Part shown: positions 1 through 36,435 of the stretch, one piece after another
Position numbering within the stretch: the stretch's first letter is position 1
How the letters are laid out: each line of letters begins with the position of its first letter
Origin: Oscillospiraceae bacterium
Lineage (GTDB): Bacteria; Bacillota; Clostridia; Oscillospirales; CAG-272
Direction of reading: 5' to 3'
NCBI GenBank assembly: GCA_015063485.1
Contig: SVUA01000016.1
Coordinates: forward strand, 1 to 36,435
DNA length: 36,435 nucleotides
Notes under the pieces: generated by a model
Seen by the model: only the letters and a program-made list of their open reading frames with translations
The model's database searches: none
Told to the model about the DNA's origin: nothing
Made by a program: the position numbers and the translations under genes

Positions 1-345
1 ACCCGCGTCACCGCGCGCCCGACCAATAAATTTTCCGCTTCGGCTACGCCTTCGCTTCAAATTTATTGGTCGTATAAGTTGTAAACCATGTGCCTTCACA
101 ATTTGTAAACCATGTTTCTCTTGACATGATAGCCTCCCCTACAAATACCATATATTCTATCACCGTAGGGGAGGATATTATCCTCCCGCAAAACAAACGT
201 CAAAATCCAAACGAAACGTGCTGTCGAAGACGTCAGCCCCTACAGAGTTTATTCGTCGATATTTCGTTCAATTTTGCATTTTGCACTTTGCATTTTGCAT
301 TTTGCATTTATCAAACTCCCCGATAAACCGCAATTTATCTAAATT
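1..345. repeat. Gene-free, repeat-rich intergenic region
   Basis: No gene is supported here. The stretch holds a 13-bp inverted repeat (21-33 with 59-71), two direct copies of a 13-bp word (79-91 and 103-115), a 10-bp inverted repeat starting CCTCCCCTAC (133-142 with 165-174), five 7-bp TTTTGCA-type units (272-306) and a copy of the dispersed core repeat (316-337, reading CTCCCCGATAAACCGCAATT). The block 250-337 matches 8526-8608 in reverse orientation, so it is a second copy of the same composite element. The open frames at 90-326 and 218-406 run across these repeats without ribosome binding sites and are not called. Confidence 0.8.
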
Positions 346-373
346 TCACGCCAAGGATATTTGTTCAAAAATA

Positions 374-402
374 TTGACAAAATTGCGGATTTCATGTATA
401 AT
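374..402 (+). promoter_or_regulatory. Promoter of the zinc-uptake operon
   Basis: A consensus vegetative promoter is visible: TTGACA at 374-379 and TATAAT at 397-402, separated by 17 bp. The first gene of the zinc operon starts 31 bp past the -10 box. Confidence 0.85.
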
Positions 403-403
403 A

Positions 404-418
404 TGAGAGTAATTCTCA
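404..418. promoter_or_regulatory. Candidate Zur/Fur operator palindrome
   Basis: The 15-bp palindrome TGAGA-GTAAT-TCTCA lies directly after the -10 box and covers the expected transcription start. Its position suits repression by the Fur-family regulator encoded just downstream. It is not the classical Bacillus Zur box, so the assignment rests on position and symmetry. Confidence 0.55.
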
Positions 419-432
419 ATTTGGAGCAAAAA

Positions 433-849
433 ATGGCAGAATATATAACCGAACAAAAAAAGACGTTGCTTGGATTTTTAAGGCAACACAGTGAACGCTC
501 GTTTACTGTTGAGGAATTGACCGAGGGCATAAAAAAGATGAAGCAGGGAATCGGACGTGCGCCGGGAAAGAGCACGGTGTATAGGCTAATGACCCGATTC
601 GTCGAGGAAGGTACGGTCAAGAGATTCGTGAGAGGACATAGCCGCAGATTCGTGTATCAGATAGTTTCTTGTGAGCATTCTGACCTTCATTTACACATGA
701 AATGCATGAAATGCGGAAAGCTTTTACATCTTGACGAGGGCTTGTCAGACGAGCTTATGAAAAAGGTCAAAAAGCTTTCTAACTTCTCGGTAAACGAGAG
801 CGAGACGGTGCTTTTCGGCAAGTGCGCCGAGTGCGTCTCGGAAGATTAA
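433..849 (+). CDS. zur: Fur-family metalloregulator, probably zinc-responsive (Zur)
   Basis: Metal-dependent repressor of 138 residues, a normal Fur-family length. The N-terminal half is a winged helix (about residues 8-75, with the STVYR recognition-helix motif at 47-51). The C-terminal dimerisation half has two CxxC pairs (C91/C94 and C131/C134) that form the structural Zn site in this family, and a His cluster (H82, H86, H88) where the sensory metal site normally lies. The start at 433 has GGAG at 423-426; the in-frame ATG at 361 lies upstream of the promoter and is rejected. It is first in an operon with znuA, znuC and znuB, which makes zinc the most likely signal; Fur, PerR or Mur specificity cannot be excluded from sequence alone. 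A palindrome at 404-418 suggests autoregulation. Confidence 0.85.
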   Translation: MAEYITEQKKTLLGFLRQHSERSFTVEELTEGIKKMKQGIGRAPGKSTVYRLMTRFVEEGTVKRFVRGHSRRFVYQIVSCEHSDLHLHMKCMKCGKLLHLDEGLSDELMKKVKKLSNFSVNESETVLFGKCAECVSED

Positions 850-853
850 GCTT

Positions 854-1867
854 ATGAAAAAAACAAGAATAAATAAATTCGCCGCATTTTTTTGCGCGTT
901 CGTTTTGCTATTCTCCTTTTCCGCGTGTGCCTCCGTCAACTCGGACGGCGGAGATATCAGTATAGTGTGTACGGCATTTCCTCAATACGATTGGTTAAGA
1001 AATATCTTAGGGGATATGGAGGGGTATTCAATAACTCTTCTTGTGGATAACGGAAGCGACCTTCACAGCTATCAGCCTACTGTCGCGGACAGGGCAGAGA
1101 TAGCCGAATGTGATATTCTCGTTACTATCGGCGGAGAATCGGACGCTTGGGCGGAAAAGATGGTCGGCGATTCCAAAAAAACGCGTCTTGTACGCCTTTT
1201 CGACGTTCCGAACATAACTCTTCGCGAGGTGTCAGAGGAGGGCGTTATGTCTGAACATATACACGAGGACAGTCACGAAGAGCATGATCACGAACACGAG
1301 CATGATCACGAACACGAGCATGACCACGGAGCGTACGACGAGCATATATGGCTATCGCTCAAAAACGCAAAAGCTTGTGTGGAATATTTTAAAGATATCT
1401 TGACAGAGCTTTCTCCCGACGATATGCAGACGCTCTCCAAAAATGCCGACGAATATATATCGAAAATAGTTGCGCTTGAGAGCGAATACGAGGCCCTGAC
1501 GCATAGTAAAGAGCCAAAAAGACTGATATTTGCGGACAGATTTCCGTTTGCTTATCTTACGGCAGACCTCGAAATAGAGTATTGCGCCGCATTTTCGGGC
1601 TGCAGTACCGAAAATAACGCCGATTTCAGCACCATTACTCGCCTTGCGGAGCGTATGCTTGAATGGAAAACGATATATCTTTTCGTTACCGAAACTTCAA
1701 ACGGACGTTTGGCAAACGGTATAATTGCCGCCGCAAAAGCCGACGGAGCAGAGATTCTCACACTTGATTCGATGCAATCGCTGACTCGCGCGCGAATGAC
1801 CGCGGGAGAGGATTATTTGTCCATAATGCGCTCAAATCTCGGTGTTTTACGAAAGGCTCTTTCATAA
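854..1867 (+). CDS. znuA: Zinc ABC transporter substrate-binding lipoprotein
   Basis: Extracellular metal-binding component of a cluster A-I (ZnuA/AdcA type) ABC importer, 337 residues. A lipoprotein signal peptide ends in a lipobox with Cys25 (SFSAC). A His/Asp/Glu-rich loop at about 135-158 is typical of zinc rather than manganese binders. Likely zinc ligands are H71 (in LHSYQP) and H164 (in DEHIW). The position of the third His in E. coli ZnuA reads ADRFPFAYL here, a form I associate with clostridial members of the family. The gene starts 4 bp after zur ends, so the two are co-transcribed. The loop contains an 18-bp tandem duplication at 1283-1318. Manganese is a less likely substrate given the His-rich loop and the Fur-type neighbour. 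Confidence 0.9.
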   Translation: MKKTRINKFAAFFCAFVLLFSFSACASVNSDGGDISIVCTAFPQYDWLRNILGDMEGYSITLLVDNGSDLHSYQPTVADRAEIAECDILVTIGGESDAWAEKMVGDSKKTRLVRLFDVPNITLREVSEEGVMSEHIHEDSHEEHDHEHEHDHEHEHDHGAYDEHIWLSLKNAKACVEYFKDILTELSPDDMQTLSKNADEYISKIVALESEYEALTHSKEPKRLIFADRFPFAYLTADLEIEYCAAFSGCSTENNADFSTITRLAERMLEWKTIYLFVTETSNGRLANGIIAAAKADGAEILTLDSMQSLTRARMTAGEDYLSIMRSNLGVLRKALS

Positions 1868-1892
1868 ATTTAAAAAGAAAGGCATTTTTTAT

Positions 1893-2600
1893 ATGTCACA
1901 GATAATTTGCCGCGACGTCAGTATCGGATACGACGGACATGCGGTCAGTAAAAACATAAATTTTTCGGTAGACGAGGGCGATTACCTTTGTATCGTCGGA
2001 GAGAACGGCTCGGGCAAGACAACACTTATGAAAACCTTGCTCGGACTCAAATCCTCCTTTGATGGAGAGATAGCCTTCTCGGAGGGAATAACCCGCTCGG
2101 ACATCGGATATCTGCCTCAGCAGACAGAGGCTCAAAAGGATTTTCCCGCGTCGGTCGAGGAGGTCGTGCTATCTGGCTTTTCGGGCAAGAGAGGACTACA
2201 CCTCTTTTATAGCCGAGGAGAGAAGAGGATAGCCGAGGGAAATATGAAGCAGATGGGCGTTTTTGAGCTTGTTCACCGCCCGTATTCCGCTCTGTCGGGA
2301 GGACAAAAGCAGAGAGTCCTGCTTGCGCGCGCGCTTTGCGCAACGGACAAGCTTCTTATACTTGACGAGCCTGCGGCAAGTCTTGACCCCAAAGCCTCCG
2401 AGGAGCTTTATCAAATGATATATCATTTGAACCGCGACCACAAAATAACGGTCTTGATGGTCACGCACGATATAGATGCGGTAGTTAAATACTCAACCAA
2501 GGTCTTGCACATGGGAAGCGAATGTAAGATATTTGACTCGGTTAAGGCTTACAAGGATTCCGAGTGCTTCCCAAAGCATATGCGGGAGGTGAGCGAATGA
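1893..2600 (+). CDS. znuC: Zinc ABC transporter ATP-binding protein
   Basis: Cytoplasmic ATPase that powers zinc import with ZnuB. The 235-residue protein has Walker A GENGSGKTT (36-44), a Q-loop (LPQQ, about 74-77), signature LSGGQ (134-138), Walker B LLILDEP (154-160) and the switch His (H192). The start at 1893 was chosen over an in-frame ATG at 1842 because the earlier one lies inside znuA and AAAGAAAGG at 1874-1882 is well placed for 1893. The last bases overlap the znuB start by 4 bp (ATGA), which implies translational coupling. Confidence 0.92.
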   Translation: MSQIICRDVSIGYDGHAVSKNINFSVDEGDYLCIVGENGSGKTTLMKTLLGLKSSFDGEIAFSEGITRSDIGYLPQQTEAQKDFPASVEEVVLSGFSGKRGLHLFYSRGEKRIAEGNMKQMGVFELVHRPYSALSGGQKQRVLLARALCATDKLLILDEPAASLDPKASEELYQMIYHLNRDHKITVLMVTHDIDAVVKYSTKVLHMGSECKIFDSVKAYKDSECFPKHMREVSE

Positions 2601-3448
2601 ACAACGTTATAAACGCCCTCACAACCTATTTTTCGTATCCTTTCGTATGGTACGTTCTTATCGTCGGAACACTTATCTCACTTTGCGCTTCACTCTTTGG
2701 TGTGGTGCTTGTGCTTAAAAGATTTTCGTTTATAGGCGACGGGCTTTCACATATCGCCTTTGGGGCGATGGCAATAGCCGCCGTCGTCGGACTTACCGAT
2801 AATATGCTTATCGTTTTGCCCGTGACCGTTCTTGCGGCTATACTTCTTTTGCGTGTTGGAAACAATACGAAGATAAAGGGAGACGCCGCGATAGCTATGG
2901 TGTCGGTTGGCGCGCTTGCGATAGGATATCTTTTGCTCAGCGTATTTTCGTCATCGGCAAACGTCTCGGGCGACGTTTGCGGAACGCTTTTCGGCTCTTA
3001 TACGATACTTACGCTTACGCCGTTTGAGGTGGGCGGTTGCTTGTTGTTGTCGGTTGCCGTCGTCGCATTGTTTGTGGTTTTTTACCGAAAGATATTCGCG
3101 GTGACCTTTGACGAGGATTTTGCTCGCGCAACGGGGGTAAAAGCTTCTGTGTACAATCTTTTTATTGCGGTCATAATCGCGGTGATAATAGTTCTCGCGA
3201 TGAAGCTCGTCGGCTCGCTCCTCATTTCCGCGCTCGTTATTTTTCCCGCGCTTTCGGCTATGAGAGTGTGCAAACGCTTTAAAAGCGTAGTTATCTGCTC
3301 GGCGGCAGTGGCGGTAAGCTGTGCCGTTGTAGGAATACTCGTGTCTGTCGTTTGGTCGACTCCCGTAGGGCCTACCGTCGTCGGAATAGATATTCTCGCG
3401 TTCCTCGGATTTTTCGTAGCAGGGAAAATATTTTCGCACGTAGGATAG
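2597..3448 (+). CDS. znuB: Zinc ABC transporter permease
   Basis: Integral membrane permease of the ABC-3 (ZnuB/AdcB/MntB) family, 283 residues with about eight hydrophobic segments. Family features include the N-terminal FSFIGDGLSHIAFG segment and the conserved C-terminal region with KLVGSLLISALVIFPALSA, split here as KLVGSLLIS and ALVIFPALSA. The start overlaps the znuC stop and is preceded by GGGAGGTG at 2584-2591. It closes the zinc operon; a hairpin repeat follows at 3456-3484. Confidence 0.92.
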   Translation: MNNVINALTTYFSYPFVWYVLIVGTLISLCASLFGVVLVLKRFSFIGDGLSHIAFGAMAIAAVVGLTDNMLIVLPVTVLAAILLLRVGNNTKIKGDAAIAMVSVGALAIGYLLLSVFSSSANVSGDVCGTLFGSYTILTLTPFEVGGCLLLSVAVVALFVVFYRKIFAVTFDEDFARATGVKASVYNLFIAVIIAVIIVLAMKLVGSLLISALVIFPALSAMRVCKRFKSVVICSAAVAVSCAVVGILVSVVWSTPVGPTVVGIDILAFLGFFVAGKIFSHVG

Positions 3449-3455
3449 GACGCGT

Positions 3456-3484
3456 TCGACCCTTTCTTGAAAGAAAAGGGTCGA
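3456..3484. terminator. Repeat-family stem-loop after the zinc operon
   Basis: An inverted repeat starting TCGACCCTTTCTT and closing AAGAAAAGGGTCGA follows znuB by 8 bp. The preceding GGACGCGTTCGA is shared with the stem-loop after oadA (14667-14702), so this belongs to a dispersed family placed at gene ends. It probably ends transcription, although no clean T-run follows. Confidence 0.55.
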
Positions 3485-3634
3485 GCCCCAAAGAACTTTC
3501 CTAAAACATATGAGGCGATAAAACGCCTCAAAAAATAAACGCAAAAGCGCGAAAAATGTCGTATCGCGCGTTATATAGTAATAAATTTATAAAAAAATAA
3601 ATAAATTTAAAATATGAAAACGGAGGAAACAAAA

Positions 3635-4489
3635 ATGGAAAAGTATTGTGTTTTGTACAACCCTTATGCCGCGAGCGGAACGGGTAAAGCTTCTGCGGAA
3701 AAATTGACTTCTATCATGCCGGACGACAAGCTCGATTTTGTGGATATGACCGAGATCGGAGATTACGCTTCGTTCTTTTCTTCCATTGGAGCTGATATGA
3801 AGCTTGTGATATCGGGCGGAGACGGTACGCTCAACCGTTTTATCAACGATACCGAGAATATCGATATTCCGTGCAGCGTATATTATTTTGCAACGGGAAC
3901 TGGTAACGATTTCCTTAACGATATCGGCGGAAGCAAGGGAGATAAGCCCTTCTGTATCGACCGCTATATAAAGGATCTTCCCACTGTTACAGTAAAGGGA
4001 AAGACCTATCGCTTTATCAACGGCGTGGGATACGGCATCGACGGATATTGCTGTGAGGTCGGAGATCAGATGCGCGAGACCTCCGATAAGCCCGTGAATT
4101 ATACGAGTATCGCGATAAAGGGTCTTTTGTTCCATTACAAGCCCACCAACGCGACCGTTATCGTTGACGGTAAGGAATATTCGTATAAAAAGGTCTGGAT
4201 AGCTCCCACTATGAAGGGTCGTTTCTACGGCGGAGGTATGATGCCTACGCCCAAGCAAGATCGTCTGGACGCAGAGCGTAAGCTTTCTCTTATGGTATTT
4301 CACGGTTCTGGAAAGATACATACGCTTATGGTGTTCCCGTCGCTCTTTAAAGGGGAACACGTAAATCATGAGAAAATAGTTGCCGTTCTTGAGGGTAAGG
4401 AGATCACCGTTAAGTTCGATCAGCCTACCGCACTTCAGATAGACGGCGAGACAATACTTGGCGTGACCGAATATACCGCGCGTATTTAA
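3635..4489 (+). CDS. Diacylglycerol kinase-like lipid kinase (DgkB/YegS type)
   Basis: Likely ATP-dependent lipid kinase, 284 residues, a typical length for soluble DgkB/YegS proteins. The catalytic domain is recognisable from NPYAASGTG near the N terminus, the nucleotide loop GGDGTLN (about 68-74) and GTGND (about 91-95). The C-terminal beta-sandwich ends with a region like the family's ALQIDGE segment. The ATG at 3635 has a strong GGAGG (3622-3626); the earlier in-frame ATG at 3614 overlaps that site. It stands alone between the zinc operon and ktrB. DAG, another lipid, or an unknown hydroxylated substrate are all possible. Confidence 0.85.
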   Translation: MEKYCVLYNPYAASGTGKASAEKLTSIMPDDKLDFVDMTEIGDYASFFSSIGADMKLVISGGDGTLNRFINDTENIDIPCSVYYFATGTGNDFLNDIGGSKGDKPFCIDRYIKDLPTVTVKGKTYRFINGVGYGIDGYCCEVGDQMRETSDKPVNYTSIAIKGLLFHYKPTNATVIVDGKEYSYKKVWIAPTMKGRFYGGGMMPTPKQDRLDAERKLSLMVFHGSGKIHTLMVFPSLFKGEHVNHEKIVAVLEGKEITVKFDQPTALQIDGETILGVTEYTARI

Positions 4490-4519
4490 GACGTGCGATA
4501 GGTAATTTATTTGCAGGCC

Positions 4520-4548
4520 TTGTATTTATAATAAAAATATGATATAAT
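4520..4548 (+). promoter_or_regulatory. Promoter of ktrB-ktrA
   Basis: TTGTAT at 4520-4525 and TATAAT at 4543-4548 are separated by 17 bp, placing a start about 40 bp upstream of ktrB. No c-di-AMP riboswitch can be seen in the short leader. Confidence 0.65.
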
Positions 4549-4593
4549 GATAATAACGATTTTCTGTAAATAGGATATATTCTGAAAAATATT

Positions 4594-5952
4594 ATGAAAA
4601 TGAAAAAATTCACTCTTTCAACAACGCAGATCATATTGCTGAGCTTTCTCTTGACGATACTCATAGGAAGCTTACTTTTGGCGTTGCCGATAAGTTCGCG
4701 GAGCGGGAAAGCTGTGCCGTATCTCGATGCGCTCTTTACGGCGACTACCTCGACCTGTGTAACGGGACTCGTTACGCTTCCAACGGTATCTGCTTGGAGC
4801 GTGTTCGGACAGATCGTTATACTGTTTCTCATACAGATCGGCGGTCTCGGCATAGTTACGATAATGTCGGGGGTGATGCTCCTTCTAAACAGAAAAATGG
4901 GTATTGGAGATAGATTGCTTATTCAGGACGCTTTTAACCTCAATACCATGTCGGGACTTGCGAAATTTGTTAAGAACGTGCTGTTCGGCACATTGCTAAT
5001 CGAAGGGTGCGGCGCGGTTCTGTATATGTTCGTATTCGTTCCTGAATTTGGAGCGAAGGGTATATGGATATCGGTCTTCAATTCTGTTTCCGCTTTCTGT
5101 AACGCCGGTATTGACATTATCGCTGAAAACAGTCTTTCCAATTATGCTACTGATCCGCTGATCAATATTGTCACATCTGCGCTGATCATTCTCGGTGGGC
5201 TTGGATATATCGTATGGTGGGACGTATTGCGAGTAGTGAAAAGTCGTTCGCCAAAGAACCGAAGGATATTCAGACATCTTACCTTGCATAGTAAGATCGC
5301 CATAACTGTCACGGCTGGGCTTATCCTTGCGGGAACGGTATTTATCTTTATTTTTGAATATTCGAATCCCTTAACGATCGGAGACATGTCTTTGTTTGAC
5401 AAGATACAAGTTTCTTTCTTTCAGTCGGTAACTACGAGAACGGCAGGCTTTGCTTCAATTCCTCAAGAGAATTTAACTAATGCTTCCGCGGCGGTATCGA
5501 TAATTTTGATGCTGATCGGTGGTTCACCCGTGGGAACGGCGGGCGGTATGAAAACAGTTACTATTGCGGTTTTGCTTTGCTCGGCATTCTCTACGATCAG
5601 AAATAAGAACTGCGCAACGCTATTCGGACGCCGAATTCCCGAGAACACGTTAAAAAAGGCAGTTGCTGTGACCGTAACCTTTTTTATTATCTGTATGACA
5701 TCTGCCGTACTTTTGATGACAGCGACCGATGCGTCTGCGCTTGACGCAGTATATGAAGCAGTCAGCGCAACGGCAACAGTAGGTCTTTCGAGAAATCTGA
5801 CGGGAACTCTCAACACATTTGGAAAGCTTATTCTTATCGTAACTATGTATTTCGGAAGAGTAGGACCAATTTCCTTGGCGGTCGCTCTTGGCAGCAAAAA
5901 TGAAAGTCAGAATGTGATATCCGAGCCAACGGAAGAGATCAGTATAGGATAA
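4594..5952 (+). CDS. ktrB: Potassium uptake channel subunit (KtrB/TrkH family)
   Basis: Membrane-embedded K+ translocating subunit, 452 residues, about the size of Gram-positive KtrB. Four pore motifs carry the selectivity-filter glycines: STCVTGL (about 53-59), NAGID, TTRTAGF and ATVGLSR. The segment GGSPVGTAGGMKT matches the conserved intramembrane gate region of KtrB. In the family, transport is commonly Na+-dependent, which fits the nearby Na+ genes. ktrA begins 11 bp after its stop, so the pair is an operon. The N-terminal start could also be the ATG at 4600; the upstream ribosome binding site is weak. Confidence 0.93.
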   Translation: MKMKKFTLSTTQIILLSFLLTILIGSLLLALPISSRSGKAVPYLDALFTATTSTCVTGLVTLPTVSAWSVFGQIVILFLIQIGGLGIVTIMSGVMLLLNRKMGIGDRLLIQDAFNLNTMSGLAKFVKNVLFGTLLIEGCGAVLYMFVFVPEFGAKGIWISVFNSVSAFCNAGIDIIAENSLSNYATDPLINIVTSALIILGGLGYIVWWDVLRVVKSRSPKNRRIFRHLTLHSKIAITVTAGLILAGTVFIFIFEYSNPLTIGDMSLFDKIQVSFFQSVTTRTAGFASIPQENLTNASAAVSIILMLIGGSPVGTAGGMKTVTIAVLLCSAFSTIRNKNCATLFGRRIPENTLKKAVAVTVTFFIICMTSAVLLMTATDASALDAVYEAVSATATVGLSRNLTGTLNTFGKLILIVTMYFGRVGPISLAVALGSKNESQNVISEPTEEISIG

Positions 5953-5963
5953 AGGAGAAGATC

Positions 5964-6614
5964 ATGAAAGCAAAGAAAACATACGCAGTATTTGGACTTG
6001 GAAGATATGGTACAGCCGTAGCAAAAGAACTTGTTGAGAATGGTTCTGAAGTCATTGCAGTAGATACCGACCAAAAGATCGTGAACGATATGGCGGCATA
6101 TCTGCCTGTATGTAAGTGCGCCGACGTGACCGACGCAGAAGTCATTTCACGTCTTGGCATAGGTAATATTGACACGGTGATAGTTTGTATGGCTAGCAAT
6201 CTTGAAGCGAGTGTTATGGCGGTAACGCTATGCAAAGAAGCAGGCGTTAAGAACGTTATAGCAAAGTGCGCCAACGAGATGCATCAAAAAATATTGCTGC
6301 GTGTAGGAGCGGATCAAGTCGTTTTTCCTGAAAACGAATCGGGTGTTCGCCTTGCCAAAAACTTATTAAGCTCCGGCTTTATCGATATGATCTCTTTGTC
6401 AAAGGACGTATCTATGGTTGAGATCGATGTAAGAGACGAATGGATCGGAAAAGATCTCATTGAACTGGATCTCCGAAAAAAATACGGTTTTAACATTGTC
6501 GCTATAAAGAACGGAGATCACGTCAACGTAAATATCAGTCCCGAACAGGCGTTAGAAAAAGATACCACGCTCATCGTTATTGCCAATACGGCAAAGCTTG
6601 CAAAATTGAAATGA
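5964..6614 (+). CDS. ktrA: Potassium uptake regulatory subunit (KtrA/TrkA family)
   Basis: Cytoplasmic gating ring subunit of the Ktr system, 216 residues, one RCK_N plus one RCK_C domain. The nucleotide-binding Rossmann fold shows GLGRYG (11-16) followed by the acidic strand end at about D35, typical for NAD(H)/ATP-sensing RCK domains. The C-terminal part (about 137-216) is the RCK_C domain that binds c-di-AMP in several Gram-positive homologues; whether it does here is unknown. AAAGGAG at 5951-5957 precedes the ATG. Co-transcribed with ktrB. Confidence 0.92.
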   Translation: MKAKKTYAVFGLGRYGTAVAKELVENGSEVIAVDTDQKIVNDMAAYLPVCKCADVTDAEVISRLGIGNIDTVIVCMASNLEASVMAVTLCKEAGVKNVIAKCANEMHQKILLRVGADQVVFPENESGVRLAKNLLSSGFIDMISLSKDVSMVEIDVRDEWIGKDLIELDLRKKYGFNIVAIKNGDHVNVNISPEQALEKDTTLIVIANTAKLAKLK

Positions 6615-6631
6615 TAATTTCTATATAAATT

Positions 6632-6673
6632 AAGCCAAAGCCCCCGTTCTTTCGTGAACGGGGGCTTTGGCTT
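6632..6673. terminator. Convergent terminator between ktrA and nhaC
   Basis: An 18-bp perfect stem (6632-6649 with 6656-6673, GC-rich core CCCCCGTTC) with a 6-base loop sits between two converging genes. It has A/T-rich flanks on both sides and could act on both strands. Confidence 0.8.
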
Positions 6674-6695
6674 ATGTTGAGAAAATTAATATAAC

Positions 6696-8351
6696 TTAAT
6701 TTTCCTTAACCTTATCTTTAGTTATAAACTTGATAACGAAGAGAGTAGCGATCGTAAGAACGATACCGAGCGGCAAGCAGATAAAGATATTCTGAACAAG
6801 ACCTGAGATAAGGAACATTACGAACGAGATAGCCGCAACCGTTATTGCATACGGCATCTGCGTGGAAACGTGATTGAGGTGGTTGCACTGACCGCCCGCA
6901 CTCGACATGATGGTCGTGTCGGAGATAGGAGAGCAGTGGTCACCGCAAACAGCACCTGCAAGGCACGCTGACATACCGATGATAAGAAGCTCTGTTCCGG
7001 GAGCGAAGATAGCGGTAACGATCGGGATAAGGATTCCGAAAGTACCCCAAGACGTACCTGTTGCGAATGCGAGAACGCAAGCAACGAGGAAGATGATAGC
7101 GGGGAGGAATGCGCCAAGCGCTGCAGCCTGTCCGCTCATAAGATCGCCGACGAAGTACTTTGCTCCGAGCGCGGAGGTCATGTTCTTGAGTGCCGTTGCA
7201 AAGGTGAGAATGAGGATAGCGGGAACCATTGCGATAAAGCCCTGAGGTACGCACTCCATCGATTCCTTAAAGGAGATAAGACCGCGGCAGAGCATATAAA
7301 TAACGATAAGAACGAGAGCAACAAGGCCGCCCCAAGGAAGACCTACTGTTGCGTCAGTGTTTGCGAATGCGTCGATAAAGTTTGCTCCGTCAAGGATTCC
7401 GCCGTTGTAGATAAGACCGAATACGCAGGTCACGATAAGGATAACAACGGGGATTATGAGGTCGATGATCTTACCCTTAGAGGAGGGAACGACCTCTGCG
7501 GATTCATTCTTTTCTCCGCTGGTGTAAAGGTCGCCGTTAAGGAGCGCGTTCTGCTCGTGAAGCTTCATAGGACCGTAGTCAAACTTCATGAGCGCGATAG
7601 CAACTACGAAAACGAGTGTGAGTATCGAGTAGAAGTTATAGGGAATAGCCTTGATAAAGAGTGAAAGTCCCTCGCCCTCTTCAGCATAACTTGCAACTGC
7701 TGCTGCCCAGCTCGAGATAGGAGCTATCATACAAATGGGAGCAGCTGTAGCGTCGATTATGTACGCAAGCTTTGCGCGGGAGATCTTCTTGCTGTCGGTA
7801 ACGGGGAGCATTACGGATCCGACCGTCAGACAGTTAAAGTAGTCGTCAACGAAGATAAGCACACCGAGAATAAAGGTAGCTATCATTGCGCCCGCACGTG
7901 TCTTGATGTGGGTCTTTGCCCAGTTGCCGAATGCCGCAGAGCCGCCCGCCTTGTTGATAAGCGCGACTATGATGCCGAGCTCAACGAGGAATACGAAGAT
8001 TCCCGCGGTATCGGATACTGCCGCGATAAGACCGTCACTGATAACGGCGTCAAGCGTACCTGTGGGAGAGAATTTCGAGTAAAGAAGCGCGCCCGAAAGA
8101 ATACCGATAAAGAGGGAGCTGTAAACTTCTTTGGTGATGAGAGCGAGTCCGATAGCTATAACGGGAGGTAAGAGTGCCCAGAGAGAGCCCATTACACTGC
8201 CTTCGCCGCCACAGGTCTCACAATCTGCAGAGCCTGAACAATCAGGACAGGTGATAAGCGCATTCGCACCGTCGGTAACGCCTGCAACTACGAGCAGGGC
8301 GATAATTACGACTACGGCAACGAGAAGCGTTATTTTTTTAGCTGTTGTCAT
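6696..8351 (-). CDS. nhaC: NhaC-family Na+/H+ antiporter with an unusual Cys-rich extracytoplasmic loop
   Basis: Polytopic antiporter of 551 residues in the NhaC/ion transporter superfamily. Recognisable segments are the FVDDYFNCLTVGSVMLP helix region and the GTSWGTFGILIPI and CGDHCSPISDTTI motifs near the C terminus. The ATG at 8351 was chosen because GGAGGA precedes it by 5 bases; a TTG four codons upstream overlaps that site. Between the first two hydrophobic segments (residues 35-47) lie four cysteines, CPDC and CETC, the second forming a DnaJ-like CxxCxGxG motif. Physiological role is probably Na+ extrusion or pH homeostasis; a malate-lactate or amine-coupled variant of the family cannot be excluded. 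Confidence 0.88.
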   Translation of the reverse strand: MTTAKKITLLVAVVVIIALLVVAGVTDGANALITCPDCSGSADCETCGGEGSVMGSLWALLPPVIAIGLALITKEVYSSLFIGILSGALLYSKFSPTGTLDAVISDGLIAAVSDTAGIFVFLVELGIIVALINKAGGSAAFGNWAKTHIKTRAGAMIATFILGVLIFVDDYFNCLTVGSVMLPVTDSKKISRAKLAYIIDATAAPICMIAPISSWAAAVASYAEEGEGLSLFIKAIPYNFYSILTLVFVVAIALMKFDYGPMKLHEQNALLNGDLYTSGEKNESAEVVPSSKGKIIDLIIPVVILIVTCVFGLIYNGGILDGANFIDAFANTDATVGLPWGGLVALVLIVIYMLCRGLISFKESMECVPQGFIAMVPAILILTFATALKNMTSALGAKYFVGDLMSGQAAALGAFLPAIIFLVACVLAFATGTSWGTFGILIPIVTAIFAPGTELLIIGMSACLAGAVCGDHCSPISDTTIMSSAGGQCNHLNHVSTQMPYAITVAAISFVMFLISGLVQNIFICLPLGIVLTIATLFVIKFITKDKVKEN

Positions 8352-8384
8352 AAAGTCCTCCAAAATATAAAATAATATACATAA

Positions 8385-8413
8385 ATATTATCATATTTTG
8401 TAGGATTATGCAA
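8385..8413 (-). promoter_or_regulatory. Probable nhaC promoter
   Basis: On the minus strand TTGCAT (8408-8413) and TAATAT (8385-8390) are 17 bp apart, about 35 bp upstream of the nhaC start codon. Confidence 0.45.
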
Positions 8414-8525
8414 GTAAAAAGAAAAATAACGAAATATTTTTGGAGATTTCGGTAAATACGGAAATATTTTCGGAGTTTTTCCGATGAATACTCGTATGTT
8501 AAATGATTAATGCTTGATATTTATA

Positions 8526-8904
8526 CAAATTGCGGTTTATAGGGGAGATTGATAAATGCAAAAAGCAAAGTGCAAAATGCAAAATAAAACGAAATGGCGA
8601 TATACAAACCATAATATTTAATCTAACCTTGTAGGGACAGGCGTCCTCGACTGTCCGCAAACGAGGAAATTTGATATTCTTCACGGAGAAGAATAAACCT
8701 TTATTATAATATTTAATCAATTTTATAAATTCAATGCGTTTGTAACGGACAGTCGAGGACGCCTGTCCCTACAAGGTTTGTGTTAACCGTTTCATTCGTG
8801 CATAGCCATTTCGTCAAATCAACCCCACCGATAAATCAAAATTTGAAGCAGACAAATTGCGGTTTGTCGGGGGAGATCGTTACATACCGACAAATCAAAA
8901 TTTA
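8526..8904. repeat. Composite repeat element between nhaC and a membrane protein gene
   Basis: This gene-free block contains four copies of the dispersed core repeat (8526-8547 forward, 8822-8846 reverse, 8853-8875 forward, 8886-8904 reverse), four 7-bp TGCAAAA-type units (8557-8584), and a perfect 33-bp inverted repeat whose arms are 8625-8657 and 8746-8778. The arms contain the words GTAGGGACAGG and its complement. The part 8526-8608 is the reverse of 250-337. The last reverse core copy abuts the stop codon of the next gene. Confidence 0.85.
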
Positions 8905-9393
8905 TCTGCTTATTTTTTTGATCCTTTTTTTATTATTTCCTCTTTTTAACCCTGCGTATCCGCCAAAGACTGAAGCGGCGACGATGGCAACGCGCAAGAG
9001 TATCGAAACCGGAAATTTAAACGCGGCTTCCGACTTTGCTCCAAGGAAAAGTGAACATATAATAAAGAAAAGCATCATTAAGATACCCGAAAGAGTACCG
9101 CAAAAAAGCGCGGAGGAACGATTCCTTTTAACTGCCGCGAATCCGCAAACAAGACTCGACAGATAAAGTGAAATGAGAGCCACGGTATCTACGAATGTGT
9201 TTGGGTCCCCCGATGAATAACAGATAAACGCTCCTGCCGTCATTAAAACGAAAGCGGATGCGATACCTATCGCCATTCCGAACAAGGCGCTTTTTAGCGT
9301 ATGCAAAAAACCGCTGTTTGCCGTTGGATCGGTACTGCTTTGACGTTGCTTCCTTTTCTTTTGTACATTTTTATTGATCTTTGTTGTGTTCAT
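8902..9393 (-). CDS. Small integral membrane protein, TIGR04086/DUF3792-like
   Basis: Protein of 163 residues with unknown function. A basic, charged N terminus of about 30 residues is followed by four hydrophobic segments (roughly 35-55, 65-85, 95-115 and 128-148), and the C terminus is very basic (KRGNNKKRIKK). The four-helix pattern, the SLYLSSLVCGFAA segment and the length resemble the TIGR04086 membrane proteins of Firmicutes, but this is a weak match by eye. The start at 9393 is preceded by GAAAGG at a longish distance of about 12 bases. The gene is isolated, with repeats at its 3' end and the oad promoter region divergent upstream. Confidence 0.6.
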   Translation of the reverse strand: MNTTKINKNVQKKRKQRQSSTDPTANSGFLHTLKSALFGMAIGIASAFVLMTAGAFICYSSGDPNTFVDTVALISLYLSSLVCGFAAVKRNRSSALFCGTLSGILMMLFFIICSLFLGAKSEAAFKFPVSILLRVAIVAASVFGGYAGLKRGNNKKRIKKISR

Positions 9394-9531
9394 AAATATG
9401 CCCGTGCCTTTCTTTCGGTTTATTTCTTGACTTTTTGTTATATTTATAATGAAAAATAGGAATGAATATGAATATTCATATAAAATTAACAATAATTTTT
9501 TTCAAATTTTTTCAAACCTATTGAAAAGTGG

Positions 9532-9558
9532 TTGACAATGTGATAAAATTATTATAAT
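9532..9558 (+). promoter_or_regulatory. Promoter of the decarboxylase operon
   Basis: TTGACA (9532-9537) and TATAAT (9553-9558) are both consensus but only 15 bp apart, shorter than the optimum. The sequence 9394-9531 between this promoter and the divergent gene is AT-rich without further recognisable features. Confidence 0.65.
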
Positions 9559-9628
9559 GGGGTAGAAAGTGGATTTTTTCAAGAACACTTTGCAAGACCA
9601 ATTATTTATTACAAACGGAGGCAGATTT

Positions 9629-10996
9629 ATGGCAAAAATTGACGAAAGATCGTATGGCTCGTCGAAGGCGAAGCTCGAATCGATATTCGATGCGGGAACG
9701 TTCGTTGAACTCGGCGCGTATACGAAGCGTTCCGACGCAAAGAGCGATTTTGAGAGCGTTGTTTGCGGTTACGGTGCGGTCGCGGGAGCACTTGCGTTTG
9801 CATTTGTTCAGGATAGCGGACGAACCAAGGGAGCGTTTGGAGAAAGACACGCGAAGAAGATCGCGGATATGTACGCTTTGGCGGTAAAGAACGGCGCGCC
9901 TGTTATCGCGGTGTTCGATAGCGCGGGAGCTGTTGTATTCGACGGAGCAAGCGCTCTTGCGGCGTACGGAAAACTTATGAAAACGGTATCCGATGCGTCT
10001 GGGATCATTCCGCAGATAGCGGTAATAGGCGGAGTTTGCGGAGGCTCTTCCGCGGTCGTAGCGTCTATGTTCGATGTGGTCGTTACGATAAAAGATAAGT
10101 CAGAGTTTTACGTAAATGCGCCCTTCACCATAGGAGAGGAAGCAGGTAAGCCCGATTTTGCGGCGGCACAGGGACTTTCCGCTTACAACGCAAAGGATGA
10201 GGCAGATGCGTTCGCATTCGCTCGTTCTCTTATCGAGGTACTTCCTCAAAATAATTCCGACAGTGTGTACGTTGACACTGCGGATAGCTTGAACCGCACT
10301 ATCGCGTTCGATCCTGCCTCTTACGAGGCAGAGGAGCTTTGCAAGATCCTTGCCGATGACGGACGATTTGCGAGAGTTTATAAGGATTATACAGATAACG
10401 CTTGCCTTGGATTTGCTTCTATGGGCACAGCGGCTTGCGGTATCGTTGCGCTCAAGGGTACGCTTGATATCAAAGCGGCACGCGCCGCAGCAAAACTCGT
10501 ATCTACGTGCGATGCGTTCGGAATGCCCGTAGTTACGCTCGTTGACAGCGAGGGACTTGACGTTTCTATGACCGCTGAAAGCGCGGCTTACGCGTCAGAA
10601 CTTGCAAGACTTGCGTACGCATATACCTCCTCGGATAACGCGAAGATCACTGCGGTCATAGGCAAGGCTTACGGTGCTTCGTTTACTCTCATGGGTTCGA
10701 AGTCTGTCGGCGCAGACCTTGCGTACGCGCTTGAGGACGCTTGTATAAGCGTACTTTCACCCGAGGCGTCCGTTGCTTTCGTGTGGAACGCAAAGGTCGG
10801 TGAGCAGAGCCGTGAGGAGCTTGAGGCAGAATGGAAAGAGAAGTGCGCGTCGGCGGCTGAAGCGGCAGATGCGGGTGAGATAGATGACGTAATTGAAGCA
10901 TCCGAGCTTCGCAAGAGAATATGCGCGGGACTGCAGATGCTTGCTTCAAAGGCTGAAGGAACACCCTCTCGCCGTCACGCTAATATGCCCCTGTGA
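9629..10996 (+). CDS. Divergent carboxyltransferase subunit (MmdA/PccB-like)
   Basis: Member of the biotin-dependent carboxyltransferase fold, 455 residues compared with about 510 for MmdA/PccB. Two crotonase-like halves are visible. The first oxyanion-hole segment is GGVCGGSSAV (134-143) and the second is near GKAYGASFTLMGSK (about 347-360). The usual DSGGAR..EG motif of acyl-CoA carboxyltransferases reads DSAGAVVFDG (97-106), so the acyl-CoA site has changed and the true acyl substrate is uncertain. The ATG at 9629 has CGGAGG at 9616-9621; a GTG at 9569 without a good site is rejected. First gene of an operon with oadG, a biotin carrier, oadB and oadA, which implies transfer of carboxyl between the biotin carrier and an acyl-CoA. 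The transferred group and direction are inference. Confidence 0.8.
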   Translation: MAKIDERSYGSSKAKLESIFDAGTFVELGAYTKRSDAKSDFESVVCGYGAVAGALAFAFVQDSGRTKGAFGERHAKKIADMYALAVKNGAPVIAVFDSAGAVVFDGASALAAYGKLMKTVSDASGIIPQIAVIGGVCGGSSAVVASMFDVVVTIKDKSEFYVNAPFTIGEEAGKPDFAAAQGLSAYNAKDEADAFAFARSLIEVLPQNNSDSVYVDTADSLNRTIAFDPASYEAEELCKILADDGRFARVYKDYTDNACLGFASMGTAACGIVALKGTLDIKAARAAAKLVSTCDAFGMPVVTLVDSEGLDVSMTAESAAYASELARLAYAYTSSDNAKITAVIGKAYGASFTLMGSKSVGADLAYALEDACISVLSPEASVAFVWNAKVGEQSREELEAEWKEKCASAAEAADAGEIDDVIEASELRKRICAGLQMLASKAEGTPSRRHANMPL

Positions 10997-11011
10997 TAAC
11001 GGAGGTAAAAT

Positions 11012-11410
11012 ATGCTTTTAAACACGTATGCGTTAGCGCTTAGCTCCGAAACGATAACGATGATGTGGCAGACTCCCTTGCTTGGAATGGGAATGATATT
11101 TGCCGTATTGTCTACCCTTTGGGGAATACTTGCGCTTATGAAATTTATCATGGTCGGAAAGTCGCCAAAGGCAAAGAATGAAGAAAAGCCTTCCGCTATT
11201 GCCGAGGTCATTGAGGAGAGCGTTGCGGTCACGGACGATGCGCCCGAAGCTTTCAATGAGACCGATGACGGCGAGCTTGTAGCCATTATCGCGGCGGCAG
11301 TCGCGGCTTATCGCGAAAGCGAGGGACTCGGTGAGGAATACACGGGCGGATTCCGCGTTGTATCCTTCAGACGAGCAAACAGCGGGCGCGCTTGGAACGC
11401 AAATAAATAA
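11012..11410 (+). CDS. OadG-family small membrane subunit of a Na+-pumping decarboxylase
   Basis: 132-residue protein with one transmembrane helix (about 22-46), followed by an acidic, flexible stretch and a C-terminal segment ending VSFRRANSGRAWN. This layout is typical for OadG/MmdD subunits, which hold the carboxyltransferase on the membrane-bound OadB. GGAGG at 11001-11005 precedes the ATG. It lies 15 bp downstream of the MmdA-like gene and 32 bp upstream of the biotin carrier gene, in the order seen in clostridial decarboxylase clusters. Family identity is firm from context; sequence conservation in this family is low. Confidence 0.8.
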   Translation: MLLNTYALALSSETITMMWQTPLLGMGMIFAVLSTLWGILALMKFIMVGKSPKAKNEEKPSAIAEVIEESVAVTDDAPEAFNETDDGELVAIIAAAVAAYRESEGLGEEYTGGFRVVSFRRANSGRAWNANK

Positions 11411-11442
11411 AAAATTACTAACGAAAGGTCAAGGTATTTATA

Positions 11443-11832
11443 ATGAAGACATATAACATCACAGTAAACGGCGTTACCTACGTAGTTGACGTAGAGGAGG
11501 TGGGTGCTGTCGCATCCGCTCCCGCAGCAGCTCCCGCTCCCGCAGCAGCCCCCGCAGCACCCAAGACTGCACCCGCAGCAGCTCCTAAAGCAGCACCCAA
11601 GGCGGCAGGCAAGGCAGGCGCTACCGCGATAAAAGCTCCTATGCCCGGTAATATTATGAAGGTCAACGTCAAGGTTGGCGATTCTGTAAAGAGAGGCGAC
11701 GTTCTTGTAGTTCTTGAGGCTATGAAGATGGAAAATGACGTTTGCGCTCCTTCCGATGGCGTAGTTGCATCTGTTGAGGTAAATCAGGGCGCTACCGTCG
11801 AGACCGACGCGGTTCTCGTAACTCTTAACTGA
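11443..11832 (+). CDS. Biotin carboxyl carrier protein of the decarboxylase complex
   Basis: Biotinylated carrier of 129 residues that shuttles CO2 between the carboxyltransferases and OadB. A short N-terminal strand (1-20) is followed by an Ala/Pro-rich linker (about 24-60) and a biotinyl domain (62-129) with the biotin site EAMKMEND, so Lys95 is the attachment residue. The separate carrier explains why the oadA product lacks its own biotinyl domain. GAAAGG precedes the start. A GcdC/MmdC-like protein; no sign of a lipoyl variant because the MKM motif with preceding EA is biotin type. Confidence 0.93.
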   Translation: MKTYNITVNGVTYVVDVEEVGAVASAPAAAPAPAAAPAAPKTAPAAAPKAAPKAAGKAGATAIKAPMPGNIMKVNVKVGDSVKRGDVLVVLEAMKMENDVCAPSDGVVASVEVNQGATVETDAVLVTLN

Positions 11833-11882
11833 TTTCCTGAAAAGTCACAAAAAAGTGAATTTAACGAAAGGAAAACAGTTGT

Positions 11883-13226
11883 ATGCTTGAAACAGTAAAG
11901 AATTTTTTGAGCACTACCGGTATAGCGCGGCTGTTTGAAAATACGGATTGGTGGCAGACGGCGATAATGTTCGTAATAGCCTTCGTACTCGTATATCTTG
12001 CGATCGTCAAGAAGTTTGAGCCGTTGTTGCTTTTGCCTATCGCTATCGGTATGCTTTTAACAAACCTCCCCGGTGCGGGAATGTTCCATCTGGATCTTTT
12101 TATTCCCGCGCAGGAAGCCGTTGACGCGCTTGAGGCGGCGTATGCCGACGGAATATTGACATTGGCAGAGCATGCCGAGCTGTTGAAATTCAACATAGAC
12201 GTGTCTTGTGTCAATATGATCGGCGAAAGTATTGAGTTTACCGAGGAATCTTATAAGATAATGATGGATTCGCTTACATCTGTAAATTACGGCAAGGTCC
12301 TTCACGACGGCGGACTTCTTGACCTGCTTTACCTCGGAGTTAAGCTCGGTATCTATCCTTGCTTGATATTTATAGGAATCGGTGCTATGACCGACTTCTC
12401 CCCCCTTATTTCTAATCCTAAGAGCTTGCTTATCGGTGCGGGCGCGCAGCTTGGCGTATTCGTAGCGTTTGCGGGCGCGCTTCTTCTCGGCTTTACTCCC
12501 GAGCAGGCGGCGTCTATCGGTATTATCGGAGGAGCTGACGGCCCTACGGCAATTCTTGTAGCAAAGACCCTCGCTCCCGTGCTTCTCGGAGCTATCGCTA
12601 TCGCTGCGTATAGCTACATGGCGCTCATACCCATGATACAGCCCCCGTTCATGAAGCTGCTTACGACAAAGAAGGAGCGTCAGATAAAGATGACCTCTTT
12701 GCGCGTCGTTTCCAAGACCGAGAAGATAATCTTCCCGATAATCGTAACCTTTGTAGTCGGTCTTATAGTTCCCGACGCAGTTCCGCTTGTCGGTTGCCTT
12801 ATGTTCGGTAACCTTCTCAATGTTTGCGGAGTTACCGACAGACTGTCAAAGACCGCGCAGAATGAGCTTATGAATATAGTAACCATATTCCTTGGGATCA
12901 CCGTCGGAGCGACGGCAAGTGCCGCGAACTTCTTGCGCAAGGAGACCTTGTTTATTATCGCTCTCGGACTCGTTGCGTTCTGTATATCGACTTGCGGAGG
13001 TCTTATCACCGCAAAGATAATGAACTGGCTCTCGGGCGGAAAGATAAATCCCCTTATCGGTTCTGCGGGCGTTTCCGCCGTTCCTATGGCGGCTCGCGTT
13101 TCACAGAAGGTAGGACAGGCAGAAGACCCCTCAAACTTTCTTCTCATGCACGCAATGGGACCGAACGTTGCGGGAGTTATCGGCTCGGCAGTCGCGGCAG
13201 GCGTATTCCTGTCAATGTTTGCTTAA
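11883..13226 (+). CDS. oadB: Na+-translocating decarboxylase membrane subunit beta
   Basis: Polytopic subunit that decarboxylates carboxybiotin and pumps Na+, 447 residues. Key residues of the family are present: the GGADGPTAI segment with D219, and the C-terminal Na+ channel motif N389-x3-G393-x4-S398-x6-R405, with exactly the spacing of Klebsiella OadB region VIII. Compared with shorter family members there is an acidic insertion of about 70 residues between the second and third hydrophobic segments (about 70-145). Third from last in the operon; oadA follows 20 bp downstream. Glutaconyl-CoA, methylmalonyl-CoA and oxaloacetate systems share this subunit, so it does not fix the substrate. Confidence 0.93.
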   Translation: MLETVKNFLSTTGIARLFENTDWWQTAIMFVIAFVLVYLAIVKKFEPLLLLPIAIGMLLTNLPGAGMFHLDLFIPAQEAVDALEAAYADGILTLAEHAELLKFNIDVSCVNMIGESIEFTEESYKIMMDSLTSVNYGKVLHDGGLLDLLYLGVKLGIYPCLIFIGIGAMTDFSPLISNPKSLLIGAGAQLGVFVAFAGALLLGFTPEQAASIGIIGGADGPTAILVAKTLAPVLLGAIAIAAYSYMALIPMIQPPFMKLLTTKKERQIKMTSLRVVSKTEKIIFPIIVTFVVGLIVPDAVPLVGCLMFGNLLNVCGVTDRLSKTAQNELMNIVTIFLGITVGATASAANFLRKETLFIIALGLVAFCISTCGGLITAKIMNWLSGGKINPLIGSAGVSAVPMAARVSQKVGQAEDPSNFLLMHAMGPNVAGVIGSAVAAGVFLSMFA

Positions 13227-13246
13227 TTAAAATGGAGGTCATATAA

Positions 13247-14653
13247 ATGGCACAGGTTAAAATAACAGAAACCGTTCTCCGCGATTCGCATCAGTCTCTT
13301 ATCGCGACGAGAATGACAACGGAAGAAATGATTCCGATACTTGATAAGCTTGATAAGATCGGCTACCACTCACTCGAGGCTTGGGGCGGCGCGACCTTTG
13401 ACTCTTGTCTTCGTTTTCTTAACGAAGACCCGTGGGACAGACTTCGCACTATCCGTGAGCACGTAAAGAATACCAAGCTCCAGATGCTTTTCCGCGGACA
13501 GAATATTCTCGGTTACCGCCATTATTCCGACGATGTCGTTGAGTATTTCGTTCAGAAATCTATCGCTAACGGTATTGATATTTTGAGAATTTTCGATGCG
13601 CTCAACGATCCTCGTAACCTTGAGACCGCTATAAAGGCGACCATCAAGGAGCAGGGACACGTTCAGGCGGCTATCTGCTACACGACAGACCCCGAAAACA
13701 AGATATATACTACCGAATATTTCACAAATTACGCAAAGACTCTTGAGGATATGGGCGCGAATTCCATCTGTATCAAGGATATGTCGGGACTTCTCAAGCC
13801 TTACGACGCGTATGAGCTCGTAAGCGCTCTCAAGGAGACCGTAAAGATACCGATACAGCTTCATACTCACTACACCTCGGGTCTTGCTTCAATGACACTT
13901 CTCAAGGCAATTGAAGCGGGCGTTGACGTGGTTGATACCGCTATTTCTCCCATGGCTATGGGTACGTCACAGCCTCCTACGGAGTCGCTCGTCGCAACCC
14001 TTGCGGGTACGCAGTACGATACGGGTATCGACCTTGGAGCTCTCGATGAGATAACCAAGTACTTTACTCCTATCCGTGAGAAGTATCTTGCAAGCGGTCA
14101 GCTCGACCCCAAAATGCTCAAGGTCGACGTAAACGCGCTTATCTACCAAGTTCCCGGCGGTATGCTTTCTAACCTTGTTTCACAGCTTAAGCAGGCAGGC
14201 AAGTCGGATAAGCTTATCGACGTTCTTGAGGAAGTTCCGCGCGTAAGAGCCGATTCGGGCTTTGCTCCTCTCGTTACTCCTTCGTCGCAGATAGTCGGAA
14301 CGCAGGCTGTGTTCAACGTTATTGGCGGAGAGAGATATAAGATGGTAACAAAGGAATTTAAGGGACTCGTTGAAGGTCAGTACGGTAAAACTCCCGTTGA
14401 GATAAGCGATGAGTTTGCAAAGAAGATAATCGGCGACACCGAGCGTATTACCTGCCGTCCCGCAGATAAGATAGCTCCCGAGCTTGATACTCTCCGCGAG
14501 AAGATAAAGCCTTATCTCGAGCAGGACGAGGACGTTCTTTCCTACGCTCTCTTCGAGCAGGTGGCTCTTAAGTTCTTCGAGTATAGAAAAGCTAAAAAAT
14601 ACGGCATAGACGCAGACCACGCCGACGCCGCTCTCGGTATCCACAACGCTTAA
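13247..14653 (+). CDS. oadA: Oxaloacetate decarboxylase alpha / transcarboxylase 5S-type carboxyltransferase
   Basis: TIM-barrel carboxyltransferase that moves a carboxyl group between oxaloacetate/pyruvate and biotin, 468 residues. The N terminus carries TLRDSHQS-like TVLRDSHQSL with metal ligand D13, the HTH pair (H206, H208), and K177 in IKDMSG, the residue carbamylated in this family. A PYC_OADA C-terminal domain follows to about 460. The protein stops before the Ala/Pro linker and biotinyl domain found in Klebsiella OadA, matching the free-standing carrier encoded upstream. GGAGG lies at 13233-13237. It is the last gene of the operon, followed by stem-loops at 14675 and 14761. Confidence 0.92.
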   Translation: MAQVKITETVLRDSHQSLIATRMTTEEMIPILDKLDKIGYHSLEAWGGATFDSCLRFLNEDPWDRLRTIREHVKNTKLQMLFRGQNILGYRHYSDDVVEYFVQKSIANGIDILRIFDALNDPRNLETAIKATIKEQGHVQAAICYTTDPENKIYTTEYFTNYAKTLEDMGANSICIKDMSGLLKPYDAYELVSALKETVKIPIQLHTHYTSGLASMTLLKAIEAGVDVVDTAISPMAMGTSQPPTESLVATLAGTQYDTGIDLGALDEITKYFTPIREKYLASGQLDPKMLKVDVNALIYQVPGGMLSNLVSQLKQAGKSDKLIDVLEEVPRVRADSGFAPLVTPSSQIVGTQAVFNVIGGERYKMVTKEFKGLVEGQYGKTPVEISDEFAKKIIGDTERITCRPADKIAPELDTLREKIKPYLEQDEDVLSYALFEQVALKFFEYRKAKKYGIDADHADAALGIHNA

Positions 14654-14674
14654 TGGGACGCCAAAGGACGCGTT

Positions 14675-14702
14675 CGAGAACTTTCTTGAAAGAAAGTTCT
14701 CG
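14675..14702. terminator. Repeat-family stem-loop after oadA
   Basis: Perfect 12-bp stem CGAGAACTTTCT / AGAAAGTTCTCG with a TGAA loop, preceded by GGACGCGTT, which is the same preface as at 3447-3456. Followed by AAAGAACTT as at 3490. A second, stronger terminator lies 59 bp further on. Confidence 0.55.
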
Positions 14703-14760
14703 AGCTCTCAAAGAACTTCTTTGAAGAAGGTTTTAAGTGAACCAATTTAATTAAAACGAA

Positions 14761-14794
14761 AAAACGGACTAAGTCAAACGACTTAGTCCGTTTT
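14761..14794. terminator. Bidirectional terminator between oadA and the AEC permease
   Basis: A 15-bp perfect stem (14761-14775 with 14780-14794) with an AAAC loop and A/T ends on both sides: AAAA before and TTTT after. It separates convergent genes. Confidence 0.85.
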
Positions 14795-14809
14795 GTGCTG
14801 TATCTTTAA

Positions 14810-15796
14810 TTAAAGAACTAAATTAAGTATCATAAATATCACGGGGATAGAGAGACAAGACAACAGGTGTGAAACGAGAGCCATTCCCGAAGCGACCGTC
14901 GTGTCCTTGCCGTATGCACTTGGTATAACGATCGTGTTAAGACCCAAGGGCATCGCTACCGAGCAAACAGTGCAAACTACAAACGCATACCATTCATTTG
15001 CCGCAAAGAGCGGGGGAATAAGCGCGAATATGCCGATAAAGAGGAGAGGGAAGGCTATAAGTCTGAAGAAGCAGATAGCGTAAACGCCAAGATTCGTGAA
15101 AGCTTTTTTCAGGTCTATCTTTGCAACTGTCATACCCGTAAGTATCATTGCGATAGGTGACATACAGCTTCCTGCAACGCCGATAACTCCGCCCGAGCCG
15201 TCAGCGCTTATTATCCAAGAGGGAAGTGCGAGGTTTAAAGGCGCACTTATAAGTCCGATCACCATACCGATTATCATGCATATGAACATAGGATTCAAGA
15301 AATTCTTGAGCTTTTCCTTAACGCTTTTTTTGCTTCCGTCCGAAATGAGAAGCGAGGGAACGCCCCACAGATATATCATTATCCAAAGCGGAAGTGTGAA
15401 GATGAGGTATTCGAGGAAAACGTCGGGGAAAAGCGCACTTACTATTGCGTTACCCATGAATCCAAAATTTGAAAAGGACATTCCGTATGTATAGATATTT
15501 TTCGTATAAGTGTCCTTTGCGCAAAGGTGAGAGACTAGGATAGAGAGGGGAATAGTTATGACCATTACGATGAAGCTCAAGGCGAAGAGTTTTCCTGCCG
15601 AGCTTAATTTATTTATCGTAAAGTTATTTATAAAAGTTCCCATAACGAGAGCGGGAATGAAAAGATTGTTTTCAAGCTTTGCGAGAACTCCTGCGGAGTT
15701 GTCGGGAACGACCTTTAATTTTGAGAGGATATATCCCAAAACGATAAACGCGAACAAAAATGCCATTTGAGTGAGGGTTGGTAAAAAGACTGACAT
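14810..15796 (-). CDS. AEC-family permease
   Basis: Membrane transporter of the auxin efflux carrier family, 328 residues with about ten hydrophobic segments and the family's central hydrophilic loop (about 150-170). The N-terminal FIVLGYILSKLKVVP and the NPMFICMIIGMVIGL region are typical. Characterised bacterial members transport malate, malonate or other anions. It faces the Na+-decarboxylase operon end to end, so uptake of a dicarboxylate for that pathway is plausible but unproven. It has its own promoter (15840-15867). Confidence 0.85.
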   Translation of the reverse strand: MSVFLPTLTQMAFLFAFIVLGYILSKLKVVPDNSAGVLAKLENNLFIPALVMGTFINNFTINKLSSAGKLFALSFIVMVITIPLSILVSHLCAKDTYTKNIYTYGMSFSNFGFMGNAIVSALFPDVFLEYLIFTLPLWIMIYLWGVPSLLISDGSKKSVKEKLKNFLNPMFICMIIGMVIGLISAPLNLALPSWIISADGSGGVIGVAGSCMSPIAMILTGMTVAKIDLKKAFTNLGVYAICFFRLIAFPLLFIGIFALIPPLFAANEWYAFVVCTVCSVAMPLGLNTIVIPSAYGKDTTVASGMALVSHLLSCLSIPVIFMILNLVL

Positions 15797-15839
15797 AGTA
15801 AAAACCTTTCATTATTAATTGTTTATATTCCAAATATAG

Positions 15840-15867
15840 ATTATATCACTTTTTTCAAAAAAGTCAA
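15840..15867 (-). promoter_or_regulatory. Promoter of the AEC permease gene
   Basis: Minus-strand TTGACT (15862-15867) and TATAAT (15840-15845) with 16-bp spacing, 44 bp ahead of the start codon. Confidence 0.65.
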
Positions 15868-15908
15868 TAGTTCAAATAAAGTTCAAATAAAAATGATTAA
15901 AATTCAAA

Positions 15909-16070
15909 CAAATTGGGGTTTATCGCTGAGTTTAACAAACATGGTAGGGCGGGGGCTTGCTCCCGCCGAAATAAACATATTAAACCGAACATAACGGCGG
16001 GAGATAACCCCCCGCCCTACAACGAATACGCGTAGGTGCGAACACATCTCCCCGACAAATCAAAATTTGA
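15909..16070. repeat. Composite repeat element with a GTAGGG palindrome
   Basis: A forward core copy (15909-15930) and a reverse core copy (16048-16070) bracket an inverted repeat whose arms begin GTAGGGCGGGGGC (15944-15968) and end CCCCCCGCCCTAC (15995-16020). The arrangement repeats the one at 8526-8904 with different internal sequence. The remaining 16071-16297 up to the gdhA promoter is AT-rich and shows no gene. Confidence 0.8.
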
Positions 16071-16297
16071 AACATGGAAACGGCGTTTTTGTCCTGAAAT
16101 TTCGTTAAAAAAATGTCTATCACAAACAATGTCGAATTGCAATTTTTTAAAAGTGACTTGCAAAAAGTGCTTTAACAAGCTAAAATACAAGGAGTTTTGA
16201 GGCTCGAATTTTCAATTTAAAGGAAAATATGTGAAAAATGAATGAAAGACACTCTTCAAAAAGTTGCAAAATGTGCAATATTTTTATCATTTTTTTG

Positions 16298-16326
16298 TTG
16301 ACAAGATATATGACTTGTGATATAAT
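16298..16326 (+). promoter_or_regulatory. gdhA promoter
   Basis: TTGACA (16298-16303) and TATAAT (16321-16326) with 17-bp spacing, both consensus, as expected for a strongly expressed gene. ACTTG at 16313-16317 and CAAGT at 16340-16344 form a loose inverted repeat around the start site. Confidence 0.85.
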
Positions 16327-16386
16327 AATGCGTATAGTGCAAGTCGTATTTCGACAATAATTTTTTATTTTAAGGAAGGTATATAT

Positions 16387-17739
16387 ATGAGCTTCAAAAA
16401 TCAGTATCTTAACGAGCTTATGGAGCGTGTCGTTAAGAGAAATCCCAACGAACCCGAATTTCACCAGACTGTAAAAGAGGTCCTTGAGTCCATCGAGCCC
16501 GTTATCGAAGCGCGCCCAGATTATATCACGAGCGGCGTTATTGAGAGAATGGTAGAGCCCGAAAGGATCATCAAATTCCGCGTTCCGTGGGTAGATGACA
16601 ACGGCAACGTTCAGGTAAACCGCGGCTTCCGTATTCAGTTCAACAGCGCGATAGGTCCGTACAAGGGCGGTCTTCGCTTCCACCCCTCTGTAAACGAGAG
16701 CATCATCAAGTTCCTTGGCTTTGAGCAGACATTTAAGAACTCACTGACCTCGCTTCCCATGGGCGGCGGTAAGGGCGGCTCTGACTTTGATCCTCAGGGC
16801 AAGAGCGACGCAGAGGTAATGCGCTTCTGCCAGAGCTTTATGACCGAGCTTCAGAAATATATCGGCGCGGATACCGACGTTCCCGCAGGTGACATAGGCG
16901 TTGGCGCGCGTGAGGTAGGCTACCTCTTCGGTCAGTACAAGAGACTCCGCAACGAGTTTACGGGCGTTCTTACGGGTAAGGGACTTCCTTACGGCGGCTC
17001 TCTTATTCGTCCCGAGGCAACGGGCTTTGGCGCGGTCTACTACACCGTAAATCTCCTCAACTATTTCAAGGACGATATCAAGGGCAAGACCTTTGCTATC
17101 TCTGGCTTCGGTAACGTTGCTTGGGGAACTGTCCTTAAGGTAACCGAGCTTGGCGGTAAGGTAGTTACTATTTCCGGTCCCGACGGTTACGTATACGACA
17201 AGGACGGTATCAATACCGAAGAGAAGATAAACTTTATGCTTGAGATGCGCGCTTCATGCCGCAACAGAGTAGAGGATTACGCGGATAAGTTCGGCGTACC
17301 CTTCTTCAAGGGTGAGAAGCCTTGGGGCGTAAAGGCAGATATCCTTATGCCTTGCGCAACACAGAACGAGGTTGGCATGGCTGAGGCAGAGAAGATAGTT
17401 GCTAACGGCGTTAAGTACTACGTTGAGGTATCGAATATGCCTACTACCAACGAGGCTGTTGCGTACCTTAAGGCAAACGGTGTTATAGTAGCTCCTTCGA
17501 AGGCAGTAAACGCGGGCGGTGTTGCCGTTTCGGGGCTTGAGATGTCACAGAACTCTATGCGTTACTCTTGGAGCGCGGAAGAGGTCGACGAAAAGCTTAA
17601 GGGCATCATGAAGAACATCTTCGAGGCTTCTATCAAGGCGGCAAACGAGTACGGACTCGGCGACGACCTCGTAGCAGGCGCGAATATCGCGGGCTTTATC
17701 AAGGTCGCAGAGGCTATGAAGGCTCAGGGCGTAGTCTGA
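16387..17739 (+). CDS. gdhA: NADP-type glutamate dehydrogenase
   Basis: Hexameric glutamate dehydrogenase of 450 residues that makes glutamate from 2-oxoglutarate and ammonium. Substrate and catalytic lysines are at K93 (PYKGGLRFHP), K117 and K129 (PMGGGKGG), followed by DTDVPAGDIGVG. The nucleotide fold starts near ISGFGNVAWGT. Length and the GGLRFHPSVN signature place it with the small hexameric (S50 I) enzymes, which are usually NADPH-dependent in clostridia; NADH use cannot be excluded. AAGGAAGG precedes the start and a strong promoter and terminator frame it as a single-gene unit. Confidence 0.95.
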   Translation: MSFKNQYLNELMERVVKRNPNEPEFHQTVKEVLESIEPVIEARPDYITSGVIERMVEPERIIKFRVPWVDDNGNVQVNRGFRIQFNSAIGPYKGGLRFHPSVNESIIKFLGFEQTFKNSLTSLPMGGGKGGSDFDPQGKSDAEVMRFCQSFMTELQKYIGADTDVPAGDIGVGAREVGYLFGQYKRLRNEFTGVLTGKGLPYGGSLIRPEATGFGAVYYTVNLLNYFKDDIKGKTFAISGFGNVAWGTVLKVTELGGKVVTISGPDGYVYDKDGINTEEKINFMLEMRASCRNRVEDYADKFGVPFFKGEKPWGVKADILMPCATQNEVGMAEAEKIVANGVKYYVEVSNMPTTNEAVAYLKANGVIVAPSKAVNAGGVAVSGLEMSQNSMRYSWSAEEVDEKLKGIMKNIFEASIKAANEYGLGDDLVAGANIAGFIKVAEAMKAQGVV

Positions 17740-17750
17740 TTTTAAATATA

Positions 17751-17782
17751 ACGAAAAGCGGAAATTGTTTTCCGCTTTTCGT
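17751..17782 (+). terminator. gdhA terminator
   Basis: Perfect 14-bp stem (17751-17764 with 17769-17782) ending in TTTTCGT, 11 bp after the gdhA stop codon. Confidence 0.8.
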
Positions 17783-17882
17783 ATATATAAATGCTTAAAA
17801 AGCACCAATTTGTCTAATAAATAAATACAAAAATAGTGCATTTATCCAAAAATGATAAAATTTTGCCAAACCCCTTGTATGT

Positions 17883-17910
17883 TTGACAAAAATGAGTTAT
17901 AATATATAAT
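17883..17910 (+). promoter_or_regulatory. gapA promoter
   Basis: TTGACA (17883-17888) and TATAAT (17905-17910) with 16-bp spacing. The leader starts with a possible stem (GGAGAG at 17912-17917 with CTCTCC at 17935-17940) that could stabilise the messenger. The rest of 17783-17882 shows no gene. Confidence 0.8.
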
Positions 17911-17986
17911 CGGAGAGGGAGGGCATATTGCGTTCTCTCCCAAGGATCGAAAAAAATTTATAATATAAAAATGGAGGATTTTTACC

Positions 17987-19000
17987 ATGTCAGTAAAAGT
18001 TGCTATTAACGGCTTTGGCCGTATCGGACGTCTTGCTTTCAGACAGATGTTCGGCGCAGAAGGCTACGAGATCGTTGCTATTAACGACCTCACCAAACCC
18101 GAGATGCTTGCTCATCTTCTCAAGTACGACACCGCTCAGGGTCGTTACGACGGTCACACCGTAGTTGCAGGTGAGGACACCATCACCGTTGACGGAAAGA
18201 CCATCAAGATCTACGCTGAGAAGGACGCTGCAAACTGTCCTTGGGCTGCTCTTGACGTTGACGTAGTTCTCGAGTGCACAGGTTTCTACTGCTCCACCGA
18301 GAAGTCTATGGCTCACATCAACGCAGGCGCAAAGAAGGTCGTTATTTCTGCTCCCGCAGGAAAGGACCTCAAGACCATCGTTTACTCTGTTAACGAGAAG
18401 ACCCTTACCGCTGATGACAAGATCATCTCCGCTGCATCTTGCACCACCAACTGCCTCGCTCCTATGGCAAAGGCTCTTAACGACTACGCTCCTATCCAGA
18501 GCGGTATCATGACCACTGTTCACGCTTACACCGGTGACCAGATGATCCTCGACGGTCCTCACAGAAAGGGTGACCTTAGAAGAGCACGTGCAGGCGCACA
18601 GAACATCGTTCCTAACTCCACCGGTGCTGCAAAGGCAATCGGCCTTGTTATTCCCGAGCTCAATGGCAAGCTCATCGGTTCTGCACAGAGAGTTCCTACC
18701 TGCACAGGTTCTACCACTATTCTCGTAGCTGTTGTTAAGGGTAAGGACGTTACTGTTGAGGGCATCAACGCTGCTATGAAGGCTGCTTCTTCCGAGTCCT
18801 TCGGTTACAACGAGGATCAGATCGTTTCTTCCGATATCATCGGTATCCGTTACGGTTCTCTCTTCGATGCAACTCAGACCATGGTTGCAAAGATCGACGA
18901 CGACACCTATCAGGTACAGGTAGTTTCTTGGTACGACAACGAGAACTCCTACACCAGCCAGATGGTTCGCACCATTAAGTACTTCGCAGAGCTCAACTAA
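17987..19000 (+). CDS. gapA: Glyceraldehyde-3-phosphate dehydrogenase, NAD-type
   Basis: Glycolytic enzyme of 337 residues. The NAD fold has NGFGRIGR (8-15) and Asp34 at the end of the second strand, the residue that selects NAD over NADP. The active site has C152 in SCTTNCLAP and H179 in TVHAYTGDQ. Codon use differs from neighbours: C-ending codons and AAG for Lys dominate, as expected for very high expression. GGAGG at 17972-17976 precedes the ATG. It is monocistronic, between its own promoter and a perfect palindromic terminator. Confidence 0.97.
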
Positions 19001-19016
19001 TTTGATATCTGTATAT

Positions 19017-19050
19017 AAAGATCCGCTACGGAATTCCGTAGCGGATCTTT
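19017..19050 (+). terminator. gapA terminator
   Basis: A perfect 34-bp palindrome (arms starting AAAGATCCGCTACGG) centred on GAATTC and ending in TTTT, 16 bp after the gapA stop codon. Confidence 0.85.
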
Positions 19051-19077
19051 TGTGTGTATTAATTAGATAAATTAAAT

Positions 19078-19275
19078 AAAGTTTGATTTGTCGAGGAGGA
19101 CGCGCAAGGGGAACTTTTTTTCAAAAAGTTCCCCTTGACCCCTCAAAAACTTTCTTGAAATTTGTTTATCGATAACCGTTATGGCTACATAAAAACCTAT
19201 TTTCAGGAAGCTTTTGCGGAGCTTTTCTCGAAAAGCGACTCGCGTCCCCCGCGTCCCCGACAAACCGCAATTTGA
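19078..19275. repeat. Composite repeat element between gapA and niaR
   Basis: A forward core copy (19078-19098, TTTGATTTGTCGAGGAG) and a reverse core copy (19253-19275, TCCCCGACAAACCGCAATTT) bracket a 15-bp perfect hairpin (19105-19119 with 19123-19137, CAAGGGGAACTTTTT arm) and unassigned sequence. The hairpin may also serve as a terminator for the converging genes. Confidence 0.75.
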
Positions 19276-19277
19276 TA

Positions 19278-19817
19278 TCACTTACTAACCCCACTCGGCT
19301 CGTATTCCTGCAAGGGCGCGAGGAAACCGCGCTCACGCAGAGATTCTTCGATAAGGGAAAGCGTTTCATAAGAGTCGGCGCTTATGGTATGGTAATGATA
19401 ACCCGAGGTAACGTTCATCAAAAGGCTCGACTTTCCCGATTCGATATCCTCAAGAAATTTCTTTACTTGGACGCGGTTTTTGATATTCATGGGAGCGCGG
19501 AGCGTTCCATATACCTTATGATATATTAAAACGTCAACGATAGTACCCCCCGCGTCGACTATCAGATTAAGCTCATCGGCGACCTCTTCGTTCGTATGGC
19601 GGAGCTTGAAGATACGTGCGCACACCTCTTTTTTCTTTAAAACGTAGCCTCTTGCGAGAGATTCGATGTCCTCTCCTTTGGCACGAAGCAGAGCGACGTC
19701 CTGAACTATCACCTGACGACTTACCCCAAGGTCTTCGGCAAGTCGTGAAGCGGAAATGGGGGATACAGCTTCGCTAAGGCGCGCGAGTATTTCCTTTCTT
19801 CTCATTTCTGCTTTCAT
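19278..19817 (-). CDS. niaR: NiaR-type transcriptional repressor of NAD synthesis
   Basis: 179-residue regulator with an N-terminal HTH_11 winged helix (about 5-60) and a C-terminal 3H domain (about 72-170) that binds nicotinate in characterised homologues. Conserved histidines are in LRHTNEE and GYHYHT. It is the last gene of nadB-nadC-niaR, starting 9 bp after nadC with GAGGTGA as ribosome binding site, so it would control its own operon. The likely operator is the palindromic region at 21996-22028. Confidence 0.9.
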   Translation of the reverse strand: MKAEMRRKEILARLSEAVSPISASRLAEDLGVSRQVIVQDVALLRAKGEDIESLARGYVLKKKEVCARIFKLRHTNEEVADELNLIVDAGGTIVDVLIYHKVYGTLRAPMNIKNRVQVKKFLEDIESGKSSLLMNVTSGYHYHTISADSYETLSLIEESLRERGFLAPLQEYEPSGVSK

Positions 19818-19826
19818 AACGTCACC

Positions 19827-20681
19827 TCAAATAGCGTGAAGATTTTTTAAGGACAGGTCAAGTATAGGAGAGGAATGAGTTAACGCGCCGCTTGAGATAT
19901 AGTCAACGCCAAGGTCGGTAAGACGGGAGATGTTTTCTCTCGTTACGTTGCCCGAGACCTCTACCTCGGCTCTGCCGTTTATAAATTCGATAGCTTCTTT
20001 GAGCTGATCGTGAGTCATATTATCGAGCATTATAATGTCCGCACCCGCTTCAACGGCTTCCTTTACCATGTCAAAGTTCTCGACCTCGACCTCTATTTTA
20101 CGAACGAAGGGCGCGTAAGCCTTTGCCATTTCAACGGCTTTTTTAACGCTTCCCGCAGCTCCGATGTGGTTGTCCTTTAAGAGAACACCGTCCGAGAGAT
20201 TGTATCTGTGGTTGCAGCCGCCGCCTACTCTTACCGAGTATTTTTCAAAAATTCTGTTGTTCGGAGTAGTCTTTCTTGTGTCAAGAAGAGTCGTTTTCGT
20301 GCCTTTGAGAAGAGAGGCAACGTTGCGCGTGTAAGTAGCGATACCGCTCATTCTCTGCATATAGTTAAGCGCGGTGCGCTCTCCCGAAAGCAGAACGCGG
20401 ATATCTCCGCGTATCTTCGCGATAAGCTGACCTTTCTTTATATCGTCGCCGTCGGCGGCGTAGAATTCTACCTTTGTTGCGGGGTCGATAAGCGTAAATA
20501 CGCGCTCAAATACCTGAGCGCCGCAGAGAACACCGTCCTCCTTGCATATGAGGTCGACCTCACCCATGGTCTCTTTTGGCATGACGCTGTTTGTGGAAAC
20601 GTCCTCGCTCGTGATATCCTCAGCAAGTGCCATGCGGATAAGGGGATCGACTTGAAGTGTGAGAGTGGCTTTATCAAACAT
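19827..20681 (-). CDS. nadC: Nicotinate-nucleotide pyrophosphorylase (quinolinate phosphoribosyltransferase)
   Basis: Converts quinolinate and PRPP to nicotinate mononucleotide, the last step of the quinolinate route. The 284-residue protein has the normal length and conserved LLDTRKTTPN, VRVGGGCNHRYNLSDGVLLKDNHI-region motifs (written in two parts: VRVGGGCNHRYNLSDG and VLLKDNHI), and the C-terminal SGNVTRENI and DYISSGALTHS phosphate-binding segments. The start overlaps the end of nadB by 8 bp and has AAGGAG, so the genes are translationally coupled. Confidence 0.95.
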   Translation of the reverse strand: MFDKATLTLQVDPLIRMALAEDITSEDVSTNSVMPKETMGEVDLICKEDGVLCGAQVFERVFTLIDPATKVEFYAADGDDIKKGQLIAKIRGDIRVLLSGERTALNYMQRMSGIATYTRNVASLLKGTKTTLLDTRKTTPNNRIFEKYSVRVGGGCNHRYNLSDGVLLKDNHIGAAGSVKKAVEMAKAYAPFVRKIEVEVENFDMVKEAVEAGADIIMLDNMTHDQLKEAIEFINGRAEVEVSGNVTRENISRLTDLGVDYISSGALTHSSPILDLSLKNLHAI

Positions 20682-21957
20682 TTTTTTGACTCCTTTTTAT
20701 TTCATTTAATATCATTTCTTTATTTTCGCTGTTCCATTTTTCAAGGTCGGCGTATTTTTTTATGTCTATGCTTGGCAATTCGCCAAGGTCTTTTATTTTG
20801 GTGTTCGCCATATCTGCGGCAGCTCTGCCCGCGAAAACCAGACTTTCAAGAAGAGAGTTTGATGCAAGACGGTTTTTGCCGTGAACTCGGTTACACGCCG
20901 TTTCTCCTACGGCGTAAAGGCGGCGCATAGAGGTCTTGCTCTCGTAATTCACCTTGACTCCGCCCATGAAATAGTGTTGCGCGGGAACTACGGGAACGCA
21001 CTCTTCTGCGGGGTCGTAGCCGTGTGAACGGCAGTGCTCAACGATGTTTGGAAAGTGAGAGAGAAGTTCGTCCTTCGGTATCGGACGCATATCCTCCCAT
21101 ACGTGCTCCGTGCCGTCAAGTGCCATTTGCTTGTTTATAGCTTCGGTCACCTTGTCACGAGGCAGAAGCTCGTCTACGAAGCGTTCCATGTTTTTGTTTA
21201 AGAGCTTTGCGCCCTCGCCTCTTACCGATTCGGATATAAGAAAGCTTCGCTCGCCCTCGTCCTTAGAGTAAAAGGTCGTTGGATGAATCTGAATGTAATC
21301 GACGTTTTCAAGCTCAATGCCGTGGCGCAGGGCTAAGCCCAAAGCGTCACCCGTGAGATGCCTGAAATTCGTCGAATGCTTGAAAAGTCCTCCGATACCG
21401 CCCGTAGCAAGTACCAAAAATTCGCACTTGACGGTCTCAAGCTTCCCCGTGGGCATCTCAATTATCGCTCCGCGGACTTCGTTGTTATCCTCGATAATAT
21501 CAATGAGGGTAGTGTGCTCAAGTATCTCGATGTTTTTGCGTTTTCTTGCTTCCAAAAGAAGCTTACTCGTTATCTCCTTGCCCGTTACGTCCTTGTGGAA
21601 GAGTATGCGCTTTCTTGAGTGTGCGCCTTCCTTTGTGTAATCAAAGCTTCCGTCGGGGGTCTTGTTGAAATCCGCACCGAAGGCAACGAGGTCTTTGATA
21701 ATATCGCGCGAGGATTCTATCATTATCCTTACGCTCTCGCGGTCGTTTTCATAGTGTCCTGCGCGTAAGGTGTCCTCAAAAAAGGATTCGAAGTCGCTGT
21801 CGTCGCGCTGAACGCATATTCCGCCTTGCGCAAGAAATGAGTCGCTTGACTCGGCGTCTGACTTCGTAATGACGGTTATTTTTTTATCAGGCGGCAGCTT
21901 TAGAGCGCAATAAAGTCCCGCGCAGCCGCAACCCGCAATAAGAATATCGGTATTCAT
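20674..21957 (-). CDS. nadB: L-aspartate oxidase
   Basis: FAD enzyme that oxidises aspartate to iminoaspartate, the first step of de novo NAD synthesis; in anaerobes fumarate is the likely electron acceptor. The 427-residue protein has the FAD-binding IAGCGCAGLYCAL segment, HIHPTTFY, and the RVHGKNRLASNSLLE motif near residue 370-385. It is shorter than the E. coli enzyme (about 540) because the C-terminal helical domain is reduced. The ATG at 21957 follows GGAGG; a TTG four codons upstream overlaps that site and is rejected. First gene of nadB-nadC-niaR, divergent from nadA. Confidence 0.93.
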   Translation of the reverse strand: MNTDILIAGCGCAGLYCALKLPPDKKITVITKSDAESSDSFLAQGGICVQRDDSDFESFFEDTLRAGHYENDRESVRIMIESSRDIIKDLVAFGADFNKTPDGSFDYTKEGAHSRKRILFHKDVTGKEITSKLLLEARKRKNIEILEHTTLIDIIEDNNEVRGAIIEMPTGKLETVKCEFLVLATGGIGGLFKHSTNFRHLTGDALGLALRHGIELENVDYIQIHPTTFYSKDEGERSFLISESVRGEGAKLLNKNMERFVDELLPRDKVTEAINKQMALDGTEHVWEDMRPIPKDELLSHFPNIVEHCRSHGYDPAEECVPVVPAQHYFMGGVKVNYESKTSMRRLYAVGETACNRVHGKNRLASNSLLESLVFAGRAAADMANTKIKDLGELPSIDIKKYADLEKWNSENKEMILNEIKRSQKNV

Positions 21958-21972
21958 ACGGTCCTCCAAAAA

Positions 21973-22001
21973 TATTTACACTATATTTTAACATATGTCA
22001 A
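21973..22001 (-). promoter_or_regulatory. nadB promoter
   Basis: Minus-strand TTGACA (21996-22001) and TAAATA (21973-21978) with 17-bp spacing. The -35 box is one half of the palindrome TGTCAAGACA. Confidence 0.7.
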
Positions 22002-22028
22002 GACAATTGTCAATATATATCTTGACAA
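21996..22028. promoter_or_regulatory. Candidate NiaR operator shared by nadB and nadA
   Basis: Contains the palindrome TGTCAAGACA (21996-22005) and a second inverted repeat TTGTCAA (22007-22013) / TTGACAA (22022-22028). Both divergent -35 boxes lie inside it, so one bound repressor could shut off both directions. Confidence 0.65.
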
Positions 22029-22050
22029 ACCTTTTACAATAATGTATAAT
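22022..22050 (+). promoter_or_regulatory. nadA promoter
   Basis: TTGACA (22022-22027) and TATAAT (22045-22050) with 17-bp spacing; the -35 box overlaps the inverted repeat of the candidate NiaR operator. Confidence 0.8.
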
Positions 22051-22102
22051 ATTATAGAAATTTCAATTTGAATACCAAAAAATAAAAGGCATGGTCATAG
22101 TT

Positions 22103-23026
22103 ATGTTTAATACTAAAGAGCTTCAAGAAGAAATATTAAGATTAAAAAAGGAAAAGGACGTTTGCGTACTTGCTCACGCTTATCAGACACACGACGTGCT
22201 TGAGGTAGCCGATTTTGTGGGAGATTCGTACGGTCTCAGCGTACAGGCAAAGAGCGTTACGCAAAAGACTTTGCTTATGTGCGGAGTTCGCTTTATGGCG
22301 GAAACGGCAAAGATACTTTCTCCAGAAAAGAGAGTTATTCTTTCGCACTCGCTTGCGGGTTGTCCTATGGCGGAGCAGCTTTCGGTCGAGGAGTTGCGTG
22401 AGTTAAAGCGACAGAATCCAGATTATGCCGTTGTGGCTTATATAAATACTACTGCGGCTCTAAAGCAGGAATGTGACGTTTGCGTTACGTCGGCGTCTGC
22501 TCTTGAGATAGTTCGCAATATGCCGCAGAAGAATATTTTATTTATTCCTGACTGTAACCTCGGCGCGTGGATAGCCGAGCAAGTGCCTGAGAAGAACTTT
22601 AAGTTTATCAACGGCGGTTGTCCGATACATACGCGCATTACAAAAGAGGACGTTCTGAGGGCGAGAAAGGATCACCCCAACGCGCTTCTGTTGGTCCACC
22701 CCGAATGCAAGAAGGAGGTCAGCGTGTGCGCCGACTATCTTGGAAGCACTACGGGTATCATGGCGTACGTCAAGAAGAGCGACGCAAATGAGTTTATTAT
22801 CGGAACGGATAACAGTATCGTTCAGCATTTGCAGTTTGAGTATCCCGATAAAAAGTTCTACGCGCTTTCAAAGATATGTGTCTGCCATGATATGCGCCTG
22901 ACGACGCTTATAGACGTTTATCACTGCCTTGTCGGAACGGGCGGGGAAGAGATAGAGATAAGTGAGCATGACCGCAAGGAAGCACTGCGTTGCATTGACG
23001 CAATGATAAAATATTCGAATAAATAA
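22103..23026 (+). CDS. nadA: Quinolinate synthase
   Basis: [4Fe-4S] enzyme that condenses iminoaspartate with dihydroxyacetone phosphate to quinolinate. The 307-residue protein has the triplicated NadA fold; probable cluster ligands are C87 (AGCPMA), C202 (HPECKKE) and C259 or C261 (KICVCHDM). AHAYQ near residue 24-28 is the conserved substrate region. The ATG at 22103 is preferred because AAAAGG (22084-22089) is too close to the earlier in-frame ATG at 22091; the site is weak either way. Unlike the common nadABC order, nadA here is divergent from nadB and shares its operator region. Confidence 0.94.
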   Translation: MFNTKELQEEILRLKKEKDVCVLAHAYQTHDVLEVADFVGDSYGLSVQAKSVTQKTLLMCGVRFMAETAKILSPEKRVILSHSLAGCPMAEQLSVEELRELKRQNPDYAVVAYINTTAALKQECDVCVTSASALEIVRNMPQKNILFIPDCNLGAWIAEQVPEKNFKFINGGCPIHTRITKEDVLRARKDHPNALLLVHPECKKEVSVCADYLGSTTGIMAYVKKSDANEFIIGTDNSIVQHLQFEYPDKKFYALSKICVCHDMRLTTLIDVYHCLVGTGGEEIEISEHDRKEALRCIDAMIKYSNK

Positions 23027-23030
23027 AAAT

Positions 23031-23076
23031 AAACACCGCTTTTACTATCCGAAAAATGATAGAGAAAGCGGTGTTT
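23031..23076 (+). terminator. nadA terminator
   Basis: 12-bp stem AAACACCGCTTT (23031-23042) with AAAGCGGTGTTT (23065-23076), an inner CTATC/GATAG pairing, and TTTT at its end. It lies between converging genes. Confidence 0.8.
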
Positions 23077-23120
23077 TGTATAGATATATATAAAGTATCG
23101 GGCGTTTTTTCAATAAAAAA

Positions 23121-23468
23121 CTAAAGCTGATTCATATTCCATATTTTTTGTCTTTCTGCAAGAAAAGCATTTACGGTTTCCATGGAGAATTTTTCACAGG
23201 TATCGTCAGAATTTTGAAGATCGGCAAGAAATTCGATCCAACCGTACCCCCATTCCCGTCTGTCTTTTTTCCATACGTTGTGCTCTGTATTCTCGCGAAA
23301 AAGAAAATCTATCGCTTCATCATATAGGCGTTTATAGTCGGGGGATTCAAGTAATTCTTTGTGTTCTCTTAACGCATTAAATATATGCCTTATATAATAT
23401 TTGTCGCTTCTTGAATGATGCATTAAGGTTGCTGAGGCTTCTATCGGTATAATATCTTTTTCATTCAT
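23121..23468 (-). CDS. Hypothetical protein of 115 residues, partner of the SLOG-like gene
   Basis: Not recognised. The protein is soluble, mostly helical in composition, rich in charged and aromatic residues (for example EWGYGWIEFLADL and ERQKIWNMNQL), with no signal peptide or membrane segment. A His pair (MHHSRSDKYYIRH) near residues 16-28 could be functional but matches no motif I know. It starts 21 bp after the SLOG-like gene and on the same strand, so co-transcription is likely. The ribosome binding site is weak (GAAGAA). Confidence 0.65.
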   Translation of the reverse strand: MNEKDIIPIEASATLMHHSRSDKYYIRHIFNALREHKELLESPDYKRLYDEAIDFLFRENTEHNVWKKDRREWGYGWIEFLADLQNSDDTCEKFSMETVNAFLAERQKIWNMNQL

Positions 23469-23489
23469 TTCTTCTTGTAATAGCTTCGT

Positions 23490-23945
23490 TCAAATTTCTT
23501 TGTCGGTTAAGTTGAATATAGGCTTCTTTTTTCTTTTTGCGTGTTTATATGTTTGATAAGCTCCGCCAAAATCGTGATCTATATATGCGACAACAAGATC
23601 AGCTTGTTCGATCATCCACCTGTTGCGATATGAAATTGCAAATTTCAGCGGTACTTTTTCTAAATTTGGATAGAGAATGTCATCGTACAGTTCTTTTTGA
23701 TAATTTAAATGATTCTTTTGGTAGTCTATTGTAATATAGGGAGTAACAAAGATCAACCTTGTGTGCGGGTGCTTTTCTTGATATTTGTTTCCGCATTTTA
23801 GAGCGAATTCATCAAAAGAACCGTAACCGCCTAAATAAAGCTCGGCGTGACTGTCACCGATAATTTCTGTCAAAAGAGATATTATTTTTTGCTCGTCTTC
23901 TACTGATCCTGTGTATTGGGAGTGTCCGCAAAATGTTACGATCAT
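23490..23945 (-). CDS. SLOG-superfamily-like nucleotide-binding protein
   Basis: 151-residue Rossmann-like protein. Features that recall the SLOG (DprA/LOG/YpsA) superfamily are the N-terminal strand MIVTFCGHS, the glycine-rich GGYGSFDE (39-46), the RNRWMIEQADLVVAYI strand-loop (about 108-122) and GGAYQTYKHA (127-136). Members bind nucleotides or their derivatives, but no activity can be named here. The ATG at 23945 has GGAGAGG seven bases upstream (23950-23956), making the earlier in-frame start at 23966 unlikely. It leads a two-gene unit and is preceded by a candidate structured RNA with a terminator-like hairpin at 23970-23993. Confidence 0.7.
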   Translation of the reverse strand: MIVTFCGHSQYTGSVEDEQKIISLLTEIIGDSHAELYLGGYGSFDEFALKCGNKYQEKHPHTRLIFVTPYITIDYQKNHLNYQKELYDDILYPNLEKVPLKFAISYRNRWMIEQADLVVAYIDHDFGGAYQTYKHAKRKKKPIFNLTDKEI

Positions 23946-23964
23946 AAAACCTCTCCTAAAATAC

Positions 23965-24182
23965 AAAAAGTGCGCCGACCGAGGTCAGCGCACAAAAACG
24001 CAAATTCCACAGTCGTCGCCAAACAAACTATATATAGAAGGGGTATATTACTATACTTACACCATATACGGAATTTGCATTTTATCAAATTCAATATGAT
24101 GTAAGTATATTCAAAAAAGGATAGAAGTACCCCTAAAAAAAGAAAATACACCCATTTAATGTATATATTTAGTTTGTTTGGC
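23965..24182 (-). ncRNA. Candidate structured leader RNA or small RNA upstream of the SLOG-like gene
   Basis: Transcribed right to left from a promoter at 24189-24217. Nested stems can be seen: outer 13 bp (24170-24182 with 24018-24030), AGGGGTA/TACCCCT (24128-24134 with 24039-24045), a 16-bp stem (24094-24109 with 24052-24067) and an apical 7-bp stem (24086-24092 with 24071-24077). A linker then carries GGAATTTGC (24000-24008), which is complementary to 24070-24078 in the apical stem, so an alternative fold is possible. A hairpin with a T5 tract (23965-23993) ends it, ahead of the gene's ribosome binding site. The two imperfect positions are G-U on this strand and A-C on the other. No known riboswitch class is recognised; a palindromic mobile remnant is the alternative. 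Confidence 0.5.
23970..23993 (-). terminator. Terminator-like hairpin in the leader of the SLOG-like gene
   Basis: On the minus strand an 11-bp stem GTGCGCTGACC / GGTCGGCGCAC with a 2-base loop and one G-U pair is followed by TTTTT (23965-23969). It lies 25 bp ahead of the start codon, the position of an attenuator. Confidence 0.65.
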
Positions 24183-24188
24183 AAACTT

Positions 24189-24217
24189 ATTGTACCACGA
24201 TTTTCGTTTTTTGTCAA
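24189..24217 (-). promoter_or_regulatory. Promoter of the candidate leader RNA
   Basis: Minus-strand TTGACA (24212-24217) and TACAAT (24189-24194) with 17-bp spacing. The expected start falls at about 24182, the first base of the outer stem. Confidence 0.7.
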
Positions 24218-24243
24218 TAGGCGTGTTTAAAATATTCGAAACA

Positions 24244-24280
24244 TATGAGGGGGACTTTTTTCAAAAAAGTCCCCCTCATA
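24244..24280. terminator. Stem-loop repeat downstream of the GH2 gene
   Basis: Perfect 18-bp arms (24244-24261 with 24263-24280, core GGGGGACTTTTTT) around a single C. Same style as the hairpins at 19105 and 32124, and probably the GH2 terminator on the minus strand. Confidence 0.65.
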
Positions 24281-24299
24281 GAGTCTCCTAAAATGGTAC

Positions 24300-26576
24300 T
24301 CAATCCTTTTTAGGCTTCTTGATCTTATTCAATTTTTTATTCATCTTGAGCAATTCTTCCTTTGTAAAGGAAATATTCATCATGCCCATCATGCTCGTAA
24401 GACGAAGCACGGTAAAGCCGCCCATCATCTGCATAAGACCGCCGTCAGCCTTGAGGTCAACGTCAAAGCCTCCCGACTTTTTGCCCTCGGCTTTGTCTTT
24501 CTTGTTCGCGTCCATCTTTTTCTTGAGCTTAAGACCCATGCCGATAAACCACATCTTTCCTCTCTTGGATTCCATAATGTCGGCTATCTTGTCGTTGAGA
24601 GAGAAGCGTCCCTCGGGAGCGTCGATATCGAACCAGTTTAGGACCGCGCCCTTTTCAACGAGGACGTAATCCATATTCATTTCGTCTACCTTGCGGATAG
24701 TTCCTTCATCGGAAAGCTCGCCCGCCTTTGCGACGATAACGCTCTCGCCGACGTTCTTAACGTCAAAGTAGAAGAAGTGGTCGTCCGCGGTCTTCTTGCC
24801 AATGCTCTCGCCGTTTACAAAGAGCTCTACCTCGGGAAGATTGGAGTAAACGGTGACCTTCGTTACGTCCTCAACTCTGTCGATATATCTCTTTCCGCAG
24901 AGGTGAACGAAGGGGTCGACCTCGGGAGAAACGAGCCATGCCTTATACGCGAAGAATGCGTCCTTCTTGTACTTTCTGTCCATGGTAACAAGTCCCTTGT
25001 GGTTTTGACCGTTCTCACCGCCCTCGGCTCTCGCGTCAGCACCGAAGTCAAACATATTCCAAACGTGAGTTGCCCACATATATTTTCTCGTAAAGAGCTG
25101 CTTGATAAGCTCCTCGTGATAGTAAGCCTGATATTCCTCGGTGTAGTCGCCTTGCTTGGGGTCGCTCGTGTGCCAATTAAGCGCCTCACAGCCGTACTCG
25201 GAACAGCCTATCGGAATGTTCGGGTGCGTTTCGTGGAACTTGTCGAACCAAGGTCCGTTCATCGAGGTATCTCCGCCGTACCAACCAAAATAGTGGTTGT
25301 AGGAAACTACGTCGGGAATGAGGAGATAGGGGTCGTCCATCTTGCACATCGAAACTGCGGCGATGGTAGTAAGACGGGTCTTGTCCATCTCGTGAACGAG
25401 GTCGTTGAGTATGCGGTGATTCTCAAGAAGATCGTCGTCCGAGCCGCCGATAGATATCTCGTTAGAAAGTCCCCATACTACGATAGAGGGGTGGTTGTAG
25501 TTCTGAGAGATAAGCTCCTTCATCTGTGAGATCGTGTTCTCACGGCCTGCGGGCATATGCTTTGAGATATAAGGTATCTCTGCCCAGATGACCAAGCCCT
25601 TTTCGTCGCAAAGGTCGTAGAAGTACTGATCGTGCTGATAGTGAGCAAGACGGATAGTCGTAGCTCCTACCTCACAGATAAGCTCGATATCCTCCTCGTG
25701 ATGCTCGGGAAGAAGAGCGTTTCCGACACCCCATCTGTCCTGATGGCGCGATACTCCGCGGAGAGGATATTCCTTGCCGTTGAGGATAAAGCCGTTGTTG
25801 GGATCTATTTTAAAGGTACGGCAGCCGAATCTTGAGCAAACGTTGTCAATGACCTCACCGCCCTCAACTATTTCAGCCTCACAGCAGTAGAGATAGGGGT
25901 CTTTGCGACCGTTCCAGAGGTGAACGTCTTTGATATCAAAAACTACTTTTGTCTCATTGGATTCTATCTTGTAAAGCTCGTTTTCGTCTTTGTCGTAGAC
26001 TGTGTAAACGATAGTTTGTCCGTCCTTAAGACCTGATACAAATGTCTCGACCTCGACTTTAGCGTCAGCGCCGTTTACAGTGGGAGTGATCTTGATACCT
26101 GGCGCTCCGAAGTAATCAAGGTCAAAGTGGGAGCTGTTAGCGCATATAAGGTTTACGTTTCTGTAAAGACCGCCGTAAAAGGTAAAGTCTGCCATCTGCG
26201 GATAAACGGTGTCGTTTATCGAGTTGTCAACGACAACGGAGATCTCGGTGACGTCGGTCAGTTCATCGGTGATATTAACTCTCCAAGTCGAATAACCGCC
26301 GTCGTGGTGAGCAAGCTTTTTGCCGTTTACGAAAAGGTCGGCAGAGGAGTTTGCGCCTCTGAATTCGATATAGTAGAGGTCAGAGACGGGAAGCTCTGCC
26401 TTGTTAAGAGTCTTTACGTAAAGACAAGAGCCACGGAAATAATCGTTTCCACCGTCAAAGCCGTCCTCGGCGTTCCAAGTGTGAGGAAGGTCAACATTCA
26501 CGCCTTCCTTTTTGGTTATATCGGCGGTGTCCTTGACGAAAAGCCAATTTTTGTTGAGAGAGAGTATGTTTCTCAT
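24300..26576 (-). CDS. Glycoside hydrolase family 2 enzyme (beta-galactosidase-like)
   Basis: Intracellular GH2 enzyme of 758 residues, without signal peptide. Domain order is an N-terminal jelly roll (about 1-150), an Ig-like domain (about 155-255), the TIM barrel (about 258-550), and a second Ig-like domain (about 560-640). The acid/base is E373 in GLSNEIS and the nucleophile is E460 in GCSEYG. A basic, Met-rich tail of about 100 residues follows and is not part of the standard fold. Exact specificity (beta-galactoside, beta-glucuronide or other) cannot be fixed. The GPH transporter gene lies upstream on the same strand, 402 bp away across a repeat element, so substrate import and hydrolysis may be linked. 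AAGGAG precedes the start. Confidence 0.88.
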   Translation of the reverse strand: MRNILSLNKNWLFVKDTADITKKEGVNVDLPHTWNAEDGFDGGNDYFRGSCLYVKTLNKAELPVSDLYYIEFRGANSSADLFVNGKKLAHHDGGYSTWRVNITDELTDVTEISVVVDNSINDTVYPQMADFTFYGGLYRNVNLICANSSHFDLDYFGAPGIKITPTVNGADAKVEVETFVSGLKDGQTIVYTVYDKDENELYKIESNETKVVFDIKDVHLWNGRKDPYLYCCEAEIVEGGEVIDNVCSRFGCRTFKIDPNNGFILNGKEYPLRGVSRHQDRWGVGNALLPEHHEEDIELICEVGATTIRLAHYQHDQYFYDLCDEKGLVIWAEIPYISKHMPAGRENTISQMKELISQNYNHPSIVVWGLSNEISIGGSDDDLLENHRILNDLVHEMDKTRLTTIAAVSMCKMDDPYLLIPDVVSYNHYFGWYGGDTSMNGPWFDKFHETHPNIPIGCSEYGCEALNWHTSDPKQGDYTEEYQAYYHEELIKQLFTRKYMWATHVWNMFDFGADARAEGGENGQNHKGLVTMDRKYKKDAFFAYKAWLVSPEVDPFVHLCGKRYIDRVEDVTKVTVYSNLPEVELFVNGESIGKKTADDHFFYFDVKNVGESVIVAKAGELSDEGTIRKVDEMNMDYVLVEKGAVLNWFDIDAPEGRFSLNDKIADIMESKRGKMWFIGMGLKLKKKMDANKKDKAEGKKSGGFDVDLKADGGLMQMMGGFTVLRLTSMMGMMNISFTKEELLKMNKKLNKIKKPKKD

Positions 26577-26625
26577 AGTATTGTATTTCTCCTTGTTATT
26601 GGTTGATTTTTAATTGGTAGATGTT

Positions 26626-26892
26626 TCAAATTTTGATTTATCGGGAAGTTTGATTTAACAAAACGGTTACGTAAAAATGAGACGTATACAACCAAGAGCC
26701 TTCTCCAGCGGAGAAGGTGGCACGAGTTTACGAGTGACGGATGAGGAGATCAAATAAAGTATAAACAAAAAGGTGTTCTCCTCATCAGTCGCTAACGCGA
26801 CAGCTTCTCCGCTGGAGAAGCCTCGGGTTCTAAACGTTCACTTTTAATCTCGCCATTTCAATATTTCATACTCCCCGATAAACCGCAATTTA
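26626..26892. repeat. Composite repeat element carrying a CTTCTCC palindromic module
   Basis: A forward core copy (26626-26648, AAATTTTGATTTATCGGG) and a reverse core copy (26871-26892, CTCCCCGATAAACCGCAATT) bracket a second element at 26696-26824. That inner element has imperfect terminal inverted repeats of about 50 bp, beginning with CTTCTCCAGCGGAGAAGG and ending in CTTCTCCGCTGGAGAAG, and contains GGATGAGGAGA and its complement TCTCCTCATC. No gene is present. Confidence 0.8.
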
Positions 26893-26932
26893 TTAATTTT
26901 CAATATTTAACGCAACAGGGGATTCAATTAAA

Positions 26933-26960
26933 GGTGTCCGAAGTAAAAACGTCGGACACC
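26933..26960 (-). terminator. Terminator of the GPH transporter gene
   Basis: 9-bp stem GGTGTCCGA / TCGGACACC with T-rich sequence after it on the minus strand, 18 bp past the transporter stop codon. It argues against simple read-through into the GH2 gene. Confidence 0.55.
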
Positions 26961-26978
26961 CGAATGTAAAGCTTTAAA

Positions 26979-28424
26979 TTAGTTATTAGCGTCGGATATC
27001 TCCGCAACGGGAGCGCTGTCGTCGAGATCTCTGCCGAGGTCCTTGTTCATCTGTGCAAGAGTCTTTTTATTGAGATTATAGATAAGCGCAAGTCCGATAA
27101 ACTGCATGATAGCCGAAACCATATAGGTAGCGGCAACGATATATCTCATGTTTACAGCAACGTTCCACGCCTGATTTCCTTCGTCTGCGCCAACATAGCC
27201 GTAAGCGACCATTATAACGAGAACGAGAGACGGTCCGATACCCTGTGCAAGCTTACGGAAGAAGGAGTGAAGCGAGTAGACAGTACCTTCCTCGCGAGTG
27301 CCGAACTTCCACTCGTTGTAATCAATTGCGTCGCCCATCATAGCCCACGATACCGTGGAATAGATTCCAAGACCCAAAGAGAAGATAAGCTGACATACGA
27401 TATAGATAATGAGGTCAAGTTCCGTGTTGTTCGGGGTAACTATAAACAGACCGCAAGCGGCAACTATCGAAACGATAGAGCCGAAGGTAGCAAGCTCCTT
27501 TTTGCCGAATCTCGCGACCGCTTTCCTTGCAAGGGGAGTGAATACGACTATCGGTATCATAGCGAAGAGCTGAACGACACCCGATATCTTAACGTTCTTA
27601 AAGTAGGACTGGAAGATAACGGTAACCGCCGTCGTCGCGCCCTGCATACCGATAAACATACCCATAGCGGCAATGGTAGCGCCGACTGCGGGACGGTTCT
27701 TTAAGAAGTTTCCAAACGCCTTGAATACGTTGAATTTGGGAGCGTCCTCCTTGAGCTCTATCTCGGTGTCAACACGTATCTCGGTATTTCTTATCATTAT
27801 CTGGAAGCAGATAAATCCGAGAACGCCCATAATAAGAGCCGCGATAAATACTCGCTCACCGATAAGGTTGTTCTCCTTGTCGTAGATGATAAAGGGAAGT
27901 ATTACCATAGGAAGCATATTTCCGAATATCGAACCGATGGAGCGCCAAGCGGAGAGCGAAGCTCTGTCCTTGACGTCGTTGGAGATAAGCGAGAGGAGCG
28001 AGCCGTAGGGAACGTTCGCAACGGTGTAGAATGCGTCCCAAACGACGTAGCCTGCGATAAAGATGATGAACTTAGCCCATACGGGAGCGTTCGGGAAGGG
28101 GAGGAAGCAGCAAGCGCCGCCTACGATAAGACCGATAGAGCCCAACCATATGTACGCAAGGAATTTGTTTCTCTTGTACTTGCGTTTGTCGGAGTCTATG
28201 ACAGAACCGATAAGCGGGTCGTTGATAGCGTCCCACACCTGAACGACTATGAGAAGAAGCGCATACCAGAGGTCCATACCCATGAACTGTGTCCAGAATA
28301 TAGACATAGTACCCTTGAGCGCAAAGCTCATGTTACAGCCAAGATCGCCTAAAGCGTACGCAATGCTGTCGCGTATGCCGAATTTGCGATGCCCTGTGGC
28401 ATCTAATTGTTTTTCTTTTTTCAT
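26979..28424 (-). CDS. GPH-family sugar:cation symporter (MFS)
   Basis: Sugar transporter of 481 residues with about 12 membrane segments. N-terminal DSIAYALGDLGCNMSF and the WDAINDPLIGSVIDSDKRKYKRNKF loop region (here split as WDAINDPLIGS and DKRKYKRNKF) mark the glycoside-pentoside-hexuronide:cation family (MelB, UidB, XynP). The acidic residues in helix II (D of WDAINDP) are the usual cation site. Substrate may be a glucuronide, galactoside or pectin-derived oligomer; its GH2 and hexuronate neighbours point that way. The adjacent divergent AraC regulator probably controls it. ACAAAAGGAG-type site precedes the start. Confidence 0.9.
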   Translation of the reverse strand: MKKEKQLDATGHRKFGIRDSIAYALGDLGCNMSFALKGTMSIFWTQFMGMDLWYALLLIVVQVWDAINDPLIGSVIDSDKRKYKRNKFLAYIWLGSIGLIVGGACCFLPFPNAPVWAKFIIFIAGYVVWDAFYTVANVPYGSLLSLISNDVKDRASLSAWRSIGSIFGNMLPMVILPFIIYDKENNLIGERVFIAALIMGVLGFICFQIMIRNTEIRVDTEIELKEDAPKFNVFKAFGNFLKNRPAVGATIAAMGMFIGMQGATTAVTVIFQSYFKNVKISGVVQLFAMIPIVVFTPLARKAVARFGKKELATFGSIVSIVAACGLFIVTPNNTELDLIIYIVCQLIFSLGLGIYSTVSWAMMGDAIDYNEWKFGTREEGTVYSLHSFFRKLAQGIGPSLVLVIMVAYGYVGADEGNQAWNVAVNMRYIVAATYMVSAIMQFIGLALIYNLNKKTLAQMNKDLGRDLDDSAPVAEISDANN

Positions 28425-28478
28425 TTTGTGTTACTCCTTTTGTTTGTTTTTTTACAAAAGCCAATGATAACTGAATAC

Positions 28479-28484
28479 ATTATA
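28479..28484 (-). promoter_or_regulatory. Possible -10 box of the GPH transporter gene
   Basis: Minus-strand TATAAT at 28479-28484, 55 bp ahead of the start. No good -35 box is visible, as expected if an AraC-type activator is needed. Confidence 0.45.
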
Positions 28485-28560
28485 CCGCGTTTTAATAAAA
28501 AACGGTAGTACAATTTTAATGAGTTTTTGTATTATTTTTATATTCAAACAAAAAAAACTG

Positions 28561-28589
28561 TTGCAAATGTCAAATAAATGTGGTATAAT
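28561..28589 (+). promoter_or_regulatory. Promoter of the first AraC-type regulator gene
   Basis: TTGCAA (28561-28566) and TATAAT (28584-28589) with 17-bp spacing, 46 bp upstream of the start codon. Confidence 0.65.
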
Positions 28590-28635
28590 ATCATACGCGG
28601 ATATAAAAATATGCAGAAAAAGGCAGGACATAGCT

Positions 28636-29862
28636 ATGGATCATGAGTTAGAGCTTGATTTTCTTTGCGAGGTCTTGAAAAAATGTCACGTTCGCGTGAC
28701 TATGATGTCGACGCACGATACCATGGACGATACGCTTGACCCTTTGATAAGCAATGTACTTGGCGTTTTTTCGGATAGGAGCTTAACGCTTCAAAAGGCG
28801 GTCGGGAGAATTGAAAAAAATACGAAATACAACTTCACCAACGAGTTGAAGTTGAAATATATTTTTTTTAGACTGCCGATAGTTAGCGAAAAAAATATCC
28901 TTTTTATAGGACCTTATCTTTCCGCGCCGTTCAAATCGGGCGAGATATTGGAGATAGGCGAGAGCTTGAGGCTTCCTCCAAACACCCAAAAGCTGTTAAC
29001 GGAATATTACGCGACTTTGCCCATCGTTTCTGAAAACGACAGACTGTTTTCCATGATAGATATCTTTTGTGAACGCACTTGGCAGACACAATCATTTTCA
29101 ATAGTTGAGGTAAAAGGCGGGAATACCTTGCCGTTATCGCATATAGACCCCATTTCGCGCGGCAATACCTTTGATGAAACTCTTGCGAATATGGAAATGA
29201 TGGAGAGGCGATACTCCTTTGAAAACGAACTGATACAAGCGGTCGCTCTCGGACAACAGCATAAGGAAAAAATGCTGCTGTCGGTTATAAACGGGCAAAT
29301 GTTCGAAAAACGCTTACAAGACCCATTGAGAAACGCTAAAAATTACTGCGTTATCATGAACACGCTTTTGCGCAAGGCGGCGGAGCAGGGGGGAGTCCAC
29401 CCGCTTTATATAGATAGAGTATCGTCAAAATTCGCTATGAATATAGAATTTACTGCCGATATTAAAGCGATCCCCGAGCTTATGAGCGATATGTTTTCGG
29501 CATATTGCCGACTTGTGCGCAAGCATTCCACGAAAAAGTATTCGCCTATAGTGAAAAAAACTGTTTTAATGATAGATTCCGATATTTCCGCGGAGCTGAC
29601 CCTCAGCACTTTGGCAGAAAAGCAAAATATAAGCTCGGGATATCTTGCTACGATATTCAAAAAGGAAACTGGCAAGACCGTGTCGGAGTACGTCAGAGAC
29701 AGACGTATCGACAGGGCGGTGCATCTGCTGAATACTACGGGGCTTCAGATACAGACGGTAGCCATGCATTGCGGAATAATGGACGTGCAGTATTTTTCGA
29801 AAATATTCAAGAGACAGATAGGAATGACGCCAAAGGAGTATAGGGAAACTGTAAGGCGTTAA
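28636..29862 (+). CDS. AraC-family transcriptional regulator
   Basis: 408-residue regulator. The C terminus (about 305-405) holds two helix-turn-helix motifs, LSTLAEKQNISSGYLATIFK and VAMHCGIMDVQYFSKIFKR, ending in GMTPKEYRE. The long N-terminal part (about 1-190) resembles sensor domains seen in clostridial AraC proteins (segments FIGPYLSAPF and YYATLPIVS), but no ligand can be named. The ATG at 28636 is preferred over one at 28519, which lies upstream of the promoter. It is divergent from the GPH transporter and 121 bp upstream of uxuA, so either or both are likely targets. Confidence 0.88.
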   Translation: MDHELELDFLCEVLKKCHVRVTMMSTHDTMDDTLDPLISNVLGVFSDRSLTLQKAVGRIEKNTKYNFTNELKLKYIFFRLPIVSEKNILFIGPYLSAPFKSGEILEIGESLRLPPNTQKLLTEYYATLPIVSENDRLFSMIDIFCERTWQTQSFSIVEVKGGNTLPLSHIDPISRGNTFDETLANMEMMERRYSFENELIQAVALGQQHKEKMLLSVINGQMFEKRLQDPLRNAKNYCVIMNTLLRKAAEQGGVHPLYIDRVSSKFAMNIEFTADIKAIPELMSDMFSAYCRLVRKHSTKKYSPIVKKTVLMIDSDISAELTLSTLAEKQNISSGYLATIFKKETGKTVSEYVRDRRIDRAVHLLNTTGLQIQTVAMHCGIMDVQYFSKIFKRQIGMTPKEYRETVRR

Positions 29863-29926
29863 ACCGATATGCTTGGAAATGCAATACAAAAAGGCGATTT
29901 TTGCACTTTTCTTGTAAATAATTATT

Positions 29927-29935
29927 TGCTATAAT
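29927..29935 (+). promoter_or_regulatory. Extended -10 promoter of uxuA
   Basis: TGC-TATAAT (TG at 29927-29928, box 29930-29935). The -35 region is poor, which suits an activator-dependent or extended -10 promoter. Confidence 0.5.
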
Positions 29936-29983
29936 ATATTAACGGTATTAAATGAATTAAATGATAAGGAGGAACCAAAACAA

Positions 29984-31063
29984 ATGAAAATGACTTTCAG
30001 ATGGTACGGAGAGGGAAACGACCGTATCAAGTTGTCAGACATCAAGCAGATACCTGGCGTTGACGGTATCGTGTGGGCGCTTCATCACAAGATGCCGGGG
30101 GAAGTCTGGGAAGAGAGCGAGATAGCCGAGGTCAAGCGTCAGCTTGACGAATACGGCTTCAATATGGACGTCGTTGAATCGGTAAACGTTCACGACGACA
30201 TAAAGATAGGTCTGCCCACTCGCGACGGATATATCGAAAATTATAAAACGACGATAAGGAATCTTTCGAAGTTTGGCGTTAAGGTAATATGCTATAACTT
30301 TATGCCGATATTCGACTGGACGAGAAGTGACCTCTTCCACCCCGTAGGAGACGGCTCGACCGCGCTTTTCTATGAAAAGAATATGATACAGGACGATTAC
30401 AACGCTATGGCGAAGTATATCCTCGACTTTACCGAGAAGTACAATATGTCTTTTCCCGGTTGGGAGCCTGAGCGCATGGCGAAGCTCGACGAGCTTTTTA
30501 AGGCTTACGAGGGAGTGGACCACGAGAAGCTTTGGGGAAATCTCAAATATTTCCTTGAGGCAATAATGCCCACCTGCCGCGAGTGCGATATCAAGATGGC
30601 GATACACATGGACGATCCGCCATGGGATATCTTCGGTCTGCCCCGTTTGCTCGTAAACGAGGCGAATATCGACCGCTTCTTGAAGATGGTGGATGATGAG
30701 TATAACTGCCTGACTCTTTGCTCGGGAAGCCTTAACGCAGACCCAAACAACAACGTAGCCGAGATAGTCAGAAAGCACTGCGACAGAATAGCTTTCGCTC
30801 ATATAAGAAACGTAAAGCATTTCGAGAACGGCGACTTCTCCGAGGCGAGCCACAGAGACTGCGACGGAGATACGGGAATCCTTGAGATCCTTAAGGCTTA
30901 TCACGATTGCGGATATAAGGGCTATATCCGTCCCGACCACGGCAGACACCTGTGGGGAGAGACAGCGGGTAACGTGCGCCCCGGTTACGGTCTTTATGAC
31001 CGCGCCCTCGGCATTATGTATATGCTCGGCGTTTGGGATAGCCTTGAAAAGTTTGATAAATAA
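29984..31063 (+). CDS. uxuA: D-mannonate dehydratase
   Basis: Dehydrates D-mannonate to 2-keto-3-deoxygluconate in glucuronate breakdown. The 359-residue protein starts with FRWYGEGNDRIKLSDI, followed by GIVWALHHKMPGEVW, CYNFMPIFDWTRS, and CSGSLNADPNNN, all typical of the TIM-barrel UxuA family (metal site with Cys and His residues). AAGGAGG at 29966-29972 supports the ATG at 29984; a second ATG at 29990 is possible. An SDR reductase for the preceding step follows 214 bp downstream. Confidence 0.95.
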   Translation: MKMTFRWYGEGNDRIKLSDIKQIPGVDGIVWALHHKMPGEVWEESEIAEVKRQLDEYGFNMDVVESVNVHDDIKIGLPTRDGYIENYKTTIRNLSKFGVKVICYNFMPIFDWTRSDLFHPVGDGSTALFYEKNMIQDDYNAMAKYILDFTEKYNMSFPGWEPERMAKLDELFKAYEGVDHEKLWGNLKYFLEAIMPTCRECDIKMAIHMDDPPWDIFGLPRLLVNEANIDRFLKMVDDEYNCLTLCSGSLNADPNNNVAEIVRKHCDRIAFAHIRNVKHFENGDFSEASHRDCDGDTGILEILKAYHDCGYKGYIRPDHGRHLWGETAGNVRPGYGLYDRALGIMYMLGVWDSLEKFDK

Positions 31064-31099
31064 GAGCGCGATTTCAAATTAAACGATCGGTTTTCAAAT

Positions 31100-31120
31100 A
31101 AATTGCGGTTTGTAGAGCAG
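31100..31120. repeat. Solo copy of the dispersed core repeat
   Basis: AAATTGCGGTTTGTAGAGCAG matches the core with two changes in its GC end. No clear reverse partner is visible before the next gene (31121-31262 shows no other feature). Confidence 0.65.
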
Positions 31121-31277
31121 GTTGTTATATCGATTGATTGGTTTAAATTGTTTGCATTCGGTTAAATTTATGCGAACATAGTGCGCAACAAAGCAAAATT
31201 TAATCGCCAAATCCAAATTTAATTTCAACCACATTTTGTGGCACGATACAAAAATAAAAAACAAGGAGAAAAATAAA

Positions 31278-32123
31278 ATGATACAACTTCCACTTAACGT
31301 AGATTACAGCGGCAAGGTAGTCGTAGTTACAGGCGCGGGCGGACTTATCTGCGGCGCAATGGCAAGAGCTTTCGCGCAATCGGGCGCAAAGGTCGCGGCG
31401 CTTGATCTCAACGAAGAAGCGGTAAAGAAGCTCGCTGATGAGCTCAAGGCAGATGGCTTTGTATGCGAGGGCTACAAGGCAAACGTGCTTGATCCCGCGG
31501 CTCTTGAAGAAGTACACAAGGCGGTTATTCGTGACCTTGGTGAGTGCGATATCCTCGTAAACGGTGCGGGCGGAAATAATCCGAGAGCAACCACCGACAA
31601 CGAGTATCAGCACGAGGCAAAGGAGGGTGGCAAGTCCTTCTTCGACCTTGAGGCAGACGGTGTTGACTTCGTGTTCAAACTCAACTTCCAAGGAACGCTC
31701 CTTCCCACGCAGGTATTTGCAAAGGATATGGTCGCAAAAAAGGCGGGTTGCATACTAAACGTCTCCTCAATGAACGCGTACACTCCCTTGACCAAAATCC
31801 CTGCGTACTCTGCGGCAAAGGCAGGAATCTCCAACTTTACACAGTGGCTCGCAACTCACTTTGCGGGAACGGGTATCCGCTGCAACGCAATAGCTCCCGG
31901 CTTTTTGGTTTCGGCTCAGAATTACAGATTGCTCTTTAATGAGGACGGCACACCCACTCCCAGAAGCGCTAAGATACTTAACGGAACGCCTATGGGCAGA
32001 TACGTTGACGCTTCCGAGCTTCTTGGCGGAACGCTCTTCCTTTGCGACGATAAGTCGGCATCGGCTATCACGGGCGTGGTTCTTCCCATCGACTGCGGAT
32101 TCGCCGCATATTCGGGAGTTTAA
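31278..32123 (+). CDS. SDR-family D-mannonate oxidoreductase (fructuronate reductase-like)
   Basis: Short-chain dehydrogenase of 281 residues. The nucleotide motif is TGAGGLICG (about 16-24), followed by NGAGGNNP (about 95-102), and the catalytic Ser-Tyr-Lys set is in NVSSMNAYTP and YSAAKAG. The insert with NEYQHEAKEGGKSFFDLE is typical of the SDR that replaces the long-chain UxuB in many Firmicutes, reducing D-fructuronate to D-mannonate. Its place after uxuA supports this role. Start at 31278 follows AAGGAG (31263-31268). Confidence 0.85.
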   Translation: MIQLPLNVDYSGKVVVVTGAGGLICGAMARAFAQSGAKVAALDLNEEAVKKLADELKADGFVCEGYKANVLDPAALEEVHKAVIRDLGECDILVNGAGGNNPRATTDNEYQHEAKEGGKSFFDLEADGVDFVFKLNFQGTLLPTQVFAKDMVAKKAGCILNVSSMNAYTPLTKIPAYSAAKAGISNFTQWLATHFAGTGIRCNAIAPGFLVSAQNYRLLFNEDGTPTPRSAKILNGTPMGRYVDASELLGGTLFLCDDKSASAITGVVLPIDCGFAAYSGV

Positions 32124-32301
32124 CTTACTTTCTTTTTTGAAAAAAAGAAAGTAAGCAAAGAAAAAACAAAACAATTGTTTTGCGCAGATTTGAACATTTA
32201 ACTCATTATCTTTTTAAAAAGAAAGTAGAGTTGCAAGCAACTCTGTCAAAGAAAAAACAAAACAATTGTTTTGTGCATAAATGCGACTTACAAGTAAGTC
32301 G
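32124..32301. repeat. Array of short hairpins with a duplicated 31-bp word
   Basis: Begins with a long hairpin (32124-32155, CTTACTTTCTTTTTT arm) right after the SDR gene. Two copies of a 31-bp word (32156-32186 and 32247-32277, one mismatch, containing ACAATTGTTTTG) lie 91 bp apart. Each is associated with a different perfect mini-hairpin with an AA loop: AGAGTTGC/GCAACTCT (32227-32244) and GACTTAC/GTAAGTC (32285-32300). No gene is supported. Confidence 0.7.
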
Positions 32302-32319
32302 GCAAAAAGAAAGAAAAAA

Positions 32320-32348
32320 ACAACGCAGAGTTAAAAATTCTGCGTTGT
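32320..32348. terminator. Bidirectional terminator between the SDR and Gfo/Idh genes
   Basis: 10-bp stem ACAACGCAGA / TCTGCGTTGT flanked by an A-run on the left and a T-run on the right, between converging genes. Confidence 0.8.
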
Positions 32349-32361
32349 TTTTTCATGTTTA

Positions 32362-33654
32362 TTACTTGTTCAAAACCTTCTTCTCAAATTCGGGAACGTT
32401 TACGACCGTACCGTTCGCGCGAGCCTCTTCTGCGGCAAATACTGCAACGTGGTTCTTTGCCGAAACCAGAGCAGAGCAGTAGGAAACGCTCGTATGACCC
32501 TCACCGATAAGCTCGACAAGAGCCTTGATGAGTCTTGAGTCTCCGCCGCCGTGACCGCCGAGTATCGATTCGTCGTGAACTACGTCCGCACTTCTTACAA
32601 TCTCGGTGTTTTTATCTTCAAAGGTGTAGACAGCAATATCTCCTGTTTTTGCGTCTCCAGTAAGCTCACCCTTCGTTCCCATGATGTTTATCTTTCTTCC
32701 GCCTTTGTTAAACGCGCTCATGGTGAAGGTAGCGATAATGTTATCTTCAAATTCCATATTGACGGTCTGGTGGTCAACTACGTCGTTGTCGGAATCGTAT
32801 ACGCAATAGCCGTAGGGAGTTTCGCGAAGTGCCTTTTCTACTTCCTCGTCGGTCGCGTTAAGGAAGGGAGGTGTCATGGTAGCAGCGGTTCTGAACCATG
32901 CGTTCTTCTTATCATCGTAATAAAGCTTGACTGCGTTATATGGGCAGGTATCTGCGTGAGGACAACCCTCAATACAACGCTTTGGAGCGCCCTCGGGCTT
33001 GTTTTTCTTGGTGAAATGAGTAAGTGAGCCAAAGGATTGAACTCTTACAAATTCCTTGTCCACGAGCCACTGAAGAATATCAAAGTCATGGCAGGATTTT
33101 GCAAGAAGCATGGGAGCGCTATCATTCAGTACGTGCCAGTTTCCGCGAACGTAGCTGTGAGACTGGTGAACGTTTCCAACGCCCTCAATGTGATTTATGT
33201 TCATGACCTTTCCGATCTTTCCGTCATCTATAAGCTTTTTAAGAGCGCGGAAGAAGGGAGCGTAGCGGAGAACGTGACCGATAATAACGTGAACCCCCTT
33301 TTTCTCAGCCGCTTCAGCTATTTTCATGCATTCCTCGGGAGTGGTCGCCATAGGCTTTTCAAGGAGAAGATGGTAGCCTTTTTCAATAGCTATCATTGCG
33401 GGCTCAAAGTGCATTTGGTCCTGCGTCGTTATCATAACGGCGTCAGCCATTTTCGGACGATCCAAAAGCTCTCTCCAATCGTTAACGACGTTCTCGGCGG
33501 GAACGTTGAATCTTTCGGCAAACGCTTTGCGGCGCGCCTCCACAGGCTCGGCAATACCGACTATCTCCATTTTGTCGGGGTTTTCAACTGCATATTTTGA
33601 ATATGCGTTAGCCCTGTTTCCCGCACCGAGAATTATAAAACTTACCTTTTTCAT
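32362..33654 (-). CDS. Gfo/Idh/MocA-family oxidoreductase with a cysteine cluster
   Basis: NAD(P)-dependent sugar or cyclitol dehydrogenase-like protein of 430 residues. The N-terminal Rossmann fold has GAGNRA (10-15) and the family motif LLLEKPMATT near residue 97. The C-terminal domain includes an insertion with RCIEGCPHADTCPYNA, three close cysteines found in a subgroup of the family and possibly a metal or structural site. GGAAGG precedes the ATG at 33654; the in-frame ATG at 33735 lies beyond the predicted promoter. Substrate unknown. It is divergent from the second AraC regulator and sits among pectin-related genes. Confidence 0.85.
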   Translation of the reverse strand: MKKVSFIILGAGNRANAYSKYAVENPDKMEIVGIAEPVEARRKAFAERFNVPAENVVNDWRELLDRPKMADAVMITTQDQMHFEPAMIAIEKGYHLLLEKPMATTPEECMKIAEAAEKKGVHVIIGHVLRYAPFFRALKKLIDDGKIGKVMNINHIEGVGNVHQSHSYVRGNWHVLNDSAPMLLAKSCHDFDILQWLVDKEFVRVQSFGSLTHFTKKNKPEGAPKRCIEGCPHADTCPYNAVKLYYDDKKNAWFRTAATMTPPFLNATDEEVEKALRETPYGYCVYDSDNDVVDHQTVNMEFEDNIIATFTMSAFNKGGRKINIMGTKGELTGDAKTGDIAVYTFEDKNTEIVRSADVVHDESILGGHGGGDSRLIKALVELIGEGHTSVSYCSALVSAKNHVAVFAAEEARANGTVVNVPEFEKKVLNK

Positions 33655-33726
33655 TATGCTTATCCTTCCTTTTGATTTTTTGTTTTGAAAAGCCTTGACA
33701 AAGCTTTTCTTTTTTGTTATGATACT

Positions 33727-33732
33727 ATTATA
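33727..33732 (-). promoter_or_regulatory. Probable -10 box of the Gfo/Idh gene
   Basis: Minus-strand TATAAT 73 bp ahead of the start; the -35 region is poor. The leader has a possible hairpin GAAAAGC / GCTTTTC at about 33687-33709. Confidence 0.45.
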
Positions 33733-33817
33733 CACTACACAAAAACAAATGTATATACGATTTTGTGTAATTTATCTTTGATTTTGCATAATTTTGCGCT
33801 AAAAAAGAAAGGAAAAT

Positions 33818-34666
33818 ATGGAAAAACATCATTTTAGACTCTGTTACCTTGAACCTCGTATTCGTTTGACCGCATTGTGCTCGGCGTATGCGGGTATCCA
33901 TCCCGTCGGATATTTTTACGATGGAGAGAGCCACGATTTTTGGGAGGCAGTATTCGTTCTTAAGGGAAGAGCGGGAGTGACCGCGGGTGAGAAGATATAT
34001 TCGCTTAACGCGGGTCAGATGATATTTCATCCTCCCGGAGAGTTTCACCGACTTTGGAACGAGGGAGAAGATTATTTACGCATAGCTATAATTTCCTTTG
34101 CGGTCGATAAGTTTCCGATAGAAAAGCACACTATATGCACGTTTAACTCTAAAGAAAAAGTATTTTTTACTGTTAGAGAAATACGAAAGCATTTTAAAAC
34201 GAACGGAATATTCGTTGTCGAGGTCTTATCGAAAGAGCACACAAGCGCGGCGCAAAAAGCGATAGGGAAGATAGAGGAGCTTTTTTTAGAGCTTTGGGAT
34301 AGCTGTGAAAAAGAGGAGAACGAAAGTGCTAATAACGTTAATAAGGATAGACTTTCCGAGCTTTATTCAGTGGCGGTCGCGGTAATGAAAAACAATATAG
34401 GGGAGAGACTTTCCGCCGCCGATATAGCATCTGCCTGTGGAATGAGCGTATCAACGATGCAAAAGCTGTTTTTCAGATATACGGGAATTGGTATGATGAA
34501 ATATTACGAGGGAGTGCGAATGCAACACGCAAGAATGCTTTTGAATAACGGACGTTCCGTAAAGGAAGTTGCCCTTACGCTCGGTTATTCCGACCAAAAC
34601 TATTTCAGTACCGCGTATAAACGCTATTTCGGAGCGTCGCCTCAAAAAAGTATTCCGCATAAATAA
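33818..34666 (+). CDS. AraC-family regulator with cupin sensor domain
   Basis: 282-residue regulator. The N-terminal half is a cupin (about 25-90, with GQMIFHPPGEFHRLWN typical of the AraC arm domain) for sugar sensing. The C-terminal HTH_18 domain (about 185-280) has LSAADIASACGMSVSTMQKLF and VKEVALTLGYSDQNYFSTAYKR-type helices (second given in parts: VKEVALTLGYSDQ, NYFSTAYKR). AAAGG precedes the ATG. It is divergent from the Gfo/Idh gene and about 400 bp upstream of the GH28-like gene, either of which could be its target. Confidence 0.88.
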   Translation: MEKHHFRLCYLEPRIRLTALCSAYAGIHPVGYFYDGESHDFWEAVFVLKGRAGVTAGEKIYSLNAGQMIFHPPGEFHRLWNEGEDYLRIAIISFAVDKFPIEKHTICTFNSKEKVFFTVREIRKHFKTNGIFVVEVLSKEHTSAAQKAIGKIEELFLELWDSCEKEENESANNVNKDRLSELYSVAVAVMKNNIGERLSAADIASACGMSVSTMQKLFFRYTGIGMMKYYEGVRMQHARMLLNNGRSVKEVALTLGYSDQNYFSTAYKRYFGASPQKSIPHK

Positions 34667-34769
34667 AGCTATTAAAAATAAAAACAAAGTAATATGTTTA
34701 AAACCACCAAAAAGTTACTTTTTTATGTTTTAGGTTGCTATATTAGTGGAGAGTATGGCTTTTTTATGA

Positions 34770-34907
34770 TATAATAAAGATGTTATAAATTGTTATTAAC
34801 ATGGCAGACACGTAACATAAGCTAATGAATAGCGATTACGTGTCTGCCAACGATTTTAGAAAGAGAAAAGCCTCGAAAACGTAGTGTTTTCAAGGCTGTT
34901 TTTATTT
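34770..34907 (+). ncRNA. Candidate small RNA between the AraC and GH28-like genes
   Basis: A promoter-like pair TGGAGA (34747-34752) and TATAAT (34770-34775) with 17-bp spacing precedes a 14-bp perfect hairpin (34802-34815 with 34836-34849, TGGCAGACACGTAA arm) and a terminator hairpin (34869-34880 with 34886-34897) followed by GTTTTTATTT. The predicted transcript is about 125 nt. One imperfect pair in the terminator is C-A on this strand and would be G-U on the other, so the strand is not certain. Confidence 0.4.
34869..34907 (+). terminator. Terminator upstream of the GH28-like gene
   Basis: 12-bp stem AGCCTCGAAAAC / GTTTTCAAGGCT with one mismatch followed by a T-rich tract. It ends either the candidate small RNA or read-through from the AraC gene. 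Confidence 0.7.
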
Positions 34908-34928
34908 GTAGTATTTGGGTAACAGGAG

Positions 34929-34963
34929 ATTTGAACATTTTAATAGTTGTATTTTGTTCAAAT
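34929..34963. promoter_or_regulatory. Candidate operator over the GH28-like promoter
   Basis: Perfect 9-bp inverted repeat ATTTGAACA (34929-34937) / TGTTCAAAT (34955-34963). The right arm lies between the -35 and -10 boxes, which suits a repressor or the AraC protein encoded upstream. Confidence 0.5.
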
Positions 34964-34975
34964 TTATGGTATAAT
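34947..34975 (+). promoter_or_regulatory. Promoter of the GH28-like gene
   Basis: TTGTAT (34947-34952) and TATAAT (34970-34975) with 17-bp spacing, about 90 bp ahead of the start codon. Confidence 0.65.
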
Positions 34976-35066
34976 GTAAGTTGAAAAATGAAAGTTGAAA
35001 AATAGTACGTATAAGATAATTTTTTCTTCAAAACAAACTTGTGTAAAAAATCAGGAGGGTTTGAAA

Positions 35067-36230
35067 ATGAACAGATATGTTATCACAGATTACGGGGTAG
35101 CGGTCAATAGCACGGAGCTCCAAACAGAAAAATTGCAATCGGTGCTTGACCTTTGTAAGAAAAACGGAGGAACAGTCGTTATTCCCAAGGGTCGTTTTTA
35201 TACGGCAGCGCTTTATATGTATTCCAATACGACACTATACCTTGAGCGAGGCGCGCAACTTTACGGAAGCGATAATTGCGACGATTACGAGGTGTTTGAG
35301 ATTCCCGAACACGTGGAAATGCGCTCTGATATGGAGCTTATAACGCAGTACTATGGAACACCGTGGGAAACTTATCGAAGAGCTATCATTTCTGCTTATG
35401 GAGAAAAGAACGTCTCCATTATAGGAGAGATAGATTCGGTTATTGACGGTTCGAATTGCTACGATCCGAACGGAGAAGAGGGATACCGCGGACCTCACGC
35501 CGTATTCTTTTCCTGCTGTGAAAACGTATTATTTGAAGGATATACGGCAAGACATAGCGGAAACTTTTTACATGAAGCGAACAATTGCAAAAATGTGACT
35601 ATGCGAAGAGTGACCTGTCTTGGAGGTTCTGACGGCATTCATCTTCACTGTACCGAAAATTCGTTGATAGAGGATTGCGTTTTCAAAACGGGAGATGACT
35701 GTATAGCGGGTATAAACATAAAAGATCTTTTGGTAAGGCACTGTGTTCTTAATACCTCGTGTGATCTTTTTCGCATCGGCGGTGTGAATATTCGTGTCGA
35801 GGATTGTTACGCTTACGGACCCGGATACTATCCGCACCGAAAGACTGTCGTAAAAGGAAAGAACGTTGAACTGCCGAGAGAAGAAGGCAGACATGATCTG
35901 TTGCACACGGTGGTATATTTTGCAAGCACCAATTATCCATATGTACCTTCGGATATTCATTTTAAGAATTGCGTGATAGAAAACGCAAAGGACATATTGA
36001 GCTATACAGCAGACAAGGGAACACTTCAAAGCGGGACTCATTTGGGCGAATTTACCTTAGAAAACGTGAGGTTTACAGATCTTAAGAAAACCTCTGTGCC
36101 AATGGCAAATAAGGATGAGCCGTTGACCATTCGAATGAAAGATGTTGTGGTGGAGTTCCACGGATCAGCAACGGATAATGAGCCGTTTACTCTGGAAGAA
36201 AATTGTAATACCACATTGATCATAGAATGA
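35067..36230 (+). CDS. GH28-like right-handed beta-helix protein (polygalacturonase-like)
   Basis: 387-residue beta-helix protein without signal peptide. The N terminus (TDYGVAVNSTELQTEKLQSV and GGTVVIPKGRFYT) is the pectin-lyase-like start of GH28 enzymes. The central SDGIHL and KTGDDCIAG segments match the GH28 catalytic Asp motifs (NTDG and GDD). The next motifs differ: where GH28 has GHG and later RIK, this protein has NTSCDLFRIGG. It may act intracellularly on unsaturated or short pectin fragments, or have a different specificity. AGGAGGG at 35053-35059 supports the start at 35067 over an ATG at 34995. The L-rhamnose mutarotase gene follows 46 bp downstream. Confidence 0.75.
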   Translation: MNRYVITDYGVAVNSTELQTEKLQSVLDLCKKNGGTVVIPKGRFYTAALYMYSNTTLYLERGAQLYGSDNCDDYEVFEIPEHVEMRSDMELITQYYGTPWETYRRAIISAYGEKNVSIIGEIDSVIDGSNCYDPNGEEGYRGPHAVFFSCCENVLFEGYTARHSGNFLHEANNCKNVTMRRVTCLGGSDGIHLHCTENSLIEDCVFKTGDDCIAGINIKDLLVRHCVLNTSCDLFRIGGVNIRVEDCYAYGPGYYPHRKTVVKGKNVELPREEGRHDLLHTVVYFASTNYPYVPSDIHFKNCVIENAKDILSYTADKGTLQSGTHLGEFTLENVRFTDLKKTSVPMANKDEPLTIRMKDVVVEFHGSATDNEPFTLEENCNTTLIIE

Positions 36231-36276
36231 TCATAGTCTTAAAAAGCGTCAAGCAAAAGGGAGGCTTGTAATACGA

Positions 36277-36435
36277 ATGGAAAGATATGCATGGAAAGCT
36301 AAACTGAAAGACGGAAAAAGGGAAGAGTACTGTCGTCGACACGATCAAATTTGGGAATCTATGAAGCAGGTCTTAAAGTCTGCGGGAATATGCAACTACT
36401 CTATTTGGATAGTTGATAATGATATTTTCGGATAC
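36277..36435 (+). CDS. rhaM: L-rhamnose mutarotase (partial, cut by the window end)
   Basis: The first 53 residues of a RhaM/RhaU-family protein that interconverts alpha- and beta-L-rhamnose. MERYAWKAKLKDGKREEY, the catalytic-type His in RRHDQIW, and NYSIW match the family's N-terminal half (usual length about 105 residues). AAAAGGGAGG at 36255-36264 precedes the ATG. Operon with the GH28-like gene suggests rhamnogalacturonan-derived sugar use. The 3' half lies outside the window. Confidence 0.88.
   Translation, partial: MERYAWKAKLKDGKREEYCRRHDQIWESMKQVLKSAGICNYSIWIVDNDIFGY

Follow-up and report, generated by a model that had tools for sequence, protein, structure and literature searches.

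What does a structured RNA with a promoter and a terminator of its own do when it lies directly ahead of a gene for a SLOG/YpsA-like protein? The locus that raises this question comes from an Oscillospiraceae bacterium (GCA_015063485.1, contig SVUA01000016.1), and we refer to the whole stretch of 36,435 nucleotides analysed here as the window; coordinates are window positions, and the leader lies on the minus strand. Overall, we believe with good confidence that the RNA acts in cis as a transcription attenuator, that its build resembles a riboswitch, and that it is expressed from its own promoter. At the level of sequence and covariation, its working parts are shown: an outer stem (P1), a pseudoknot between strands 2 and 3, an intrinsic terminator, and an antiterminator that excludes the terminator.

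Layout of the leader and spread of its family

The promoter, the 13-bp outer stem, the nested stems inside P1, the pairing of an apical strand with sequence before the terminator, and the terminator itself, all proposed in an initial annotation of the locus, could each be mapped on the minus strand (Table 1). Two sets of related leaders underlie the statistics. For the long class, to which the window leader belongs, model R1 was built from 31 copies, and its 97 strongest matches (E 9.7e-10 or better), three of them without a locus, gave 94 copies; removal of one duplicate core and two copies without a T-run left the 91 distinct copies of alignment A6, in which one terminator is shortened by the T-run rule. 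For the short class, 37 of the weaker R1 matches, a part of them, were fetched, and 34 remained once a partial long copy, a divergent copy and a duplicate had been left out; alignment A8 comprises the short class plus three copies found beside them.

Table 1. Parts of the leader and the gene behind it, in window positions
Feature	Position	Strand	Remarks
-35 box TTGACA	24212..24217	-	match of 4 of 6 or better in 84/94 copies
-10 box TACAAT	24189..24194	-	preceded by a 17-nt spacer; 5 of 6 or better in 90/94 copies
P1 outer stem, 5' strand	24170..24182	-	both-side changes at 7/11 counted pairs (alignment A6)
P1 outer stem, 3' strand	24018..24030	-	13 bp with the 5' strand
Strand 1 (GAATTTG)	24086..24092	-	pairs locally with strand 2 to form the apical hairpin
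Strand 2 (AAAATGCAAATTCC)	24070..24083	-	pairs with strand 1 or, as pseudoknot, with strand 3
Antiterminator 5' strand (GCGACGACTGTGG)	24007..24019	-	shares 2 nt with the last part of P1 and 2 nt with the first part of strand 3
Strand 3 (GGAATTTGCGTTTTT)	23994..24008	-	pseudoknot partner of strand 2; tail before the terminator
Antiterminator 3' strand (CCTCGGTCGGCGC)	23972..23984	-	terminator loop and most of the terminator 3' arm
Intrinsic terminator, 10-bp hairpin and T5	23965..23993	-	
Ribosome binding site (AGGAGAGG) of the SLOG gene	23950..23957	-	
SLOG/YpsA-like gene, 151 aa	23490..23945	-	ATG 23945-23943; YpsA E 0.0015, below the Pfam cut-off

The promoter is as regular as the stem that follows it. 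In 83 of the 94 copies the -10 box is directly preceded by TGn, and in 82 P1 starts 6 nt past that box; transcription probably begins with the first nucleotide of the stem. The combination of a -10 box (at least 5/6), a -35 box (at least 4/6) and a gap of 6-7 nt to the stem is found in 82 of the 94 copies and at 3 of 883 random positions within the same loci, which bears out the proposed promoter; the proposed terminator is supported as well. The fold of a 278-nt piece of the window has a minimum free energy of -88.7, compared with a mean of -54.5 (sd 4.7; z -7.3) for 200 dinucleotide shuffles, none of which is as low. By simple duplex and hairpin energies the window terminator scores -17.0, the antiterminator -17.6, the pseudoknot -17.9 and the local apical hairpin -4.9. 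A long palindrome (GAGGGGGACTTTTTT...) lies at 24247-24277, directly past an upstream gene for a glycoside hydrolase of family 2, which thus has a hairpin of its own behind it.

The window leader is one of six in its genome, five more than the initial annotation had seen: covariance models together with reading of the sequence count three of the long class (C21, C5, C62; cores of roughly 160-200 nt) and three of the short class (C57, C4, C49; cores of 120-150 nt). By DNA search alone this genome shows, besides the window leader, the long copies C5 and C62 and part of a copy on C4; the DNA search of relatives matched 55 of 147 genomes. R1 at E 0.01 or better has matches in 41 of 59 relatives, including 30 of 30 of the same genus (own genome included), with up to 10 matches within one genome, and at E 1e-4 or better it matches 55 of 291 genomes sampled from the class, again with the window's own. 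Model R2, built from 37 short-class copies, has matches in 28 of 38 relatives, and many of the weaker ones fall on copies of the long class; in a phylum-wide sample it matches one of 249 genomes, the window's own, a figure that reflects mainly the short class, since R2 detects long copies poorly. With R1 and R2 places added, one genome (G001) carries 13 copies. An exact pattern occurs in at least 120 stretches of genome contigs; among the matches listed are 80 loci titled Clostridia, Clostridiales, Oscillospiraceae, Ruminococcaceae or similar Bacillota, Pumilibacter intestinalis (strain CLA-AA-M10, leader L154) and Lachnospiraceae bacterium MD329 being two of the sources, and all 80 exact-pattern loci listed match the model, three of them cut by the locus end.

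Two arrangements within the family may be recorded here. In one genome (G018:C25) two complete copies, L029 and L059, stand in riboswitch-like tandem, with cores at 17941-18121 and 18207-18384, about 85 nt apart. In another, G031, the leaders L071 (C53) and L294/L031 (C42) are broken within the terminator by similar downstream sequence that is followed by related ORFs; a transposon may have inserted twice at the terminator of these loci, and the one TnpV, a transposon protein, among 107 downstream proteins is plausibly that of L031.

Pairing and the probable choice at the terminator

P1 and the pseudoknot are supported by changes on both sides of their pairs. Across the 91 long-class copies 97.9% of their cells are paired, compared with at most 52.1% when partners are slid, and 14 of 26 pairs, with 162 cells, have changed on both sides, a level reached in 0 of 500 shuffles; these shuffles, like the strand swaps below, leave the shared ancestry of the copies in place, as they do for the antiterminator and terminator statistics. 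The initial annotation had proposed a test of covariation among homologues and had paired GGAATTTGC with the apical strand; the pairing is there, and it is longer than claimed, spanning 15 alignment columns that are 97.4% paired. In two of these columns U-G is the commonest pair (45/91 and 67/91), which marks the minus strand as the RNA, as had been suspected from the window. Cognate strands also pair better than swapped ones, with z values of -25.7 for P1, -9.0 for the antiterminator and -9.2 for the pseudoknot in the long class, and of -13.6, -7.0 and -8.7, respectively, in the 34 short-class copies. The short class thus keeps all three pairings with different letters; in the pseudoknot on C4 (L004), for example, AAAAAGUGUU pairs with AACACUUUUU. 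Together, P1 and the pseudoknot form what appears to be a conserved structured domain of the sensor type, in which the A-tract of strand 2 and its flanking U-tracts could, as a speculation, build a U-A-U triple helix. An attenuator that relies on a conserved short upstream ORF is rejected: by a simple pattern, 13 of 91 cores have an SD-like motif followed by a start codon.

The element that the initial annotation had not described is an antiterminator that overlaps the terminator. Its 5' strand (consensus GGCGACNAUCGGAG) lies between P1 and strand 3 and pairs with the terminator loop and 3' arm, CUUCGGUNGnCGC. This pairing was noticed by reading the sequences first and counted afterwards, and model R1, with which the copies were gathered, does not extend to the 3' strand of the antiterminator. 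Its cells are paired in 90.2% of cases, compared with at most 51.8% when slid, and 29 cells are double-changed versus 6.7 in shuffles, of which 0 of 500 reach 29; its double-changed pair count is reached by 26 of 500 shuffles and its pair types by 33 of 500. Exceptions occur at columns 252/294, unpaired in 16 of 90 copies, and at 247/299 and 248/298, unpaired in 27 of 91 each, and the variable N and its partner are paired in 54 and unpaired in 14 of the 68 copies, out of 91, that could be parsed. The apical stem of the terminator, in which the shared 3' strand meets the terminator 5' arm, is 98.1% paired, with a double-changed pair count reached by 112 of 500 shuffles and pair types by 55 of 500. 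Mean energies in the long class are about -14.0 kcal/mol for terminator and antiterminator alike. Because the antiterminator uses the terminator loop and 3' arm, the two structures exclude each other, as judged from sequence and covariation, and the switch-like build that had been suspected is thereby borne out. The antiterminator also overlaps P1 by 2 nt and strand 3 by 2 nt in the window and four columns in A6, and it is through these overlaps that pseudoknot and antiterminator would exclude each other; since they are short, some of the antiterminator might still form beside a folded pseudoknot.

The general pathway of control can be outlined from these parts. Transcription would begin with the outermost 5' nucleotide of P1. 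Folding of P1 and the pseudoknot would occupy the antiterminator strand at either end, the terminator would form and the gene would be off. Should strand 2 keep to its local hairpin (pairing 1:2 in place of 2:3), both strand 3 and the antiterminator strand would be left free; the free antiterminator strand would then capture the 3' arm of the terminator, and the polymerase would read into the gene.

Genes behind the leader and near-identical cores

The leader sits in front of genes, in the position of a 5' leader on an mRNA. Among the 94 copies, 92 have an ORF on the same strand, at a median of 22.5 nt past the terminator and within 100 nt in 87; 61 of these ORFs reach at least 100 aa, and their median length is 132 aa with flanks cut. 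Our ORF rule is lenient, as two controls show: shuffled downstream sequence gives an ORF in 61 of 94 (36 within 100 nt, 2 of at least 100 aa, median 49 aa), and the antisense side one in 75 of 89 (50 within 100 nt, 31 of at least 100 aa, median 77 aa). In a set of 112 loci, from which L004 was left out as partial and in which some sequences come from two collections (e.g. L039/L117, L042/L162), 107 have such an ORF, at a median of 29 nt and within 100 nt in 96, all distances being measured from a point 27 nt past strand 3, taken as the terminator end. Four of the five loci without an ORF end 5-171 nt past the core, and the fifth, L093, has none in 300 nt.

The genes themselves are very diverse. 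The 107 downstream proteins match 65 Pfam families, the largest of which, LRR_5, accounts for 11, and by a simple pattern 28 of the 107 have a lipobox-like N-terminus. Grouping by blastp divides 167 downstream proteins into 89 groups, 75 of them singletons, the largest group, of 35, being possibly joined via repeats or signal peptides. Surface proteins, lipoproteins, LRR, SLOG and zinc-ribbon proteins are all among them. The SLOG group contributes 10 of the 167, with a further group of two that is SLOG-like by eye, and most copies do not stand before SLOG genes. Thus, of the earlier proposal of a regulatory leader tied to a nucleotide-binding protein, the leader probably stands, and SLOG as its specific partner is rejected; a SLOG relative in the same genome (G000:C3:6358-6801) has no leader in the 260 bases upstream and no model match there. 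Two other SLOG relatives (G003:C28:13387-13842 and G022:C92:12234-12680) carry a short-class leader, so that both classes serve one gene family.

Of six aligned SLOG relatives, the window protein included, three match YpsA at E 0.1 or better. A PDB profile search with the window protein returned one match at chance level (E 0.7), and five proteins compared with the PADLOC defence families gave no match. The adjoining NadA gene (22091-23026) finds a match at E 1e-60 in 8 of 30 genus genomes, its own included, and none in the other 22; the window NadA, 42-45% identical to that of the seven other matching members, was possibly acquired, and synteny anchored on NadA is uninformative with matches in 8 of 30 genomes.

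For 2 of the 94 copies the nearest non-identical core belongs to the same genome, and for 18 it stands before the same downstream protein group. A core identity of 90% or more is reached by 25 cross-genome pairs, 19 of which lack downstream homology by blastp; setting aside the 8 pairs with less than 500 nt downstream on one side leaves 17 informative ones, of which 12 lack detectable downstream homology and 5 have it. These 12 pairs, which represent about five subtypes and are hence non-independent, are 29-79% identical in the promoter spacer (baseline for unlike cores 46%, sd 16) and 44-70% identical in the upstream 100 nt (baseline 53%, sd 4); outside the core, identity thus drops mostly to near the baseline and in some pairs stays slightly above it. 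Pieces of rpoB from ten of these genomes are on average 81.4% identical (77.3-87.1%). Near-identical cores may reflect either exchange by recombination at the conserved ends or strong constraint on each subtype. Taken further, the core might be an exchangeable plug-in that answers to one general, perhaps undescribed signal and that recombination at its conserved ends spreads and swaps among genes and species, placing new accessory genes under common control; we regard this reading as rather doubtful, weakened as it is by spacer and upstream identities slightly above baseline and by the small number of subtypes, about five.

The signal and competing readings

Since the same switch stands before unrelated genes, what it senses is probably a general cell state and not a metabolite confined to one pathway; a small molecule, an ion, a protein or something else may convey it, in favour of on or of off. 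Whether that signal reaches the attenuator through a small molecule or a dedicated RNA-binding protein is the closest contest in our analysis, and we give the protein somewhat less than an even chance. LicT/SacY, ANTAR and LoaP proteins offer models for control of termination by RNA-binding proteins; the very diverse downstream genes would suit one global regulator, and within one subtype the core keeps an identity of 90% or more in front of unrelated genes. Against this, the letters of P1 and of the pairing between loop and tail change while remaining paired, unlike those of a sequence-specific protein site.

We regard the attenuator as a putative member of a familiar type, one that works like a pseudoknot-controlled transcriptional riboswitch; membership among riboswitches requires a ligand, and the likeness is drawn by analogy. 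The fluoride, ZTP and preQ1-I riboswitches are pseudoknot-dependent and transcriptional, and share with the window family the 5' leader position, a pseudoknot of a loop with a 3' strand beside the terminator, and competition between terminator and antiterminator. The window family differs from them in its long P1, which begins 6 nt past the -10 box and closes the core, in downstream genes that share no common pathway, and in having no Rfam match. T-box and protein-dependent antiterminator leaders likewise set a terminator against an antiterminator; the window and 20 loci, however, have no match to the T-box model.

That the family is an already described riboswitch or leader overlooked by the Rfam models seems unlikely. 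At the gathering cut-offs of Rfam 15 there is no match in the window, as the initial annotation had anticipated, and 20 loci of both classes return two tRNAs only; below threshold the window gives 22 names from mixed miRNA, leader, sRNA and snoRNA families (best E 0.013), and one short-class copy gives none up to E 1. Within the open-access literature surveyed, PMC8040213, PMC11109978, PMC8632094 and PMC7266159 included, we found nothing like the motif; a description may exist elsewhere, since the survey covered open-access papers. That literature does describe a wide variety of downstream genes for c-di-GMP (GEMM) and other riboswitches (PMC7266159), a variety that the window family shares, although it has no Rfam match to GEMM or these other families.

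A trans-acting small RNA of roughly 218 nt from promoter to terminator, with the gene behind it incidental, had also been entertained in the initial annotation and is now very unlikely. The RNA does have its own promoter and terminator, two copies stand about 85 nt apart in G018, and 5 of 112 loci have no ORF; against this, ORFs follow within 100 nt far more often than in shuffled sequence (87/94 versus 36/94), which links the RNA to genes, and a conserved antiterminator is unexpected in a simple trans RNA.

Even less probable by some way is a MITE or similar miniature transposable element, with the two P1 strands as its terminal inverted repeats and with structure and position as by-products: such elements and putative mobile promoters are, like the window family, regulatory modules before unrelated genes in different genomes, and the inverted repeats at the ends, the near-identical cores before unrelated genes and flank identities slightly above baseline would fit, but the promoter geometry (82/94), the terminator close to the ORF, and U-G pairs and compensatory changes that reveal selection at the RNA level speak against it. 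Identity in the window family, unlike that in mobile promoters and MITEs, is concentrated in the transcribed core. The annotation had named scattered copies with transposon-like boundaries as evidence against its own reading; the copies do lie scattered away from the SLOG gene, yet the ends they share correspond to the ends of a transcript. A phage or plasmid origin is rejected as well, the window RNA having no match in phage or plasmid records at E 1e-5 and the exact pattern none in viral contigs.

If the cis-acting attenuator is the right reading, these leaders represent a large regulatory RNA class that no Rfam family matches at cut-off in the sequences searched, with a regulon made up of unrelated genes. 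In this context, the near-identical cores before unrelated genes would represent shared control modules rather than shared genes, and the signal, once identified, would point to a general cue used by these Clostridia.
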